Assembly (NCBI RefSeq): GCF_007858475.1
Contig: NZ_VIGX01000003.1
Span: 342,252-406,251 of the forward strand
Length of the DNA: 64,000 nt
Source of the DNA: Tsukamurella conjunctivitidis
Lineage (GTDB): Bacteria > Actinomycetota > Actinomycetes > Mycobacteriales > Mycobacteriaceae
Direction of reading: 5' to 3'
In this document: positions 1 through 64,000 of the stretch, piece after piece
Numbering within the stretch: the stretch's first letter is position 1
Layout: the number at the start of each line of letters is the position of its first letter
The notes under the pieces: generated by a model
Database searches by the model: none
What the model saw: only the letters and a program-made list of their open reading frames with translations
What the model was told of the DNA's origin: nothing
Position numbers and translations under genes: made by a program

Positions 1-465
1 CTCGTCGAGGCCGGCGGCGGCGAAGACGGGCCCGCCCACGAGCCGGTCGGTCTCGGACGCGACGACTGCGGCGGGACCGGCGGGCGCGACACCGGCGGGC
101 GCGACACCGGCGGGCGCGGCCTCGTCGGGTATCGCCTCGATGGAGAAGAACGCCACGCCGAGGACGACGACCACCGCTGCGACGGCGACCGCCGCCAGGC
201 CGATCACGATCCGCGCGCGCCGCCGGCTCTCCCGCGGCCGCGCCGTCGGAGCCGCGGGGAGGCGCAGATCGCGCAGCACGTGATCGAGCTCGTGGACCCG
301 CACCGCGGTCCGGGCGGTCTCCAGCCTGTCGAGGTGTTCGTCGGCCGAGAGCTGACCGTCCGCGAAGGCCTCGTCGAGCCGGGCCATGACCCACACCCGA
401 TCGACGTCCCGCGCCCGCAGTCCTGCTTCGTCCGGTTCCCGCGGTTCTTCATGCCGCGCCGCCAT
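1..465 (-). CDS. DUF1707 domain membrane protein (3' part cut by window edge)
   Basis: Only the N-terminal 155 residues lie in the window; the C-terminus runs off the left edge. Residues about 15-66 match the DUF1707 pattern: a charged segment beginning LRARDVDRVWVMARLDEAFA, then a GQLSADEHLDRLETA-like stretch and a conserved end at HVLRDL. DUF1707 is a short N-terminal domain of unknown function on many actinobacterial membrane proteins. A single hydrophobic helix follows at about residues 81-102, after an Arg-rich stretch. The segment after the helix contains a three-copy Ala-Gly-Val-Ala-Pro repeat and starts an extracytoplasmic part. The ATG at 465 is chosen because a TACCGT box ends 7 nt upstream (473-478), which fits leaderless transcription. 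The function is not known. Confidence 0.75.
   Translation of the reverse strand, partial: MAARHEEPREPDEAGLRARDVDRVWVMARLDEAFADGQLSADEHLDRLETARTAVRVHELDHVLRDLRLPAAPTARPRESRRRARIVIGLAAVAVAAVVVVLGVAFFSIEAIPDEAAPAGVAPAGVAPAGPAAVVASETDRLVGGPVFAAAGLDE
76..120. repeat. 15-bp tandem repeat, three copies, in frame
   Basis: Unit ACCGGCGGGCGCGAC is present at 76-90 and 91-105. A third copy at 106-120 has one change, GGC instead of GAC at its end. The unit is a multiple of three and encodes repeated Ala-Pro-Ala-Gly-Val in the linker after the membrane helix of the DUF1707 protein, so copy number could vary without breaking the frame. Confidence 0.8.
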
Positions 466-501
466 GTTCACGACGGTACATCGGCGCGACGCCGTGGGAC
501 G

Positions 502-1500
502 CTACTTCGGGGCCGCGATCTCCGGGACGTGCGTGGCCCGCACGTACACGGAATCCCCCTCGGACAGGTCCAAGGCGGTGGCGTCGCCGCGCGTGATCTG
601 CGCCTGGAAGCGCTCCCCCGTCGCGGCGTTCCTGAGCTCCACACGGACCTCGAAGCCGAGGTAGACCACGCGCTCGACCTCGGCGCGGAGCACACCCGCC
701 TCCTCGGAGCTGAGCCCGCCGGCGCGCGCCAGCTCCGGCGTGCGCCCCACCCGGATGTCGTGCGGGCGCACCAGCACGCCGTTGAGCTTCGCCACCGAGC
801 CGAGGAAGGACATGACGAACTCGGTCTCGGGTCGGTCGTAGACGTCCGCGGGAGTACCGACCTGCTCGATACGGCCCTTGTTGAGCACGGCGATGCGGTC
901 GGCGATGTCGAGCGCCTCCTGCTGATCGTGCGTCACGATCACGGTGGTCACGTGGACCTCGTCGTGCAGCCGCCGCAGCCAGGACCGCAGCTCGTCGCGG
1001 ACCTTCGCGTCCAGCGCCCCGAAGGGCTCGTCGAGCAGGAGCACCTGCGGGTCCACCGCCAGGGCGCGGGCGAGCGCCATGCGCTGGCGCTGACCGCCCG
1101 ACAGCTGCGCCGGGTAGCGGGTCTGGAAACCCGCGAGCCCGACGACCTCGAGCAGGTCGTCGACCTTGGCCTTGACCTCGGCTGCGGGACGCTTGCGGAT
1201 CTTGAGTCCGAAGGCGACGTTCTCGCGCACGGTCATGTGCTTGAACGCCGCGTAGTGCTGGAAGACGAAGCCGATGTCGCGCTGCTGCGGGGTCGCGTGC
1301 GTGACGTCGACGCCGTTGATCTCGACGAGGCCCGAATCGAGCCGGTCGAGCCCGGCGATCGAGCGGAGCAGCGTCGACTTGCCCGAGCCGGACGGCCCGA
1401 GCAGTGCGGTCAGCGAGCCGTCCGGGATCTCCAGGGAGACGTCGTCGAGGGCCGCGAAATCGCCGTAGCGCTTGTTGGCTCCCACCACGTTAATCGTCAT
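502..1500 (-). CDS. cysA: Sulfate/thiosulfate ABC transporter ATP-binding protein CysA
   Basis: This is the ATPase that powers sulfate or thiosulfate import, working on the inner face of the CysT-CysW channel. Its 332 residues contain Walker [10 protein letters not shown] at 35-43, the ABC signature LSGGQ at 133-137, Walker B LLLDEPF at 154-160 and a switch histidine in [10 protein letters not shown] near residue 190. A C-terminal regulatory (TOBE-like) part starts with [10 protein letters not shown] near residue 245. It is the last gene of a four-gene sulfate importer operon transcribed leftwards and overlaps cysW by 11 bp. The gene order is the same as subI-cysT-cysW-cysA1 in mycobacteria. 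Assignment to sulfate rather than another anion rests on the neighbours. Confidence 0.95.
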
Positions 1501-2308
1501 CGCGGTTCCTCCTGCGGGTCGCTTCGAGCAGGGACATCGCCACCAGCGCGACGAGCGCCAGCAGCATGAGCAGCGTCGCGGCGGCGTACGCCCCGAAAGT
1601 GTTGTAGTCGTCGTGGTTGCGTGAGCTCACCAGCAGGGTGAGCGTCTGCGAAATGCCCGGGAAGTTCGACGAGACCATGAGCACGGCGCCGTACTCGCCC
1701 AGCGCGCGGGCGATCGTGAGCACCACGCCGTAGGTCAGGCCCCAGCGGATCGCGGGCAGCGTGATCCGCCAGAACGTCTGCCAGGCACTCGCGCCGAGTG
1801 TCGCCGCAGCCTGCTCCTGGTCCTGACCGATCTCGTGCAGCACCGGCTCCACTTCGCGCACCACGAAGGGCAGCGTGACGAAGGTCGTCGCCAGCACCAT
1901 GCCGGGGAGCCCGAAGATGATGCGGAAGCCGAGCGACTCTATGCCGCCGAACCAGCCTCCCACGCCCCACAGCATGATGAGCGCGACGCCCACGACGACC
2001 GGCGAGACGGCGAAGGGCAGGTCGACGGCCGCCTGCAGCGCGGCCTTGCCGCGGAACTTCCCGCGGGCGAGGGCGAGTGCCACCAGCACGCCGAAGATCA
2101 CGTTGAGCGGCACCACGATCGCGACGATGAGCAACGACAGCTGCAGCGCCGAGATCGCGGCCGGGGTGGTGATCCAGGCCCAGAACTCGCCGAAGCCGCG
2201 CTCGAACGAGCGGTACAGGATCACGCCGATGGGTAGGACGAGCAGCACCAGCAGGTACAGCAGCGCGACCGATCGGAGGCTGAGGACGGTTCTCCTGGAG
2301 AGGTTCAT
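1490..2308 (-). CDS. cysW: Sulfate ABC transporter permease CysW
   Basis: Second channel subunit of the sulfate importer (272 aa), with about six membrane helices. The cytoplasmic coupling loop is recognisable at [20 protein letters not shown], followed by the typical permease sequence [12 protein letters not shown]. The ATG at 2308 overlaps the stop codon of a 21-codon mini-gene (2305-2370) that fills the gap from cysT, so translation is probably coupled. It pairs with CysT and receives sulfate from the lipoprotein encoded at the head of the operon. Confidence 0.93.
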
Positions 2309-2370
2309 CGGCTCTTCTCCTCGCTGCGCTCGCCGGGCTCGCGGCGGGAGGCGCTCGTGTCGCCGGTCAT
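2305..2370 (-). CDS. 21-codon coupling mini-ORF between cysT and cysW
   Basis: The gap between cysT and cysW is a complete short reading frame. Its ATG (2370-2368) overlaps the cysT stop as ATGA, and its TGA (2307-2305) overlaps the cysW ATG as ATGA. The peptide is hydrophilic and rich in Arg, Glu and Ser (starting MTGDTSASRR, ending SEEKSR), with no membrane helix. The likely role is to carry ribosomes from cysT to cysW, not to make a functional peptide; that is inference. Part of it is built from a GAGCGCAGCGAGG-type sequence (2319-2331 on the complement) that resembles a motif inside the hydratase gene at 57.4 kb. Confidence 0.45.
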   Translation of the reverse strand: MTGDTSASRREPGERSEEKSR

Positions 2371-3164
2371 TCGCTGTTCTCCTCCCGCTTGGCGGTCCTG
2401 CCCCCGACGAAGCGCATCACGGCCAGCAGCACGAAGGCGATGGCCAGCAGCGCCACCGAGACGGCGGAGGCGGCGACCTGGTTGTCGACCTCCAGTTGCT
2501 GTTGGATGTACTGCGAGGCGACCTGCGTCTGCCCGGGGATGTTGCCGCCGACCAGGACCACCGAGCCGAACTCGCCGATCGCGCGGGTGAAGGCGAGGCC
2601 GGCGCCGGACAGAATGGCGGGGAGCAGGGTCGGGATCACGATCTTCGCCGCGATCACCCGATTGGGCGCGCCGAGCGAGGCCGCGGCCTCCTCGACCTCA
2701 CGGTCGAGCTCGATGAGCACCGGCTGCACCTGTCGCACCACGAAAGGCAGGGTCACGAAGGCCAGCGCGATGACGATGGCCGGCTGCGTCGCGTTGAGCG
2801 TCAGGCCGATGGGGCTGTCAGGCCCGTACAGCGAGAGCAGCACGATCGACGCGACGATGGTGGGCAACGCGAAGGGCAGGTCGATGAGCGCGTTGACGAT
2901 CCCCTTACCGGGGAAGTCGTCGCGCACCAGCACCCAGGCGATGACGGTGCCCATGACCACGTTGATCAGCGTCACGAGCAGCGAGACCCACACCGTGATG
3001 ACCAGCGTGGAGACGGCGTTCTTCGCGGTGAGGGCGTCCCAGAAGCCCGACCAGCCGTTGTCGAAGGCGCGAGTGGTGATGGCCGCGATCGGCAGCAGCA
3101 CGATCAGCGAGATCCACAGCCACGCGACGCCGATCCGCAGCGGGTTGACGAGCCGCCGCATCAC
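2367..3164 (-). CDS. cysT: Sulfate ABC transporter permease CysT (CysU)
   Basis: First channel subunit of the sulfate importer (265 aa), an inner-membrane protein with about six helices. The coupling loop reads DREVEEAAASLGAPNRVIAA and is followed by TRAIGEFGSVVLVGGNIPG, both typical of the CysT/CysU family. The GTG start at 3164 overlaps the stop of the sulfate-binding lipoprotein gene, and an alternative ATG directly follows. It is paralogous to CysW, as expected for the heterodimeric channel. Confidence 0.94.
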   Translation of the reverse strand: MMRRLVNPLRIGVAWLWISLIVLLPIAAITTRAFDNGWSGFWDALTAKNAVSTLVITVWVSLLVTLINVVMGTVIAWVLVRDDFPGKGIVNALIDLPFALPTIVASIVLLSLYGPDSPIGLTLNATQPAIVIALAFVTLPFVVRQVQPVLIELDREVEEAAASLGAPNRVIAAKIVIPTLLPAILSGAGLAFTRAIGEFGSVVLVGGNIPGQTQVASQYIQQQLEVDNQVAASAVSVALLAIAFVLLAVMRFVGGRTAKREENSE

Positions 3165-4255
3165 TTGCCGCCGTTCTTGTACGCCGCGGCGATGGCACCC
3201 TTGTCGCCGAACAGTGCCGCGTCGACCGCCGGCCAGCCGGTGAGGTCCTTGCCGTTGTTCTTCGCAGCGGTGCCCTTGCCGAGCACGGCGCCGAGCTCAT
3301 CGACGGTCCACAGCCGCTGCGGCTGCGCGGGGAACAACGGCGCGGTCTCGGCGGCGATCGCCGGGTCGCCGGCCCGGAAGCCCGACCGCGGGATGGCGCG
3401 CTGCGCCTCGGGCGAGAACAGGAAGCCGACGAAGCGCTTCGCGGCGTCGGGCGACTGCGCGGTGTTCACGACCGCCACCGGTAGGTCGATCCGGAAGGAC
3501 TGCGGCGGGATGAAGTACTCGGGTGTGGGCTTGCCGTCCTTCCGGCTCTGCCGTTGCAGCAGCACGGCCTCGCTCTCGTAGCTGAGCAGCACGTCGCCCT
3601 GCCCCGACTCGAAGGCGGAGGTGGCGTCGCGGCCGGAGCCGGGGCTCACCGTCGTGTGGTCGCGGATGAGTTCCTTGACGAAGGCCAGCCCCTTCTCGGG
3701 CTCCTTGCCGCCGTTCGACAGCGCCGCGTAGGGCGCGAGCAGGTTCCACTTCGCCGAGCCGGAGCTGGCCGGGTTCGGCGTCACCACTTCCACGCCGGGC
3801 TTGAGCAGGTCGGCCCAGTCGTGGATGCCCTTGGGATTACCGGGGCGGACCACGACGGCGACGAGCGAGGTGAACGGCACCGACTTCCGCGGGTACGCCT
3901 TCTCCCAGTCCTTGTCGATGAGGCCGGCCTTGACGATGCGGGTCACGTCCGGCGCGACGGACATGTTCACCACGTCGGCCGGGACGTGCCGCGCGACCTT
4001 GCGGGACTGGTCGCCCGAGGCGCCGTACGACTGCGAGAAGCCCACGTCCGGGTTGCTCTCGCGGAAGAGCGGGATGGCCACGTCGAAGGCGGGCTTGGGG
4101 GCTGCGAAGGCGACCAGGTTCACCCGCTTGTCGCCGCTGGAGATGTCGACGCCGTGCGGGTCGTCGGTGGAGCCGCCCCCGCATGCCGCGAGCAACACGG
4201 TCAGGGCGACCGCGATGATGCTCACAGCACGGCCGCGGTGGCTGGGTCGGATCAC
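3161..4255 (-). CDS. subI: Sulfate-binding lipoprotein (Sbp/SubI family)
   Basis: Extracytoplasmic receptor that captures sulfate and delivers it to CysT-CysW. The 364-residue product begins with an Arg-rich n-region, a hydrophobic core and a lipobox LLAAC with Cys25, so it is predicted to be a lipoprotein anchored in the membrane. The mature part has the sulfate-binding family landmarks YGASGDQSRKVA, VPADVVNMSVAPDVTRI, NPKGIHDWADLL, TPNPASSGSAKWNLL and VLLSYESEAVL. It is the first gene of the operon with cysT, cysW and cysA. A GTG start is used. A TAGGAT sequence (complement, near 4291-4296) could be its -10 box, but I see no convincing -35. Confidence 0.93.
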   Translation of the reverse strand: MIRPSHRGRAVSIIAVALTVLLAACGGGSTDDPHGVDISSGDKRVNLVAFAAPKPAFDVAIPLFRESNPDVGFSQSYGASGDQSRKVARHVPADVVNMSVAPDVTRIVKAGLIDKDWEKAYPRKSVPFTSLVAVVVRPGNPKGIHDWADLLKPGVEVVTPNPASSGSAKWNLLAPYAALSNGGKEPEKGLAFVKELIRDHTTVSPGSGRDATSAFESGQGDVLLSYESEAVLLQRQSRKDGKPTPEYFIPPQSFRIDLPVAVVNTAQSPDAAKRFVGFLFSPEAQRAIPRSGFRAGDPAIAAETAPLFPAQPQRLWTVDELGAVLGKGTAAKNNGKDLTGWPAVDAALFGDKGAIAAAYKNGGK

Positions 4256-4308
4256 GTCTCGCCGTTCTCCTCGGGGCTTCGGTCAGGCGAGAATCCTACG
4301 AAGCGCGG

Positions 4309-4428
4309 TCAGCGCAACACGGCCCACGCGATGACGAGGAGCACCAGCAGCGCGATCAACGCGAGCGTCACCTTCGATTTCGGTACCAGCGCCCGCCATC
4401 CACGGCCCGTCTCAGACACTCTCGTCAT
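4309..4428 (-). CDS. 39-aa single-helix membrane protein
   Basis: A very short gene whose ATG lies inside the last codons of the preceding small gene (GGGAATGACGAGAGTGTCTGA on the complement), giving a 17-bp overlap and probable translational coupling. The peptide has a basic N-terminal half (WRALVPKSKV) and then one strongly hydrophobic helix (LALIALLVLLVIAWAVL) ending two residues before the stop. This is a plausible tail-anchored or Nin-Cout micropeptide. Its position next to the sulfate operon and the trehalase is like the mycobacterial Rv2401/Rv2401A interval. No function can be assigned. Confidence 0.55.
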   Translation of the reverse strand: MTRVSETGRGWRALVPKSKVTLALIALLVLLVIAWAVLR

Positions 4429-4648
4429 TCCCTTCTCCGGCACGCTGACCTGCGCCGTCCGCACGACCGGACCGCTCGAGGCGAGCGTCCAGCGCGTCGG
4501 CGACGCGATCGATGAGGGCGCTGAGGACGCGCACCACCAGCATTGCGATCACTGCGAGTACAACCATCACGAGGCTGACCTGCAGTACGTAGGGCAGACC
4601 GGTGAGCCATAGCTCCACCGAGTCCCACCACTGCGCGATCGCATGCAC
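4412..4648 (-). CDS. Small membrane protein, Rv2401A-like position
   Basis: A 78-residue protein with an amphipathic N-terminus (HAIAQWWDSVELWLTGL), one membrane helix at about residues 22-45 (VSLVMVVLAVIAMLVVRVL) and a charged cytosolic tail (ALIDRVADALDARLERSGR). The GTG start is supported by a TAGGCT box at 4655-4660, 6 nt upstream, with no ribosome-binding site, as expected for a leaderless transcript. It is transcribed away from the trehalase gene and overlaps the 39-aa gene. In M. tuberculosis the equivalent place carries a small conserved membrane protein. The function is unknown. Confidence 0.65.
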   Translation of the reverse strand: MHAIAQWWDSVELWLTGLPYVLQVSLVMVVLAVIAMLVVRVLSALIDRVADALDARLERSGRADGAGQRAGEGNDESV

Positions 4649-4697
4649 CCGCCCAGCCTAGCGACCGCCGTGCGCGAACCCGTCGCCGTGCCTCATC

Positions 4698-6686
4698 ATG
4701 GAGTGCATGTCATCGAAGAACGACAGCCCGACCTCCGATGCGCCCGGCTCCGACGCCCTCATCACCGACACCCCGTCGGTCGGCGATGGCGTCTTCCCGC
4801 CCATCCACGATTACGCCTTCCTCTCGGACTGCGAGAACACGTGTCTGATCGCGCGGGACGGCAGCGTGGAATGGATGTGCATCCCCCGGCCGGACTCCCC
4901 CAGTGTCTTCGGGGCGATCCTGGACCGCGGCGCCGGCTCGTTCCGGCTCGGGCCGTACGGGGTGAAGGTCCCCGTCGACCGGCGGTACCTGCCCGGCAGC
5001 CTCATGCTCGAGACCACGTGGCAGACCTCCACGGGCTGGCTGATCGTGCGCGACGCCCTCGTGATGGGACCGTGGCACGACACGAGCACCCGGTCCCGCA
5101 CGCACCGCCGGACCCCCACCGATTGGGACGCGGAGCACATCCTGCTCCGCACGGCTCGATGCGTGTCCGGCACCGTCGAACTGCAGCTCAACTGTGAGCC
5201 GGCTTTCGACTACAACCGGGCCGGTGCCGAGTGGACGTACTCCGCCGACGGCTACGGCGAGGCCGTCGCGCAGGCCCGGACGGACTTCGGCACGAACCCG
5301 GAGCTCAAACTCACGACCAACATGCGGCTGGGGCTGGAAGGCCGCGAGGCCCGCGCGCACACCCGGCTCAAGGAGGGCGACGAGGTCTTCGTCGCCCTGT
5401 CGTGGAGCAAGCACCCCGTGCCGCAGACCTACCCCGAGGCCACGCAGAAGATGTGGGCGACCGCGGAGTCCTGGCGGCAGTGGATCAACCGCGGGCAGTT
5501 CCCGGACCACCCGTGGCGCACCTACCTGCAGCGCTCGGCACTCACCCTCAAGGGCCTGACGTACTCCCCCACGGGCGCGCTGCTCGCCGCCTCCACCACC
5601 TCGCTCCCGGAGACGCCGGGCGGGGTGCGAAACTGGGACTACCGGTACGCCTGGGTGCGCGACTCCACGTTCGCGCTGTGGGGCCTGTACACACTCGGCC
5701 TCGACCGGGAGGCCGAGGACTTCTTCTCCTTCATCGCCGACGTCTCCGGCGCGAACAACGGCGAGCGCCATCCGCTGCAGGTCATGTACGGGGTCGGTGG
5801 GGAGCGCACACTCATCGAGGAGGAGCTCGGGCACCTGTCGGGGTACGACGGTGCGCGGCCCGTCCGGATCGGGAACGGGGCCTTCGACCAGCGCCAGCAC
5901 GACATCTGGGGCACGATGCTGGACTCGGTGTACCTGAACACCAAGTCGTCCGAGCGGATCCCCGAGACGCTGTGGCCGGTCCTCAAGGAACAGGTCGAGG
6001 AGGCGCTCAAGCACTGGCGCGAGCCCGATCGCGGGATCTGGGAGGTGCGCGGCGAGCCGCAGCACTTCACCAGCTCGAAGGTCATGTGCTGGGTCGCACT
6101 GGACCGGGGGGCGAAGCTGGCCGCGATGCACGGCGAGGACGACTACGCCCGTGAGTGGGCGGAGAAGGCCGAGGTGATCAAGGCCGACATCCTGGAGAAC
6201 GGCGTCGACGAGCGCGGCGTCTTCACCCAGCGTTACGGCTCGCCCGCCCTCGACGCCTCCCTGCTGCTCGTGCCGCTGCTGCGGTTCCTCCCGTCCGACG
6301 ACCCGCGCGTCCGCGCGACGGTGCTCGCCATCGCGGACGAACTCACCGAGGACGGCCTCGTGCTGCGCTACCGCGTGGAGGAGACCGACGACGGGCTCTC
6401 CGGCGAGGAGGGTACGTTCACGATCTGCTCGTTCTGGCTGGTCTCGGCCCTGGTCGAGATCGGCGAGGTGACCCGTGCGCGAGCGCTGTGCGAGCGGCTG
6501 CTGGCCTACTCGTCGCCGCTCAAGCTGTACGCGGAGGAGATCGATCCCAAGTCGGGCAAGCACCTCGGCAACTTCCCGCAGGCGTTCACCCACCTGGCAC
6601 TGATCAATGCGGTGGTGCACGTGATCCGCGCGGAGGAATCGGGGCACGACGCCTCCGCGTTCCTCCCCGCACATCACACGCCCTGA
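4698..6686 (+). CDS. treH: GH15 family trehalase
   Basis: A 662-residue glycoside hydrolase of family 15. In mycobacteria the GH15 protein at this chromosomal position (Rv2402 and its M. smegmatis orthologue) is a trehalase that splits trehalose into two glucoses; the function here rests on that family and on synteny. The N-terminal beta domain runs to about residue 260 and the (alpha/alpha)6 domain follows. The catalytic-acid region is NWDYRYAWVRDS near residue 311, and the catalytic base is the Glu of GEEGTFTICSFWLV near residue 568. There is no signal peptide, so it is cytosolic. A second in-frame ATG nine bases downstream is an equally possible start. The GH38 gene follows after 17 bp. 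Confidence 0.88.
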   Translation: MECMSSKNDSPTSDAPGSDALITDTPSVGDGVFPPIHDYAFLSDCENTCLIARDGSVEWMCIPRPDSPSVFGAILDRGAGSFRLGPYGVKVPVDRRYLPGSLMLETTWQTSTGWLIVRDALVMGPWHDTSTRSRTHRRTPTDWDAEHILLRTARCVSGTVELQLNCEPAFDYNRAGAEWTYSADGYGEAVAQARTDFGTNPELKLTTNMRLGLEGREARAHTRLKEGDEVFVALSWSKHPVPQTYPEATQKMWATAESWRQWINRGQFPDHPWRTYLQRSALTLKGLTYSPTGALLAASTTSLPETPGGVRNWDYRYAWVRDSTFALWGLYTLGLDREAEDFFSFIADVSGANNGERHPLQVMYGVGGERTLIEEELGHLSGYDGARPVRIGNGAFDQRQHDIWGTMLDSVYLNTKSSERIPETLWPVLKEQVEEALKHWREPDRGIWEVRGEPQHFTSSKVMCWVALDRGAKLAAMHGEDDYAREWAEKAEVIKADILENGVDERGVFTQRYGSPALDASLLLVPLLRFLPSDDPRVRATVLAIADELTEDGLVLRYRVEETDDGLSGEEGTFTICSFWLVSALVEIGEVTRARALCERLLAYSSPLKLYAEEIDPKSGKHLGNFPQAFTHLALINAVVHVIRAEESGHDASAFLPAHHTP

Positions 6687-6703
6687 GGCCGTAACGTGCA
6701 GTC

Positions 6704-9700
6704 ATGCACGACGACCGGCGACTGACCGAAGAGCGGCTCGACAGGTTCACGCGGGAGTTCCTGAACGGCGCGGTGTACTCGCACTCGGCACCGGTCACGG
6801 TGACCGCGTGGGCGGCACCGGGCGAGCCGGTCCCGTTCGCGGAGGCGGTGGCGCAGGACTTCACGCCGATCGAGCCCGGCACGCCGTGGGGCCCGCCGTG
6901 GTCCACGCTGTGGCTGCACGTGACGGGGTCCGTTCCGGGGGATTGGTCCCGGCTCGTCGAGCCCGACGGCGCCCTCCACGCCCTGGAACTCCGTGTGGAA
7001 CTCGGCTTCACCGGCGGCCCCGGGTTCAACGCCGAGGGCCTCGTCTACCGGGCGGACGGCACCGTCGTGAAGGGGATCTCCCCCTTCAACGCCTCCGTCC
7101 CACTCGAACCCGGCGAGCCGCTGGACCTGTACATCGAGGCCGCCGCGAACCCCGACCTCGGCGGCGATTTCGTCTCCCCCACCCACCTGGGCGACCGGGA
7201 GACTGCGGGCGACGGTCCGCTGTACCGGCTGGGAACCCTCGACCTGGCGCTCCGCGATCTGACGGTGTGGGAGCTGCAGCAGGACGTCTGGACGCTCAAC
7301 GGCCTCATGCACGAGCTGCCCTTCGACCTGCCGCGGAGGCACGAGGTGCTGCGCGCGCTGGAGCGGATGCTCGACGCGGTGGATCCGCACGACGTCGCCG
7401 GCACCGCCGCCGCCGGACGGGAGGCCCTGGCGCCGGCACTCGCCACGCCCGCCGCCGCATCGGCGCACCGGATCACCGCGGTCGGCCACGCGCACATCGA
7501 TTCCGCGTGGCTGTGGCCCGTGCGCGAGACGGCCCGCAAGTGCGCGCGGACCTTCGCGAACGTCGTGAACCTCATGGACCGCGACCCGTCGTTCCGGTTC
7601 GCCTGTTCGTCCGCACAGCAGTTCGCCTGGGTGCGTGACCGCTACCCCGCGCTCTTCGGCCGGATCAAGGACAAAGTGGCGGCCGGGCAGTTCATCCCGG
7701 TGGGCGGGATGTGGGTCGAGGCCGACACCAACATGCCCGGCGGCGAGGCGATGGCCCGGCAGTTCGTCGCGGGCAAGCGCTTCTTCCTGCACGAGTTCGG
7801 GATCGATACGGCGGAGGCGTGGCTGCCGGACTCCTTCGGCTACTCCGCGGCGATGCCGCAGATCGTGGCCGCCGCGGGATCGCAGTACTTCCTCACGCAG
7901 AAGCTGTCGTGGAACCAGACCAACCGGATGCCGCACTCGTCCTTCCTGTGGGAGGGCATCGACGGCACCGCTCTGTTCACGCACTTCCCGCCCGTCGACA
8001 AGTACAACTCGGACCTGTCCGGCGCGGATCTCGCGCGGGCGCAGAAGAACTACCGGGAGCAGGGCCACGGCACCCGGTCGCTCGTCCCGTTCGGCTGGGG
8101 CGACGGTGGCGGCGGCCCCACCCGCGAGATGCTCGCGGCCGCCGCGCGTACGTCCTCGCTGGACGGCTCCCCGACCGTCGAGATCGGCTCACCCCGGGAA
8201 TTCTTCGACGCCGCCTCCGCGGAGCTGCGTCATCCCGCGCGGTGGGTGGGAGAGCTGTATCTGGAGTTCCACCGTGGCACCTACACATCACAGGCGAACA
8301 CCAAGCAGGGCAACCGCCGCAGCGAGCACCTTCTGCGCGAGGCGGAGTTGTGGGCCGCGACGGCTGCCGTGCGAGCCGGTTCCGCCTATCCGGCGGAGGA
8401 ACTCGAGGAGATCTGGCATCTGGTGCTGCTCCAGCAGTTCCACGACATCCTTCCCGGCAGCTCCATCGCGTGGGTGCACAGGGACGCGGAGCGGAACTAC
8501 GCGGCGGTCGCCCGGCGACTGGAGTCGATCATCGGCACCGCGCTCGAAGCGCTGGTGGCCGGGAGCGCCACGGTCGCGCGAACCGCGGACGCAGCGATCG
8601 CCGGCGGTCAGCGGTCGCTCGCGGACTCCGGCGACCGACGGCTGGTGTTCAACGCCGCGCCGCACGCCCGGGACGGTGTGCCGCCGCTGGGCGCCGCCGT
8701 GATCGAGCCCGCCCCGGCGGTCTCCCCGGTCGTCGAGGACAGCGGATTCCGACTCGACAACGGCATCGTCTCCGTTCTCGTCGACGCGCGGGGTCTCCTC
8801 GTCTCGCTGATCGACGCCGCCTCCGGGCGGGAGGCGCTCGCGGGACCCGGCAACCTGCTCCAATTGCACCGCGACATCCCGAATCACTGGGAGGCGTGGG
8901 ACATCGACTCGTTCTACCGCCGCGACGTGACCGATCTGGTCGACGCGGATTCCGTGTCCGTGGAGGGCGACGCCGTGGTGGTCCGTCGCAGCTTCGGCGA
9001 TTCGGCGATCACACAACGGATCGGCCTACTCGCCGGCTCCCCCGCCGTCGACATCGTCACCGAGATCGATTGGCACGAGAGGCAGAAGCTGCTCAAGCTG
9101 GCCTTCCCGTTCGACGTGCATGCCGACCGCAGCGCCGCGGAGACCCAGTTCGGCCATGTCTTCCGGCCGACGCACGCGAACACGTCCTGGGACGCCGCGA
9201 AGTTCGAGATCTGCGCGCATCGCTGGGTCCACGTCGGCGAGCCCGACTACGGCGTCGCCGTCGCCAACGACTCCACGTACGGCCACGACATCGCGCGCCG
9301 CTCGAGTGATTCCGGCACCGTCGTGCGATTGTCACTTCTCCGTGCGCCGCGCTACCCCGACCCGGAGACCGATCAGGGATTCCATCGCCTCGCCGTCTCG
9401 GTGCGACCGGGAGCGACGATCAGCGACGCGGTCGAGGAGGGGTATCGCCGGAACCTCGCGCCGCGCACGGCGATGGGACCCGCTGGGTCCGTCGCTCCCC
9501 TGGTGAGCGTGGACCACCCCGGCGTGATCGTCGAAGCGGTCAAGCTCGCGGAGGACGGCAGCGGCGACGTCGTCGTGCGCCTCTACGAGTCCCGCGGCAC
9601 CCGCGCGAGTACGACGGTGCACGGCGATTTCGAGCACCGCTCCGTGGTCCGCACCGACCTGTTGGAACGCCCCGTCGCCGAACCCGAGCCGGTCGGTGAG

Positions 9701-9754
9701 ACGCGACTCACGCTGCGCCCCTTCCAGATCGTCACCCTGCGCTTCCGTCGTTGA
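6704..9754 (+). CDS. GH38 alpha-mannosidase
   Basis: A 1016-residue cytosolic-type alpha-mannosidase of family GH38. The order of domains is an N-terminal beta-sandwich, the catalytic domain, the helical middle domain and C-terminal beta-sandwiches. The zinc site is seen in GHAHIDSAWLWPVRET near residue 261 (His and Asp). The nucleophile Asp lies in WVEADTNMPGGEAMARQF near residue 334. Other family segments are WLPDSFGYSAAMPQI and FHDILPGSSIAWVH (further zinc His). It probably trims mannose from oligosaccharides or mannosylated envelope fragments; the substrate is not deducible. The ATG at 6704 has TAACGT at 6692-6697, so it may have its own leaderless start as well as reading through from the trehalase gene. 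Confidence 0.9.
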   Translation: MHDDRRLTEERLDRFTREFLNGAVYSHSAPVTVTAWAAPGEPVPFAEAVAQDFTPIEPGTPWGPPWSTLWLHVTGSVPGDWSRLVEPDGALHALELRVELGFTGGPGFNAEGLVYRADGTVVKGISPFNASVPLEPGEPLDLYIEAAANPDLGGDFVSPTHLGDRETAGDGPLYRLGTLDLALRDLTVWELQQDVWTLNGLMHELPFDLPRRHEVLRALERMLDAVDPHDVAGTAAAGREALAPALATPAAASAHRITAVGHAHIDSAWLWPVRETARKCARTFANVVNLMDRDPSFRFACSSAQQFAWVRDRYPALFGRIKDKVAAGQFIPVGGMWVEADTNMPGGEAMARQFVAGKRFFLHEFGIDTAEAWLPDSFGYSAAMPQIVAAAGSQYFLTQKLSWNQTNRMPHSSFLWEGIDGTALFTHFPPVDKYNSDLSGADLARAQKNYREQGHGTRSLVPFGWGDGGGGPTREMLAAAARTSSLDGSPTVEIGSPREFFDAASAELRHPARWVGELYLEFHRGTYTSQANTKQGNRRSEHLLREAELWAATAAVRAGSAYPAEELEEIWHLVLLQQFHDILPGSSIAWVHRDAERNYAAVARRLESIIGTALEALVAGSATVARTADAAIAGGQRSLADSGDRRLVFNAAPHARDGVPPLGAAVIEPAPAVSPVVEDSGFRLDNGIVSVLVDARGLLVSLIDAASGREALAGPGNLLQLHRDIPNHWEAWDIDSFYRRDVTDLVDADSVSVEGDAVVVRRSFGDSAITQRIGLLAGSPAVDIVTEIDWHERQKLLKLAFPFDVHADRSAAETQFGHVFRPTHANTSWDAAKFEICAHRWVHVGEPDYGVAVANDSTYGHDIARRSSDSGTVVRLSLLRAPRYPDPETDQGFHRLAVSVRPGATISDAVEEGYRRNLAPRTAMGPAGSVAPLVSVDHPGVIVEAVKLAEDGSGDVVVRLYESRGTRASTTVHGDFEHRSVVRTDLLERPVAEPEPVGETRLTLRPFQIVTLRFRR

Positions 9755-9778
9755 CGTGGCCAGCATCACCCCGAGATG

Positions 9779-9836
9779 ATCTCGATTCATCCGAGCTCGA
9801 GTGATAGTTTGAAAGATCATTCCTATCAATCGAGAT
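9779..9836. promoter_or_regulatory. Nested inverted repeats upstream of the 50-aa membrane protein gene
   Basis: This stretch is unusually AT-rich for the window. It contains a perfect 9-bp inverted repeat, ATCTCGATT (9779-9787) and AATCGAGAT (9828-9836). Nested inside is a second inverted repeat, TGATAG (9802-9807) and CTATCA (9823-9828), with the centre TTTGAAAGATCATTC. A palindromic GAGCTC occurs on both sides. The arrangement suggests an operator or structured leader controlling the small gene at 9859. No convincing -35/-10 pair could be fixed. Confidence 0.4.
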
Positions 9837-9858
9837 TCTTCGAGCTCAGGAGGTCGAG

Positions 9859-10011
9859 ATGCTCACCGTGCTGGCATTGATCACGTTCATCGTCTTTCTC
9901 ATCTGGCTGACGAACGACCGGAACGGCCTGGACTTCCGCGCCCGCGACATCCACCGCGCCGCGGCGGACCGGGACGCCCGCACCGACCACCGCGGCGTCA
10001 TCGTTTCCTGA
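9859..10011 (+). CDS. 50-aa membrane micropeptide
   Basis: A short gene with a strong ribosome-binding site (CAGGAGG, 9847-9853, five bases before the ATG), which makes it one of the best-supported small genes here. The N-terminal 17 residues (MLTVLALITFIVFLIWL) form one membrane helix. The remaining 33 residues are hydrophilic and rich in Arg, Asp and His (RARDIHRAAADRDARTDH), so this is a bitopic micropeptide with a charged cytosolic or outer tail. It stands alone between the mannosidase gene and a convergent pyrophosphatase-like gene. The upstream inverted repeats suggest regulated expression. The function is unknown. Confidence 0.65.
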   Translation: MLTVLALITFIVFLIWLTNDRNGLDFRARDIHRAAADRDARTDHRGVIVS

Positions 10012-10020
10012 CCTGCGCGG

Positions 10021-10395
10021 TCACACCCCCGCGTCGTCGGCGCCACGCGACACGATGTGACCGCCGAGGTCCAGCACGTCCCGCAGGAAGTGTCGGACGT
10101 GCTCGACCTCATCGGGACCGCAGTCGATCAGCACCTTGATCTCGGTGTCGCGCTTGCGCGGATCCGAAGTCAGCGCGACCGCCACCACGCCCGCGCCGGT
10201 GGCGGATCCGACGAAGACGTCGATCCCGTCGCCGTCTCCACCGATGGTTGCGGCGAGATAGCCGTAGTCGAGCGGATAGACCACTTCGGGATATCGAGGG
10301 TGCGCCGAACCACGCGGGCGGTCGATCACCACCTCGGATCCGCGCACGATCTCGTCGAGGGCGAGGAAGTACCGATCGGAGGCAGTGTCCCGCAT
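10021..10395 (-). CDS. Inorganic pyrophosphatase-like protein, short and divergent
   Basis: A 124-residue protein related to family I inorganic pyrophosphatases, which normally have 160-180 residues. It keeps YPLDYGYL (compare YPCNYGYI in the E. coli enzyme) and a DGDGIDVFV segment that retains the three metal-binding aspartates but has Gly where the signature has Pro or Glu. An SDPRKRDTEIKVL segment matches the later acidic residues. The C-terminal Tyr-Lys pair that binds phosphate in the true enzymes is not visible. It may therefore hydrolyse a different small phosphorylated compound or be weakly active. It lies 2 bp downstream of the M3 peptidase gene on the same strand, so they are probably co-transcribed. 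Confidence 0.65.
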   Translation of the reverse strand: MRDTASDRYFLALDEIVRGSEVVIDRPRGSAHPRYPEVVYPLDYGYLAATIGGDGDGIDVFVGSATGAGVVAVALTSDPRKRDTEIKVLIDCGPDEVEHVRHFLRDVLDLGGHIVSRGADDAGV

Positions 10396-10397
10396 GG

Positions 10398-12434
10398 CTA
10401 CGCCGTCAGCCCCCGCCGCTCCAGCAGCGGCTCGATGTCGGGATCGGCGCCGCGGAAGTCGCGGTAGGCCTGCGAGGCGTCCACACTGCCACCGCGGGAG
10501 AGCACTGCGGCGCGCAGCTTCTCGCCGTTCTCGCGCGTCGGCCCGTCGTGCGCGGTGAACCAGGCGGAGGCGTCGGCGTCGAGCACTTCGGACCAGATGT
10601 AGCTGTAGTACCCGGCGCTGTACCCGCCCGAGAAGATGTGGTTGAAGAAGGGACCGCGGTACCGCGGCGGCACCCCGGCCACGTCCAAGCCCGCATCCGC
10701 GAGCGCGGCGGCCTCGAAGGCTTCCACGTCGGCGACCACGGTGCCCGGCTCGATCGTGTGCCAGGCCAGGTCGATCACGGCCGCCGCCAGGTACTCGACG
10801 GTGCTGAATCCCTCACCCCGTGTACCGGGCTCGAGGACGGACCGGCGCAGCCCCTCCGGCAGCGGCTCCCCCGTCTCGTGGTGCCGGGCGTAGCCGTCGA
10901 GGATCGTGGGCCAGGCGGCGAACATCTCGTTGAACTGGGACGGGAACTCGACGAAGTCGCGCGGCACGCTGGTCCCCGAGAAGTACGGGTAGGTCACGTC
11001 CGAGAGCAGGCCGTGCAGCGCGTGCCCGAACTCGTGGAAGACGGTGGTGACCTCGTCCCGGGTGAGCAACGCAGGCCGTCCCGTGGGCGGCCGAACGAAG
11101 TTGCACACGTTGATGATCACGGGCCGCGCGTCGAGCAAGCGCGACTGGTCCACGAAGCTCGTCATCCAGGCACCGCCCCGCTTGCTCGGCCGGGCGAAGT
11201 AGTCCCCGATGAACAGGCCGAGCGGCGCACCGTCCGGCCCGGTGACCTGCCACGCCCGCGCATCCGCGTGGTGCAGGGCGAGGTCGGTGCGTTCGGTGAA
11301 GCGGAGCCCGTACATGCGGGCGGCGGCCTCGAAGACACCCTGCTCGATGACCGTGTCCAGCGCGAGGAAGTCGCTGAGCTGCGGCCCCTCGTCGGTGTCC
11401 TCCCCCGCCTGCGCACGCTGTTCGGCGAGGCGGGCGTAGAAGGGCCAGTCCCAGGCCTCCATCGGGTGGCCGGCCAGTTCTTCCAGTTCGGCGCGCTCAG
11501 CGGCGGCGTTGCGCGCGGCCGGGACGGCGAGATCGCGCAGCATGCCGAGGGCCGCCTCGGCGGTGCCCGCGGTCTGATCGGCGATCTGGTACGCGGCGTG
11601 ATGCGGGTACCCGAAGAGCGCGGCCCTTTCGGCGCGTAGAGCCGCGACGCGGGCGATCAGTTCGCGGGTGTCGTTCTCGTCCCCGCGCGTGTTCCGTTCC
11701 GACGATGCCTCGAAGACCTTGCGACGCGACTCCCGGTCGGTCAGGCGGGCGATGGTGGGCTGGTTCAGCGGGTAGCCCAGCGCGAGCAGGTAGCCGTCCC
11801 GTCCCGCGTCCCGTGCGGCCGCGCGGGCGGCGGCGACGGTATCCGCATCGAGGCCGTCGATCTCTGCTTCGGTCGCGAAGTGGACCGCCGAGGCGTTGGT
11901 CTCGGCGAGGGTGCGCCGGGAGAACTCGGTGGTGAGCTCGGCGAGCTCGGTGTTGATCGCGCGGAGGCGGTCCTGCGCGTCGGCGGCCAGCCCGGCGCCC
12001 GCGCGGGTGAAGCGCAGGTGGTAGCGCTCGACGAGACGCAGCTGCTCGGCGTCGAGGCCGAGTTCGGTGCGCCGGCTGTGCAGCTCGTCGATGCGGGCGA
12101 ACAACGCCGCGTCCATGAGGATCGCGTCGAAGTGCGCCGACCAGCGCGGCGAGATCGCCGCCTGCGCCGCCTCCAGCGCGTCGGTCCGGTCGGTGGAGGT
12201 CATCGAGAAGAACACCGCGGCCACGCGCCCCAGCTCCTGTCCCGCGCGTTCCATCGCCTCGATCGTGTTCGCGAACGTGGCGGGTTCGGGACTCTCGGCG
12301 ATCGCCGCGATGTCCCGACGGTGCCGGGCGAATCCCTCGGCGAACGCCTGCTCGTAGTCCACGTCCGCGAACGCGGCGAAGTCGGGCAGGGCGAAGGGCA
12401 GGGCGCTGGGGGCGAGAACGGCGTCGACGGTCAC
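10398..12434 (-). CDS. dcp: M3 family zinc metallopeptidase (peptidyl-dipeptidase Dcp type)
   Basis: A 678-residue cytosolic zinc peptidase of family M3, the group of peptidyl-dipeptidase Dcp and oligopeptidase A, which clears short peptides. The zinc motif TVFHEFGHALHG (HExxH) lies at about residues 460-471. The C-terminal family region GGYSAGYYSYIWSEVLDAD is present near residue 605. There is no signal peptide. The GTG start at 12434 is supported by a TAGGTT box at 12441-12446, 6 nt upstream, indicating a leaderless transcript. The pyrophosphatase-like gene follows directly. Distinguishing Dcp from oligopeptidase A by sequence alone is not certain. Confidence 0.88.
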   Translation of the reverse strand: MTVDAVLAPSALPFALPDFAAFADVDYEQAFAEGFARHRRDIAAIAESPEPATFANTIEAMERAGQELGRVAAVFFSMTSTDRTDALEAAQAAISPRWSAHFDAILMDAALFARIDELHSRRTELGLDAEQLRLVERYHLRFTRAGAGLAADAQDRLRAINTELAELTTEFSRRTLAETNASAVHFATEAEIDGLDADTVAAARAAARDAGRDGYLLALGYPLNQPTIARLTDRESRRKVFEASSERNTRGDENDTRELIARVAALRAERAALFGYPHHAAYQIADQTAGTAEAALGMLRDLAVPAARNAAAERAELEELAGHPMEAWDWPFYARLAEQRAQAGEDTDEGPQLSDFLALDTVIEQGVFEAAARMYGLRFTERTDLALHHADARAWQVTGPDGAPLGLFIGDYFARPSKRGGAWMTSFVDQSRLLDARPVIINVCNFVRPPTGRPALLTRDEVTTVFHEFGHALHGLLSDVTYPYFSGTSVPRDFVEFPSQFNEMFAAWPTILDGYARHHETGEPLPEGLRRSVLEPGTRGEGFSTVEYLAAAVIDLAWHTIEPGTVVADVEAFEAAALADAGLDVAGVPPRYRGPFFNHIFSGGYSAGYYSYIWSEVLDADASAWFTAHDGPTRENGEKLRAAVLSRGGSVDASQAYRDFRGADPDIEPLLERRGLTA

Positions 12435-12551
12435 CTCTCGAACCTACCGCCCCCGCCTGCTCCACCTCAGGGCGAAGACGGGGAGATTGCGGGCGGGATC
12501 TGAATAGTTCCACGGATACCCCGCGGTCGCCGCCCGGCGAAGCTGGATCCC

Positions 12552-12944
12552 ATGAGCGATCCGATTGCCCTTCCGACACTGTTCACGACGGAACCCGCGC
12601 CGCGCCGGGAACGCTCGGCGACCGCGGACACCGCCGCCGGCGTCGCGCTGTGGATCATCCTGCTCAGTGCGGCCTTCTGCACAGCGACCTTCGCCTGCCT
12701 CTACGCGATGGCTGCCGATGGCTGTCCCATCGACGGGCCGTGCGCCGCCGCCGATGCCGCGGGACGCGCTATAGCCACGCAGTGGGCAGGGGTGACCGCG
12801 ATCGTCGTCGCCACCGCCGTCGCCACTGGCATCCAGGCACGCCGGAACCGGTACTGGTTCTACTGGCCGCTGGCGGGAATCGGTCTCGTCGCGCTCTGCA
12901 CGCTCGTCACCGTCAGCATGGCCGACGCGGCGATGGCACTGTGA
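12552..12944 (+). CDS. Small three-helix membrane protein
   Basis: A 130-residue protein of unknown family. After about 25 hydrophilic residues come three hydrophobic helices: GVALWIILLSAAFCTATFACLYAMA, then TQWAGVTAIVVATAVATGI, then YWPLAGIGLVALCTLVTVSM. The first loop carries two cysteines (DGCPIDGPC) that could form a disulfide on the outer face. The downstream frameshifted gene has the same layout, with Cys residues in the corresponding loop, so the two look like a tandem duplication. They overlap as GTGA, which suggests coupled expression. Confidence 0.65.
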   Translation: MSDPIALPTLFTTEPAPRRERSATADTAAGVALWIILLSAAFCTATFACLYAMAADGCPIDGPCAAADAAGRAIATQWAGVTAIVVATAVATGIQARRNRYWFYWPLAGIGLVALCTLVTVSMADAAMAL

Positions 12945-13281
12945 ACCGGCACGACCGGCCGGTCATCGATCCGATTATCGGAGGGCTTCTCCTCGGCGTC
13001 CTGGGCGTCGCGGACTTCTTCGCGATCCTGTGGGCCTCGCTCGGGTTCGCCATGGCGTCCGACCCGTGCGCCGGGAGCGACTGCACGTCGACGGGGTGGC
13101 CCCCGGGGTCGGTATCGCCATCGTCGTCGGCGGCGCGGGGCTTGGCGGGCTGATCGCGCTCGTCGGCTACGGCCGAGCGCTCGACGACGGGAGGACCACC
13201 ATCGGCTGGCCGTTCGTCGGTTTCGCCTTCACCGTGGTCGGGTGGAAGGTCGGCGCATGGCTCACCGCACCGATCTGGTGA
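12941..13281 (+). pseudogene. Frameshifted paralogue of the upstream membrane protein
   Basis: The GTG at 12941 overlaps the upstream stop (GTGA) and opens a frame with one membrane helix and a loop DPCAGSDC. This frame then drifts into low-quality sequence and stops at 13153. In the -1 frame, from about 13096 to the TGA at 13281, a good membrane protein continues with VAPGVGIAIVVGGAG, then WPFVGFAFTVVGWKVGAWL. Adding one G to the GGGG run at 13093-13096 joins both parts into a 113-residue protein with helices and paired cysteines placed as in the upstream gene. The interval is 341 bp, one short of a multiple of three. It could be a real inactivating deletion or a sequencing error in a G-run. 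Confidence 0.6.
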
Positions 13282-13285
13282 TCGC

Positions 13286-13939
13286 TCAGTCGGTGACGCT
13301 GATGCCCAGGTGGGCGGCGAAGACCTCCGCGAGGCCGACCACCTGCAGGTGCGACATGGTGGCGCCGGCGATGCCCTCGACGCCACGGATCCGCTCGACC
13401 TGCAGCCCACGCAGGTCGACGTGCTGCAGCTTCGCCCGCGAGACGTCGATCTCGCCCGCCGTGCAGTCCTCGAAGGCGACGCGCGTCAGGGCCGCGTCGG
13501 CGGCGTCGATCCCGTCGAGCATGCAACCCCGGAAGACCACGTCGGTCAGGCCGGCTCCCCGCAGGTTCACGAAGCCCAGCCGGACGTCGGTGAAGACCAC
13601 GGACCGTAGTTTCGACTCCATGAGCTCGACGGCGCCGATCCGGGCGTCGTCGACCTCGACCTGGCGGAACGTCGACCGCGAGGCCCGGAAACCCGTGGCG
13701 AACAGTCCCGCGATCCGCGTCTCGAGGAACGCCGACTCGGTGAAGATCGCGTCGCGGACCTCCCACCCGGCGAGTTCGCACTCGCTGAAGGTGATACCGC
13801 TCAGGTCGCGTCCCTTGACCGTCGGCCCGGCGAACCGGCGCCGGTCCTCGGTGCTGTCCGGCGTCAGCTCGTCGGCGTCGCCCTCCTCGAGATCCGCCAA
13901 CCGCAGCGGCGCGATCTTCGGCGCGGCGAGACCGGCCAT
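13286..13939 (-). CDS. Pentapeptide-repeat protein
   Basis: A 217-residue protein with pentapeptide repeats from about residue 40 to 185. The recurring A(D/N)LXX-like units are seen in GRDLSGITFSECELAGWEV, AFLETRIAGLFATGFRAS, LRSVVFTDVRLGFVNLRG and GLTDVVFRGCMLDGIDA. These fold as a right-handed quadrilateral beta-helix. Some relatives mimic DNA and protect gyrase, but nothing here shows that role. A short non-repeat C-terminus (HLQVVGLAEVFAAHLGISVTD) may be a dimer cap. The ATG at 13939 overlaps the stop of the nitronate monooxygenase gene (TGATG), so the two are translationally coupled. It converges on the frameshifted gene with 4 bp between them. Confidence 0.8.
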   Translation of the reverse strand: MAGLAAPKIAPLRLADLEEGDADELTPDSTEDRRRFAGPTVKGRDLSGITFSECELAGWEVRDAIFTESAFLETRIAGLFATGFRASRSTFRQVEVDDARIGAVELMESKLRSVVFTDVRLGFVNLRGAGLTDVVFRGCMLDGIDAADAALTRVAFEDCTAGEIDVSRAKLQHVDLRGLQVERIRGVEGIAGATMSHLQVVGLAEVFAAHLGISVTD

Positions 13940-14907
13940 CAGTCCAGGACCCCCGCGACGGCGCGGAGTCGCGCTTCCGCGTCCGCGGCGATGCTCTCGA
14001 CCACCTCGCGGGCGGGACGCACCGCGTCGACCAGGCCCGCGGCCTGACCCGCGTACACCACCCCGACCTCGGGCATCGTTCCGTCGTACGCGGCGCTGAC
14101 CGCCTCCTCCGTTCCGGACGAGGGGACGGCACCGTCGCCGTCGTGCCACCGCGCGGTGAAGTCGTTGGTGAGCGCCCGGCCGAACCACCGTGTCGGCCAC
14201 GGCTGATGGCGAGCCTTGTCGAAGACGTCGGTGTACACGGTGTCGGCGCTACGCGCCTTGAGCAGCGCCGGGATCGCGTAGTCGGGTCCCACGGTCTCGG
14301 GCGAGGCGAGGAGCGCCGTGCCGATCAGCGCACCCTGGGCACCCGCGGCGAGGACGGCCGCGAGACCCGCACCGGTACCGATGCCACCCGCCGCGAGGAC
14401 GGGGAGCTCCGTGGCCCGCAGCACCTCCTGCAGTAGCGGCAGGGTGGCGATCCGGCCGGTGTGGCCGCCCGCCTCACCGCCCTGGGCGACCACGGCGTCG
14501 ACACCGGCGGCCTCCACCTCGCGCAGATCGTCGACGGAGTTGATCTGGGAGATCACCACGGCCCCGGCATCCTTGCACCGCTGCACGAACGGAGCGGGGT
14601 CACCGAAGGAGAGCGACACGAGCTTCGGCGCCTCCGCGAGCACCGAGTCGAGCAGTTCGGGGCTCTCGGCGAGCGACCAGGTCTGCAACCCGAACGCGAG
14701 TGGCGCGGACTCGCCCGCGGCGGCGCGGATGACCCGCAGTTGCTCGTCGATCCACTCGGGAGTCGCGTACCGTGCGGCGCCGATCATTCCCAATCCGCCG
14801 GCGGCCGTGACCTGCCCTGCGAGTTCACCGCCGGCGCGGCCGCCCATGGGGGCGCCGAGGATCGGCAGATCGATGTCCAGGGAGCGCGTCAGCCAGGTGT
14901 TCCACAC
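13939..14907 (-). CDS. Nitronate monooxygenase (2-nitropropane dioxygenase family)
   Basis: A 322-residue FMN-dependent TIM-barrel enzyme of the NMO family, which oxidises alkyl nitronates such as propionate 3-nitronate. Family features are ILGAPMGGRAGGELAGQVTA near the N-terminus, QGGEAGGHTGRIATLPLL with the catalytic-site His, and the phosphate-binding PVLAAGGIGTGAGLAAVLAAGAQGA region (cited here as the GGIGTGAGLAA segment). The GTG at 14907 is chosen because the family sequence begins at once (WNTWLTRSLDIDLPILGAP) and because a TAGCCT box lies at 14915-14920, 7 nt upstream. It is divergent from the winged-helix gene with only 34 bp between the starts. Confidence 0.87.
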   Translation of the reverse strand: MWNTWLTRSLDIDLPILGAPMGGRAGGELAGQVTAAGGLGMIGAARYATPEWIDEQLRVIRAAAGESAPLAFGLQTWSLAESPELLDSVLAEAPKLVSLSFGDPAPFVQRCKDAGAVVISQINSVDDLREVEAAGVDAVVAQGGEAGGHTGRIATLPLLQEVLRATELPVLAAGGIGTGAGLAAVLAAGAQGALIGTALLASPETVGPDYAIPALLKARSADTVYTDVFDKARHQPWPTRWFGRALTNDFTARWHDGDGAVPSSGTEEAVSAAYDGTMPEVGVVYAGQAAGLVDAVRPAREVVESIAADAEARLRAVAGVLD

Positions 14908-14941
14908 ACCGACGAGGCTACGCCCGTGGCAGGATTCCGCC

Positions 14942-16060
14942 ATGGGCACCACCGCATCCGTCGATCCCGAGATCCGCCGCATCCGCGCACTCCGACTCCG
15001 GGCGCAGGGACTCGTCCCGGGGGTCCGGAAGTGGCGTTCCGCGCCGGACGCGGCACGGGGCATGCTCGCGATCCAGGCGCAGGACGGGGCCGCCGCTCGG
15101 TTCGCCCTCTCGCTCCGCGCGTCCGACCGTCCCGACGACGCGACCGTGCTCGACGACCTCGCCCAGCGGCGCATCACCCGGAACCGTCCCGCGCGGGGCA
15201 CCCTGCAGATCACCGCGCCCGAGGACTTGCACTGGCTGAGCGCCGCGCTCACCGTCCGCTCGCGATCGGAGGCCGCGAAGCGCCGCCCGCAGTTGGGAAT
15301 CACCGAGACGATGATGGCGGACGCCGAGCGGATCATCCGCGCGGAGCTCGCCGGCGGCGTCTCGCGCACCAGACCCGAACTCGTCGCGGCGTGCGCCGAC
15401 GCGGGCCTACCGCTGGACAATTCGCAGACCGGGAACATTCTGCGCGACCTCACCGAGCTCATGGCCATCGTCTTCGCCGACCCCGTACCGAAGACCGACG
15501 TCTTCGCCCTCGCCGACGACTGGATCCACGACCGCCGAGACCCCGAACACGCCCTGGGCGAGGCGGTCTCCCGATTCGTCGGCTCCCGCGGACCCGTGAC
15601 CCGTCAGGACATCGGGAAGTGGGCCTACCTCCCGATGGGCGCGGTCGACGAGGGCATCGAGGCCGCGGGCGGCACCGTCGAGTGGGTGACCCTGGCGGGG
15701 ACCCGGTACCTGGTCGCGCCCGGCACCGTCGACCTGACGGACGCACAGATCGATGAGGCACTGGCACGCCCCCTCATGCTCCCGGGCTTCGACGAGTACA
15801 TCATCGGATACGGCTCCCGCGCACCGCAGCTCGACGAGTCGCACCTCAGCCGAATCGTCCCCGGACGCAACGGTGTCTTCAAGCCGATGGTGGTGATCGA
15901 CGGTGAGATCGTGGGCGTCTGGAGCAGGCGTGCCACAACGAAGTCGGTGACCGTCACCGTAGAGCCCTTCACGAGGATCACGGCAGCGGCCAGACACCGC
16001 CTCGCCGCACCCGTCCGCGAGTACGGCGGGTTCCTCGGCACCGACGCCACCCTCGCATAA
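14942..16060 (+). CDS. Winged-helix DNA-binding domain protein (HTH_42 / AlkX-type)
   Basis: A 372-residue protein of the winged-helix family that includes the YcaQ/AlkZ DNA glycosylase relatives found widely in actinobacteria. Family marks include RALRLRAQGL near the N-terminus, MLAIQAQDGAAARFALSLR (a QxQ-type segment near residue 45), RNRPARGTLQITAPEDLHWL near 80, and the C-terminal LMLPGFDEYIIGYGSR and GRNGVFKPMVVIDGEIVGVW. Some members unhook interstrand crosslinks or excise alkylated bases, but activity here is unproven. The ATG at 14942 has AGGA seven bases upstream. Confidence 0.75.
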   Translation: MGTTASVDPEIRRIRALRLRAQGLVPGVRKWRSAPDAARGMLAIQAQDGAAARFALSLRASDRPDDATVLDDLAQRRITRNRPARGTLQITAPEDLHWLSAALTVRSRSEAAKRRPQLGITETMMADAERIIRAELAGGVSRTRPELVAACADAGLPLDNSQTGNILRDLTELMAIVFADPVPKTDVFALADDWIHDRRDPEHALGEAVSRFVGSRGPVTRQDIGKWAYLPMGAVDEGIEAAGGTVEWVTLAGTRYLVAPGTVDLTDAQIDEALARPLMLPGFDEYIIGYGSRAPQLDESHLSRIVPGRNGVFKPMVVIDGEIVGVWSRRATTKSVTVTVEPFTRITAAARHRLAAPVREYGGFLGTDATLA

Positions 16061-16097
16061 CCCTCCGACCTGCCGCATCACCCGATACGCTGCGATC

Positions 16098-16568
16098 GTG
16101 AAGACGATCGCAGCACGGACGGCGCCGCTCGCAGTGGCCTGCCTCCTCCTCGCCGGATGCACCACGACCACGGGCGGCACGGCCCTCCCGGCGAGCGCGA
16201 CGACGACCGCGTCGACAGCACCCACCACAGCGGAAGCACCGGCAACGAGCGGTACCGCGGCGACGAGCAGTGCTCCCGCCGACGCACCCGCTGGAGGCGG
16301 GCGCGTGGTGGGGTCAGCGGTCATGCGGGTGACGGGTTCGGCCGCACCCGTGACCATCCGGTACCGCATCAACGGCGGACCGGAGCAGGTCGAGACGGCC
16401 GCGACGCTGCCCTGGGAGCGCACCTTCGAAGCCCGCGATCAGGTGTCGAGCAGCGTCTCGGCCGATGCGGGCGCGGAGATCCTCACCTGCACCATCATGA
16501 TGGGGTCGCTCCTCATCAGCTTCAAGGTGGACCCCACACCCTCCTGCACCTTCTACTACGCCGAATGA
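16098..16568 (+). CDS. Secreted lipoprotein with MmpS-like C-terminal domain
   Basis: A 156-residue predicted lipoprotein. The signal peptide is followed by the lipobox LLAGC (Cys21). Then comes a Thr/Ala/Ser-rich linker of about 50 residues and a compact beta-rich domain. The segment VTGSAAPVTIRYRINGGPEQVE with a later LTCTIMMGS and a C-terminal PSCTFYYAE resembles the exported domain of mycobacterial MmpS proteins, with two cysteines that could pair. No MmpL transporter is adjacent. The GTG start is supported by TACGCT at 16086-16091, 6 nt upstream, the leaderless pattern. Confidence 0.7.
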   Translation: MKTIAARTAPLAVACLLLAGCTTTTGGTALPASATTTASTAPTTAEAPATSGTAATSSAPADAPAGGGRVVGSAVMRVTGSAAPVTIRYRINGGPEQVETAATLPWERTFEARDQVSSSVSADAGAEILTCTIMMGSLLISFKVDPTPSCTFYYAE

Positions 16569-16575
16569 CGTAGCC

Positions 16576-16612
16576 GCGCACCGCGATGCCGGGATCGGGC
16601 CCCACGGTGCGC
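16576..16612. terminator. Bidirectional hairpin between convergent genes
   Basis: A perfect 8-bp GC-rich inverted repeat, GCGCACCG (16576-16583) and CGGTGCGC (16605-16612), lies in the 57-bp gap between the lipoprotein gene and the convergent secreted-protein gene. There is no T-run, as is usual for actinobacterial terminators, so it could serve both strands. Confidence 0.5.
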
Positions 16613-16625
16613 GACCCGACGCAGA

Positions 16626-17021
16626 TCAGTTGCGTGCGACGAAGTAGTTGTTGCTGTAATTGATGTCGAAGCTGCTGGTCGCGGTGTGCACCCACGTCGA
16701 CCGGAAGGGACAGCCCCAGGTCGGCACGGTACGGGTGGTGGCGAAGCCCTGGCCGGGCGCCAGCGTCGCACGTCCCTGGCCCCCGCCTCCGCCGAAGCCC
16801 AACCAGACGTTGACGGCGGGCACGTTGCCGTTGTTACGGACGTAGCCGTGGTCGGTCTGCGAGTTGGTCTCCGCGCGCCCCGGCAACGGCCCTCCGCACG
16901 AGATCCCTCCCGTGACCTGCAGATCCACGATGGGTACGAACGCGCTCGCGGACGGTGCGGTGACCAGCGACGAGGCGCCGACGATCGCGGCCGAGACGGC
17001 CGCCAATGCGAATTTCCTCAT
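16626..17021 (-). CDS. Small secreted protein, unknown family
   Basis: A 131-residue protein with a clear Sec signal peptide: MRKFALAAVSAAIVGASSL, then an AxA cleavage site at about ASA-FVP (residue 28). The mature part has a Gly-rich loop (GFGGGGGQGRATL), two cysteines (GISCGG and TWGCPF) that may form one disulfide, and many Asn residues. It looks like a small beta-sandwich of the CARDB type (VRNNGNVPAVNVWLGFGG, later FDINYSNNYFVARN, which is the typical end of such domains). It is probably exported to the envelope. A GGGGAAT sequence precedes the ATG. Confidence 0.65.
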   Translation of the reverse strand: MRKFALAAVSAAIVGASSLVTAPSASAFVPIVDLQVTGGISCGGPLPGRAETNSQTDHGYVRNNGNVPAVNVWLGFGGGGGQGRATLAPGQGFATTRTVPTWGCPFRSTWVHTATSSFDINYSNNYFVARN

Positions 17022-17151
17022 GATTCGATTCCCCTGTTCCCCGATCGAACTTCTTCGGACGCGGCGCATTTTCGACCGCGAGCGCCGAGGTGGCGCTGTC
17101 TGTCTTGTCGGTACGGCTGGGCCCACTGTTACGGCGGCCACATCACGATTC

Positions 17152-17172
17152 GGATTCGTTCAGCACGAATCC
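17152..17172. terminator. Possible hairpin in the 278-bp gap 17022-17299
   Basis: The gap between the cation-efflux gene (stop at 17300) and the secreted-protein gene holds no gene I can support. The only structure seen is a 7-bp inverted repeat, GGATTCG and CGAATCC, with a 7-nt loop. It may end leftward transcription from lepA and the efflux gene. The part near 17022-17100 must contain the promoter of the secreted-protein gene, but no clear boxes were found. Confidence 0.25.
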
Positions 17173-17299
17173 CGTTATCCTTCCGCCACTTCCGTGCAAC
17201 AGACCCGCGACCTCGCCGCCCACCAGGCCAGCGATTCGTTCCACAGAGGTGCGGAAGTGCCTGAAGTTTCCCACGATTCGCACGGGATGATAGCTCGCG

Positions 17300-18229
17300 C
17301 TAGTTGAGTCGCCAGTCCTCATAGGCGCGGGGATCGCCCAGCGGCTCGGTGTGGATCGTGGTCCGCAGATCCGCGAACCGCTCCGCGAGCTCCTGCTCCA
17401 CCTGCTCGGAGAGGTCGTGCGCGTGGTCGACGGTCCAGTCACCGGGGACGAGCATGTGCATCTGCACGAACCGCTCGTGCCCGGACTCCCGGGTCCGCAG
17501 GTCGTGGAACTCGACGCCCTGGACGCGATGCCGGTCCAGCACCTCCTCGATCCGTGCGAGGTCCTCGTCGGGCATAGCCGCATCCATGAGCCCGGCTCCG
17601 GACCGCAGCACCAGTCGCACACCCACGATCAGGATGTTGATCGCCACGGCGATCGCGATGAGCGGATCCAACGGCAGCCAGCCCGTCAGCGCGACAAGGA
17701 GGACGCCGGCGATCACGCCGACCGTCGTCCACACGTCGGTGAGGAGGTGTTTGCCGTCTGCCTGCAGGGCGAGGGAACGGTGCTCCCGCCCGACCCGCAG
17801 GAGGTAGACGCCGACGGCACCGTTGATGGCCGTCGCGAGCACGGAGATCGCGAGGCCCAGCCCGACCTGCTCCAGTTCCTGCGGGTTGAACAGGCGATTC
17901 ACCGCGGAGACGATGATGACCCCGGCGGCGACCACGATCATCACGCCCTCGAGGACAGCGGAGAAGTACTCGGCCTTGGTGTGCCCGAAGTTGTGGCCGC
18001 TGTCCGCGGGCCGCGCGACCACCCGCAGCGCGATGTACGCCGCCACCGCGGCGACCAGGTTCACCGAGGACTCGGCGGCGTCGGAGAGCAGGCCCACCGA
18101 GCCGGTCAGCAGCCAGGCGACGACCTTGAGGCCGATCGTGACCACACCGGCCGCGATGGCGACGAGCGCGTACTTCGAGAGGTCCGGGCGCAACGGGGCC
18201 GTCGGCCCGTGATCATGACCACCGCCCAT
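17300..18229 (-). CDS. Cation diffusion facilitator (CDF) family metal efflux protein
   Basis: A 309-residue CDF transporter that exports a divalent metal (Zn, Fe, Co or Mn) in exchange for protons. It has a His-containing N-terminus (GGGHDHGP), six membrane helices and a cytosolic C-terminal domain that dimerises. Family motifs include VGLLSDAAESSVNLVAA in helix 2, the HNFGHTKAEYFSAVLEGVMI loop, and ADGKHLLTDVWTTVG in helix 5 with an HxxxD metal pair. The C-terminal domain contains FHDLRTRESG and HAHDLSEQVEQEL. It starts 9 bp after the lepA stop on the same strand, so it is probably co-transcribed with lepA. The metal cannot be told from sequence. Confidence 0.88.
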   Translation of the reverse strand: MGGGHDHGPTAPLRPDLSKYALVAIAAGVVTIGLKVVAWLLTGSVGLLSDAAESSVNLVAAVAAYIALRVVARPADSGHNFGHTKAEYFSAVLEGVMIVVAAGVIIVSAVNRLFNPQELEQVGLGLAISVLATAINGAVGVYLLRVGREHRSLALQADGKHLLTDVWTTVGVIAGVLLVALTGWLPLDPLIAIAVAINILIVGVRLVLRSGAGLMDAAMPDEDLARIEEVLDRHRVQGVEFHDLRTRESGHERFVQMHMLVPGDWTVDHAHDLSEQVEQELAERFADLRTTIHTEPLGDPRAYEDWRLN

Positions 18230-18238
18230 GACCGTTCC

Positions 18239-20137
18239 CTACTTGCCCTTGGGCTTGTCCGACGCGGCGTCCGACGACAGCGCGGCGACGAAGGCCTCCT
18301 GCGGCACGTCGACCCGGCCGATCGTCTTCATGCGCTTCTTGCCCTCCTTCTGCTTCTCCAGCAGTTTGCGCTTACGGCTGATGTCGCCGCCGTAGCACTT
18401 AGCGAGGACGTCCTTGCGGATGGCGCGGATGTTCTCACGGGCGATGATCTTGGAACCGATCGCGGCCTGCACCGGCACCTCGAACTGCTGGCGCGGGATG
18501 AGCTCCTTGAGCTTGACCGTCATCTTGTTGCCGTACGCCTGCGCGCCGTCCCGGTGCACGATCGCACTGAAGGCGTCGACGGCCTCACCCTGCAGCAGGA
18601 TGTCCACTTTGACCAGGTCGGACTGCTGTTCGCCCGACTCCTCGTAGTCGAGCGAGGCGTAGCCGCGGGTGCGGGACTTCAGCGAGTCGAAGAAGTCAAA
18701 GATGATCTCGGCCATCGGCAACGTGTAGCGCAGCTCCACGCGGCTCTCGGACAGGTAGTCCATGCCGCCGAGCTCGCCCCGTCGCGCCTGGCACAGCTCC
18801 ATGATCGTGCCGACGAACTCGCTGGGCGCGATGATCGTGGTCTTGGTGATCGGTTCGTAGGTCTCGCGCAGTTTGCCGTCGGGCCAGTCGGACGGGTTGG
18901 TGACGATCTGCTCCTTGCCGTCCTCGCCGACGACGCGGTAGACCACGTTCGGCGAGGTGGAGATCAGATCGAGGCCGAACTCGCGCTGCAGCCGCTCCCG
19001 GGTGATCTCCATGTGCAGGAGCCCGAGGAAGCCGCAGCGGAAGCCGAAGCCCAGCGCGACCGAGGTCTCCGGCTCGTAGGTGAGTGCCGCGTCGTTGAGC
19101 TGCAGTTTGTCGAGTGCCTCGCGCAGGGCCGGGTAGTCCGAGCCATCGACGGGATACAGGCCGGAGTACACCATCGGCCGCGGCTCCTGGTACCCCGTGA
19201 GGGCCTCCTCCGCGCCATTGCGCGCACTCGTCACGGTGTCGCCGACCTTCGACTGACGCACGTCCTTCACGCCGGTGATGAGATAGCCCACCTCGCCCAC
19301 ACCGAGGCCCTTCGTGGCCTTCGGCTCCGGCGAGACGATGCCCACCTCGAGCAGCTCGTGGGTCGCGCCCGTCGACATCATCTTGATCTTCTCGCGCGGG
19401 ACGATCTTGCCGTCGACCACGCGGATGTAGGTGACGACGCCGCGGTAGGTGTCGTAGACCGAGTCGAAGATCATCGCGCGGGCCGGGGCGTCGGCGTCGC
19501 CGACGGGGGCGGGCACGCGCTCGATCACGCGGTCGAGAAGAGCACCGACACCCTCGCCGGTCTTGCCCGAGACGCGCAGCACATCGTCGGGCTCGCAGCC
19601 GATGATGTGCGCGATCTCCTCGGCGTACCGGTCCGGATCGGCAGCCGGCAGGTCGATCTTGTTGAGGACCGGAATGATCTCCAAGTCCTTGTCCATCGCC
19701 AGGTACAGGTTCGCGAGGGTCTGCGCCTCGATGCCCTGCGCGGCGTCCACGAGCAACACAGCACCCTCGCAGGCCTCCAGCGCGCGCGAGACCTCGTAGG
19801 TGAAGTCCACGTGCCCGGGGGTGTCGATGAGGTGGAGGACGTACTCGTCCTTCGTCCCGTCCTCGGCGGTCACTGTCCACGGCAACCGGACGTTCTGCGC
19901 CTTGATGGTGATGCCGCGCTCGCGCTCGATGTCCATGCGATCGAGGTACTGCGCCCGCATGGCGCGCTCCTCGACCACACCCGTGAGCTGCAGCATCCGG
20001 TCGGCCAGGGTCGACTTGCCGTGGTCGATGTGCGCGATGATGCAGAAGTTACGGATCCGGGCGGGATCCGTGAAGGTGGTGTCGGCGAAGCTGGGAATCG
20101 GTCTCACTCCTCGGGCGGCTGGCCGGGTTCCCGGCAC
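18239..20137 (-). CDS. lepA: Elongation factor 4 (LepA)
   Basis: A 632-residue translational GTPase that acts on stalled ribosomes and in 30S biogenesis. The G domain has [16 protein letters not shown] (P-loop), [20 protein letters not shown] (switch I), [19 protein letters not shown] (switch II) and [12 protein letters not shown]. The LepA-specific C-terminal domain is present with [20 protein letters not shown] near residue 585. The GTG at 20137 has AAAGG six bases upstream and gives about 24 extra residues before the conserved [16 protein letters not shown], as in other members of the order. It lies downstream of a GNAT gene and upstream of the cation-efflux gene. Confidence 0.96.
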
Positions 20138-20155
20138 ACGTCACCTTTCAGTTTC

Positions 20156-20791
20156 TCATGCCGCAGCGAACGGGCGCACCATGGTGAGCTGGTGGACCCG
20201 CGCGCCGCGGTATCGGACGCCCGGCACCGTCGGGCTCGGGCCGTACGGGACGAACCCGTGACGCTCGAAGAACCGGATCGCGCGCGGGTTCTCGACCAGC
20301 GTCTGGAGATGGCAACCGGCCCCGTCCAGGGCGCCCATCCAGGCCTCCATGAGCCCGTCCGCCGCGCCCGTGCCGCGCGCCTCCGGCGCGACGTCGATGT
20401 GCAGGTGCGCGGGCCAACGGTCGTCGTGCAGTTCTCCCGAGGCCGACGGCTCGCGGCGGCACACCGTCGCCATGTCGAGCGCCGCGCGCCCGAAGAAGCG
20501 GGCGGTCGCCGGCCGCAGCAGCACGGCCGGGCTGCGGAGCGCGCCGATCAGGCGATCGTCCTCCGACGGCAGGGCGGCGCCCGGCGGGCAGCCCGTGAGG
20601 TAGCCGACGAGGGCCCCGTCCGTCTCGGCGACGAACAGCGATTCCGGGCAGTGCTCGATGTAGGGATCGAGGTAGACGGCTCGTTCGGACTCCGGGTGGC
20701 GCCACAGGTCCCCCGACGGGGAGCCCTCCCCCGCTCGGATGAAGAGGGCACGCAGAGCCTCCGCGTCGGAGGCCCGGTAGGTGCGGATCAC
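20156..20791 (-). CDS. GNAT family N-acetyltransferase
   Basis: A 211-residue acetyltransferase. The N-terminus IRTYRASDAEALRALFIRA is typical of GNAT proteins. The acetyl-CoA-binding motif A is LHIDVAPEARGTGAADGLM near residue 130, and motif B-like ENPRAIRFFERHGFVPYG follows near 165. The acceptor substrate is unknown. It precedes lepA by 18 bp and is divergent from the betaine-carrier gene. The start is GTG. Confidence 0.83.
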   Translation of the reverse strand: MIRTYRASDAEALRALFIRAGEGSPSGDLWRHPESERAVYLDPYIEHCPESLFVAETDGALVGYLTGCPPGAALPSEDDRLIGALRSPAVLLRPATARFFGRAALDMATVCRREPSASGELHDDRWPAHLHIDVAPEARGTGAADGLMEAWMGALDGAGCHLQTLVENPRAIRFFERHGFVPYGPSPTVPGVRYRGARVHQLTMVRPFAAA

Positions 20792-20863
20792 GGCCGTCGC
20801 GCCCCATCCGGGGAATGACCGTCCTCGTCCGGTTTCATGGCGTCCACGGTAACGTCGAACGAC

Positions 20864-23023
20864 ATGAGTGATTCTGAATCCTCACGAACATCGAAACCAG
20901 CAGAGACGACACCGACACCGACGAGCTCCTTGAACCGCCGAGTCTTCATCGCCGCCGCAGGCTCGGTCGTGGCCTTCGCCCTCTGGGCGCTCGCCTCTCC
21001 CGGAACCGCGGAGAGTGTGATCAGCGGCGTCGTCACCTTCATCACCACCTGGTTCGGATGGTGGTACTTCCTCCTCGCGACGGTGATCGTCGGCGTCGTG
21101 GTCTTCATCGGCTTGAGCCGCTACGGCACCTACCGCCTCGGCCCCGAGGAGTCCCGGCCCGAGTACAGCCTGTTCACCTGGACGTCGATGCTGTTCGCGG
21201 CGGGCATCGGCATCGACCTGATGTTCTTCTCCGTGGCCGAACCCGTGAGCCACTACCTCAATCCCCCGGTCGGCTCCGGCGAGAACAATCACGCCGCGCG
21301 CGAGGCCGTCACCTGGACGGTCTTCCACTACGGCGTCACCGGCTGGGCGATGTACGCACTGATGGGCGGAGCGCTCGCCTACTTCGCCTTCCGCCACAAC
21401 CTTCCGCTGACGATCCGTGCAGCGCTCTACCCGATCCTGGGCAAGCGCGTGCACGGCCGGCTCGGCGACGCCGTCGACGTGGCCGCCGTGCTCGGCACCA
21501 TCTTCGGCATCGCCACGTCGCTGGGCATCGGCATCGTCCAGCTCAACTACGGACTGCACGAGCTGTTCGGCGTGCCACAGGGCAAAGCCGCGCAGATCGG
21601 TCTCATCGTGCTGTCCGTGATCGTCGCGACGATCTCGGCGACCTCCGGTGTCGACAAGGGCATCCGGCGGCTCAGCGAGCTCAACGTGATCCTGGCGATC
21701 CTGTTGCTCGTCTACATCCTGGTGGCGGGCCGCACCGACTTCCTGCTCAACGGACTGGTCCAGAACACGGGCGACTACCTCTCGACCTTCCTCGACCGCA
21801 CGATGGACACCTTCGCGTGGGGCCAGATCAATCCGGAGACCGCGGGGAACGATCCACGCGGCTGGCTCGACTCCTGGACGTTGTTCTTCTGGGCGTGGTG
21901 GGTGGCGTGGGCACCTTTCGTGGGCCTGTTCCTCGCCCGCATCTCGCGCGGCCGCACGTTGCGCCAGTTCGTCTTCGGCGTGCTCGTCGTGCCGTTCAGC
22001 TTCATCCTCGTGTGGATCTCGATCTTCGGGAACAGCGCCCTCGAGGTCGCGCGCGGCGACAAGACCTTCGCCGAGGCGACCGCGTCGACCCCTGAGGTGG
22101 GCTTCTACTCGCTGCTCGAGACGTACCCCGGCGCCCCCTTGCTGCTCGCCGTCGCGACCATCACCGGCCTGCTGTTCTACGTCACGAGCGCCGACTCCGG
22201 CTCGCTGGTGATGGGCAACTTCACGTCGAAACTCGACGATCCGATGGCGGACTGCGCCCGCAGCACCCGCATCTTCTGGTCCTTCGCGATCGGTCTGCTG
22301 ACCCTTGCCATGCTGTTCGCGGGCAACGACGGATCGATCGTGACGCTGCAGAAGGCGACGATCATCATGGGCCTGCCCTTCTCGTTCGTGCTCGCCCTGG
22401 TGGGACTCTCGCTGCTGCGCGCTCTGCACACCGAGTCGTACAAGCTGGACAGCTACCGCACGGCGCTGCCGAAGTCCCTGGCCGCGGGCCGCGGCAGCAG
22501 CGAGCCGGGCAGTTGGCGCAGGCGGCTGCTGGCGACGGTCCACTACCCGAGCCGCAACGCCACGCTGAAGTTCCTGGAGAACACCGTCGGTCCCGCGATG
22601 CGGGACGTGGCCGCGGAGTTCGCGTCCGAAGGGGTGTCGGCCTCGATCGACGAGTCGGGGCGCAGCGAGTCGCTGCCCTCCCCCACGCTCACCGTCGACC
22701 TGGCCGGCGAGCCGCACTTCGAGTACTGCGTGTGGCCCGTCTCCGCCCCCGCACCGAGCTACGCGATCCTCGCGCAGCGATCCGACGACCGCTACTTCCG
22801 CTGCGAGGTCTACCTCGCCGAGGGCTCCCAGGGGTACACGCTCAACGGCTACACCCGCGAGCAGATCATCGGCGACATCCTCGACCAGTACGAGCGGCAC
22901 CTCGGTTACCTGCACCTGCGGCGCGCCGCATCCGACCACCACGACGGCCACGACGAATCCACCGACACCCGAACCGATCCCGACCCTGAAGCGTCCGCAG
23001 AACCCGAAGGGACACCCGCATGA
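20864..23023 (+). CDS. betT: BCCT family choline/betaine transporter (BetT type)
   Basis: A carrier of the betaine/choline/carnitine family, about 719 residues and 12 membrane helices. The signature region is WTLFFWAWWVAWAPFVGLFL near residue 335, and the choline-binding helix region is AGIGIDLMFFSVAEP. It has a long hydrophilic C-terminal tail of about 170 residues, as in BetT carriers where the tail senses osmotic state. It lies first in an operon with betaine-aldehyde and choline dehydrogenases (ATGA overlap to the next gene), so choline is the likely cargo. A start at 20864 is preferred because TAACGT (20850-20855) ends 8 nt upstream; an in-frame ATG at 20837 is the alternative. Confidence 0.92.
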   Translation: MSDSESSRTSKPAETTPTPTSSLNRRVFIAAAGSVVAFALWALASPGTAESVISGVVTFITTWFGWWYFLLATVIVGVVVFIGLSRYGTYRLGPEESRPEYSLFTWTSMLFAAGIGIDLMFFSVAEPVSHYLNPPVGSGENNHAAREAVTWTVFHYGVTGWAMYALMGGALAYFAFRHNLPLTIRAALYPILGKRVHGRLGDAVDVAAVLGTIFGIATSLGIGIVQLNYGLHELFGVPQGKAAQIGLIVLSVIVATISATSGVDKGIRRLSELNVILAILLLVYILVAGRTDFLLNGLVQNTGDYLSTFLDRTMDTFAWGQINPETAGNDPRGWLDSWTLFFWAWWVAWAPFVGLFLARISRGRTLRQFVFGVLVVPFSFILVWISIFGNSALEVARGDKTFAEATASTPEVGFYSLLETYPGAPLLLAVATITGLLFYVTSADSGSLVMGNFTSKLDDPMADCARSTRIFWSFAIGLLTLAMLFAGNDGSIVTLQKATIIMGLPFSFVLALVGLSLLRALHTESYKLDSYRTALPKSLAAGRGSSEPGSWRRRLLATVHYPSRNATLKFLENTVGPAMRDVAAEFASEGVSASIDESGRSESLPSPTLTVDLAGEPHFEYCVWPVSAPAPSYAILAQRSDDRYFRCEVYLAEGSQGYTLNGYTREQIIGDILDQYERHLGYLHLRRAASDHHDGHDESTDTRTDPDPEASAEPEGTPA

Positions 23024-24537
23024 CCGAACCCACCCTGTTCATCGACGGCGCCTGGCGCCACAGCGAGAGCGGCGGAACCCGCACGATCGTCTGCCCCGCC
23101 GACGGCACCGAGGTCGGCATCGTCGACGAGGCGACCCCGGCCGACACCGAGGCCGCGATCGCCGCGGCCCGCCGCGCCTTCGACACCGGCCCGTGGCCGC
23201 ACATCCCCGCCGCCGAGCGCGGCGATCTACTGCTCGCCGTCGCCGACGCCCTCGACCGCCGCCGCGACGAGTTCGCCCGCGCGGAGACGCTCGACACCGG
23301 CAAGCGCCTGTACGAGTCGGAGCTCGACATGGCCGACATCGCCGCCTGCTTCCGCTACTTCGGCAAGCTCGCCGGTCAGGAGAGCGGCCGTATCGTCGAC
23401 GCCGGGTCGGCGGACGTCGCCTCGCAGATCGTGTACGAGCCCGTGGGCGTGTGCGGGATGATCACTCCCTGGAACTACCCCCTGTTGCAGGCGGCGTGGA
23501 AGGTCGCGCCGGCGCTGGCCGCCGGAGACACCTTCGTGCTCAAACCCTCCGAGCTGACGCCGCACACCTCGATCCTGCTGATGAAGGTGCTCCAGGAGGT
23601 CGGCCTGCCCGCGGGCGTCGCCAACCTCGTGCTCGGCGCGGGTGCGCAGGCGGGCGCGCCGCTCTCCACCCATCCGGACGTGGATCTCGTGTCCTTCACC
23701 GGCGGACTGGTGACCGGCCGGATCATCGCCGCGAACGCCGCCGGCACCGTCAAGAAGGTCGCACTCGAGCTGGGCGGCAAGAACCCCAACGTGATCTTCG
23801 CCGACAGCTGCGCCACGCCGGAGGGCCTGGCCGCGGCCGTCGACAACGCCCTCAACGCCGCCTTCCTGCACTCCGGACAGGTGTGCTCGGCGGGTGCGCG
23901 GCTCGTGATCGAGGAGTCGGTGCACGACGTCTTCGTCGACGAGCTGGTGCGCCGCGCCGAGGGGATCCGCCAGGGTCTCCCCTACGCCGAGGGCACGGAA
24001 ACGGGGCCGCTGATCTCCGCGGCGCACCGGGACAAGGTGCACGCCTACGTCGAGAAGGCGCGCGAGGACGGCGCGATCGTCCGCACGGGCGGCGCCTTCG
24101 CCACGGGCGATCAGGGGTCCGGCGCGCTCGACGCCGGCTACTTCTACCTCCCGACGGTGCTGGACCGCTGCGATCCGTCGATGGCCTGCGTGCACGACGA
24201 GGCCTTCGGGCCGACCGTCACCGTCGAGACCTTCACCACGGAGGACGAGGCCGTGTCGATCGCCAACGACACGGAGTACGGGCTGGCGGGCGCTGTGTGG
24301 TCGGCGGACGGCGGCCGCGCCAAGCGCGTGGCGCGGCGGCTGCGGCACGGCACCGTCTGGATCAACGACTTCGGGCCGTACCTCCCCCAAGCCGAGTGGG
24401 GTGGTTTCGGCGCCTCGGGCATCGGGCGTGAGCTCGGGCCCACGGGCCTCGGCGAATACCTCGAGGCCAAGCACGTCTACGAGAACCTGCGGCCGTCCGT
24501 CACCGGGTGGTTCGCCGAGCGGAAGGACGAGAAGTGA
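23020..24537 (+). CDS. betB: Betaine-aldehyde dehydrogenase
   Basis: A 505-residue NAD(P)-dependent aldehyde dehydrogenase that converts betaine aldehyde to glycine betaine. The catalytic Cys289 lies in SGQVCSAGARLVIEE and the general base Glu250 in LELGGKNPNVIFAD. The cofactor-loop segments GMITPWNYPLLQAAWKVAPA and FVLKPSELTPHTS are present. It overlaps the carrier gene (ATGA) and is itself overlapped by betA (GTGA), so the three are one translationally coupled operon. Assignment to betaine aldehyde rather than another aldehyde rests on this context. Confidence 0.93.
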   Translation: MTEPTLFIDGAWRHSESGGTRTIVCPADGTEVGIVDEATPADTEAAIAAARRAFDTGPWPHIPAAERGDLLLAVADALDRRRDEFARAETLDTGKRLYESELDMADIAACFRYFGKLAGQESGRIVDAGSADVASQIVYEPVGVCGMITPWNYPLLQAAWKVAPALAAGDTFVLKPSELTPHTSILLMKVLQEVGLPAGVANLVLGAGAQAGAPLSTHPDVDLVSFTGGLVTGRIIAANAAGTVKKVALELGGKNPNVIFADSCATPEGLAAAVDNALNAAFLHSGQVCSAGARLVIEESVHDVFVDELVRRAEGIRQGLPYAEGTETGPLISAAHRDKVHAYVEKAREDGAIVRTGGAFATGDQGSGALDAGYFYLPTVLDRCDPSMACVHDEAFGPTVTVETFTTEDEAVSIANDTEYGLAGAVWSADGGRAKRVARRLRHGTVWINDFGPYLPQAEWGGFGASGIGRELGPTGLGEYLEAKHVYENLRPSVTGWFAERKDEK

Positions 24538-26102
24538 GCAGCGAGACCTTCGATTACGTGGTGGTGGGCGCCGGTTCCGCCGGGGCGGCCGTCGCCGCCC
24601 GCCTCTCCGAGGACCCGGCGGTGACGGTCTGCCTGCTGGAGGCCGGACCGTCCGACGTGGGCGACGACGCGATCCTGCAACTGGACCGCTGGATGGAGCT
24701 GCTCGAATCCGGTTACGACTGGGACTACCCCATCGAGCCGCAGGAGAACGGCAACTCCTTCATGCGGCACGCCCGCGCGAAGGTGTTGGGCGGCTGTAGT
24801 TCCCACAACAGCTGCATCGCCTTCTGGGCGCCCCGCGAGGACCTGGACTCGTGGGAGCACGATCACGGCGCCACCGGCTGGGGCGCGGATTCGGTGTACC
24901 GCCTGTACCCGACGATCGAGAGCAACGACGCCCCCGGCGACCACCACGGGCGATCCGGACCGGTGCACATCATGACCGTGCCGCCGAACGATCCGTGCGG
25001 CGTCGCGCTGCTCGACGCCTGCGAGGAGGTCGGCATCCCCCGCGCGGAGTTCAACTCCGGGACCACGGTCACCAACGGCGCCAACTTCTTCCAGATCAAC
25101 CGTCGCGCCGACGGGACGCGGTCCTCCTCGTCGGTGAGCTACCTGCACCCGATCCTGGACCGGGAGAACCTGACCATCCGTACCGGCGCGTGGGCCAAGC
25201 GCGTCGTCTTCGACACCTCCGGCGATCTGCCGCGTGCCACCGGCGTGGACATCACGGACAACGCCTTCGGGCGCACCACCTTCGTCGAGGCGCGCCGCGA
25301 GGTGATCGTGAGCGCGGGCGCGATCGACTCGCCGAAGCTGCTGATGCTCTCGGGGATCGGGCCCGCGGATCACCTGCGGGAGACCGGCATCGACGTCCTC
25401 GTCGACTCGCCGGGTGTGGGCGCGCACCTGCAGGATCACCCGGAGGGCGTGATCGGCTTCGAGACCTCGCGGCCGATGGTGCGCGAATCCACGCAGTGGT
25501 GGGAGATCGGGATCTTCACCCCCACTGAGTACGGCCTGGACCGGCCGGACCTGATGATGCACTACGGCAGCGTGCCCTTCGACATGCACACGGTGCGGCA
25601 GGGCTACCCCACCGCGGAGAACACCTTCTGCCTCACGCCGAACGTCACGCACGCGCGCTCGCGCGGCACCGTCCGGCTGCGGACCCGCGATTTCCGGGAC
25701 AAGCCCAAGGTCGATCCGCGGTACTTCACCGATCCCGAGGGACACGACCTCAAGGTCATGATCGCCGGGATCCGGAAGGCGCGCGAGATCGCGGAGGCGG
25801 GCCCGCTGAAGGACTGGATCGAGCGGGAGCTCTACCCCGGCCCCGGGGCGCAGACCGACGCCGAACTGGCCGACTACATCCGACGCACGCACAACACCGT
25901 CTACCACCCGGCGGGCACGGTGCGGATGGGCGCCGTCGACGACCCGATGTCGCCGCTGGACCCGGAACTGCGGGTCAAGGGCACCGCGGGACTGCGGGTG
26001 GCGGACGCCTCCGTCTTCCCCGAGCACACCACGGTGAACCCGAACATCACCGTGATGCTCGTGGGCGAGCGCTGCGCCGAACTGGTGACCGCGAGCCGCT
26101 GA
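24534..26102 (+). CDS. betA: Choline dehydrogenase (GMC oxidoreductase)
   Basis: A 522-residue FAD flavoprotein of the glucose-methanol-choline family that oxidises choline to betaine aldehyde. The FAD motif DYVVVGAGSAGAAVAARLSE is at the N-terminus. GMC signature 1 is ARAKVLGGCSSHNSCIAFW near residue 80, and signature 2 is SAGAIDSPKLLMLSGIGP near 258. The catalytic His region is RTHNTVYHPAGTVRMG near residue 455, followed by VNPNITVMLVGERCAEL. The GTG start overlaps the betB stop. With betT and betB it makes a complete uptake and conversion route for the osmoprotectant glycine betaine. It converges on the sigma factor gene. Confidence 0.93.
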   Translation: MSSETFDYVVVGAGSAGAAVAARLSEDPAVTVCLLEAGPSDVGDDAILQLDRWMELLESGYDWDYPIEPQENGNSFMRHARAKVLGGCSSHNSCIAFWAPREDLDSWEHDHGATGWGADSVYRLYPTIESNDAPGDHHGRSGPVHIMTVPPNDPCGVALLDACEEVGIPRAEFNSGTTVTNGANFFQINRRADGTRSSSSVSYLHPILDRENLTIRTGAWAKRVVFDTSGDLPRATGVDITDNAFGRTTFVEARREVIVSAGAIDSPKLLMLSGIGPADHLRETGIDVLVDSPGVGAHLQDHPEGVIGFETSRPMVRESTQWWEIGIFTPTEYGLDRPDLMMHYGSVPFDMHTVRQGYPTAENTFCLTPNVTHARSRGTVRLRTRDFRDKPKVDPRYFTDPEGHDLKVMIAGIRKAREIAEAGPLKDWIERELYPGPGAQTDAELADYIRRTHNTVYHPAGTVRMGAVDDPMSPLDPELRVKGTAGLRVADASVFPEHTTVNPNITVMLVGERCAELVTASR

Positions 26103-26117
26103 CCGTCCCGCTCCGGA

Positions 26118-27080
26118 TCAGCGCGCGGCCAGACGGGCCGGGAGGCCGAAGGCCTCGAACCGGTCCGCCTGATCGAGGCACGTGGTCACCCGGGTGACAC
26201 GGGCGCCGTCGGATTCGACGACGACGAGGGCGAACGGGACCATCCCGTCCTCGTCGCCCGGCGCGTACTGACCGAACGCGGGTGCGCCGTTCGCGGTCGT
26301 CGGGACGAGGCGGTGCCCGACGCAGGCGTCACCCCCCGCGAACATCGCGGCGTAGTCCTCGGCGCCGCGGAGCCAGAAGGCGACGGGCGGCATGGAGAAG
26401 ACCACGTCCTCCGCCAACAGCGCGGCCAGGCCGGCGGCATCGTGCCGCTCGAAGGCGCGCACGAAGCCGTCGAGCAGCCGGGTGTCCACCTCGCCCGCCG
26501 GAACATCCGACGGTGCCGGGGCCGCACCGGCGAGAACCTTCCGGGCGCGCTGCAGCGACGAGTGCGCCGCCGCCGCGCTGATCCCCAGGATCGCCGCGGT
26601 CTCGGCGGCGCTGTGCCGGTACACGTCGCGCAGCACGAGCACGGCGCGCTGGGGCGGCGTCAGGTGCTGCAGCGCCGCGACGAAGGCCATCCGGATCGTC
26701 TCGTGCCGCTCGGCGGCCGCCGCCGGATCGGACTCCGCGGTGTCGGGCAGCGGCGTCACCCAACTCCCGGGAGGCAGCTCGGCGAAGGCCTGCTCTCCGG
26801 CTCCGCCCCGCTCGGACAGGTCGGTCGGCAGTGCTCGGCGCGCGGCGGCGCGGAGCAGATCGATGCAGTAGCGCGACGCGATCGCGTACGCCCAGGTCCG
26901 GACGCTCGCGCGGGCGGGGTCGTAGCCGTCCCGCGCGCGCCACAGCCGCAGCAGCACCTCCTGCGCGGCGTCCTCCGCGCCGGCCCCGTCACCGATCATC
27001 CGGTAGCAGTGGCGGACCAGCTCGGGCCGCAGGTCACCGAGGACGCTCTCATCGATCACCGCGTCGTCGATCACCGCCAC
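26118..27080 (-). CDS. ECF sigma factor with C-terminal SnoaL-like domain (SigG/SigJ type)
   Basis: A 320-residue extracytoplasmic-function sigma factor. Region 2 includes VRHCYRMIGDGAGAEDAAQE and VRTWAYAIASRYCIDLLRAA. Region 4 is HLTPPQRAVLVLRDVYRHSA with the helix-turn-helix AAILGISAAAAHSSLQRARK near residue 165. Residues about 205-320 form a SnoaL/NTF2-like domain (LLDGFVRAFERHDAAGLAAL), which in such factors often replaces an anti-sigma factor by regulating activity in cis. The target regulon is unknown; no anti-sigma gene is adjacent. It is 7 bp downstream of a DinB/maleylpyruvate-isomerase-like gene, and these two may form an operon. The start is GTG. Confidence 0.87.
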   Translation of the reverse strand: MAVIDDAVIDESVLGDLRPELVRHCYRMIGDGAGAEDAAQEVLLRLWRARDGYDPARASVRTWAYAIASRYCIDLLRAAARRALPTDLSERGGAGEQAFAELPPGSWVTPLPDTAESDPAAAAERHETIRMAFVAALQHLTPPQRAVLVLRDVYRHSAAETAAILGISAAAAHSSLQRARKVLAGAAPAPSDVPAGEVDTRLLDGFVRAFERHDAAGLAALLAEDVVFSMPPVAFWLRGAEDYAAMFAGGDACVGHRLVPTTANGAPAFGQYAPGDEDGMVPFALVVVESDGARVTRVTTCLDQADRFEAFGLPARLAAR

Positions 27081-27087
27081 GGGGCGA

Positions 27088-27699
27088 TCATCCCACGGCG
27101 TCGCGCGTCGGGACCGGGTGTCGGCCGGTCGCGATCAGCACGATGGTGAGTGTCGGGAGCGGGACATCTGTGGGGCCGTCACCGAGGACGAGATCGGAGT
27201 CGTCCGCCGTGAGCCGCAGCCCGTCGAGGTCGACGCCGAAGAAGGCGAGCCCCTCGGGAGTCGACCCGGCGACCGTCGCCGCGAGGACCTCGGGCGCGGG
27301 CCCGGGCAGGCCGAGCGGGAGGGTGATGTCGAGGCCGTGGATCACCTCGTGCGCGAGGGCGCCCTGTGTCGCGCCGGGCCCGGGGGTCCACCGGCTCGCG
27401 ACCCGGGCCTTCTGGATCGCCAGCAGCTCGGCGTCGGTGTACCGCGCGACGTCGGCGCGGGCGGTGCGGTCGACGGCGACGTTCACGTCGCCGCCCGCAG
27501 CGGCGAGCGCCGCCCCGAACTCCTCCTGGGTCTGGGTGTCGGTCATGTTCAGGTGAGCGACCACCTCGCGGATGCGCCAGCCGGCGCAGAGCGAGTCGGC
27601 GGCCCATTGCGCTGGTGCGAGGCCGCCGAGCAGCGCGGCCATCCGGGTGCGCTCGGCGACGGTGGCGTCGTACAGATCGGTGTCGGTGAGGACGGTCAT
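27088..27699 (-). CDS. Maleylpyruvate isomerase / DinB-like mycothiol-dependent enzyme
   Basis: A 203-residue protein of the actinobacterial 'maleylpyruvate isomerase family mycothiol-dependent enzyme' group (DinB-like four-helix bundle). The N-terminal helix RTRMAALLGGLAPAQWAADS is followed by CAGWRIREVVAHLNM, which carries the first metal His, and later HEVIHGLDITLPLGLP supplies further His ligands. Such proteins usually bind a divalent metal and may transfer mycothiol; the reaction here is unknown. AGGAGA six bases before the ATG supports the start. It lies upstream of the SigG-like gene. Confidence 0.78.
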   Translation of the reverse strand: MTVLTDTDLYDATVAERTRMAALLGGLAPAQWAADSLCAGWRIREVVAHLNMTDTQTQEEFGAALAAAGGDVNVAVDRTARADVARYTDAELLAIQKARVASRWTPGPGATQGALAHEVIHGLDITLPLGLPGPAPEVLAATVAGSTPEGLAFFGVDLDGLRLTADDSDLVLGDGPTDVPLPTLTIVLIATGRHPVPTRDAVG

Positions 27700-27804
27700 G
27701 ATGGTCTCCTGTGCTCTGGTCGGTCGTCACAGGTGCATACGAGCGGGACCGCCGGAATTCGTCGCGCGAGCGACTCGTCGTGGTCCGGGCCTATCCTGGG
27801 AGTC

Positions 27805-28419
27805 ATGGCGAACGACTTCACCCGCTTCGCGGCGGTGGCGGCCAAGCTCGCACGCGAGCACGGCCCGCGACTCGCGGCGCAGGTCGTGAACAGCCCTCCG
27901 GTCCGTGCGGGCCGCGAGGCGATCACCCAGGTGGTCACGCAGACGGTGAACCAGGCGCTCGGCCTGGAGGCACCGTCGGAGCCCAAGGAGTTCACGCCCG
28001 GCAGGCCCGTGACCCGCACCTCCACACCCACGGCGCTCATGGCGCGCGGCGTCTTCTACGCCCCGCAGCTCGACGGCCAGGCCGACCCGGGGGAGATCGT
28101 CTGGACCTGGGTGGAGTTCGAGGAGACGACGGGGCCGAACGCGGGCCAGGGCAAGGACCGACCGGTGCTGGTCGTCGGGCGGTCGGTGAACAGCCTGCTC
28201 GGGCTGATGCTGTCCAGCCAGGAGCGGCACATGGGCGATCCGGACTGGGTCGGCATCGGCTCGGGGCCGTGGGACGCCGATCAGCGCCCCTCGTGGGTGC
28301 GGCTCGATCGGGTGCTCGACGTGCCGGAGGACGGGATCCGTCGCGAGGGTGCCGTCCTGGACCGCCGGCGTTTCGAGTCTGTCGCACAGCGCCTGCGGGA
28401 CGATTACGGCTGGACCTGA
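27805..28419 (+). CDS. PemK/MazF-fold protein without an antitoxin
   Basis: A 204-residue protein whose residues about 95-200 resemble PemK/MazF ribonuclease toxins: GEIVWTWVEFEE followed by GKDRPVLVVGRS, then a WVRLDRVLDVPED segment and the final helix DRRRFESVAQRLRDDYGW. An extra helical N-terminal domain of about 85 residues (FTRFAAVAAKLAREHGPRLA) is unlike classical short toxins of 110-120 aa. No antitoxin gene overlaps it, so it may be a housekeeping member of the fold. The position near lepA is like Rv2405 in M. tuberculosis. The start is supported by TATCCT at 27792-27797, 7 nt upstream (leaderless pattern). Confidence 0.65.
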   Translation: MANDFTRFAAVAAKLAREHGPRLAAQVVNSPPVRAGREAITQVVTQTVNQALGLEAPSEPKEFTPGRPVTRTSTPTALMARGVFYAPQLDGQADPGEIVWTWVEFEETTGPNAGQGKDRPVLVVGRSVNSLLGLMLSSQERHMGDPDWVGIGSGPWDADQRPSWVRLDRVLDVPEDGIRREGAVLDRRRFESVAQRLRDDYGWT

Positions 28420-28420
28420 G

Positions 28421-28828
28421 TCAGTCCACGACGGCTGCGACGGCCTCGAGTTCGACGAGCTGATCGTCGTAGCCGAGAACGGTGACGCCGAGGAGCGTAC
28501 TGGGCACGTCGTGGTCACCGAAGGCAGTGCGAACGACGTCCCAGGCGGTGACGAGGTCGGACTGCGACGTGGACGCGACGAGGACGCGGGTGTGGAGCAC
28601 GTCCTCGAGAGTCGCCCCGGCCGCCTCGAGGGCGATCACCAGGTTCTCGACGCACCGCGCCGCCTGCGCGGCGTAGTCCCCCGCACCGACAGTCGCTCCG
28701 TCGAGGGCGAGAGGGCACGCGCCGGCCAGGAAGATCAGCCGGGCGTCGGCGGGTGCCGTCGCCGCATAGGCGTACTGGGCGACATCGCTCAGCGCGGACG
28801 AACGGATGAGACTCACCTGGCTCGGCAT
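28421..28828 (-). CDS. RidA/YjgF family protein
   Basis: A 135-residue member of the Rid family, whose RidA members deaminate reactive enamine or imine intermediates from PLP enzymes. Family marks include LIFLAGACPLALDG near residue 32, YAAQAARCVENLVIALEAAG near 55, and VLHTRVLVASTSQSDLVTAW near 82, with the ending LVELEAVAAVVD. The catalytic Arg is probably the R in HTRVLVA. It converges on the PemK-fold gene with one base between the stops. The closest neighbours on its strand give no pathway hint. Confidence 0.83.
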   Translation of the reverse strand: MPSQVSLIRSSALSDVAQYAYAATAPADARLIFLAGACPLALDGATVGAGDYAAQAARCVENLVIALEAAGATLEDVLHTRVLVASTSQSDLVTAWDVVRTAFGDHDVPSTLLGVTVLGYDDQLVELEAVAAVVD

Positions 28829-28848
28829 GCCCCGAGCCTGTCACACCG

Positions 28849-29535
28849 TCACCCGAGGATCGCCGCGACCTTCTGCGCGGTCTCCTTGGCGGAGCCCGGA
28901 TTCTGGCCGGTGACGAGGTTCCCGTCGACCACCGTGTAGGACGTGAACGGCAGCTTGCCCTTCCGGTACAGCGCGCCACGCTCCTTACAGCGCTCCTCGG
29001 CGTTGTACGGAACGAGCTTGTCTACGCGGGCGAGAACCTCTTCCTGCCAGGCGAAACCTGTCATCTCCCGCCCCGCGATGAGGTACTCGCCGTTCGACAG
29101 CGTGGTGTCGAGCAGGCCGCAGTAGCCGTGGCAGACCGAGGAAACGACGTCGCCCCGCTCGTAGAGCTCCCGCGTGATCCGCTGCAGCCCTTCGCTGCCC
29201 GGGAAGTCGTACATCACGGCGTGGCCGCCGGTGAAGTAGATCGCGTCGAAGTCGGCGGAATCGACCTCTTCCGGGCTGAGCGTGTTCTCCAGGAGCTTCA
29301 TCCGCTCGGGATCGGCGTGCCACGCCTTGGCGGTCCTGTCGTAGTTCGGGAACTTCAGCGACCGCGGTTCCAACGGCGACGCTCCCCCGGACGGACTGAC
29401 GAGGACCTGTTCGTAGCCCTTCTCCTCGAAGACGTGCCAGGCGTGCGTGAGCTCCGAGAGCCACAGGCCCGTCTTGTGTGACGGGTCGTCGTACTGCCCG
29501 ACGTTGGTGACGACGTTGAGGATCCGCTTCGACAT
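28849..29535 (-). CDS. Hsp31/DJ-1 family protein (type 1 glutamine amidotransferase-like)
   Basis: A 228-residue member of the DJ-1/PfpI superfamily, most like Hsp31-type chaperone/glyoxalase III proteins that detoxify methylglyoxal or repair glycated proteins. The nucleophile is Cys135 in [14 protein letters not shown], with the acidic partner in [13 protein letters not shown] near residue 103. The ATG at 29535 is chosen because AGGAG lies seven bases upstream (CAGGTAGGAGCCACCATG on the complement). A promoter with -35 TTGCTT and -10 TAATGT overlapped by a perfect inverted repeat lies just upstream, so expression is likely controlled by a repressor or activator encoded elsewhere. Confidence 0.85.
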
Positions 29536-29571
29536 GGTGGCTCCTACCTGGAAGGATTGCGCTGTTGACAC

Positions 29572-29605
29572 TGCTTACATTAGCGCACTCAGGCTATGTA
29601 AGCAA
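29572..29605 (-). promoter_or_regulatory. Promoter with overlapping palindromic operator for the Hsp31-like gene
   Basis: On the complement, -35 TTGCTT (29605-29600) and -10 TAATGT (29582-29577) are separated by exactly 17 bp. A perfect 9-bp inverted repeat, TGCTTACAT (29572-29580) and ATGTAAGCA (29596-29604), covers both boxes. A dimeric repressor bound here would block polymerase. The spacing of the half-sites (24 bp centre to centre) and the sequence fit a winged-helix dimer such as HxlR or MarR, but no regulator gene is adjacent. Confidence 0.7.
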
Positions 29606-29629
29606 TGCACACATCGATGTCCGGCGCGG

Positions 29630-32134
29630 TCACGCCTCCAGATGGGCCCGCAGGAATCGCCCCGTGACACTCTCCGGGGCCGCCGCCACATCCTCCGGCG
29701 TCCCCTGCGCGACGACGGTGCCACCCGCGGCGCCGCCACCCGGCCCCAGGTCGATGACGTGGTCGGCGTTCGCGATCATGTCCAGATCGTGTTCGACGAC
29801 CACGACCGTGGCGCCCCGCTCGACGAGCCGCTGCAGCACCTCGAGCAGCACCCGGACGTCCCTCGGGTGCAGGCCGACGGAGGGCTCGTCGAGGACGAAG
29901 ACCGCATCGGACTGATCACGGCCGAGCTCGCCCGCCAGCTTGAGTCGCTGCGCCTCGCCGCCGGAGAGGGCAGGGGTGGCCTCGCCGAGAGTGAGGTAAC
30001 CCAGGCCGAGGTCGGCGAGGGTGCCCAGCTTCTTCGCGATCCGGGGCACGGGCACGACGTCGGCCGCCTCGCGCACGCTGAGCGCCAACAGATCCGGGAG
30101 CGGGCGCCCCGCACCTTCCGGCGCCTCGGGCCAGCGCACCGCCGCGGCCTCGGGGGCGTACCGTCGGCCCAGGCAGGCCGGGCATTCGATGTCGACATCG
30201 GGCAGGAACTGCACGTCGAGCGAGACCTGGCCCGTGCCGTCGCACCGCGGGCAGCGCAGGGAGCCCGTGTTGTAGGAGAACGCGCCGGCCTTGAGTCCGG
30301 CAGCCTTCGCCGCCTCGGTCTTCGCGTACTCGCGCCGCAGGTCGTCGAGCACGCCGCTGTAGGTCGCGACGGTCGAGCGCACGTTGACGCCGATGGGCGT
30401 GGCGTCCACCAGGTTCACGCGACCGAGGCCCGGTGCGTCGAGGACGGTGACGTGCGCGGGCAGGGTCTCGCCGGCCACCGCCGCGGCCAGGGCCGGTACG
30501 AGCCCCTCGAGGACCAGCGTCGACTTCCCGGACCCCGATACCCCGGTCACCGCGGTCATCCGGCTCACGGGGAGGTCGACGGCGAGCGCGTGCACGGTGT
30601 GGATAGAGGCGGTCTCCAGGCGGATCCGGCCGTGCGCGAAGACCTCCGCGTCGGGCGTACGCGGCCTGGTGCGGACGGGCACGCGCCCGGCCAGGTAGGG
30701 GCCGAGCACGGATGCGTCGTAGCCCTCGATCTCCCCGACGGTGCCCTGCGCGACGAGTGTGCCGCCCTCCGCGCCCGAGCCGGGACCGATCTCGATGAGG
30801 TGCTCGGCCTCGCGCAGCACGTCCAGGTCGTGATCCACGACGACGACGGAGTTGCCGTCCCGCAACAGGTCCCGCACCACACCGATCAAGCCCTCGACGT
30901 TCGCGGGGTGCAACCCGACCGAGGGCTCGTCGAGCACGTACAGCACGCCGGTCGTCCGATTGCGGACCGCCCGCGCGAGTTGGACGCGCTGCCGCTCGCC
31001 GGTCGAGAGCGTGGAGCCCGCGCGATCCAGGCCCAGGTAGCCCAAGCCCAGCTCCCGGAGCCGCCGCGCGATGGAGTCCAGCGTGTCGACGAGGATCGCG
31101 GCCATCTCCCGCATGTCGCGCGGAAGCGGGTCGACGGTGCCGGACGCCCACGCCACGACCTCGTCGAGCGTCATCGCGGTGACGTCGGCGAGCCCGAGAT
31201 CACCGATGCGCGGCGTGCGGGCCTGCGGACTCAATCTCGTTCCGCCGCAGTCGGGGCAGACGCCCGCGTGCACGAATTTGGTGATCCGCCCGAGCCCCGC
31301 CTCGGTGGTCGCCTTGTCCAGCGCCTCCTGCACCGCGGCGTAGGCGTTGCGATAGGTGAAGTTGACCTCGAACAGCTTTCCGTTCTTGCTGGAGACCGCG
31401 ACTTTCCGCTTCTCGGCGGGGCCGTGCAGCACGATCTCGCGCTCGGCAGCGGTGAGGTCCGCGTAGGGCACGTCGATCCGCACGCCGAGGTCCTCGACGA
31501 CCTGCGGCATGAACGCGAACCCGAACATCGACCAGGGCGCGACGGCACCGTCGGCGATGGTCTTCGTGGGATCGGGCACGAGCGCGGCCCCGTCGATCTC
31601 GCGGACGGTGCCCGTCCCCGAGCAGGTGGGGCAGGCACCGTCGGAGTTGAACGCGAGGGCCTCCGCCCCCGGTGGGGCGAAGACGGCCGCGCAGACGGGA
31701 CAGGTGAGGTCGAGACCGACGGCGACGTCGATGGTGGGATCGAGGTAGTGGCCGTTCGGGCAGCGGTGCGAGGCGAGCCGGGAGAACATGAGCCGCAGCA
31801 CGTTCAGCAGCTCGGTACTGGTGCCGAAGGTGCTGCGCACGCCGGGCACACCGGGCCGCTGCCGCAACGCGAGGGCCGCGGGGACGTGCTCGACCGAGTC
31901 GACGGCGGCCCGCGGCGCCTGCGCCATGCGGCGGCGGGTGTACGTCGACAGCGCCTCCAGGTAGCGGCGCGAGCCCTCGGCGTAGAGCACGCCCATCGCC
32001 AGCGAGGACTTGCCGCTGCCGGAGACTCCGGCGATCGCGACCAGTCGCCGCAGGGGCACGTCGACGTCGAGGGACCGCAGGTTGTGCACCCGCGCTCCGC
32101 GGACGGCGATCCGCAGCGGGGCGTCGTCGGTCAT
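29630..32134 (-). CDS. UvrA2-like ABC ATPase lacking the UvrB-binding domain
   Basis: An 834-residue UvrA homologue, shorter than canonical UvrA (about 940-970). It has two ATPase modules: Walker [10 protein letters not shown] near residue 36 with signature [15 protein letters not shown], and a second GVSGSGKST near 505 with [16 protein letters not shown]. The zinc modules TCPVCA...[14 protein letters not shown] and [10 protein letters not shown]...[10 protein letters not shown] are present. The UvrB-binding insertion that should lie between RCPNGHY (about 137) and the first zinc pair is missing: only some 20 residues separate them. This is the UvrA2 pattern, associated with damage or drug tolerance rather than core repair. 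It is the last gene of a four-gene run after the transglutaminase gene. Confidence 0.88.
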
Positions 32135-32147
32135 GCGTCGCGCACGG

Positions 32148-32990
32148 TCATGCGAGGCGGGTGATCTCGACGACGACGTCGAGGTCCGAGGCGCCGCCGC
32201 CGGCGATCACACCGCGTAGGGGCGGTACGTCGGCGTAGTCGCGCCCCACGCCCACGGACACGTGCCGCTCGCCGATCGGCACGTCGTTGGTCGGGTCGTA
32301 GCCGCGCCACTGGCCCGTCCACGCCTCGATCCAGGCGTGCGACTCCCCCGCCACCGTCGAACCGACCTCGGCGTCGCGCTGCGGGTGCAGGTAGCCCGAG
32401 ACGTATCGCGCCGGGACGCCGACGCTGCGCAGCAGGAGCAGCGTCAGGTGCGCGTAGTCCTGGCAGACGCCCTTGCGCTCGTCCCAGGCGTCGATCGCCG
32501 ACGAATGCACGCCGGTGGTACCCGGCACGTAGTCGAGCTCCTCGTGCACCCAGCGGCACACCGCGAGCACGGCCTCGTCGGGCTCGAGATCCTTGACCAG
32601 CTTCTTCGCCTGCGCGGCGAGCTTGCGCTGCTTGGGCACGTAGTCGGTGTAACTGAGCAGCTCGTCGAAGCGGTCCCGCACACGGTCCGTCGCGAGCTCG
32701 TCCCAGGTCACCACGTCGCCCGATTCGTCGGCGGCCTCGGTCTCCACGACCGAGGCGCCCGTCACCTCGAGGGCGGTGTGCGGGGCGTGCAGGTCGAAGG
32801 CGGTGACCGCGGTACCCCAGTAGTCGGTGTACCGGTACGCACGCGTCGCGGGCACGGTCTCGACGCGGTTGAGGATCACGTTCTGCCGCTGATCGCTGCG
32901 CGGGGTCAATCGGGCCTCGTTGTACGACGAGGTGACCGGTGCGTTGTACCCGAAACCGGTGGAGTGCACGACTCGAAGACGCCAGCTCAC
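32148..32990 (-). CDS. Transglutaminase-like cysteine protease (Rv2409c-like)
   Basis: A 280-residue protein with the bacterial transglutaminase N-terminal beta domain (RLRVVHSTGFGYNAPVTSSY) and a transglutaminase core. The catalytic triad is visible: Cys in KGVCQDYAHLTLLLLRSVGV, His in GESHAWIEAW and Asp in GYDPTNDVP. It has no signal peptide and is probably cytosolic. The GTG at 32990 overlaps the stop of the alpha-E gene (GTGA). With the ATP-grasp and alpha-E proteins it forms a set conserved in many bacteria, thought to synthesise and cleave or cross-link a peptide; no substrate has been established to my knowledge. Confidence 0.9.
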   Translation of the reverse strand: MSWRLRVVHSTGFGYNAPVTSSYNEARLTPRSDQRQNVILNRVETVPATRAYRYTDYWGTAVTAFDLHAPHTALEVTGASVVETEAADESGDVVTWDELATDRVRDRFDELLSYTDYVPKQRKLAAQAKKLVKDLEPDEAVLAVCRWVHEELDYVPGTTGVHSSAIDAWDERKGVCQDYAHLTLLLLRSVGVPARYVSGYLHPQRDAEVGSTVAGESHAWIEAWTGQWRGYDPTNDVPIGERHVSVGVGRDYADVPPLRGVIAGGGASDLDVVVEITRLA

Positions 32991-33970
32991 AGCTCCCCCT
33001 CCAGGATGGTGTCGATGTCGCCGCGGGCGCGGGCGTCGGTCCACGCGACGTAGGGCGTCACGTGGAAGTAGCGGGCGGTGATCGCCTCACCGGCGGCCTG
33101 GCCCAGCTCCTGCATCGCGAGCAGGCGCCGCTGCAGATCGTCGAGGAGTTCGCCCGGGGCGAGGAACTCGAGCTCGCCGCGGGCGCGGCCCAGCAGTCGC
33201 TGCGCCTCGGTGCGGGTGCCGAGCCGGCCCTCGCGGCCGCCCTCGATGGCGCTCAGGCAGTCCTCGGCCGTCGTGAGCGCGTGGATCACCGACCGCGGGA
33301 ACAGGCGGTCGACGAGGATGAACTCGACGACCCGGGTCGCGTCGAGCACGCCGCGGTGCGTGCGCAGGTAGGTGTCGTGGGCGCCGGTCGCGCGGAGCAC
33401 GGTGACCCATGTCGGGGCGTTCGCGCGGTCACCGGCGCGGGAGAGCAGCAGGCGCACGGCCATGTCCATCCGCTCGATAGAGCGGCCCAGCAGCAAGAAC
33501 CGGTAACCCTCGTCGCGCGAGAGGGTCGAGTCGGTGAGGCCGGCGAACATCGCGGCGCGGTTCTTGATGTAGTTCAGGAACTCGTGCGGGCCCAGTCGCC
33601 GCGCGGCGCGCTCGCGCTCGGCGAGACCGTTGTAGGTGGCGTTGAGGCACTCCCACATCTCGGAACTGGTCACCTCGCGGGCGCCGCGGGCGTTCTCGCG
33701 GGCCGACGCGACACTGGCGGCGATCGAGCCGCTGCCCGGGTCCCGGTTGTAGGCCACGACCTCGGTCACCGACCGCAGGTCCAGGGGCTGGTCGGCGGGC
33801 GGTTCCGGGATGCCCAGGACGCGGACGAGTTGGCGGGAGGCCCGGTCCTCGTCGATGGTGGCGTCCTCGAGGAACTGGTGGACGGTCACGTCGAGCATGC
33901 GGGCGGTGTCGTCGGCGCGTTCGGCGTAGCGACCGATCCAGTACAGCGCCTCGGCGTTACGGGCGAGCAT
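32987..33970 (-). CDS. Alpha-E domain protein (DUF403, Rv2410c-like)
   Basis: A 327-residue, almost wholly helical protein. The start [20 protein letters not shown] and the later FLLLGRSIERMDMAVRLLLS are the family hallmarks of the alpha-E (DUF403) domain, with conserved Arg and Glu residues. The domain has no proven reaction and always accompanies the circularly permuted ATP-grasp protein. It overlaps the ATP-grasp gene by 14 bp and the transglutaminase gene by 4 bp, so stoichiometric, coupled synthesis and a complex are likely. Confidence 0.9.
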   Translation of the reverse strand: MLARNAEALYWIGRYAERADDTARMLDVTVHQFLEDATIDEDRASRQLVRVLGIPEPPADQPLDLRSVTEVVAYNRDPGSGSIAASVASARENARGAREVTSSEMWECLNATYNGLAERERAARRLGPHEFLNYIKNRAAMFAGLTDSTLSRDEGYRFLLLGRSIERMDMAVRLLLSRAGDRANAPTWVTVLRATGAHDTYLRTHRGVLDATRVVEFILVDRLFPRSVIHALTTAEDCLSAIEGGREGRLGTRTEAQRLLGRARGELEFLAPGELLDDLQRRLLAMQELGQAAGEAITARYFHVTPYVAWTDARARGDIDTILEGEL

Positions 33971-35618
33971 GGGGCGCCTCCTGACGGGCCTGCTGTTGCT
34001 GTTGGTCCTGCGAACTGAGTTCGGGGCCGAGTTCCACCTGCTGCTGTTCCGCGAGGTCGCGACTCGGGACGACCTCGACGCCCTCGAGTTCCGCCTCCGC
34101 GGCCGAGGAGCGGGCGGCGAGCACCCAGGTGTCCTTGGAACCGCCGCCCTGGCTGGAGTTCACGACGAGGGAGCCCTCGGGCAGCGCGACGCGGGTCAGG
34201 CCGCCGGGCAGGACCCACACGTCGTCGCCGTCGTTGACCGCGAAGGGCCGCAGGTCGACGTGGCGCGGCCGCGCCTGCTCGCCGATCTTGGTGGGCACCG
34301 TCGACAACTGCATGACCGGCTGCGCGATCCATCCGCGCGGATCCGCGGCGACCTTGCGGCGCATGGTCGCGAGCTCCTTGTCGCTCGCATCGGGGCCGAA
34401 GACGATGCCGTACCCACCGGAGCCCTCGACGGGCTTGATCACCAGCTCGTCGATCCGGTCCAGCACCTCCTCGCGCTCGTCGTCGAGCCAGCAGCGCAGG
34501 GTGTCCACGTTCTGCAGCAGCGGCTTCTCACCGAGGTAGTAGTCGATGATGTCGGGCACGTAGGTGTAGGTCAGCTTGTCGTCGGCGACACCGTTGCCCA
34601 CCGCGGAGCTGATCACCACGTTGCCGGCGCGCGCCGCGTTGAGCAGGCCCGCGACGCCCAGCACGGAGTTCGGGAGGAACTGCATCGGGTCGAGGAATTC
34701 GTCGTCGATGCGGCGGTAGATCACGTCCACCTGTTGCTCGCCGCTCGTGGTGCGCATGTAGACCACGTTGTCGCGGCAGAAGAGGTCGCGCCCCTCGACC
34801 AGCTCGACGCCCATCTGCCGGGCCAGCAGGGAGTGCTCGAAGTAGGCCGAGTTCGCCATACCGGGTGTGAGAACCACCACGGTCGGGTCGGCCTCGTTCG
34901 ATGCCGCACTGCGCCGCAGCGCGCGCAGCAGATGGGAGCTGTAGTCGGCGACCGCGCGCACGCGGTGCCGCTGGAACAGGTCCGGGAAGACCTGGGCCAT
35001 GGTGCGGCGGTTCTCCATCACGTAGCTCACCCCCGACGGGGAGCGCAGGTTGTCCTCGAGCACGCGGAAGGTGCCCTCGGCGTCCCGGATCAGGTCGATG
35101 CCCGCGACGTGGATGCGCACACCGTTGGGCGGGCGGATCCCCGCCGCCTGCCGGTGGAAGTGCGCGCACGAGGTGACCAGCCGCTTGGGCACGACCCCGT
35201 CGCGCAGGATCTCCTGCTCGGAGTAGATGTCGTCCAGGAACATCTCCAGCGCCTGAACCCGCTGCTTGATGCCCTTCTCCAGGCGGTTCCACTCCGCGGC
35301 GGCGATCACCCGGGGCACCAGGTCCAGCGGGAAGGGCCGCTCGCGGCCCTCCAGCGAGAACGTGATGCCCTGATCGATGAAGGCGGCACCGAGCGCGTCG
35401 ACACGGGCCGCCAGGTCCGATTCGTCGGCCGAGGAGAGCGCGCCGAAGATCCGCTTGTAGGGGGCGCGGACGGTGCCGTCGTCGGCGAACATCTCGTCGA
35501 ACGCCCGCCCGAACGACGGTGCGTCGTCATAGCCCCCGAAGAGGGGCGCCTCGTCGGACAATCGGGGGGCGGCAGCCTGCTTCCGGGTCGCGGACTTGGC
35601 CTGTTTCTGCGGGGTCAC
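33957..35618 (-). CDS. Circularly permuted type 2 ATP-grasp protein (Rv2411c-like)
   Basis: A 553-residue peptide-ligase-like enzyme formerly split as DUF404 and DUF407. The N-terminal part has [20 protein letters not shown]. The ATP-grasp core shows [58 protein letters not shown] and [20 protein letters not shown]. It probably forms an amide bond using ATP, with an acyl-phosphate intermediate. It is first in the operon followed by alpha-E, transglutaminase and UvrA2-like genes. The GTG at 35618 is preferred since only low-complexity sequence precedes the family domain; an ATG at 35786 would reach into the rpsT promoter. Confidence 0.88.
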
Positions 35619-35716
35619 CCGGCCATCGTGCCGCACCCGCGCGGTTTCGGCAGCGGTCTCGTTCACGGCGTGGCAAGGTGACGGCCAGGCGGTGTTCCCG
35701 CGGGCGGCGTCGCGAT

Positions 35717-35745
35717 TTGGGTTGTATCCGGGCCACTGGTAACCT
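35717..35745 (+). promoter_or_regulatory. rpsT promoter
   Basis: TTGGGT (35717-35722) and TAACCT (35740-35745) are separated by 17 bp and fit a housekeeping sigma promoter. Transcription would start near 35752, leaving a leader of about 50 nt before the rpsT GTG. The 182-bp gap between the divergent ATP-grasp and rpsT genes contains nothing else I can identify. Confidence 0.6.
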
Positions 35746-35800
35746 GGTACGTCGGCAGTCAGTACCGGCTGTCCCTTTCGAGACAAGAGAGTTTGAACGC

Positions 35801-36061
35801 GTGGCCAACATCAAGTCCCAGATCAAGCGGATCAAGACCAACGAGCGCAACCGTCTGCGCAACCAGTCGGCGAAGTCGTCGCTGCGTACCGCCATCCGCC
35901 ACTTCCGCGAGGCCGTCGAGGCCGGGGACAAGGCCAAGGCCGGCGAGCTCCTCGTGAGCACCAGCCGCCAGCTCGACAAGGCCGCCAGCGCCGGCGTCAT
36001 CCACGCCAACCAGGCCGCCAACAAGAAGTCGGCCCTCTCGCTGGCGCTGAACAAGCTCTGA
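35801..36061 (+). CDS. rpsT: 30S ribosomal protein S20
   Basis: An 86-residue basic protein of the small ribosomal subunit that binds 16S rRNA. The sequence begins [20 protein letters not shown] and ends [14 protein letters not shown], the typical S20 pattern of long helices. The GTG start at 35801 is fixed by the conserved N-terminus; the upstream AAGAGAG is a weak ribosome-binding site. It stands alone between a strong promoter and a hairpin, divergent from the ATP-grasp operon and convergent with holA. Confidence 0.97.
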
Positions 36062-36083
36062 TCTTCCGCTAGACGCGCGTATC

Positions 36084-36140
36084 ACCGCGCCGCACCACCC
36101 ACCGGCACCACGCGGGCCGGGAATGGTACGGCGCGGTTTT
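36084..36140 (+). terminator. Terminator after rpsT
   Basis: A perfect 9-bp stem, ACCGCGCCG (36084-36092) with CGGCGCGGT (36129-36137), is followed by a short T-run (36137-36140). The 36-nt loop holds a second small stem, CCGGC (36102-36106) and GCCGG (36116-36120). It lies 23 bp after the rpsT stop. Confidence 0.55.
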
Positions 36141-36217
36141 CGCGTATCCGGGTGCGGGTGACGGAGCTCGACGGTCCCCGCAGTCCCCGTCGCGCCCCGG
36201 CCCGGTGTCGGCCCGGC

Positions 36218-37219
36218 TCAACCGGCGAGCGTGGCGACCTTGCGGACGGCGATCTCCAGGGCGTAGTCCGGGTCGGCGGCCTGGCCCTTGACGTCGGCGT
36301 TGGCCGCGGCCACGGCCTGCAACGCGCCCGCGACGTTCTCGGCCCGCCACCGTCGCGCGACCTGGGTCATCTTCTTCACCTTCCAGGGCGCCATGCCCAG
36401 CTCCCCCGCATCCCGGTACTGATCGGGAGTGCGGCCCAGCCCGCGGATGCGCGCGACCGAGTGCACCGCGTCCGCGAGGGCGTCGGCGATGAGCACGTGC
36501 GGGGTACCGCGGTGCTGCGCCCACCGCAGCGCCTCGAGCGCGGCCGCCACCTGCCCGGCGACCGCCTTGTCGGCGATCTCGAAGCCGGTGACCTCGGCGC
36601 GGCCCGCGTAGTAGCGGTGCACCGCCGCGAGATCGACGCGCCCACCGGTGTCGGCGACGAGCTGGGCGATGGCCGCCGCGAGTTCGCGCAGATCCTTGCC
36701 CACGGAGTCCACGAGCAGGTCGACCAGTTCGTCCGAGACGCGCACCTTCTGCGCCCGGAACTCCGACTTGGCGAAGTCCGCCCGATCGCGCGCGGAGGTG
36801 ATGGTGGGCACCTCGATCATGGTCGCGCCGGCCTTCTTCAGCGCCGCGACCATGGACTTCGCCCGACCACCGCCGCTGTGCTCGATCACCAGCGTGATCC
36901 CGTCCGGCGGGTTCTGCGCGGCTTCCACGATCAGGTCGACGGGCGCCTTGCCCGCCTCGCCGGCGGACTCGAGGACGACGATCCGTTCCTCCGCGAACAG
37001 CGACGGGCTCAACAACTCCACGAGTTCCGACTGGTCGACGTCACCGGCCCGGATCCGAGTGACCGGCACCGCGTCTCCCGCGCCGCCCGGCAGCCCCATC
37101 CCGCCGTCGCCCGCGGATGCGCGCGCCGCCTCGACGATCGTCGCGACCGCTCGCTCCACCAGGAGGCCCTCGGTCCCCACCACCACGTGTACGCGCGCGC
37201 TGTCCACCACGTCTCCCAT
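36218..37219 (-). CDS. holA: DNA polymerase III subunit delta
   Basis: The clamp-loader delta subunit (about 333 aa), which opens the beta sliding clamp. The first domain begins VHVVVGTEGLLVERAVATIV. Family landmarks include ELLSPSLFAEERIVVLESAG near residue 70, VSDELVDLLVDSVGKDLREL near 168 and ALEALRWAQHRGTPHVLIAD near 238. The ATG at 37219 keeps the conserved N-terminus with few extra residues; a GTG at 37243 is also possible. Either start lies well inside the 3' end of comEC, an unusually long overlap of about 180 bp. The order comEA-comEC-holA is conserved in the order. Confidence 0.92.
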   Translation of the reverse strand: MGDVVDSARVHVVVGTEGLLVERAVATIVEAARASAGDGGMGLPGGAGDAVPVTRIRAGDVDQSELVELLSPSLFAEERIVVLESAGEAGKAPVDLIVEAAQNPPDGITLVIEHSGGGRAKSMVAALKKAGATMIEVPTITSARDRADFAKSEFRAQKVRVSDELVDLLVDSVGKDLRELAAAIAQLVADTGGRVDLAAVHRYYAGRAEVTGFEIADKAVAGQVAAALEALRWAQHRGTPHVLIADALADAVHSVARIRGLGRTPDQYRDAGELGMAPWKVKKMTQVARRWRAENVAGALQAVAAANADVKGQAADPDYALEIAVRKVATLAG

Positions 37220-38687
37220 ACTTCCAGACCCCACCGACGACACCGCACGCCACGACGAGTGCCAACCCGGTGCCGGCGCCGCCCGGCACGTCGAGAACGC
37301 CGATCCGCGCGCACCACCGCGCTACGGTGATCACCCACCACAGCTCCGGCCCCGTCGCCCGCACCGCCAGGGCGGCCACGGGGACGACGATCGGCGCGGC
37401 CACGGCGGCGAGTGTCCCCGCCACGGTGACGACCGGGATCACCGGCCCTGCGAGCAGGTTCGCAGCCACCCCTCCCACCGGCACGCGGCCGGAGAACGCG
37501 ATCACCAGGGGCAACGTCACCACCTGCGCGACGAGGGTCACCGCGAGCAACCCGGCGAGCACGTCCGGCACCCGCGCCGCGACCAACCTGTCGCGCACCA
37601 CCGGGGACCACAGCACCAGCCCCGCCGTCGCCCCCACCGAGAGCGCGAAGCCGATGTCGCGGGCCAGAGCGGGGCGGACCAGCATGAGCACGACGATCGC
37701 GGCGAACAGCGCGACGAGCGGCTGCCGGCCACGGCGCAGCGCGAGCGCCGCCACCCCGACGAGCCCCATCACCGCGGCGCGCACCACGGACCCGGTGGGC
37801 CCCACGAGTCCGACGAACGCGACGATCGCCACCGTCGTGACCGCGGCGCGCACCGCGAGCGGCAGCCCCACCGCGGCGCAGAGCCCCAGCACGCACAGCG
37901 CGATGATCGCGAAGTTGGCGCCGCTGACGGCGGTCAGGTGGGTGAGACCGGCGTCCTGGAAGTCGCCGCGCACCGTCGGCAGCGTCGACGACTCGTCACC
38001 CAGCACGAGTGCGGGCAGCAGCCCGGCGGCGTCGACGGGCAGCGCATCGGCGGCCACCGCGGCCAGCGCGCGACGAACCGCGGCGGCGGCACGGAAATAG
38101 GGCGGCGCGCGGCCCAGTACCGTGGGCTCCCCCGCCCCGACGAGGACCGCGGCCACCAGTCCCGGGCGCGTGCTCCGCAGCACGGTCGCGCGGATCGCGA
38201 TCCGCTCGCCCGGGACCAGGGCACCGAGATCGTGGGTGGTGCCGAGCAGGAGCACTTCCCCGCGCGCAGGAATCGCCTCGTGGGTGCGCACGGCCAGCGC
38301 CGTCGCGGGCACCAGGACGCGGGACGCGTCGAGGTGGCCACCGGGATCGCCGGACCGCTGCCGCGGCCACTCGTCGACTTCCAGCAGTACCCGGACCGGG
38401 CCCGCGCCGTCGAAGGCGGCGATCGGGGCCCGCTCCCGGTCGTGGACGCGCACCGCGACCGACCCGGCGACCCCGGCGCCCAGGCCCGTCGCGGCGGCGA
38501 GCACGAGGCAGACCGTCTGTGCGACGGGCCGAGAATCCCGCCGCCGAAGAACCACTGCGCCGACCGCGACGGCCGCCAGTCCGGCCGTCGTCCGCCACGC
38601 CGACGCGGCGGAGATCAGCGCGATCGCCGCGGCAGCCCAGCAGACGACGGCCGCCGGCAGGAGTCGCAGGTCGAGCTGCTCCCGCAC
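37041..38687 (-). CDS. comEC: ComEC/Rec2 family DNA-uptake membrane protein
   Basis: A 548-residue polytopic membrane protein related to ComEC, the channel for single-stranded DNA uptake. It has N-terminal helices, an OB-like extracellular segment (RVLLEVDEWPRQR ... RIAIRATVL) and the Competence domain with LTHLTAVSGANFAIIALCVL near residue 265 and about nine helices. It lacks the C-terminal beta-lactamase-like domain found in many ComEC proteins. The last 55 or so residues are Arg/Gly-rich, overlap holA in another frame and do not look like membrane protein. The GTG at 38687 follows the comEA stop by one base. Confidence 0.88.
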   Translation of the reverse strand: MREQLDLRLLPAAVVCWAAAAIALISAASAWRTTAGLAAVAVGAVVLRRRDSRPVAQTVCLVLAAATGLGAGVAGSVAVRVHDRERAPIAAFDGAGPVRVLLEVDEWPRQRSGDPGGHLDASRVLVPATALAVRTHEAIPARGEVLLLGTTHDLGALVPGERIAIRATVLRSTRPGLVAAVLVGAGEPTVLGRAPPYFRAAAAVRRALAAVAADALPVDAAGLLPALVLGDESSTLPTVRGDFQDAGLTHLTAVSGANFAIIALCVLGLCAAVGLPLAVRAAVTTVAIVAFVGLVGPTGSVVRAAVMGLVGVAALALRRGRQPLVALFAAIVVLMLVRPALARDIGFALSVGATAGLVLWSPVVRDRLVAARVPDVLAGLLAVTLVAQVVTLPLVIAFSGRVPVGGVAANLLAGPVIPVVTVAGTLAAVAAPIVVPVAALAVRATGPELWWVITVARWCARIGVLDVPGGAGTGLALVVACGVVGGVWKYGRRGGQRARTRGGGDRGPPGGASGRDDRRGGARIRGRRRDGAAGRRGRRGAGHSDPGR

Positions 38688-38688
38688 G

Positions 38689-39627
38689 TCACACCGTTGC
38701 CATCGACTTGATCTTGGCGAGCTTCGCGTCGCCGATCCCACTCACCTTCCCGAGATCGTCGACGGTGCGGAACGGACCGTTCTTGTCGCGGTACGCGATG
38801 ATCGCGGCGGCGGTCGCCGCCCCGACCCCCGGCAACCGGTCGAGCTCGGTAGCGCCCGCGGTGTTGATGTTGACCGCGCCGGCCGCTGCGGCTCCGGTCG
38901 CGCCCGCGGGCGCGACGCCCGAGGCTTCCGGGGCGGACGCGCCGGCGGCCCCGGGTCCCGACCGGACCGAGCTGCGCAGCGTCACACCGGCCTTCGGATC
39001 GACCACGCCCACGACGACCTGGTCGCCGTCCCGCAACTGCTGGGCGAGATTCAGGCTCGCGGTGTCGGCGCCGCCGAGCGTGCCACGGGCGGCGGTGAGC
39101 GCGTCGGCCACCCTCGCGCCGGGCCGCAAGCGATGGAGCCCGGGCGTCCGCACCAGGCCCACGACGGCCACCACCATCTCCGACGGCGCCGCACTCGGTG
39201 CCGCGGTCGCCGAACCGCCACCGAGCGCGGGCGTCGGCGCGCCCGCCGCTGACGGCGCCACCGACGATGACGCCCCGGCGAAGTCGACGATCGGGTGCTG
39301 CCCCGCGCCCGACCCGCGCGCGGGTCCGAGGACCGCGATCGCCGCCACCACGGCGGCGATCAGCCCCACCGCGACGAGGGCGAGCGCGGCGCGTGGCGTC
39401 GTCCGCACCTTCTCGACGGTGGAACGCCACCCCGAGGGCTCCTCGTCGTCCCAGAAGTCGTCATCCACGCGCACCCGGCGCGACGGGCTGATCGCATCGT
39501 CGCGACGCTCGGGATCGCCGTGCCCATCACCCCGATCCGGCGTGAACTCGTCCAGCCATGCCGGGCGCGCGAAGATCTGGTCGTCCGCGGCCCCGGTACC
39601 CGGGTCGCCCTCACGTTCGCCGTTCAT
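38689..39627 (-). CDS. comEA: ComEA family DNA-binding protein
   Basis: A 312-residue membrane-anchored DNA receptor. The N-terminal about 75 residues are acidic and cytosolic, followed by one helix (ALALVAVGLIAAVVAAIAVL). An SLBB domain follows (VAVVGLVRTPGLHRLRPGAR near residue 150), then an Ala/Gly/Pro-rich linker and a C-terminal helix-hairpin-helix pair: VNINTAGATELDRLPGVGAA and KVSGIGDAKLAKIKSM. It should bind double-stranded DNA outside the membrane and pass it to ComEC. The ATG at 39627 is favoured by TACCGT at 39634-39639, 6 nt upstream; an ATG at 39651 is possible. The upstream gap to degV (126 bp) shows no other feature. Confidence 0.9.
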   Translation of the reverse strand: MNGEREGDPGTGAADDQIFARPAWLDEFTPDRGDGHGDPERRDDAISPSRRVRVDDDFWDDEEPSGWRSTVEKVRTTPRAALALVAVGLIAAVVAAIAVLGPARGSGAGQHPIVDFAGASSSVAPSAAGAPTPALGGGSATAAPSAAPSEMVVAVVGLVRTPGLHRLRPGARVADALTAARGTLGGADTASLNLAQQLRDGDQVVVGVVDPKAGVTLRSSVRSGPGAAGASAPEASGVAPAGATGAAAAGAVNINTAGATELDRLPGVGAATAAAIIAYRDKNGPFRTVDDLGKVSGIGDAKLAKIKSMATV

Positions 39628-39753
39628 GCGACGACGGTAGGGCGCGGACATCGTCGGACAGGCCCGTGCGCACCCGAGAATCGGGCTGCCTGTGGATAAC
39701 CCCGAACCTGTGGACGAAGGGCTCGGGCGGGCAGATCCCGGCGGAGGGACGTG

Positions 39754-40608
39754 TTAGGCCCCGTCGCCCGCCTCCACCAGCGCCGGAGCGACGGCGACAC
39801 CCACGGCACCCGGCCCGAGGTGGGCTGCGATGGTGCCGCCGAAGCGACCGATCACCAGTTCCTCGAGCTGCGGGAACTCCTCCTTGACGAGGGCCGCCAC
39901 GTGCTCGGCGGCGTCGGGCGCCTCGACGTGGTGCACCGCGACCCGAGCGGGACGGTTCCCGAGGTGCTGGGAGGCCAGCGCCGCGAGCTGGTCCCGCGCG
40001 CGCGAGACCGTCCGGGTCTTGCGCTCGGAGACGATCCGGCCGTCCTGCAGCCGCAGCACGGGCACGATCTGCAGCGCACCGCCGAGCAGCTTCGCCAGCG
40101 CGCTCACGCGCCCGCCCGCCCGCAGGTGATCGAGCGTGGCGACGCAGAAGAAGCCCTCGGCACCGTCGAGCACCTGGCGCGCGGCCTCCGCGACCTCGTC
40201 GGCGGACGCCCCGGCCCGGGCCAGCCGAGCGGCCTCGAGCACCCCGAAGCCCATCGCCATGTCGATGCTCCGCGAGTCGATCACCGTGATCCCGGCGTCC
40301 ATGAGCGCCGCCTGCGCCACCGACGTCGAGTACGTGGAGCTCAGGTGCGAGCTCATCGTGATCACGACGACCCCGTCGCCGTCCGCCTCGGCGACCGCGG
40401 CGGCGAGAACCGCGCGGACCTCGCCCACCGACGGGCCGGAGGTGGTCACGCCCTCCTTGACGAAGCGCTCCGCCTGGTAGCCGGTGCCCCGGTCGATGTA
40501 CTCGCCCTCGCCCGACAGCACGTGCAGCGGAAGGATGTGGATGCCCAACTCGGCGGCCCGCTCCGGGGTGATCGCGGCCGATGCGTCCGTCACCACGACG
40601 ACGCTCAT
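39754..40608 (-). CDS. DegV family protein
   Basis: A 284-residue DegV/EDD-fold protein. Members bind a fatty acid and some present it to the fatty-acid kinase FakA. Features: MSVVVVTDASAAITPERAAE at the N-terminus, GVTTSGPSVGEVRAVLAAA with the TTS motif near residue 55, VVVITMSSHLSSTYSTSVAQ near 80 and DSRSIDMAMGFGVLEAARLA near 110. The start ATG overlaps the octT stop (ATGA). A FakA-like DAK2 protein is encoded at 61-62.7 kb, so a functional link is possible but unproven. It is the last gene of the nadD-rsfS-gpgP-octT-degV operon. Confidence 0.88.
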   Translation of the reverse strand: MSVVVVTDASAAITPERAAELGIHILPLHVLSGEGEYIDRGTGYQAERFVKEGVTTSGPSVGEVRAVLAAAVAEADGDGVVVITMSSHLSSTYSTSVAQAALMDAGITVIDSRSIDMAMGFGVLEAARLARAGASADEVAEAARQVLDGAEGFFCVATLDHLRAGGRVSALAKLLGGALQIVPVLRLQDGRIVSERKTRTVSRARDQLAALASQHLGNRPARVAVHHVEAPDAAEHVAALVKEEFPQLEELVIGRFGGTIAAHLGPGAVGVAVAPALVEAGDGA

Positions 40609-41333
40609 CGCGCACCCCCTTCCGCACCGCGCAGCGCGCGCAGCACCCGCTGCGCCACCTGCTCGTGCATCTCGAACGACCAGTGGATTCCGTCGATGTT
40701 ATTGATCCCCAGGTCGAACGACCACTCGCACAGGTCACGCAGGGGGACGACGGGCACGCGGGCACCGTCGGACCAGTCCCGCATGGCCCGCCGCGTCCGC
40801 GCCCATCCCGGGTGCGCGAAGGAGTAGGCGAGCGCCCGGTGCGTGGGCGGCTCGAGGACCGCGACGGGCGCGGCCGGGCGCAGGGAGTGGATCGAGTCGT
40901 AGGTCTTGCCGAGGTAGTCGACGGTGACCTTCGGCGGTAGCGCCATCGGCCAGCCCACCGGGGCGAAGGTCTTCTGCACGGCGGCGTAGCCGTCCCGTGC
41001 GCGGGCGCGCAGCGATGCGGGCCGCAGGTAGCGGATCTGCTCGCGGAGCGCGGTCGGCAGCGGCGAGGGCAGCGAGTCCATGCCGCCCAGCGCCAGCACG
41101 GCGGCCTCGACGGTGGGCACCGCGGCCCAGACCCGCGGGTCCTGCGTCACGCACCACCAGCCGTCGCGCGTGGTCCAGCCGACGCGGGCGAAGAGCTCGC
41201 ACCGCAGCCCCAGCTCGGCGGCGACCAGGTTCGGCCAGATCCGCGGATCCGAGGCGGGCAACGCGCCCTCGGGCCCGTAGAAGCCGAGGGAATCGCTGAG
41301 CACCAGGAGGGTGCCGGTCGACGGTCCGCTCAC
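40605..41333 (-). CDS. octT: Octanoyltransferase OctT / SGNH hydrolase (Rv2418c-like)
   Basis: A 242-residue SGNH-fold protein. The catalytic Ser is in LLVLSDSLGFYGPEG near residue 13, the block II/III residues include LALGGMDSLPSPLP near 76, and the Asp-His pair is in NIDGIHWSFEMHEQVAQRV near 217. In mycobacteria the gene at this exact position (Rv2418c) encodes an octanoyltransferase that acylates the glucosylglycerate end of methylglucose lipopolysaccharide. The neighbour gpgP acts in the same pathway, which supports the assignment. The GTG start overlaps the gpgP stop (GTGA). Confidence 0.82.
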   Translation of the reverse strand: MSGPSTGTLLVLSDSLGFYGPEGALPASDPRIWPNLVAAELGLRCELFARVGWTTRDGWWCVTQDPRVWAAVPTVEAAVLALGGMDSLPSPLPTALREQIRYLRPASLRARARDGYAAVQKTFAPVGWPMALPPKVTVDYLGKTYDSIHSLRPAAPVAVLEPPTHRALAYSFAHPGWARTRRAMRDWSDGARVPVVPLRDLCEWSFDLGINNIDGIHWSFEMHEQVAQRVLRALRGAEGGAR

Positions 41334-42019
41334 TGGACCTCGGGCGCGACGTCCGACGAGGCGTTCCACACGTCGAGGCGCCAGCGCGGCACGTCGCCGT
41401 GACCGGAGAGCTGTACCCAGCTGCAGTTCCCGAGACCGCCGAGAATCGGCCAGGAGGTCACCGGGAGGTCCAGCAGCCGGGCGGTGAGTGCTGCGACCAG
41501 GCCGCCGTGGGCGACGAGCACCACGGGGCGCTCCGAGTCGCCCCACTCGGGCAGCCTCTCGATCAGCTCCTCCACCAGCGGGTACGAGCGGGCGGCGACG
41601 TCCACCCGCGCCTCGCCGCCGGGCGGCGCCCATTCGGGCGCGTCGCGCCAGCGCAGTCGCGCGCCGGGCATGTACGCGTCGACTTCGCCGTGGGTCATCC
41701 CCTGCCAGTCGCCCAGCATGGTCTCCCGCAGCCGGACGTCCGTCTCGACGGCGCCGCCCGTGACCGCCGCGAGCGCGTCCGCCGTGTCGCGGGCACGGCG
41801 CAGGTCGGAGCTGAGGATGGTGAGGGGATCGCGGTCACCGAGCGCATCGGCGGCCGCGGCGGCCTGCCTGCGGCCGAGCTCCGTCAGGTCGGTGTCGAGC
41901 TGGCCCTGCATGCGCCCCTCGGCGTTCGAGGCGGTCTGCCCGTGCCGGAGCAGGATGAGCCGGCGCACCGTCGGGGTCAGGCGCTCGACCGACGAGTCGA
42001 GACCGTCCTCCACGCGCAT
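41330..42019 (-). CDS. gpgP: Glucosyl-3-phosphoglycerate phosphatase
   Basis: A 229-residue histidine phosphatase. The phospho-acceptor His is in LILLRHGQTASNAEGRM near residue 24, with the acid Glu in VRLRETMLGDWQGMTHGEV and the second His in VVLVAHGGLVAALTARLL near 180. By synteny with Rv2419c it dephosphorylates glucosyl-3-phosphoglycerate to glucosylglycerate, an early step of methylglucose lipopolysaccharide synthesis. Annotation as a general phosphoglycerate mutase would be misleading. The ATG at 42019 overlaps the rsfS stop (TGATG); octT follows with a GTGA overlap. Confidence 0.87.
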   Translation of the reverse strand: MRVEDGLDSSVERLTPTVRRLILLRHGQTASNAEGRMQGQLDTDLTELGRRQAAAAADALGDRDPLTILSSDLRRARDTADALAAVTGGAVETDVRLRETMLGDWQGMTHGEVDAYMPGARLRWRDAPEWAPPGGEARVDVAARSYPLVEELIERLPEWGDSERPVVLVAHGGLVAALTARLLDLPVTSWPILGGLGNCSWVQLSGHGDVPRWRLDVWNASSDVAPEVQ

Positions 42020-42435
42020 CAGGCGTCCTCGCGGTCCCCGCCGGAGCCCGCGGAGTCCTCGGCCCCGGCGTGCTCGCCCAGGCCCTCCACCTCGATGTGC
42101 GGGCAGTCCTTCCACAGCTTCTCGAGGGCGTAGTACTCACGCTCCTCCTCGTGGAAGACGTGCACCACGATGTCGAGGAAGTCCAGCAGCGCCCAGCGGC
42201 CCTCGCGGGCGCCCTCGCGGCGGGTGGGCTTGACGCCGGCCTCGCGGAGCTTGTCCTCGACCTCCTCGACGATGGCGTTGACCTGCCGCTCGTTGCTCGC
42301 CGACGCGATGACGAAGGCCTCGGTCAGCACGAGCTGCTCGGACACGTCGAGCACGACGACGTCGCTGGCCAGCTTGTCGTCGGCCGCGCGGGCCGCGATC
42401 GCGGCGAGGGTACGGGCCTGATCGGATGCGGTCAT
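42019..42435 (-). CDS. rsfS: Ribosomal silencing factor RsfS
   Basis: A 138-residue protein of the RsfS (Iojap) family that binds ribosomal protein L14 and blocks subunit joining in slow growth. The core is [20 protein letters not shown] near residue 25, [20 protein letters not shown] near 46 and [20 protein letters not shown] near 82, ending [17 protein letters not shown] before an acidic tail. The ATG at 42435 overlaps the nadD stop (ATGA), which fixes the start. It is in an operon with nadD and gpgP. Confidence 0.95.
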
Positions 42436-43103
42436 GATCCTCCTGGGTTCACGGTCTTGTCCGGTGCCGGGCGGCTCTGGTACAGAGCGCGCTTGGCGAT
42501 GTACTGCACCACGCCGTCGGGCACCAGGTACCAGACGGGCCGGCCGGCGTCGGCGCGCGCGCGACATTCGGTCGACGAGATGGCCAGCGCGGGCACCTCC
42601 ACGAGGAACAATCTATCCTTCGGCACGTCCGACAGGTGATCCGCGGCCAGGTGATAGCCGGGGCGGGAGACTCCGATGAACGTGGCGAGGCCGAAGAGCT
42701 CCTCCCAGTCCTGCCAGCTGAGGATCGACGCGAGGGCGTCGGCGCCGGTGATGAAGAACAGGTCGGTGTCGGGGTTCTGCCGATGCAGATCGCGCAGGGT
42801 GTCCACGGTGTAGGTGTCGCCGCCGCGGTCGATGTCGACGCGGCTGACGGAGAAGCGCGGATTCGACGCGGTCGCGATCACCGTCATGAGGTAGCGGTCC
42901 TCGGCGGGCGTGACCTCGCTCTTCTGCCACGGCCGGCCGGTGGGGACGAAGATCACCTCGTCGAGGTCGAACCGATCCGCCACCTCGCTCGCGGCCACGA
43001 GATGGCCGTGGTGGATCGGGTCGAAGGTCCCACCCATGACGCCGACGCGACGGCGTCCGTTGTCGCCGCCGCGGCGGCGCCCGGCGGTGCTGGACTCACG
43101 CAT
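42432..43103 (-). CDS. nadD: Nicotinate-nucleotide adenylyltransferase
   Basis: A 223-residue enzyme that adenylates nicotinate mononucleotide to form deamido-NAD. The nucleotidyl-transferase motif [18 protein letters not shown] (with HxxH) lies near residue 22, [20 protein letters not shown] near 115, and the C-terminal [20 protein letters not shown] is the ISSTxxR signature. An N-terminal extension of about 20 Arg-rich residues precedes the family start. The ATG at 43103 has a TAGGAT box at 43112-43117, 8 nt upstream. It heads the nadD-rsfS-gpgP-octT-degV operon. Confidence 0.95.
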
Positions 43104-43134
43104 AACGGACCATCCTATGCATGTGGCCGCGGGG

Positions 43135-44622
43135 TCAGACCGGCAGCAGGCGCCCGATGACCTCGGCCAGCTGCCCCGCGGTGCGGCACTCGTACATGTC
43201 GATCAGCCGCCCGTACCTGTCCGCCACGGAGTCACCCGTCCCCCACGCGGCCTTCCGCTCGGGGTTCAGCCAGAAGGCGTGGCGCGCCTTGTCGACCAGT
43301 TCGTCGAGCTCGGCGAGTGCCGGATCGGTGTGGTTCGATCGCGCATCGCCGAGGATGAGCAGCGTTCCGCGGTGGGTGACCGCGTCGGGGAAGTCGCGCA
43401 CGAAGGTGCGCAGCACGTTGCCGTAGTCGGAGCCGCCGAACCGCGCCACATTGGTCTCGCGGATCACCCGGTCGAACATGTCCACGACGGTGTCGACGGT
43501 GAGCGTGCGGGACGGATCGATGTAGTCGGTGATCTCGTCGACCGAGTCGACGAAGCCGAACACCCGGATCTTGGAGAACTCGGCGCTGAGCGCATGCGTG
43601 AGCAGCAGGGTGAAGTTGGAGAATCCTGCGACGGAGCCGGACAGGTCGCACAGGAGGACGAGCTCGGGCTTGGTGGGGCGGGGCCGACGGTGCGCCAGAT
43701 CGATCGGTACACCGCCGGTCGACATCGACTTGCGGAGCGTGCGCCGCAGGTCGATGGGGCCGCGGCGGGCGCGGCGACGGCGCACGAGCAGCCGCGTCGA
43801 GAGCTGGCGGGCCAGCGGCCGCACGGTCTGCTCCATGCGGTGCAGCTCGGTGCGGGTGGCGGCGAAGAAGGCGACGTTCTCGGGCAGCTGCGGCGCGGCG
43901 TACTGCGCGACGGCCTCGGGGCCCCGCCGGGCGGCCATGGCGACGGAGGTGAGCTCCTGCACGCGCTCGGTGAGGCCCGCGACGCGGGACCGCGCGACCC
44001 GGCGGGCGGACTCGTACTCGAAGCTGCCGGGCGCGGCGCCGTCCTCGCCGGCGGCCGCGAGCAGGCCGTTCGCGATCGCGGCGATGAGCGTCTGCGGGTT
44101 GAGCGCCTTGAGCGCCTGGTACGAGGAGAAGGCGGTGCCGGTGGCCGACTGGTACTCGCCGAGCTGCTCGACGATCTGGCTGGCGATGCCGTCGTGGTCC
44201 CCGCCCGCCACGAGGGCGGCGACGGCCTCCTGGCGCAGCGCCTCGCGCACCGCGTCGGGGTCGGGCGGCGTATCGGCGGCGGGCATCTTCAGCGGGTCGA
44301 CCTGATCCGGTGCCTCACCGGGCACCCCGGAGCACCCGCCCGGTCCGCCCTGGCCCGAGCCGGCGGCACCGTCGGCCCCGAAGCCCCCGCGGACGGGGAA
44401 GTACAGGTCGAAGATGACGTCGAAGGTCTTGCGGTGCATCTGCTCGCGCAGCAGCACCGCGGCGAGGCCCTCGCGCAGCTGGCTCCGATCGGCGAGGTCG
44501 AGCACCGTCAGCACCTCGGCGGCGGTGATCGCCTCGCCGGGCCCGATGGCCATGCCCCGCTCACGCAGCGTTCGCACGAAGGCGTGCAGGTGCTGATCGA
44601 GCGGGGTTCCGGCGCTGGTCAT
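43135..44622 (-). CDS. VWA domain protein of the CoxE type (Rv2425c-like)
   Basis: A 495-residue protein. The N-terminal half is helical with an inserted Gly-rich and Pro-rich linker (residues about 78-115). A basic segment [16 protein letters not shown] leads into a C-terminal von Willebrand A domain whose metal site is [18 protein letters not shown] near residue 325 (DxSxS), with a later [12 protein letters not shown]. CoxE-type proteins work with MoxR ATPases such as CoxD as chaperones that insert metals or mature enzymes. The MoxR gene ends immediately before its ATG, so they are co-translated. No client enzyme is encoded nearby. Confidence 0.85.
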
Positions 44623-45534
44623 CTACAGGCCCAGCGCCGCGGCCGCGGTCTCGATGTCGACCTGGTGCTTGAGCACCACGCCGAGCGTCGAGCGGAGCGC
44701 CGCCTTGTCGATGGAGCCGCTGGCGCTGCCCGTGACGCCGAGCGCCAGCAGGGTGCGGCACCAGTCGAGCGTCTCCGAGACCGACGGCTTCTTCTTCAGG
44801 TCCAGCCCGCGCAGCGTCGAGATGACGCGCAGCAGCTGCTGCGCCACCTCGGTCGGCAGGTCGGGCACCCGGCTACGGATGATCGACAGTTCGAGCTCGG
44901 CGTCCGGGAAGTCGATGTGCAGGTAGAGGCAGCGGCGCTTGAGCGCCTCCGACAACTCGCGCGTCGCGTTGGAGGTGAGGAAGACCAGCGGCTTGCGCAC
45001 GGCGGTGATGGTCCCGAGTTCCGGCACCGTCACCGCGTAGTCCGAGAGGACCTCCAGCAGCAGTCCCTCGAACTCGAGGTCGGCCTTGTCGGCCTCGTCG
45101 ATGAGCAGCACCGACGGTCCGCCCTCCCGCACGGCCTGCAACAGCGGACGCGGGAGGAGGAACTCCTCGGAGAAGACGTCCTCCTTGGTCTCGTCCCAGT
45201 CCCCGCTCGCACCGGCGGAGCCGGCGGACTGGATGCGCAGGATCTGCTTGGCGTGGTTCCACTCGTACAGGGCGCGCGCCTCGTCGATGCCCTCGTAGCA
45301 CTGCAGGCGTACGAACCGCGCGTCGCGGGCTTGCGCGCAGGCGCGGGCCAGTTCGGTCTTGCCGACGCCCGCGGGGCCCTCGACGAGAAGCGGCTTGCCG
45401 AGCTTGTCGGCGAGGAAGACGGCGGTGGCCGTCGCCACGGACGGGATGTAGCCCGTCTCGCGGAGCGCGGCGGCGACGTCGTCGACGCTGGTGAACAGGG
45501 CCGTGGGAGCCGGGGTGGCGGCGAGAGTACTCAG
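44623..45534 (-). CDS. MoxR family AAA+ ATPase (CoxD-like, Rv2426c-like), CTG start likely
   Basis: A roughly 303-residue AAA+ ATPase. Walker A EGPAGVGKTELARACAQ is at about 52-60 and Walker B VLLIDEADKADLEFEGLLLE near 138, with sensor VFLTSNATRELSEALKRRC near 180. It should remodel a client with the VWA partner encoded next. There is no ATG, GTG or TTG in frame near the family start. The best start is CTG at 45534, which overlaps the upstream stop as CTGA, has GGAAGG seven bases upstream and mirrors the ATGA/GTGA junctions elsewhere. The only in-frame ATG, at 45660, would give a 130-bp overlap. Confidence 0.85.
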   Translation of the reverse strand: MSTLAATPAPTALFTSVDDVAAALRETGYIPSVATATAVFLADKLGKPLLVEGPAGVGKTELARACAQARDARFVRLQCYEGIDEARALYEWNHAKQILRIQSAGSAGASGDWDETKEDVFSEEFLLPRPLLQAVREGGPSVLLIDEADKADLEFEGLLLEVLSDYAVTVPELGTITAVRKPLVFLTSNATRELSEALKRRCLYLHIDFPDAELELSIIRSRVPDLPTEVAQQLLRVISTLRGLDLKKKPSVSETLDWCRTLLALGVTGSASGSIDKAALRSTLGVVLKHQVDIETAAAALGL

Positions 45535-45983
45535 CGTGCTGCCTTCCGTTTGAGGACCTCCTTCGTGAAGCCCTTCGACGCGATCTCTGCTGACATCTTC
45601 ACACCCTTGCGCACGACGAAGCCGGGCAGCTTGATCTTGAGGTCGATGTTCATATCGCACAGGACGTGCACCTTGTCGTCGCCGACGGGCGTGAGCAGGT
45701 AGTACCCGCCCTGCGAGCGCACGGCCACGCCCTCACCCTCGGACTGCCATGCGACCCTGGTCCCGGGCGTGAACTCGTACCGGAACCGCATGCGGTCGCT
45801 GATGCCGACCATGCCCGCCTCGACCTCGACGACACTGGGGTTTCCCGCGGCGTCGCGCTCGACGACCGTGACGCTCTTGTGCGACGAGGACCATTCGGGC
45901 AGGGATTCGACGTCCAGCAGCGTCGCGTAGGCGAGCGCCGCCGGCGCGTCGATCTCGAACTCGACCTTCTCGTTGATTGCCAT
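45531..45983 (-). CDS. SRPBCC (START-like) protein, first of a pair
   Basis: A 150-residue protein of the polyketide cyclase/SRPBCC superfamily: N-terminal EKVEFEIDAPAALAYATLLD, then SLPEWSSSHKSVTVVERDA, and VLCDMNIDLKIKLPGFVVRK leading into a long C-terminal helix. Such proteins bind lipids or other hydrophobic ligands; CoxG of CO-dehydrogenase clusters has the same fold. The start at 45983 has TAGATT at 45990-45995, 6 nt upstream. Its stop overlaps the CTG start of the MoxR gene. It is clearly paralogous to the next upstream gene, with the same length and the same KRKAA ending. Confidence 0.82.
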   Translation of the reverse strand: MAINEKVEFEIDAPAALAYATLLDVESLPEWSSSHKSVTVVERDAAGNPSVVEVEAGMVGISDRMRFRYEFTPGTRVAWQSEGEGVAVRSQGGYYLLTPVGDDKVHVLCDMNIDLKIKLPGFVVRKGVKMSAEIASKGFTKEVLKRKAAR

Positions 45984-46039
45984 CGCAACAATCTAGCGGC
46001 GCCGCCGGGGCTTTCGCGCCGAGCCCCGGCGGCCGACCG

Positions 46040-46489
46040 TCAGGCGGCGGCCTTGCGCTTCATGACCTCTTTGGTCAGGCCGTTCTTGATGATGTCCATG
46101 GCGAGCTTGATGCCCTTCTTCACCACGAACCCCGGGGCCTTGACCTTGGGGTCGAGGTACATCGTGACCTTGACGTGCGTCTGGTCGTCCCCCTTCGGCG
46201 AGAGCTCGTAGATGCCTCCCTGGCTGCGGACCGCGGTGCCCTCGTTACGGGTGTCCCACTTGCAGCTGACGTCGGTGAAGACGTAGTCGAAGGTCAGGTT
46301 GTCGCTGAACATCATGAGACCGACGGAGGCGTCGACGACGCTCGGCCGGCCGTTCGCATCGCGCTCGACGACCTTGACGTTGCTGTGCGCCGACGACCAG
46401 TCCGGCAGGGCCTCGACGTCGGCGAGCGTGTCGATGACCAGCGTGACCGGGGCGTCGATGTCGAATTCGAGGGACTTGTTGATTGCCAT
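46040..46489 (-). CDS. SRPBCC (START-like) protein, second of a pair
   Basis: A 149-residue paralogue of the neighbouring SRPBCC protein. Shared features are the start MAINKSLEFDIDAPVTLVID, DWSSAHSNVKVVERDANGRP and the ending KNGLTKEVMKRKAAA. It probably arose by tandem duplication. It has its own leaderless-type box TAGGTT at 46496-46501, 6 nt upstream of the ATG, and 56 bp separate it from the downstream paralogue. The ligand is unknown. It lies between proA and the Cox-like genes. Confidence 0.82.
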   Translation of the reverse strand: MAINKSLEFDIDAPVTLVIDTLADVEALPDWSSAHSNVKVVERDANGRPSVVDASVGLMMFSDNLTFDYVFTDVSCKWDTRNEGTAVRSQGGIYELSPKGDDQTHVKVTMYLDPKVKAPGFVVKKGIKLAMDIIKNGLTKEVMKRKAAA

Positions 46490-46535
46490 GGCGACAACCT
46501 ACCCCCGACGGTGCCGTCGTCCGGCGGGGTCGGGA

Positions 46536-47810
46536 TTACCGGGGCCGGACGTGCCCGTCGCCCCACGCGATCCACTTGGTGGAGGTGAGCTCCGGCAGAC
46601 CCATCGGGCCGCGCGCGTGCAGCTTCTGCGTGGAGATGCCGATCTCGGCGCCGAAGCCGAACTGCTCCCCGTCGGTGAAGGCGGTGGAGGCGTTGACCAT
46701 GACGGCGGCGGCGTCGACGCGGGTGGTGAACGCGCGGGCGGCGGCGAGATCACCGGTGATGATGGCCTCGGTGTGCCCGGTGCCGTACCGGTCGATGTGC
46801 TCGATCGCGGCGTCGATCCCGTCGACCAGCTTCACGGCGACGTCGAGGCTGAGGTACTCATCGGCCCAGTCCTCCTCGGTGGCGGGCACCATCGACGCCT
46901 CGTCGCCGTGCACGATCACGCCCTCGGCCTGGAAGGTGCTCAGCAGGCGGGGCAGGAAGGTGTCGGCGAGCGCGCGGTCCACGAGGACGGTCTCGACGGT
47001 GTTGCACACACTGGGGCGTCGGGTCTTGGCGTTGACCACGATCTCCTCGGCCATGTCGAGGTCGGCCGCGGGGTGGACGTAGATGTGGCAGTTGCCCGTA
47101 CCGGTCTCGATGGTGGGCACCGTCGCGTCGCGCACGACCGCCGCGATCAGCCCCGCACCGCCGCGCGGGATCACCACGTCGACGAGGCCGCGGGCGCGGA
47201 TCAGCGCGGTGACGCTGGCCCGGGACTCGGCAGGGAGCAGCGCGACGGCGTCGGGCGTGATGCCGCTCGCCTCCAGGGACTCGCGCAGGACGGTCACCAG
47301 GGCCGCGTTCGACGAGGCCGCCGAGCTGGAGCCGCGCAGCAGCACCGCGTTACCGGACTTGAGCGTGAGACCGAAGGCGTCGACGGTGACGTTCGGCCGC
47401 GCCTCGTAGACGATGCCGACGACGCCGAGCGGCACGGCGACCTGTCGGAGCTCGAGACCGTTGGGCAGCGTGGATCCGCGCAGCACGGTCCCGATCGGGT
47501 CCGGCAGGCCGGCGACCTGACGCAGGCCGGAGGCGATGCCGTCGACGCGGGCGGCGTTGAGGGCGAGCCGGTCGATCAGCGATTCCTCGGTGCCGGTGGC
47601 ACGCGCCCGCTCGACGTCCTCCGCGTTGGCCGCGAGGATGCGATCCTTCGCCGCGAGCAGCGCGTCGGCGGCGGCGTGCAGCGCCGTGTTCTTCTGCTCC
47701 GTGGTCAGCGTGATCAGCTGCTTCGACGCGGCGCGGGCGGCGCGGGCCGCCTCCTCGACCGCGACGGTCGCGGTCTGCAGGTCGGCGTCCTGGGCGGTGG
47801 GCGTGCTCAT
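46536..47810 (-). CDS. proA: Gamma-glutamyl phosphate reductase
   Basis: A 424-residue NADPH-dependent enzyme of proline biosynthesis that reduces gamma-glutamyl phosphate to glutamate semialdehyde. The catalytic Cys is in [18 protein letters not shown] near residue 265. Family regions [40 protein letters not shown] and [20 protein letters not shown] are present, with the C-terminal TEQFGFG-like [20 protein letters not shown]. The ATG at 47810 has TATTCT at 47817-47822, 6 nt upstream. The proB gene is not in the window. Confidence 0.95.
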
Positions 47811-47816
47811 GATCCG

Positions 47817-47859
47817 AGAATACGCGGCGGCCGGAATCGTCGGTGCGCGGTGCTACGTT
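47817..47859. promoter_or_regulatory. Overlapping divergent leaderless promoters for proA and the HNH nuclease
   Basis: The starts of proA (47810, leftward) and the nuclease (47866, rightward) are 55 bp apart. On the complement TATTCT (47822-47817) is 6 nt from the proA ATG; on the plus strand TACGTT (47854-47859) is 6 nt from the nuclease GTG. The expected -35 regions (about 47831-47845) overlap, so the two promoters would compete for polymerase. No good -35 consensus is visible for either. Confidence 0.5.
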
Positions 47860-47865
47860 GCGCTC

Positions 47866-48597
47866 GTGTCCCGCCGGAGGAGTGTCCGCAGCCTGTCCCG
47901 GCAGGCGTGGGTCTCGTTGATCCTCGTGGTCGCGACGGCGGTCTTCGTGGCCGTCGGCGTCCTCCGCGATCGGTCGGCCGGGGACCCCTCCCCCGGTCCC
48001 GCCTCACCGTCCGGGACCGTGTCCGACGGTGCGCCGCTCGCGGGAGTCCGGATCGTCGCCGCGCGCGAACGCGCCCCGCAGCCCTACCGCCGGGCCGCCT
48101 TCGGGAAGGCGTGGACCGATGACCAATCGGCCCCGCTCGGGCACAACGGCTGCGACACCCGCAACGACGTGCTGGACCGGGACCTGAAGAACAAGACGTA
48201 CGTGCGCACGTCGGGCTGCCCGAGCGCCGTGGCGACGGGCACCCTCGTCGATCCGTACAGCGGGACCACGATGCGCTTCGAGCGCGGTGCGAAGACCTCG
48301 GCCAAGGTCCAGATCGATCACGTGATCGCGCTCGCCTACGCGTGGGACATGGGCGCCTGGTCGTGGGACGACGCGAAGCGCACCGTCTTCGCCAACGATC
48401 CGCGGAACCTGGTCGCGGTCGACGGCCCGGCCAACGAGAACAAGCGCGACTCTCCCCCGGGCCGGTGGATGCCGGCCAACGGGCGCTTCCACTGCCAGTA
48501 CGCGCGCCAGTTCTCCTTCATCGCCCGCGAGTACGGCCTGTCGGTCGACCGCGCTTCGTCGGCCGTCATCGAGCAGGCCGGCCGGACCTGCTCCTGA
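47866..48597 (+). CDS. Exported HNH/DUF1524-type nuclease
   Basis: A 243-residue protein with a basic N-terminus, one membrane helix or uncleaved signal (AWVSLILVVATAVFVAVGVL) and a Ser/Pro-rich linker, so the domain lies outside the membrane. The C-terminal half has the DUF1524-like HNH core: QIDHVIALAYAWDMGAW, then NDPRNLVAVDGPANENKRDS and the final PPGRWMPANGRFHC. The His and Asn residues would bind one metal and cut nucleic acid. Cysteines at GHNGCDTRN and TSGCPS could form a disulfide outside. It could serve nutrient DNA degradation, or processing of DNA for the Com proteins; this is speculation. The GTG start has TACGTT 6 nt upstream. Confidence 0.82.
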   Translation: MSRRRSVRSLSRQAWVSLILVVATAVFVAVGVLRDRSAGDPSPGPASPSGTVSDGAPLAGVRIVAARERAPQPYRRAAFGKAWTDDQSAPLGHNGCDTRNDVLDRDLKNKTYVRTSGCPSAVATGTLVDPYSGTTMRFERGAKTSAKVQIDHVIALAYAWDMGAWSWDDAKRTVFANDPRNLVAVDGPANENKRDSPPGRWMPANGRFHCQYARQFSFIAREYGLSVDRASSAVIEQAGRTCS

Positions 48598-48645
48598 GCG
48601 CCTCCGCACCCCGCCCGGGAGCGGTGTCGGCAACCCCGGCACATC

Positions 48646-48690
48646 AAACAAGCATTGCTGCTTGTTTTTTTCGTCCGGGGCTGACAGAGT
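48646..48690 (+). promoter_or_regulatory. Promoter and palindromic TetR-type operator of the AtuA-like operon
   Basis: A perfect palindrome with 9-bp arms, AAACAAGCA (48646-48654) and TGCTTGTTT (48659-48667), is centred on TTGC. Its right arm contains TTGTTT (48662-48667), a good -35 box. Seventeen bases later comes CAGAGT (48685-48690), a possible -10, which lies 6 nt before the GTG at 48697. A dimer bound to the palindrome would block this promoter. The operon ends with a TetR gene, the obvious candidate repressor. A T-run (48665-48671) after the hairpin means that a terminator for the upstream nuclease gene is an alternative or additional role. Confidence 0.65.
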
Positions 48691-48696
48691 GTGCGC

Positions 48697-49473
48697 GTGC
48701 CCACTTCAGCCCCCGTGTTCGACGCGCTCGAGTCCACCTCGGCCGCCGTCGCCGCCATCGCGGATTCGCTCCCCGACTGGTCGATTCCCACGCCCGCCGA
48801 GGGCTGGACCGTCGCCCACCAGGTCGCCCACCTGGCCTGGACCGACGAGGTCTCGCTGGTCTCCGCCACCGATCCCGACGGCTTCGCCGCGATCCTCAAG
48901 GACGCGATGCAGGACCCGATGGGCTTCGTCGACGCCGGCGCCGCCGAGCTCGCCGCCGACCCCGACCTGCGCGCCCGCTGGGACCGCGCCCGCGCCGCCC
49001 TCGCCGCCGCGCTCCGCGAGGCCGATCCCGGCACGCCGCTCCCCTGGTTCGGCCCGCCCATGCGGCCCGCCACCATGGCCAACGCCCGCCTCATGGAGAC
49101 CTGGGCCCACGGCTTGGACATCGCCGACGCCGCCGGCACCGAGCTGGACACCCCCGAGGCGCTCCCCCACGTCGCGAAGATCGCGTACAAGACCCGCGAC
49201 TTCGCGTACACCGTGAACGGCGAGACGCCGCCCGCCGAGCCCTTCGACGTCTTCCTCGTGGCCGCCGACGGCTCCGAGGTCTGCTTCGGCCCCGGCGACG
49301 CCGCGCAGCACGTGAACGGCTCGCTCGAGGACTTCTGCCGCCTCGCGACCCAGCGCATCAACGTCGCCGACACCGACCTCGTCGCCACCGGCGCCGACGC
49401 CGCCCACTGGCTGACCATCGCGCAGTGCTTCGCCGGCGCCCCCGGCACCGGCCGCGCCCCTACCTCGACCTAG
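48697..49473 (+). CDS. TIGR03084 family metal-binding, mycothiol-type enzyme
   Basis: A 258-residue protein of the DinB-like/maleylpyruvate isomerase superfamily, TIGR03084 subgroup. The metal site is recognisable in TVAHQVAHLAWTDEVSL near residue 33 and MANARLMETWAHGLDIADA near 130, where His, Glu and Asp residues line up as expected. Members are found at the head of AtuA-containing operons in actinobacteria; the reaction is not known to me. The GTG at 48697 is preferred to the GTG at 48691 because of the promoter spacing. The AtuA-like gene follows after 12 bp. Confidence 0.78.
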   Translation: MPTSAPVFDALESTSAAVAAIADSLPDWSIPTPAEGWTVAHQVAHLAWTDEVSLVSATDPDGFAAILKDAMQDPMGFVDAGAAELAADPDLRARWDRARAALAAALREADPGTPLPWFGPPMRPATMANARLMETWAHGLDIADAAGTELDTPEALPHVAKIAYKTRDFAYTVNGETPPAEPFDVFLVAADGSEVCFGPGDAAQHVNGSLEDFCRLATQRINVADTDLVATGADAAHWLTIAQCFAGAPGTGRAPTST

Positions 49474-49485
49474 GAGGCATCTGAC

Positions 49486-51225
49486 ATGACCAGCCCCATC
49501 CGGATCGCCAACATCTCCGGCTTCTACGGCGACCGCGCCGCCGCGCTCGGCGAGATGCTCGCCGGCCCGCGCGTCGACTACATCACCGGGGACTACCTCG
49601 CCGAACTCACCATGCTCATCCTCGGTCGCGACCGGCTCAAGGACGCGGACCTGGGATACGCCAAGACCTTCCTGCGGCACCTGACCCCGCACCTGCAGAC
49701 ACTCGCCGAGCGCGGCACCAAGGTCGTCGTCAACGCCGGCGGCCTCAATCCGGGCGGCCTCGCCGCCGCGGTCGAGAAGGCCGTCGCAGAGTCCGGCACC
49801 GACCTCAAGGTCGGCTGGGTCGACGGTGACGATCTGCTCGCCCGGTCCGCCGACCTCGGCGTGCCGAACGCGGTGACCGCCAACGCCTATCTCGGCGCCT
49901 TCGGTATCGCCGACTGCCTCACCGCGGGCGCCGACATCGTCATCACCGGCCGCGTCACCGACGCCTCCGTCATCCTCGGCCCCGCGATCGCCGAGTTCGG
50001 CTGGCAGCGGACCGACTTCGACGCGCTGGCCGGCGCGGTCGCCGCGGGACACATCATCGAGTGCGGCACCCAGGCCACCGGCGGCAACTACGCCTTCTTC
50101 GACCGCCACCCCATCACGCAGCTCCTCCACCCCGGCTTCCCCATCGCCGAGATCGCCTCCGACGGCTCCTTCGCCATCACCAAGCAGCCCGGCACCGGCG
50201 GCGTGGTGGAGGTCGGCACCGTCACCGCCCAGCTGCTCTACGAGGTCACCGGCCAGCGGTACGCGAACCCCGACGTCACGCTGCTGCTCGATTCGATGAC
50301 CCTGGCCCAGGACGGCGCCGATCGCGTGACCGTCACCGGGGTCCGCGGCGAGGCACCGTCGGCCATGACCAAAGTGGCGACGACGACCCTGGGCGGGTTC
50401 CGCAACGAGATCGCCTTCCTGCTCACCGGCATCGACGTCGAGCGCAAGGCAGAGCTGCTCGAGGCACAGCTGCGGGATGCGCTGAACCCGGCGCCGTCGG
50501 GCCTGCAGTTCCGGCTCGCGCGCACCGACCACCCCGACGCCCCCACCGAGGCGGCGGCGTCCGCCACCCTCACCGCGGTGGCCTGGGACGCCGACCCGAA
50601 CCGCGTGGGCCGCGCGTTCAGTTCGGCCGCGGTCGAGCTGGCGCTCGCCACCTACCCCGGTGCCTCCCCGATGGCGCCGCCCTCGAGCGGCGGCCCGTAC
50701 GGCGTGTACCAGGCCGTCTACGTGCCCAACGAGGACGTGCCCCACCGCTCGCACCGGCCCGACGGCACCGTCGCCGACATCGCGCCGCCGGCCGTCACCC
50801 AGGACCTCCCCGTGGACCCGTCGCAGCCCGGCACCGCGCCGCAGGTCTCCGCCGGCCCCGGAGCGACCGCCCGCGTGCCGCTCGGCACCGTCTTCGGTGC
50901 GCGCAGCGGCGACAAGGGCGGGAGCGCCAACGTCGGCGTCTGGGCGGAGTCCGACGAAGCCTACGAATGGCTCCGCAGTAACCTGACCGAACAGGCTCTG
51001 CGCGAACTCCTTCCGGAGGCGGCGGACCTCCCCGTCCGCCGGTACGAGCTGCCCAACCTCAAGGCCCTCAACTTCGTCATCGAGGACCTGCTCGGTAAGG
51101 GCGTCGCGCACGGCTACCGGTTCGACCCGCAGGCCAAGGGCGTCGGCGAGTGGCTCCGCGGCCGCTACGTCGACCTGCCCGTCGCCCTGCTGCCCGCCAG
51201 CCACACCACGAAGGAGATCGCATGA
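49486..51225 (+). CDS. AtuA-like protein (DUF1446 plus ferredoxin-fold domain)
   Basis: A 579-residue protein with an N-terminal acyclic-terpene-utilisation AtuA domain (DUF1446) at about residues 4-440: ANISGFYGDRAAALGEMLAG, VDYITGDYLAELTMLILGRD, VVNAGGLNPGGLAAAVEKAV and ITGRVTDASVILGPAIAEFG. A separate C-terminal domain from about 465 (LGTVFGARSGDKGGSANVGV ... RRYELPNLKALNFVIEDLLG) matches the AtuA-like ferredoxin-fold domain. AtuA is required for citronellol/geraniol breakdown in Pseudomonas, though its reaction is not settled. AGGAGG precedes the ATG, and the stop overlaps the next gene (ATGA). Confidence 0.87.
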   Translation: MTSPIRIANISGFYGDRAAALGEMLAGPRVDYITGDYLAELTMLILGRDRLKDADLGYAKTFLRHLTPHLQTLAERGTKVVVNAGGLNPGGLAAAVEKAVAESGTDLKVGWVDGDDLLARSADLGVPNAVTANAYLGAFGIADCLTAGADIVITGRVTDASVILGPAIAEFGWQRTDFDALAGAVAAGHIIECGTQATGGNYAFFDRHPITQLLHPGFPIAEIASDGSFAITKQPGTGGVVEVGTVTAQLLYEVTGQRYANPDVTLLLDSMTLAQDGADRVTVTGVRGEAPSAMTKVATTTLGGFRNEIAFLLTGIDVERKAELLEAQLRDALNPAPSGLQFRLARTDHPDAPTEAAASATLTAVAWDADPNRVGRAFSSAAVELALATYPGASPMAPPSSGGPYGVYQAVYVPNEDVPHRSHRPDGTVADIAPPAVTQDLPVDPSQPGTAPQVSAGPGATARVPLGTVFGARSGDKGGSANVGVWAESDEAYEWLRSNLTEQALRELLPEAADLPVRRYELPNLKALNFVIEDLLGKGVAHGYRFDPQAKGVGEWLRGRYVDLPVALLPASHTTKEIA

Positions 51226-52394
51226 CCGACCTGTGGGAGTCCGACGAGCGGCTCGCCCTGCGGAAGACGGTGACGGCGTTCACCGAACGCGAGATCCTGC
51301 CGTACCAGGACCAGTGGGAGGCGGAGGGCCTGCTCCCCCGCGAGCTGCACAAGAAGGCCGGCGACCTGGGCCTGCTCGGCGTCTCTTTCCCCGAGTCGGT
51401 CGGCGGCGGGGGCGGCGACCCCCGCGACGCGCTCGTCGTGTGCGAGGCGATGCACGAAGCCGGTGGCTCCGGCGGCCTGTTCGCGTCGCTGTTCACCTGC
51501 GGGATCTCCGTGCCGCACATCATCCTCGCGGGCACCGACGAGCAGAAGGCGAAGTGGGTCGCCCCCGTTCTCGCCGGCGAGAAGATCAGCTCGCTCGGCC
51601 TCACCGAGCCCGGCGGCGGCTCCGACCTGAGCCACCTCACCACCACGGCGCGCAAGGACGGCGATCACTACATCGTCAACGGCGCCAAGACGTTCATCAC
51701 CTCGGGCATCCGCGCCGACTGGGTGGTCACCGCGGTCCGCACCGGCGGTGAGGGAGCCGGCGGCATCAGCCTCCTCGTGATCCCCAAGGGCCTCGACGGT
51801 TTCGAGGTCAGCGCGCCCCTGAAGAAGATGGGCTGGCACGCCTCCGACACGGCCGAGCTCTCCTTCACCGACGTGCGTGTGCCGGCCGAGAACCTCATCG
51901 GCCCCGAGAACAGCGGCTTCCTCATGATCGGCGCCGCCTTCGTGACCGAGCGCCTCGCGCTCGCCGTCCAGGCCTACTCGCACGCCCAGCGCTGCCTCGA
52001 CCTCACCCTCGACTGGGTCCGCCAGCGCGAGACCTTCGGCAAGCCGCTGATCAAGCGGCAGGCGGTGCAGAACACCGTGACCGAGATGCGCCGCCGCACC
52101 GAAGTGGCACGCGTCTACAGCCGGCACGTGGCCGACCTCTACACGGAGGCCCTCGCCGCGGGCGGTCCGGCAGCGGCCGCGGAGCTCGTGCCCCAGGCCT
52201 GCTTCGCGAAGAACACCGCCGTCGAGTGCGGCGAGTGGGTCGCGAACGAGGCGGTGCAGCTGTTCGGCGGCCACGGATACATGTCCGAGTACGAGGTCTC
52301 GCGGCACTACCGCGATGTCCGCATCCTCGGCATCGGCGGCGGCACCACGCAGATCCTCACGACGCTCGCGGCGAACCGCCTCGGCTACAAGTGA
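51222..52394 (+). CDS. Acyl-CoA dehydrogenase, branched-chain type (first of two)
   Basis: A 390-residue FAD flavoprotein that introduces an alpha-beta double bond into an acyl-CoA. Family parts: SLGLTEPGGGSDLSHLTTTA near residue 128, NGAKTFITSGIRADWVVTA near 154, RQRETFGKPLIKRQAVQNTV near 263 and LFGGHGYMSEYEVSRHYRD near 350. The C-terminal loop reads GIGGGTTQIL and lacks the Glu used by medium-chain enzymes. Instead Glu243 in FVTERLALAVQ lies where isovaleryl-CoA dehydrogenase has its base. This suggests a branched substrate. It overlaps the AtuA-like gene by 4 bp. Confidence 0.9.
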   Translation: MTDLWESDERLALRKTVTAFTEREILPYQDQWEAEGLLPRELHKKAGDLGLLGVSFPESVGGGGGDPRDALVVCEAMHEAGGSGGLFASLFTCGISVPHIILAGTDEQKAKWVAPVLAGEKISSLGLTEPGGGSDLSHLTTTARKDGDHYIVNGAKTFITSGIRADWVVTAVRTGGEGAGGISLLVIPKGLDGFEVSAPLKKMGWHASDTAELSFTDVRVPAENLIGPENSGFLMIGAAFVTERLALAVQAYSHAQRCLDLTLDWVRQRETFGKPLIKRQAVQNTVTEMRRRTEVARVYSRHVADLYTEALAAGGPAAAAELVPQACFAKNTAVECGEWVANEAVQLFGGHGYMSEYEVSRHYRDVRILGIGGGTTQILTTLAANRLGYK

Positions 52395-52446
52395 TCCCCA
52401 CCCAGGCACCCACTCCGACACCGACGACAGGCAAAGGAACACACCC

Positions 52447-54036
52447 ATGACGGTGCTCCGCAGCACCCCGGCCCCCGACGCCGCCGCGTACCGCGAGACC
52501 ATGCTCGGCAAGCTCGCCGACCTCACCGCCGAGTTCGACAAGGCCCTGGCGGGCGGCGGCGAGAAGTACGTGGAGCGGCACCGGGGGCGCGGCAAGCTCA
52601 CGGCCCGGGAGCGCATCGACAGCGTGCTCGATCCGGCTTCCCCGTTCCTCGAGCTGATGCCGCTCGCGGCGTGGGGCAGCGACTTCCAGGTGGGCGCCTC
52701 CCTCGTCGGCGGCATCGGCGTGGTCGAGGGCGTCGAGGTGATGATCGTCGCGAACGACCCCACCGTCAAGGGCGGCACCTCGAACCCGTGGACCCTACGC
52801 AAGTCGCTGCGCCTCAACGACATCGCCAAGGAGAACCGGCTCCCGGTGCTCTCCCTGGTCGAGTCCGGCGGCGCCGACCTCCCCACACAGAAGGAGGTCT
52901 TCGTCCCCGGCGGCGCGATGTTCCGCAACCTGACGCAGCTGTCCAAGGCCGGTATCCCGACCATCTCGGTGGTCTACGGCAACTCCACCGCCGGCGGCGC
53001 GTACATCCCCGGCATGAGCGATCACGTGGTGATGATCAAGGAGCGCTCCAAGGTCTTCCTCGCCGGGCCGCCCCTGGTGAAGGCCGCGACGGGCGAGATC
53101 TCCGACGACGAGACGCTCGGCGGCGCCGAGATGCACTCCCGCACCTCGGGCCTCGGCGACTACATGGCCAACGACGAGCTCGATGCCGCACGGATCGCGC
53201 GCTCGATCGTCAAACGCCTCAATTGGCACAAGCAGGGCACGGCTCCGTCGAGCCTGGTCAAGCCCCCGCGCTACGACGCCGAGGGCCTGCTCGACATCGT
53301 CCCGGACGATCTGAAGATCCCGTTCGACCCGCGCGAGATCATCGCCCACATCGTGGACGACTCCGACTACGACGAGTTCAAGCCGCTCTACGGCGGCTCA
53401 CTGACCACCGGTTGGGCGAACCTGCACGGCTACCCGATCGGCATTCTCGCGAACGCGCGCGGCGTCCTCTTCTCCGAGGAAGCGCAGAAGGCCACGCAGT
53501 TCATCCAGCTGGCCAACCGCTACGACACGCCGCTGCTGTTCATCCACAACACCACCGGCTACATGGTGGGCGCCGAGTACGAGCGCGGCGGCATGATCAA
53601 GCACGGCTCGATGATGATCAACGCGGTCTCCAACTCGGAGGTGCCGCACCTCTCGCTGATCGCCGGCGCCTCGTACGGCGCGGGCCACTACGGCATGGCG
53701 GGCCGCGCCTTCAACCCGCGCTTCCTGTTCTCCTGGCCGAGTGCGCGTTCCGCGGTCATGGGCGCCAAGCAACTCGCCGACGTGGTCACCGAGGTCGCCG
53801 CCGCCTCGGCCGCCTCCCGCGGTCAGGCGATGGACCCCGCGTTCGTCGACGGCATGCGCACCGCGATCGAGACCCAGATCGACAAGGAGTCCCTGCCGGC
53901 CTTCATGTCCGGAATGCTCTACGACGACGGCATCATCGACCCCCGCGACACCCGCACGGTGCTCGGCATGGCGCTCTCCGCCATCCACAACGGCCCCGTC
54001 CACGGCACCGACGCCTTCGGCGTCTTCCGGATGTGA
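52447..54036 (+). CDS. Acyl-CoA carboxylase beta (carboxyltransferase) subunit, MCC/GCC type
   Basis: A 529-residue carboxyltransferase resembling the beta subunits of 3-methylcrotonyl-CoA and geranyl-CoA carboxylases. The N-terminal half binds the acyl-CoA (GRGKLTARERIDSVLDPASP, SGGADLPTQKEVFVPGGAMF, GNSTAGGAYIPGMSDHVVMI). The C-terminal half binds biotin (RGVLFSEEAQKATQFIQLAN, HNTTGYMVGAEYERGGMIKH, GASYGAGHYGMAGRAFNPRF). It works with the biotin subunit encoded next. A 52-bp gap precedes it. Whether the substrate is methylcrotonyl-CoA, geranyl-CoA or another beta-methyl enoyl-CoA cannot be read directly. Confidence 0.92.
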   Translation: MTVLRSTPAPDAAAYRETMLGKLADLTAEFDKALAGGGEKYVERHRGRGKLTARERIDSVLDPASPFLELMPLAAWGSDFQVGASLVGGIGVVEGVEVMIVANDPTVKGGTSNPWTLRKSLRLNDIAKENRLPVLSLVESGGADLPTQKEVFVPGGAMFRNLTQLSKAGIPTISVVYGNSTAGGAYIPGMSDHVVMIKERSKVFLAGPPLVKAATGEISDDETLGGAEMHSRTSGLGDYMANDELDAARIARSIVKRLNWHKQGTAPSSLVKPPRYDAEGLLDIVPDDLKIPFDPREIIAHIVDDSDYDEFKPLYGGSLTTGWANLHGYPIGILANARGVLFSEEAQKATQFIQLANRYDTPLLFIHNTTGYMVGAEYERGGMIKHGSMMINAVSNSEVPHLSLIAGASYGAGHYGMAGRAFNPRFLFSWPSARSAVMGAKQLADVVTEVAAASAASRGQAMDPAFVDGMRTAIETQIDKESLPAFMSGMLYDDGIIDPRDTRTVLGMALSAIHNGPVHGTDAFGVFRM

Positions 54037-54043
54037 GGAACCC

Positions 54044-55999
54044 ATGACGACATTCGATTCCGTCCTCGTCGCCAATCGCGGCGAGATCGCCCGCCGCGTC
54101 ATCGCCGCGGCGCACGCCCGCGGCCTGCGCGCCGTCGCGGTGTACTCCGACCCGGACGCCTCCGCGCCGCACGTCACGGAGGCCGACGAGGCCGTGCGCC
54201 TGCCCGGCGAGTCCCCCGCTGATACCTACCTGCAGGGCGAGAAGATCATCGCCGCGGCGAAGGCCACCGGCGCGCAGGCGATCCACCCCGGTTACGGCTT
54301 CCTCTCCGAGAACGCCGACTTCGCCGCCGCGGTCCACGCGGCCGGGCTCACCTGGATCGGTCCCTCCCCCGAGGCGATCACAGCGATGGGCTCCAAGGTC
54401 GCGGCGAAGGCGCGCCTCGCCGAGGCCGGTGTCCCGATGCTGACGAACCTCACGCCGGATCAGGTCTCCGACAGCGACTTCCCCGTGCTGGTGAAGGCCT
54501 CCGCAGGCGGCGGCGGTCGCGGCATGCGCGTGGTCCGCACCCGTGCGGAGCTGCAGGAGAATCTGGACGCCGCCGAGCGCGAGGCGAAGTCCGCCTTCGG
54601 CGACGGGACCGTCTTCTGCGAGCGCTACCTCGAGCGCGGCCGCCACATCGAGGTCCAGGTGATGGCCGACTCCCAGGGCACCGTCTGGGCCGTGGGCGAG
54701 CGCGAGTGCTCGATCCAGCGCCGCCACCAGAAGGTGCTCGAGGAGGCACCGTCGCCGCTCGTCGAGCGCCACCCGGCGATGCGGACCGCCCTGTACGAGG
54801 CGGCCGCCAACGCCGCCAAGGCCATCGGCTACACCGGCGCGGGCACCGTCGAATTCCTCGCGACGGACGCGGGCGAGTTCTTCTTCCTCGAGGTGAACAC
54901 GCGTCTGCAGGTGGAGCACCCGGTCACCGAGGCCACCACCGGCCTCGACCTCGTGGGCCTCCAGTTCGACGTGGCCGCCGGCCTTCCCCTGCCGTCGGCC
55001 GAGCCGCCCGCCACCCGCGGCTGGGCCATCGAGGCCCGCCTCTACGCGGAGGATCCGGCCAACGACTGGCGCCCGGCCGCCGGCACCGTGCACCGCTTCG
55101 AGGTCCCCGGCGTGGTCAGCGAGTTCTCCGGCCCGGATCGTCCCGGCATCCGGCTCGACAGCGCGCTGGCGCCCCGCGACAGCGTCGTGGAGGTCTTCTA
55201 CGACCCGATGCTGGCGAAGGTCATCGGCTACGCCCCGACTCGCGCGCAGGCCCTCGCGATCACCGAGGCCGCCCTGCGCAAGGCTGTGATCCACGGCCTC
55301 ACCACGAACCGCGACCTCCTCGTGCGCGTCCTCGCGGACGCGGACTTCAAGGCGGGCGACTTCGCGACGGACTTCCTCACCGGTGAGCGGCTCGAGCGGC
55401 TCGCGGCGCCGCTGCTGGGCGAGGACGAGCTCGCCGAGGCGGCAGCGGCCGCCGGGGCGGTGCTGGACCGCCGGGGTGCCGCCGCGAGCCCGCTGCCGCA
55501 CGTCGCACCCGGCTGGCGCAACCTCGGTTCCCGCACCCTGGTACCGGAGTTCCGCACCGCCGACGACCGCGACTTCCGAGCTGACGGCGGACGGGTCGCC
55601 GCCGTCACCGACGACGGGGAGCGCGCCACTGTCGCGGTCGAGCGCGACGGTGTCCGGCGCACCGTCGCCGTCACCGCCTACCCCGGTGACCAGACCGTGG
55701 TCGAGGTGGAGACCGCGCGGGGCGCGGCGACGCTGACGCTCGTGAACCCGCTGCCCTCGGCGGACGCCGCGGCCGCCGCGGGCTCGCTGCTCGCGCCGAT
55801 GCCCGGCGTGATCACCCGGATCGGCGCGCAGGCGGGCGATTCCGTCACCGCCGGTCAACCGGTGCTGTGGATGGAGGCCATGAAGATGGAGCACGCCATC
55901 TCCGCCCCCGCCGACGGCGTCATCGCCTCCATCCCGGTCGAGGTGGGCCAGAACATCGATGCCGGCGCGGTCGTCGCCGTGCTGGAAGAGACGGAGTAA
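54044..55999 (+). CDS. Acyl-CoA carboxylase alpha (biotin carboxylase/carrier) subunit
   Basis: A 651-residue subunit with biotin carboxylase at residues 1-450: SVLVANRGEIARRVIAAAH, AIHPGYGFLSENADFAAAV, the ATP loop VKASAGGGGRGMRVVRT, and FFLEVNTRLQVEHPVTEATT. A BT-like middle region follows, then the carrier domain with VLWMEAMKMEHAISAPADGV; the biotinylated Lys is near residue 613. It carboxylates its biotin with ATP and bicarbonate for the beta subunit. Seven bases separate it from the beta gene. The layout is that of MCC and GCC alpha subunits. Confidence 0.94.
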   Translation: MTTFDSVLVANRGEIARRVIAAAHARGLRAVAVYSDPDASAPHVTEADEAVRLPGESPADTYLQGEKIIAAAKATGAQAIHPGYGFLSENADFAAAVHAAGLTWIGPSPEAITAMGSKVAAKARLAEAGVPMLTNLTPDQVSDSDFPVLVKASAGGGGRGMRVVRTRAELQENLDAAEREAKSAFGDGTVFCERYLERGRHIEVQVMADSQGTVWAVGERECSIQRRHQKVLEEAPSPLVERHPAMRTALYEAAANAAKAIGYTGAGTVEFLATDAGEFFFLEVNTRLQVEHPVTEATTGLDLVGLQFDVAAGLPLPSAEPPATRGWAIEARLYAEDPANDWRPAAGTVHRFEVPGVVSEFSGPDRPGIRLDSALAPRDSVVEVFYDPMLAKVIGYAPTRAQALAITEAALRKAVIHGLTTNRDLLVRVLADADFKAGDFATDFLTGERLERLAAPLLGEDELAEAAAAAGAVLDRRGAAASPLPHVAPGWRNLGSRTLVPEFRTADDRDFRADGGRVAAVTDDGERATVAVERDGVRRTVAVTAYPGDQTVVEVETARGAATLTLVNPLPSADAAAAAGSLLAPMPGVITRIGAQAGDSVTAGQPVLWMEAMKMEHAISAPADGVIASIPVEVGQNIDAGAVVAVLEETE

Positions 56000-56005
56000 C
56001 AGGGA

Positions 56006-57187
56006 ATGAGCACCACGGAAGCCATTTCGATGGACGTCATCGAGTCCGACGAGCGCCAGGCGCTCCGCACGACGGTCTCGGATCTCGGTAAGCAGTTCGG
56101 CCCCGAGTACATGCGCGAGAAGATCGCGGCCGGCGAGGGCCCCACCGAGCTGTGGAAGGCCGCGGGCGATCTCGGCCTGATCGGCGTGAACATCGCCGAG
56201 CAGTACGGCGGCGGCGGCGCCGGGATGTACGAGCTGGGCATCGTCGGCGAGGAGCTGGCCGCGGTCGGTTCATCGCTGCTCATGCTGGTGGTCTCCCCCG
56301 CCATCAACGGCACCATCATCTCCAGGTTCGGCACGGAGGAGCAGAAGCAGCGCTGGTTGCCGGGCATCGCCTCGGGCGAGACGATCGCCGCCTTCGCGAT
56401 CACCGAGCCCGACGCGGGCAGTAACAGCCACCGCATCACCACCACCGCCCGGCGCGACGGCGACGACTGGATCATCTCCGGCCAGAAGACCTTCATCTCC
56501 GGCATCGAGCTGGCGGACGTGATCCTCGTGGTCTCGCGCAGCGAGGACGCCAAGACCGGCAAGCTGCGCCCCGCGCTCTTCCTCATGCCCACCGACTCGC
56601 CCGGCCTGCAGAAGACCAAGATCCCCATGGAGGTGGGCCTGCCGGAGTCGCAGTGGACGCTCTTCTTCGACGACGTCCGCCTGCCCGCCGAGGCGCTCGT
56701 CGGCGAGCCCGACGCCGCCATCGCGCAGCTCTTCGCCGGGCTCAACCCGGAGCGCATCATGGCCGCCGCCGGCTCGGTCGGCTCGGCCCGGTACGCGATC
56801 GACCGCGCGGTGGCGTACGCCAAGGAGCGCACCGTCTTCAAGGTCCCGATCGGCGCGCACCAGGCCATCGCCCACCCGCTCGCCGAGCTCAAGGTCGAGA
56901 CGGAGCTGGCGAAGCTCATGCTGCAGAAGGCGGCGACGCTCTACGACGCCGGCCAGGAGTTCGCCGCGGCCGAGGCAGCGAACATGGCGAAGTTCGCGGG
57001 CGGCGAGGCCGGCGCGAAGGCCGTCGACCGCGCGATCCACTCGCTCGGCGGCAACGGCCTCACCACCGAGTACGGCCTCGCACAGATGCTGGTCGCCTCG
57101 CGCCTGTTCCGCATCGCGCCGGTCAGCCGCGAGATGGTGCTCAACTTCATCTCCGAGCACTCGCTCGGTCTGCCCAAGAGCTACTAG
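56006..57187 (+). CDS. Acyl-CoA dehydrogenase (second of two)
   Basis: A 393-residue acyl-CoA dehydrogenase. Features: NIAEQYGGGGAGMYELGIVG near residue 56, FAITEPDAGSNSHRITTTAR near 131, SGQKTFISGIELADVILVV near 156 and HSLGGNGLTTEYGLAQMLVA near 348. As in the first dehydrogenase, the usual C-terminal Glu site is replaced (RIAPVSREMVLNF). Glu249 in LNPERIMAAAGSVG occupies the isovaleryl-CoA-dehydrogenase base position. Two such enzymes in one operon suggest either two successive oxidations or two chain lengths. It starts 6 bp after the biotin-subunit gene. Confidence 0.9.
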   Translation: MSTTEAISMDVIESDERQALRTTVSDLGKQFGPEYMREKIAAGEGPTELWKAAGDLGLIGVNIAEQYGGGGAGMYELGIVGEELAAVGSSLLMLVVSPAINGTIISRFGTEEQKQRWLPGIASGETIAAFAITEPDAGSNSHRITTTARRDGDDWIISGQKTFISGIELADVILVVSRSEDAKTGKLRPALFLMPTDSPGLQKTKIPMEVGLPESQWTLFFDDVRLPAEALVGEPDAAIAQLFAGLNPERIMAAAGSVGSARYAIDRAVAYAKERTVFKVPIGAHQAIAHPLAELKVETELAKLMLQKAATLYDAGQEFAAAEAANMAKFAGGEAGAKAVDRAIHSLGGNGLTTEYGLAQMLVASRLFRIAPVSREMVLNFISEHSLGLPKSY

Positions 57188-57195
57188 GAGTCCGC

Positions 57196-58020
57196 ATGAC
57201 CGAACCCCTGGTCCGGTACGACACCACGAACGGGGCCGCGTACCTCACGATCGACAGCCCGCACAACCGCAACGCGATCTCGCAGCGGCTCCTCGCCGAC
57301 CTGAGCGCCGGGCTGCAGCGGGCTGCCGCGGACGACGCCGCACGCGCCGTGGTGCTCACGCACACCGGCACCACCTTCTGCGCGGGTGCGGACCTCAAGG
57401 AGGCGGCGACCGGCGCCGGGAGCGGAGCGAGCGGGCCGAATGACTCTCGTTCCGGGGCCGGCTCGGACCCGAAGTCGCGCACCCTCGCCATGATCGGCGC
57501 GATGCGCGGCATCATCGAGTGCCCGAAGCCGGTGATCGCCCAGGTCGACGGCCACGTCCGGGCCGGCGGCTTCGGCCTCATCGGCTCCTGCGACTTCGTC
57601 TTCGCCGGTCCCGCCGCCTCCTTCGCCGTCACGGAAACGCGGATCGGCGTCGCGCCGGCGATGGTCTCGCTGGTACTGCTCCCGCACCTCCCGTCCCGGG
57701 TCGCCTCCACACTGCTGCTCACGGGCCGCAAGTTCGACGGTGCCGAGGCCGCCGGCTACGGCCTCATCACCGCGGCGGTGGACGACCCGGCGACCGCGGT
57801 CGCCGAGCAGCTCGCCGAGCTGCAGCTGTGCAGCCCGCAGGGCCTGCGGGAGACGAAACAGATCCTCTGGCACGATGTCCTGCGCTCCTTCGACGAGCGG
57901 GCGGACGCCCTCGGGGAGCAGTCGGCGCGATTGTTCGGCTCCCCCGAGTCCGTCGAGGGGATCACCGCGTTCCTGCAGAAGCGCGCGCCGAGCTGGGCCG
58001 AACCGGTACCGGCGGAATAG
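57196..58020 (+). CDS. Enoyl-CoA hydratase/isomerase family protein
   Basis: A 274-residue crotonase-fold protein, a candidate hydratase for the glutaconyl-type product of the carboxylase (LiuC or AtuE role). The CoA/oxyanion segments TFCAGADLKEAAT near residue 58 and RAGGFGLIGSCDFVFAGPAA near 121 are present. Glu147 in AVTETRIGVAP matches one catalytic Glu, but the other (GxExA position) is Gly127. A disordered Gly/Ser insert (about residues 73-94) follows the first motif and is encoded by a GAGCGGAGCGAGC-containing sequence. The ATG at 57196 lies 8 bp after the previous stop. Confidence 0.87.
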   Translation: MTEPLVRYDTTNGAAYLTIDSPHNRNAISQRLLADLSAGLQRAAADDAARAVVLTHTGTTFCAGADLKEAATGAGSGASGPNDSRSGAGSDPKSRTLAMIGAMRGIIECPKPVIAQVDGHVRAGGFGLIGSCDFVFAGPAASFAVTETRIGVAPAMVSLVLLPHLPSRVASTLLLTGRKFDGAEAAGYGLITAAVDDPATAVAEQLAELQLCSPQGLRETKQILWHDVLRSFDERADALGEQSARLFGSPESVEGITAFLQKRAPSWAEPVPAE

Positions 58021-58030
58021 GCTGCATTCG

Positions 58031-58645
58031 ATGACTCCCCTCCGCCCGCCCATTCGCGCACCCCAGCAGTCCCGCAGCCGGGAGACCCGGCAGCGGCTGC
58101 TGGAGACCACCATCGCCTCGCTGGCGGCCCGCGGCTGGACCGCGACCACCGTGGGCAGTGTGGCGCGGCAGGCGGGAGTCTCGCGCGGCGCCGCGCAGCA
58201 CCACTTCCCCACGCGGGAGGACCTGATCAGTGCCGCGCTGGAGTACATGGGCGAGCAACGGCTCGCGCAGGTCGCGCAGGCGGGCGCGGCGGTCCCCGAG
58301 GGTCCCGACCGCCCGTACGCGGTGGCGCGGCTGATCGTCGAGTACTACACCGACGACCTGTTCAAGGCGGCCCTGCACGTCTGGACCGCAGCGGCGAGCG
58401 ACGACGCGCTCCGCGAGCGGATGCTGCCCTTCGAGAACAAGCACTCCCGCGAGGTCTTCGCCCTCGCCATGCGGCTGCTCGGCGTGGACCGGGACGACGA
58501 CGAGGCGCGTAGGGCCGTGCAGGCCACGCTGGATCTGGCCCGCGGGCTGGGCCTGGCGGACCTGCTGTCCGACGACGAGGTGCGCCGCGAGCAGGTCGTC
58601 GAGTTCTGGGGCCGCCAGCTGGCGTCGGTGTTCGCAGCGCGCTGA
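58031..58645 (+). CDS. TetR family transcriptional regulator
   Basis: A 204-residue TetR repressor. The DNA-binding domain is at residues about 15-65: TRQRLLETTIASLAARGWTA then TVGSVARQAGVSRGAAQHHF, a clear helix-turn-helix, followed by PTREDLISAALEYMG. The C-terminal part is a helical ligand domain. It ends the AtuA-like operon but also has its own possible leaderless promoter: TAGGCT (58018-58023), made partly from the preceding stop codon, ends 7 nt before the ATG. It is the likely repressor at the palindrome at 48646-48667, with an acyl-CoA as inducer; both are inference. Confidence 0.9.
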   Translation: MTPLRPPIRAPQQSRSRETRQRLLETTIASLAARGWTATTVGSVARQAGVSRGAAQHHFPTREDLISAALEYMGEQRLAQVAQAGAAVPEGPDRPYAVARLIVEYYTDDLFKAALHVWTAAASDDALRERMLPFENKHSREVFALAMRLLGVDRDDDEARRAVQATLDLARGLGLADLLSDDEVRREQVVEFWGRQLASVFAAR

Positions 58646-58669
58646 GCCGCGCCGTGCGTGCCCGTCGGC

Positions 58670-61024
58670 CTACGCCTTGTCGAGGTAGTCGCCGCGGTCG
58701 CCGCCGAGGATGACCTCGTTCATCGCCCGCAGCGCCGGGTGCCGCTCGAGTTCCGGGTCCTCGCCGACGATCTCGTAGGCGAGATCTCGAGCAGCGTGCA
58801 GCACGTCGCCGTCGTGGGCGAGATCGAGGAAGCTCAGGCGCCGGGCGAGACCGGACTGGTCGACGCCGAGGATGTCGCCGAACCCCCGGTACTCGAGGTC
58901 CAGCTGGGCGAGCGCGAAGCCGTCGACGGTCTCGGCGACCTTGTGCAGCCGCTCCAGCGTGCGCTCCGACCCGGTGGCGGTGATGAGCAGGCACAGGCCG
59001 GGCAGCCCGCCGCGGCCGACGCGGCCGCGCAGCTGGTGCAGCTGGCTGATGCCGAAGCGGTCCGCGTCGCGGACCACCATGGTGGTGGCGTTCGCGACGT
59101 CCACGCCGACCTCGATCACGGTGGTGGCGACCAGGACGTCGATCTCTCCGGCGGCGAAGGCGGCCATGATTTCGGACTTCTCCTCGGCGGGGAGACGACC
59201 GTGCAGCAGGGCGATCCGGTGCTCGCCGAGCGGCCCCGCGGCGAGCTCGTCGTACATCTCCAGCGCCGACACCGTCTTCCGCTTCGCGTCCTCCTCCTCA
59301 GCGGGTTCGGCGCGGGACGCGCCCCGACCCGCCGCCTTCGGAGCGGGCTCGGCGACGCGGTCGAAATCGTAGTCCTCGTCGGTGAAACCGGCCTTGGCCT
59401 GCTCCCCGGTCGCGTCGTCCCCGATCCGGGGGCACACGACGTACACCTGGCGGCCCGAGCGGACCTCCTCGTCGACGCGCGCCCAGGCCCGCGCGACCCA
59501 CGCCTCGCGGTGCTCGGGAACCACCGAGGTCTGGATCGGCTGCCGCCCACGCGGCAGCTCACGCAGGACCGAGGTCGTCATGTCGCCGAACTGCGCCAGG
59601 GCGACGGTGCGCGGGATGGGGGTCGCGGTCATCACCAACAGGTGCGGCATCGAATCGTCGTCGGAGCTCTCGCCGGTGCCCTTGCGCCGCAGTCGGTCGC
59701 GCTGCTCCACGCCGAAGCGGTGCTGCTCGTCGACCACCACCAGACCGAGCCGGAAGAATTCGACGGTGTCCTCCAGCAGCGCGTGCGTGCCGATGACGAT
59801 GCCGGCCTCGCCGGTCACGATGCGCAGCAGCGCGGCGCGGCGCTGCTTCACCGTCATCGAGCCGGTCAGGAGCGTCACCGTGGTCGCGGCATCGGCGGCG
59901 CCCAGTTGCCCGGCCTCGGCGAGATCGCCGAGCATCTTCGTGATCGACAGCAGGTGCTGAGTCGCCAGCACCTCCGTGGGCGCCAGGAGGACCGCCTGGT
60001 GGCCCGCGTCGACCGCGGCGAGCATCGCCAGCAGCGCGACGAGGGTCTTACCGGAGCCGACCTCGCCCTGCAGCAGCCGGGTCATCGGGTGGTCGCGGGC
60101 CATGTCGCCGAGGATCTCGGCGAGCACCTCCTCCTGGCCGGCGGTGAGGGAGAACGGGAGCCGCTCCCGGAGCCCTGCCTGCAGCGGACCGTCGGGCGCA
60201 TGCAGCGGCGGAGCGCCGACGACGCCGACGTCGTGGGCCCGGCGTGCGAGGGCGCTCTCGATGGCCACGGCCTCGTCGAAGGCGAGACGGCGCCGCGCGC
60301 GGTCGGCCTGCGCGCGACCGTCGGGCTTGTGCGCGGCGCGGACGGCGTCGTCCAGACTCATGAGCGCGTGGAGCGCGAGAAACTCGGGCGGCAGCGATTC
60401 CGGCACCGGCGCGAGCCGCTTGAGGACGCTGTCCACCAGCGAGAGGATGAGCCAGGTCGGCATGTTCTTGGTGCCGTGGTAGATCGGGACCGTCGGCTGC
60501 ATGAGCAGGCTCAGGTCGGCGAACTTGAGCCGCTTGGATCCCGCCTTGGTCGACCCGGCCTCGTTGGCGGCGAGCGCCTCCGCGGAGGTGATGCTCGTAT
60601 CGGGCAGGACCAACCACTCGGGGTGGGTGAGCTGGAGCTTGCCGTTGAACTCGCCGAGCCGGCCGATCAGCAGAAGCTGCCGGTCCGGCTGGATGGGCTT
60701 GGGCAGGTAGTTGAAGAAGGTCACGTCGTAGGCACGGACCTTGTTGACCACCTGCACCTTGAACATCTTCTTGCCGCGGTGGTGCGCCCGCGGCGGCGTG
60801 ATCGCCGTGACCGTGCCGATGACCACCACGTCGTCGCCGATCCGAGGCTCGGATCGCCGCGTACCGTCGTCCTCGACGGCTCCGCCCTCGTACCGGAACG
60901 GGAAGTGCCGCAACAGGTCACCGACGGTGACGAGCCCGAGCTCGGCGGTCGCCGCCTCGGCGATCTCGGGGTCGACGGCCTCGGCGAGGGGCGTCTGCAG
61001 CGTGAGGGAGCGCGCAGCGGTCAT
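58670..61024 (-). CDS. recG: ATP-dependent DNA helicase RecG
   Basis: A 784-residue helicase that remodels stalled replication forks and branched DNA. It has the N-terminal wedge/OB domain (VVVIGTVTAITPPRAHHRGK, VTFFNYLPKPIQPDRQLLLI), then the motor: Walker A LLQGEVGSGKTLVALLAML near residue 320, VVDEQHRFGVEQRD near 430 and VLVATTVIEVGVDVANATTM near 640. The C-terminal QLHQLRGRVGRGGLPGLCLL follows. An Ala/Glu-rich insert (PAPKAAGRGASRAEPAEEED) is inside the second motor domain. The ATG at 61024 overlaps the stop of the DAK-kinase gene (ATGA). Confidence 0.95.
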   Translation of the reverse strand: MTAARSLTLQTPLAEAVDPEIAEAATAELGLVTVGDLLRHFPFRYEGGAVEDDGTRRSEPRIGDDVVVIGTVTAITPPRAHHRGKKMFKVQVVNKVRAYDVTFFNYLPKPIQPDRQLLLIGRLGEFNGKLQLTHPEWLVLPDTSITSAEALAANEAGSTKAGSKRLKFADLSLLMQPTVPIYHGTKNMPTWLILSLVDSVLKRLAPVPESLPPEFLALHALMSLDDAVRAAHKPDGRAQADRARRRLAFDEAVAIESALARRAHDVGVVGAPPLHAPDGPLQAGLRERLPFSLTAGQEEVLAEILGDMARDHPMTRLLQGEVGSGKTLVALLAMLAAVDAGHQAVLLAPTEVLATQHLLSITKMLGDLAEAGQLGAADAATTVTLLTGSMTVKQRRAALLRIVTGEAGIVIGTHALLEDTVEFFRLGLVVVDEQHRFGVEQRDRLRRKGTGESSDDDSMPHLLVMTATPIPRTVALAQFGDMTTSVLRELPRGRQPIQTSVVPEHREAWVARAWARVDEEVRSGRQVYVVCPRIGDDATGEQAKAGFTDEDYDFDRVAEPAPKAAGRGASRAEPAEEEDAKRKTVSALEMYDELAAGPLGEHRIALLHGRLPAEEKSEIMAAFAAGEIDVLVATTVIEVGVDVANATTMVVRDADRFGISQLHQLRGRVGRGGLPGLCLLITATGSERTLERLHKVAETVDGFALAQLDLEYRGFGDILGVDQSGLARRLSFLDLAHDGDVLHAARDLAYEIVGEDPELERHPALRAMNEVILGGDRGDYLDKA

Positions 61025-62691
61025 TCGACGCCGATCTCCATCACGCTCGCGGTCTGCCCTCCGGTGTAGCCGACGACCTCGACCTCCGGGCGATCGGGCC
61101 GCAGGGCGGCGCTGACGCGGTCGGGGAAGTCGCCGTCGCCGGCCTCCCCCAGCAGCACGGTGACCATGTCGCCGCCCGTCGCGAGCAGCAGCTCCGCGAG
61201 GGCCTCGCCCGCGGAGTACTGGTCCTCCTCGAGAACGACGACCTCGCCGCCGACCATGCCGAGGTAGTCGCCGGGGCCGCAGGGACCGAGGATCGTCAGC
61301 GCGTCCTCCGTGACGGCCACCACGGACCCGCAACGCGCGCCCGCGGCCGCCTCCGCCATCGAGTAGGTGTCGTCGGCCGCGTGGCCGTTCGGCTCGTGCA
61401 CGGCGAGCGCGGCGATCGCCTGCACCATCGACGACGTCGGCAGCAACGTCACCAGCACCCCCGACTCGCGCGACCGCGCGGCGACCGCGAGCAGCTCCGG
61501 AGTGGGCAGCGCACCGTTGGGCATGAGCAGGACCTCGCGCCCCTCGAAGCGGTGCAACGCGGCCAGCAGTTCAGCGTGGGTCATCCCGCTGTCGCACCGG
61601 ATCACCTCCGCGCCCGCGTCCGCGAACAACTCGGCGGCGCCGTCGCCGGACACCAGCGCGACGATGGCCCGCGGCGCGTCCAACAGGGCCTGCAGCGGCG
61701 TCTCGGTGTGGCCGGTCTCCTGCAGCACGTTGACGGCGATGCTGCGCAGGGTGCCGTGCCGCAGGCCCGCCTGGATCGCGGCGCCGGGCTCGGTGGTGTG
61801 CGTGTGGACCGACCAGGTCGCGACCGGGTCCGGATCCGCCGCGGCGACCACCACCACGGAATCGCCGAACGCCTGGAGCTCCGCCCGCAACCGGTTCGCC
61901 GTGGCCTCGGTGGCCGCGGACAGGAGGTACATCACCTCGTAGTCGGCGTGCGGGCCGCGCGGCGGGTCGCCGTGCGCAGCGTGGTCGTGGGGGTGCCCGT
62001 GCCCCTCGTCGACGTGCACCTGGACGTGCGGCGCGATCTGCCGTCCGAACCGCGGGCGCTCGGCGGCACCGCCCGCGGTGACCTCGACGAGCGCGTCCAG
62101 GAGGACGAGCAGGCCGCGCCCGCCCGCATCGACCACGCCGGCGGCGGCGTTGTCGGCGAGCTGGTCCCGGGTGCGCAGCAGGGCGTCGAAGGCGGCGTCG
62201 GCGCAGGCGCGCGCGCAGGCGGCCAGATCGCCGCCGCCCGCCAGTGCGGCGCCGGCACCGTCGGCCGCCGCGCGCAGGACCGAGAGGATGGTGCCCTCGA
62301 TCGGCTCGGCGACGGCGGTGGTCACGAGATCCGTCGCCTTCCGCAGGCCGGTGGCGAGTCCCTCGGCGGTGAGGTCGGCGTCGGGCCCGAGCTGCCCGGC
62401 GAGGCCCCGCATGATCTGCGAGACGATGACCCCCGAGTTGCCGCGCGCGCCGGCCACCGCGCCGGCGACGGTCGCCCGGGCCACGGCGTGCGGTCCCTCG
62501 GTGCGGTCCGCGACCTCGGCGGAGCGGGCCGCCGCACGGAGCGTCACGAGCATGTTCGTGCCGGTGTCGGCGTCGGCCACCGGGAAGACGTTGAGGGTGT
62601 TGATCTCGTCGACGGCGCGCTCGAGTCCGAGGACGGCGCGCCGCAGCCACGCCACCACCACGCGGCCGTCCTCCGCATTCGGTCCCGTCAC
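61021..62691 (-). CDS. DAK2 domain kinase (FakA/YloV-like)
   Basis: A 556-residue protein with an N-terminal DhaL-type kinase domain and a C-terminal DegV-like region. The metal-ATP loop is NVFPVADADTGTNMLVTLRA near residue 35, with ARGNSGVIVSQIMRGLAGQL near 80 and AGVVDAGGRGLLVLLDALVE near 192. The C-terminal half (DSGMTHAELLAALHRFEGRE, LLMPNGALPTPELLAVAARS) matches FakA/YloV. The family phosphorylates fatty acids presented by DegV-type FakB proteins. A His-rich insert (HVQVHVDEGHGHPHDHAAHG) near residue 225 is unusual. In M. tuberculosis this gene is split as Rv2975c/Rv2974c. GTG start with TAGGCT at 62699-62704, 7 nt upstream. Confidence 0.88.
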   Translation of the reverse strand: MTGPNAEDGRVVVAWLRRAVLGLERAVDEINTLNVFPVADADTGTNMLVTLRAAARSAEVADRTEGPHAVARATVAGAVAGARGNSGVIVSQIMRGLAGQLGPDADLTAEGLATGLRKATDLVTTAVAEPIEGTILSVLRAAADGAGAALAGGGDLAACARACADAAFDALLRTRDQLADNAAAGVVDAGGRGLLVLLDALVEVTAGGAAERPRFGRQIAPHVQVHVDEGHGHPHDHAAHGDPPRGPHADYEVMYLLSAATEATANRLRAELQAFGDSVVVVAAADPDPVATWSVHTHTTEPGAAIQAGLRHGTLRSIAVNVLQETGHTETPLQALLDAPRAIVALVSGDGAAELFADAGAEVIRCDSGMTHAELLAALHRFEGREVLLMPNGALPTPELLAVAARSRESGVLVTLLPTSSMVQAIAALAVHEPNGHAADDTYSMAEAAAGARCGSVVAVTEDALTILGPCGPGDYLGMVGGEVVVLEEDQYSAGEALAELLLATGGDMVTVLLGEAGDGDFPDRVSAALRPDRPEVEVVGYTGGQTASVMEIGVE

Positions 62692-62740
62692 AGCTGTCAG
62701 CCTAGTGGGCGGGCCCGCGCGGTACGGGCGCCGGAGCGGT

Positions 62741-62769
62741 TTGGCTCCGCCGCCGCGCTCGGCTATGCT
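62741..62769 (+). promoter_or_regulatory. rpmB promoter
   Basis: TTGGCT (62741-62746) and TATGCT (62764-62769) are separated by exactly 17 bp, a good housekeeping sigma promoter. Transcription would begin near 62776, leaving a leader of about 86 nt before rpmB. The -35 sits in a small inverted repeat, CGGAGC (62732-62737) and GCTCCG (62744-62749). The promoter is divergent from the DAK-kinase gene. Confidence 0.65.
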
Positions 62770-62861
62770 TGCAGGGTTGCCTCGCGTCCGAGCGTGTCCT
62801 TCACGTCTGCGACCGGCGGGGCCGAAGCACAGGTTTTCAACGATACGAGGAGTACACGACT

Positions 62862-63053
62862 ATGGCTGCCGTCTGCGACGTCTGCGACAAGGGCCCCGGC
62901 TTCGGTAAGTCGGTCTCGCACTCGCACCGGCGTACCAACCGCCGGTGGAACCCGAACATCCAGACCGTGCGCGCCCAGGTCGCGCCCGGCCAGACCCGTC
63001 GCCTGAACGTGTGCACCTCGTGCATCAAGGCCGGCAAGGTCGTTCGCGGCTAG
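62862..63053 (+). CDS. rpmB: 50S ribosomal protein L28, zinc-binding (C+) form
   Basis: A 63-residue ribosomal protein. It begins AAVCDVCDKGPGFGKSVSHS and ends LNVCTSCIKAGKVVRG; the two CxxC pairs (Cys at 5, 8 and near 53, 56) form a zinc ribbon, so this is the zinc-dependent version. GAGGAG about 13 bases before the ATG may serve as the ribosome-binding site. It is monocistronic, with its own promoter and a strong hairpin after it. Many actinobacteria have a second, zinc-free L28 elsewhere. Confidence 0.97.
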   Translation: MAAVCDVCDKGPGFGKSVSHSHRRTNRRWNPNIQTVRAQVAPGQTRRLNVCTSCIKAGKVVRG

Positions 63054-63069
63054 TTCGCGATAAGCTCTC

Positions 63070-63108
63070 CCGAAGGCCCGTCACCTCCTCGAGGTGACGG
63101 GCCTTCGG
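63070..63108 (+). terminator. Strong hairpin terminator after rpmB
   Basis: A perfect 18-bp inverted repeat with a 3-nt loop: the left arm at 63070-63087 begins CCGAAGGCCC and ends CACCTC, the right arm at 63091-63108 begins GAGGTG and ends CCTTCGG. It lies 17 bp after the rpmB stop and lacks a T-run, the 'I-shaped' form common in actinobacteria. It may also end leftward transcription from ung. Confidence 0.8.
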
Positions 63109-63161
63109 CGTGTGCGACCACGGGGGACGCGCCGAGACGGGCCCGCTGCGCGCCGCCGGGG

Positions 63162-63860
63162 TCAGCGCACCTGGGCGAGGTGCGGCAGGCGCCAGTCGAC
63201 GGGTTCCGCGCCCAGCCGGACCAGCGCCTCATTGGCCTTCGAGAAGGGCCGTGAGCCGAAGAAGCCCCGGGAGGCGGACAGCGGCGAGGGGTGCACCGAT
63301 TCGATCCGCGGCGCATCGCCGAGCCGGGACCCGAGCGACGCGGCGTCACGGCCCCAGAGGATCGCGACGAGCGGGGCGTCGCGCGCGACCAATGCGTCGA
63401 TGGCGCACTCGGTGACCTTCTCCCAGCCCTTCCCCCGATGCGATGCGGGCGTGCCCGGGCGCACCGTCAGCACGCGGTTCAGCAGCAGCACCCCCTGGTC
63501 CGCCCACGGCGACAGGTCGCCGTTCGCGGGCATCGGCAGATCCAGGTCCTCGCAGTACTCCCGGTAGATGTTCTGCAGGCTGCGAGGGATCGGCCGCACC
63601 GCCGGATCGACAGAGAAGGAGAGCCCGACCGCGTGCCCCGGCGTGGGGTACGGGTCCTGGCCGACGATGAGCACCCGCACGTCGGCGAAGGGCTGGCGGA
63701 AGGCGCGCAGCACGTGCGCGCCCGCCGGCAGGTAGCCGTCGCCGGAGGCGTTCTCGGCGCGCAGGAAGTCGCCGAGCGCGGCGATCTCGTCGGCGACGGG
63801 CGCGAGGGCCTCCGCCCATCCGGCCTCGACGCTCTCCGCCAGTGGTTTCGCCGTCATCAC
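63162..63860 (-). CDS. ung: Uracil-DNA glycosylase (family 1)
   Basis: A 232-residue enzyme that removes uracil from DNA. The water-activating motif is [19 protein letters not shown] with Asp69, the Pro-rich and uracil-binding regions follow ([20 protein letters not shown]), and the DNA-intercalation loop is [20 protein letters not shown] near residue 195 with the catalytic His. The GTG at 63860 overlaps the thiL stop and an ATG follows immediately, so either may be used. The pair thiL-ung is conserved in mycobacteria (Rv2977c-Rv2976c). Confidence 0.96.
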
Positions 63861-64000
63861 CCGTTCTCCTCGGTCTCGGTGAAGGTGTTCCAGCCGCCCG
63901 CCGGGGGGCCGGCGTCGCCGTCGACGGTGACGGTGCCCGCGGGCAGGGCGCCTGGTGCCGCCGCCGCGCCGATCGCGCGCCAGCCCGGCGGCAGCGTCGT
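63857..64000 (-). CDS. thiL: Thiamine-monophosphate kinase, C-terminal end only
   Basis: The last 47 codons of a gene that continues past the right edge. The fragment reads [20 protein letters not shown], then [10 protein letters not shown] and GGWNTF before a short acidic tail. The pattern of PGWxxIG, VDG and GW-x-x-F is the usual end of ThiL, and ThiL is the expected neighbour upstream of ung in this group. ThiL makes thiamine diphosphate from thiamine monophosphate. Its stop codon overlaps the ung start. With only the C-terminus visible, identity depends partly on synteny. Confidence 0.75.

Follow-up and report, generated by a model that had tools for sequence, protein, structure and literature searches.

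An eight-gene operon in Tsukamurella conjunctivitidis probably encodes a self-contained pathway for the catabolism of beta-methyl-branched acyl-CoAs larger than 3-methylcrotonyl-CoA, and is probably orthologous to the mycobacterial accA2/accD2 operon. It lies on contig NZ_VIGX01000003.1 in a stretch of 64,000 nucleotides (the window). The evidence comes from gene order, from the pocket and phylogeny of the carboxylase beta subunit, from conserved catalytic residues, and from a palindrome upstream of the first gene.

Organization and distribution of the operon

All eight same-strand genes described in an earlier note on this DNA are present between 48691 and 58645 and carry the domains named there (Pfam, NCBIfam), including a TetR gene in last position (Table 1). 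With the start codons chosen here, intergenic distances are 12, -4, 52, 7, 6, 8, and 10 bp; the tight spacing described earlier therefore holds, as short gaps of up to 52 bp plus a single 4-bp overlap, and the eight genes are probably co-transcribed. The identical eight-gene order is annotated in T. tyrosinosolvens (NZ_LR134460.1). No known Rfam RNA was detected in the window at gathering scores. Among 38 AtuA loci from other genomes, hand-picked from AtuA search matches and not a random sample, 30 have carboxylase beta and alpha genes nearby, and 23 of these 30 also have the second acyl-CoA dehydrogenase (ACD2). Clustering of AtuA with the carboxylase exceeds chance; the constancy of AtuA itself is uninformative because the loci were chosen by AtuA. 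An acyl-CoA ligase occurs within the gene row of locus L050 (with homologs in five loci) and of the Rhodococcus locus L101.

Table 1. Features of the operon and its upstream region (window positions)
Feature	Position	Strand	Evidence
Palindrome, proposed TetR operator	48646..48667	.	AAACAAGCA-TTGC-TGCTTGTTT
TIGR03084 family metal-binding protein (DinB/MDMPI superfamily)	48691..49473	+	TIGR03084 279 bits, cut-off 248
AtuA family protein, PF07287 + AtuA ferredoxin-like domain	49486..51225	+	PF07287 E 1.1e-146, 489.6 bits, cut-off 22.8
Acyl-CoA dehydrogenase 1 (ACD1), FadE13-like by position	51222..52394	+	Domain match; IVD-type base E243
Carboxyltransferase beta, AccD2-like by position	52447..54036	+	GCC-like pocket: Gly155, without MCC insertion
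Biotin carboxylase/biotin carrier alpha, AccA2-like by position	54044..55999	+	Biotin carboxylase + biotin-lipoyl domains
Acyl-CoA dehydrogenase 2 (ACD2), FadE12-like by position	56006..57187	+	Domain match; IVD-type base E249
Crotonase/enoyl-CoA hydratase, EchA7-like by position	57196..58020	+	PRK07827 361 bits, cut-off 283
TetR family regulator, proposed operon repressor	58031..58645	+	PF00440

The mycobacterial operon Rv0971c-Rv0976c comprises echA7-fadE12-accA2-accD2-fadE13-Rv0976c (gene names as used in PMC9283954). Six genes of the window, AtuA-ACD-beta-alpha-ACD-crotonase, recur in unchanged order in the Mycobacterium loci L092 (M. montefiorense), L042, and L043. Mycobacterium loci adjoin genes for a response regulator, a histidine kinase, an HtrA-like protease, a MoaB-like protein, and MscL. 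These match mprA-mprB-pepD-moaB2-mscL, which we take to be the neighborhood of the M. tuberculosis operon; supplement captions of PMC1762029 show Rv0976c to Rv0981 as one region. From gene order and neighbors, the window operon appears to be the ortholog of mycobacterial accA2/accD2, and it is found widely among actinobacteria, so the earlier suggestion of an undescribed variant was too strong. A TetR gene, TIGR03084, and the palindrome, all three present in the window, are missing from the operons of L042, L043, L089, and L092, and in the four genomes of the same family (G003, G049, G066, and G082) TIGR03084 is found elsewhere than at the operon.

A 2015 study purified AccD2-AccA2 and made an M. 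smegmatis knockout without finding a substrate, and it calls the role of the enzyme an open question (PMC4347857); neither "geranyl" nor "terpen-" occurs in the main text of that article. A 2022 account describes 20- to 300-fold induction of the operon in M. tuberculosis hypoxia and stationary phase (PMC9283954), and in dormancy models covered by the review PMC8044303 accA2/accD2 expression goes both up and down.

The carboxylase forms a separate clade with a GCC-like pocket

Compared with solved chains, the beta subunit is closest to P. aeruginosa MCC-beta (524.9 bits), followed among named classes by GCC-beta (473.5 bits), with classical PCC chains (e.g., 1vrg and 1xnw) at 238 bits or less. 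This bears out the earlier assignment to the MCC/GCC type. A chain labeled PCC, 9tps, scores 495 bits, but this label looks loose because 9tps carries the MCC insertion. The window beta has neither the three-residue insertion nor the Phe of MCC (P. aeruginosa Phe191, M. tuberculosis AccD1 Phe157), and its Gly155 (codon 52909-52911) occupies the position of GCC Gly162; geranyl-CoA carboxylase beta (PDB 5ikl) likewise lacks the insertion. Structure and mutants tie pocket size to this position and the insertion (PMC4673880). Across 50 aligned beta rows, 41 combine no insertion with Gly and five combine no insertion with Ala or Thr; insertion and Phe occur together in three (the accD1 of this genome, twice, and Azospirillum liu), and insertion with Gly in one (Phaeobacter). 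The alpha subunit has the biotinylation motif AMKM, as read in its translation.

Two trees place the window-type betas apart from MCC and from PCC-like outgroups, which were so named by us and not by assay. In the first, which omitted eight Tsukamurella or near loci (L080-L082, L084-L088) and a duplicate row (L041), 35 window-type rows lie on one side of a branch with support 85/81. In the larger, which held 20 of 43 window-type rows but neither the beta of Rhodococcus L101 nor that of Phaeobacter L104, the 20 rows are set off with 99/96. PCC-like paralogs from the same genome are separated from the window-type betas by branches of 100/99 and 100/100, respectively. PCC membership was therefore rejected, and the firm clustering with PCC that the earlier note had named as a refuting case did not occur; MCC membership was rejected on the missing insertion and Phe and on position outside the MCC betas. 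Union with AtuC (GCC) had support of 97/90 in the first tree and 81/60 with more references, of which we rely on the lower, and in the larger tree the window-type betas fall outside the AtuC clade. The phylogeny that had been called for thus gave a separate clade, not MCC and weakly with GCC, and because the GCC grouping is weak, the substrate of this third clade is not readable from the tree.

Dehydrogenases and crotonase

In each ACD alignment, all 36 rows (three being references) carry Glu where IVD has its base, and neither ACD has Glu at the MCAD position, in agreement with the isovaleryl-type catalytic base reported earlier. ACD1 matches PDB 3oib at 548 bits and is 43.5% identical to an ACD adjoining the Acinetobacter atu operon, while the best solved relative of ACD2 reaches only 182.5 bits and its identity to AtuD or LiuA is ~28%. 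The crotonase retains the Glu164-type Glu in 36/36 rows; the Glu144 position is Gly in 34/36, a feature shared with Acinetobacter AtuE and Azospirillum LiuC. Among its solved relatives, a "putative isohexenylglutaconyl-CoA hydratase" (4zu2) ranks fourth, with 98.6 bits versus 242.9 for the top match. The beta-methyl carboxylation logic first proposed for the operon is supported.

AtuA and the lyase step

Neither an HMG-CoA lyase nor an SDR was found among the eight operon proteins (Pfam, NCBIfam). In the genome, no canonical HMG-CoA lyase was found, the best match scoring 28 bits (cut-off 246). As the earlier note had said, then, the set has no such enzyme; it may nevertheless be complete, because AtuA itself has tentatively been named as the lyase (PMC4847356). 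The positions of AtuA that are conserved across at least 95% of the 56 aligned rows include D16, D36, E40, N83, H189, E192, C193, Q196, and N201. No solved structure was similar to AtuA by sequence (E up to 1), and AtuA was not confirmed in any viral contig. Homology of AtuA to HMG-CoA lyase was rejected by a profile comparison that gave no similarity, a weak test given the shallow profile (Neff 1.6). HMG-CoA lyase was above cut-off in 101 of 148 genomes of the class, including the operon-bearing G018, G073, G133, and G143, so AtuA is not needed everywhere as its substitute. By elimination, the likeliest role of the operon AtuA would be that of a 3-hydroxy-3-alkylglutaryl-CoA lyase.

TIGR03084

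The TIGR03084 protein has H47, E136, H140, and D143 in 30/30 rows, and these are its putative metal ligands; no solved structure was similar to it by sequence (E up to 0.1). Among the 42 genomes with TIGR03084 over the cut-off, seven have a single MshC match of about 313 bits or less, which we read as CysS level, the border being our own reading. One further genome (G261) has three matches in that range, and the others score 365–738 bits. The MshC cut-off itself is passed by only 23 of 296 genomes, and some genomes are drafts. TIGR03084 is linked to AtuA, yet it is present in genomes without recognizable MshC, so mycothiol use is unproven. What had been called a mycothiol-type enzyme is thus an MDMPI/DinB family protein with the His/Glu/His/Asp set, and "mycothiol" is a superfamily name.

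A palindrome upstream of the operon

The palindrome ACAAGCA-N4-TGCTTGT precedes the operon and is the one copy in the window at up to two mismatches (shuffle mean 0.02). Genome-wide, with up to one mismatch, it occurs at one place; this count marks a single site and not an enrichment, because a backward control pattern was likewise found once per strand. It is perfect in all nine named Tsukamurella loci. A scan of 43 loci (up to two mismatches; shuffles moved bases in pairs, five per locus), in which L083 and L086 stood for the Tsukamurella group, gave 12 copies, all located 44–144 bp before the edge of a TIGR03084 or AtuA match, and the sequence, beyond pairing alone, is kept in several families. 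The palindrome is present in 10/13 loci whose TetR has the recognition-helix class RGAxQHHF versus 1/8 without it. Of the 21 loci whose TetR is more than 40% identical, 10 lack the palindrome (up to two mismatches). The Fisher values ignore kinship. Its CAAGC/GCTTG core is common to the Acinetobacter atu intergenic region and to the published AtuR site (PMC9973270). TetR is proposed to repress the operon through the palindrome. That the palindrome is a mere terminator of the upstream gene is quite unlikely: a 9-bp stem, a 4-base loop, and a T run give a weak terminator-like hairpin score, but the stem holds only three G-C pairs, and sequence conservation in several families, the location of all 12 copies before TIGR03084 or AtuA, and the association with the TetR recognition helix speak against it.

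Discussion

We propose a pathway in which one of the two ACDs would form a 2,3-enoyl-CoA, the AccA2-AccD2-type carboxylase would carboxylate its gamma-methyl group, and the crotonase would hydrate the product to a 3-hydroxy-3-alkylglutaryl-CoA, which AtuA would cleave to acetate (or acetyl-CoA) and a beta-oxidizable chain. TIGR03084 may aid through a metal-dependent reaction, and a pathway acyl-CoA would release TetR from its operator. The pocket position, the AtuA neighbor, and the separate clade indicate which substrates to try first, and a larger beta-methyl-branched acyl-CoA is the predicted class. Against this proposal stand the weak grouping of the betas with GCC, the low identity of ACD2 to AtuD and LiuA, and the lack of a terpene alcohol dehydrogenase gene in the operon.

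The ACD-carboxylase-hydratase logic is shared with the liu and accD1-accA1 modules, and an additional methylcrotonyl-CoA route for leucine and isovalerate, duplicating accD1-accA1, could account for the MCC-beta as closest solved chain, for a hydratase and ACDs of IVD/methylglutaconyl type, and for the listing of fadE13 and accD2 under branched-chain keto and amino acid catabolism in the review PMC8044303. However, Azospirillum liu and the accD1 of this genome have the insertion and Phe missing here, and such modules adjoin an HMG-CoA lyase or CitE gene. The genome carries its own leucine-type module (accD1-accA1-ACD-MaoC-CitE; beta, alpha, ACD, MaoC, and CitE-like lyase on C221), apart from the operon. 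In addition, M. smegmatis lacking accD2-accA2 grew on isovalerate like the wild type with no methylcrotonyl-CoA build-up (PMC4347857). Leucine, among the substrates considered earlier, is therefore very improbable, and was rejected as the main role. True use of acyclic monoterpenes (citronellol/geraniol), as in Pseudomonas, is also unlikely. Like the Pseudomonas/Acinetobacter atu clusters, the operon combines AtuA, a Gly-pocket carboxylase, an IVD-type ACD, a crotonase distantly related to AtuE, and a TetR with the common operator core. Unlike them, it has two ACDs (28–32% identical to AtuD) and TIGR03084, and among its eight genes there are no AtuB/AtuG dehydrogenases (AtuB being of SDR type) or AtuH ligase. 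AtuA is only 34% identical to Acinetobacter AtuA, the beta is 43% identical to an Acinetobacter GCC relative and outside the AtuC clade, and a plant terpene is not what induction in hypoxic and stationary M. tuberculosis, as described in PMC9283954, would suggest.

The operon may instead break down different branched or 2-unsaturated acids, for which DSF-type fatty acids, acids of the pristane/phytol type, and recycled polyprenyl chains are examples, although this is less likely than not: the atu-like dmgA-H of P. nitroreducens (79%–91% similar to Atu) participates in DSF degradation according to PMC9973270, and some relatives have an acyl-CoA ligase gene within the row. A competing reading of the lyase step, to which we give less than an even chance, is that the CitE-like lyase encoded at C221, or another relative, completes the two modules while AtuA has a different function. 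Such a gene exists in the genome, the Pseudomonas terpene lyase step is assigned to LiuE and not to AtuA in the review PMC4097962, and AtuA genes occur without a carboxylase at C43 of this genome and in 8/38 fetched loci (two being contigs under 9 kb). On the other side, the CitE-like gene belongs to the leucine-type module, and AtuA is, apart from TIGR03084, the sole enzyme-like operon member without an assigned step.

A broader and speculative reading is that AccD2-AccA2-type enzymes, spread across Actinomycetota, may make up a third carboxylase class for beta-methyl acyl-CoAs and act on large isoprenoid-like ones. AtuA might be a new kind of C-C lyase with an H-x2-E-C-x2-Q-x4-N center and without kinship to HMG-CoA lyase or CitE, and Tsukamurella might run two parallel pathways without a classical HMG-CoA lyase, MaoC and CitE serving leucine and crotonase and AtuA serving this operon. 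The open question of the AccD2-AccA2 role becomes a simple enzyme test, in which the active-site layout points to larger methyl-branched (terpene-like) molecules. Harmless actinobacteria with the complete operon are a place to test AccD2-AccA2 substrates, and such work could establish a function for AtuA as well.

Operon structure and conservation

Profile searches confirmed the eight plus-strand genes described in the earlier note, with the domains claimed for them: TIGR03084, AtuA, an acyl-CoA dehydrogenase (ACD1), carboxyltransferase beta, biotin carboxylase/carrier alpha, a second dehydrogenase (ACD2), crotonase, and TetR. Intergenic gaps are 12, -4, 52, 7, 6, 8, and 10 bp. The window AtuA matched 13 loci among genome contigs, nine of them Tsukamurella (87%–92% identity), and the gene order is kept in all nine; the genome is Tsukamurella-like. 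Downstream, the T. tyrosinosolvens operon is bordered by recG on the opposite strand. One T. tyrosinosolvens record titled "plasmid 18" (NZ_LR134460.1) has recG, nadD, and a glutamate-5-semialdehyde dehydrogenase gene flanking the operon and looks like chromosome.

Coordinates of the operon and other features
Feature	Position	Remarks
Eight-gene operon	window 48691-58645	plus strand
Palindrome AAACAAGCA-TTGC-TGCTTGTTT	window 48646-48667	proposed TetR operator
GmrSD C-terminal domain gene	window 47536-48597	same strand, upstream of operon; T. tyrosinosolvens counterpart is HNH endonuclease family
PemK/MazF-like domain	window 27118-28419	within longer reading frame
End of leucine-type module	G000:C221:430786-431628 (L041:14287-15129)	own genome; MaoC and CitE-like lyase replacing HMG-CoA lyase
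Second AtuA	G000:C43:60190-61953 (L040:9631-11469)	own genome; 44%–45% identical

At E ≤ 0.001, 70 of 148 class genomes have an AtuA relative; at E ≤ 1e-40, 53 of 296 phylum genomes do. From the class-wide matches (E ≤ 0.001), 38 loci outside the own genome were hand-picked and fetched, and genes were labeled by best tblastn within 10 kb, a few labels being distant paralogues (e.g., two TetRs, 27%). Both carboxylase genes lie near AtuA in 30 of the 38, ACD2 and crotonase in 23 each, TetR in 21, ACD1 in 19, and TIGR03084 in 18; the carboxylase is absent in eight, two of which are contigs of <9 kb. The second AtuA of the own genome adjoins a LysR regulator and a bile-acid-symporter-type transporter, with an MpaB/rubber-oxygenase-type gene nearby; no carboxylase match was found in the fetched 20 kb.

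Of the 296 phylum genomes, 42 have a TIGR03084 match above the cut-off. AtuA (E ≤ 1e-40) is present in 35 of these versus 18 of the other 254, uncorrected for kinship. The neighborhood search proposed in the earlier note found the two genes within 10 kb in 25 of the 42 genomes and within 500 bp in 16. The earlier note suggested a mycothiol-type enzyme. All 30 TIGR03084 rows keep H47, E136, H140, and D143 (nearby H43 in only 22). Seven of the 42 genomes have a single MshC match of about 313 bits or less. The MshC model also scores in controls such as E. coli, so we take these lone matches to be CysS. One of the seven genomes (94% complete) has TIGR03084 15 bp from AtuA. Another genome, G261, has three matches at this level. 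On this reading, dependence on mycothiol is not established.

Carboxylase specificity and the lyase step

In Pseudomonas aeruginosa methylcrotonyl-CoA carboxylase (MCC), geranyl-CoA clashes through its second isoprene unit with beta-subunit Phe191; geranyl-CoA carboxylase (GCC) has Gly162 there and MCC a three-residue insertion (PMC4673880). By alignment, the window beta lacks the insertion and has Gly155, making it GCC-like at the single position with mutational proof. Among 50 aligned rows, 46 lack the insertion (Gly in 41, Ala in four, Thr in one), three have it with Phe (own accD1 twice, Azospirillum liu), and one has it with Gly (Phaeobacter). In a first tree of 44 rows, 35 AtuA-linked actinobacterial betas group together (branch supports 85/81) and join AtuC at 97/90, away from liu/accD1 and rows resembling propionyl-CoA carboxylase (PCC). 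In a second tree, which included nine MCC/GCC references, the AtuA-linked betas form their own clade (20 rows, 99/96), and its union with GCC drops to 81/60. Because of the pocket alignment and the two trees, we assign the window beta on sequence grounds to the MCC/GCC superfamily, as neither PCC nor MCC and outside GCC. The earlier claim of an MCC/GCC-type carboxylase is thus borne out for the superfamily; the phylogeny suggested with it sets the beta apart from PCC-like and MCC rows, but also outside GCC.

Both dehydrogenases have the predicted isovaleryl-type base in all 36 rows each, three being references. ACD1 is 43.5% identical to a dehydrogenase beside the Acinetobacter atu operon and 32%–33% to AtuD and LiuA. 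All 36 crotonase rows have the Glu164-type residue, and 34 have Gly in place of Glu144, which is also the case in Acinetobacter AtuE and Azospirillum LiuC.

Leucine was judged unlikely as the main operon substrate, since another carboxylase, on contig C221 of the own genome, has the MCC signature and MaoC and CitE-like genes. This module comprises a SACE_7040-like TetR (below cut-off), beta, alpha, and a dehydrogenase, followed by the MaoC dehydratase and CitE-like lyase; acyl-CoA and acetoacetate-CoA ligases are also present. Its beta is 46% identical to the window beta, which lacks the REHF signature found in C221. The same set (isovaleryl-CoA dehydrogenase, beta, alpha, MaoC, CoA ester lyase) appears in the annotation of a Rhizobium plasmid. 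For HMG-CoA lyase the own genome, an assembly of 343 contigs with a listed completeness of 100%, gives no match better than 28 bits (cut-off, 246), whereas 101 of the 148 genomes of the class exceed that cut-off. Since this search turned up no classical lyase in the genome and the operon covers the other steps, AtuA is the best lyase candidate by elimination. AtuA positions conserved in ≥95% of 56 rows include H189, E192, C193, Q196, and N201, a set that looks like an active site. A lyase role for AtuA has been "speculated" (PMC9973270), and a review assigns this step to LiuE (PMC4097962). The main rival is that the CitE-like protein performs the lyase step instead of AtuA.

TetR and a candidate operator

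Within two mismatches, the window has a single copy of ACAAGCA-N4-TGCTTGT (shuffle mean, 0.02); within one, the pattern occurs at a single place genome-wide, the backward control pattern also occurring once per strand. The palindrome is present in all nine named Tsukamurella loci. Across 43 loci (≤ two mismatches), there are 12 copies versus 0.6 expected in shuffles, all 44–144 bp before the edge of a TIGR03084 or AtuA match. Of the 21 loci whose TetR is >40% identical, 11 have the palindrome, versus 1 of 21 lacking such a TetR; it occurs in 10 of 13 loci with TetR helix RGAxQHHF versus 1 of 8 with RGAQLHHF. The sole palindrome locus without such a TetR is on an early-ending contig titled Acidobacteriaceae bacterium (CAJCHX010000468.1), which carries the first four operon genes (71%–89% identity) and the palindrome with one mismatch; it is perhaps mis-binned actinobacterial DNA or a transfer. 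The CAAGC/GCTTG core of the palindrome recurs in the AtuR site known from the literature (PMC9973270). The Acinetobacter atuR-atuA gap contains CAAGCGCTTGCTTG, and the TetR helix there differs from that of the window.

Relation to the mycobacterial accA2/accD2 operon

Mycobacterium montefiorense (L092) and loci L042 and L043 share the order AtuA, ACD, beta, alpha, ACD, crotonase, and the second tree joins L043 to L092 with support of 100/99. Beyond the other side of AtuA, L042 has a response regulator, histidine kinase, HtrA-like protease, MoaB-like protein, and MscL, with homologues in L043, L089, and L092; Rv0981 to Rv0985c of M. tuberculosis are mprA, mprB, pepD, moaB2, and mscL. From gene order and neighbors, we take the window operon to be an orthologue of Rv0971c-Rv0976c. 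These four loci differ in having neither a window-type TetR nor the palindrome at the operon. The M. tuberculosis operon includes echA7, fadE12, accA2, accD2, and fadE13 and is upregulated 20–300-fold in hypoxia and stationary phase (PMC9283954); the Rv0976c to Rv0981 region has been aligned with M. marinum and others (PMC1762029). According to a review, accA2/accD2 expression rises or falls depending on the dormancy model, and both accD2 and fadE13 are placed under branched-chain catabolism (PMC8044303). AccD2-AccA2 forms a complex to which no substrate was assigned, and its deletion in M. smegmatis left the examined lipids, methylcrotonyl-CoA, and isovalerate growth unchanged (PMC4347857).

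The operon is real and widespread, and the variant that the earlier note considered possibly undescribed appears to have been known already in mycobacteria, without an assigned function. As far as the literature searched extends, what is new is a GCC-like, AtuA-linked carboxylation module with a proposed TetR operator, for which larger branched acyl-CoAs are the proposed substrates. The step from an "unknown AccD2" to a GCC-like module is directly testable.
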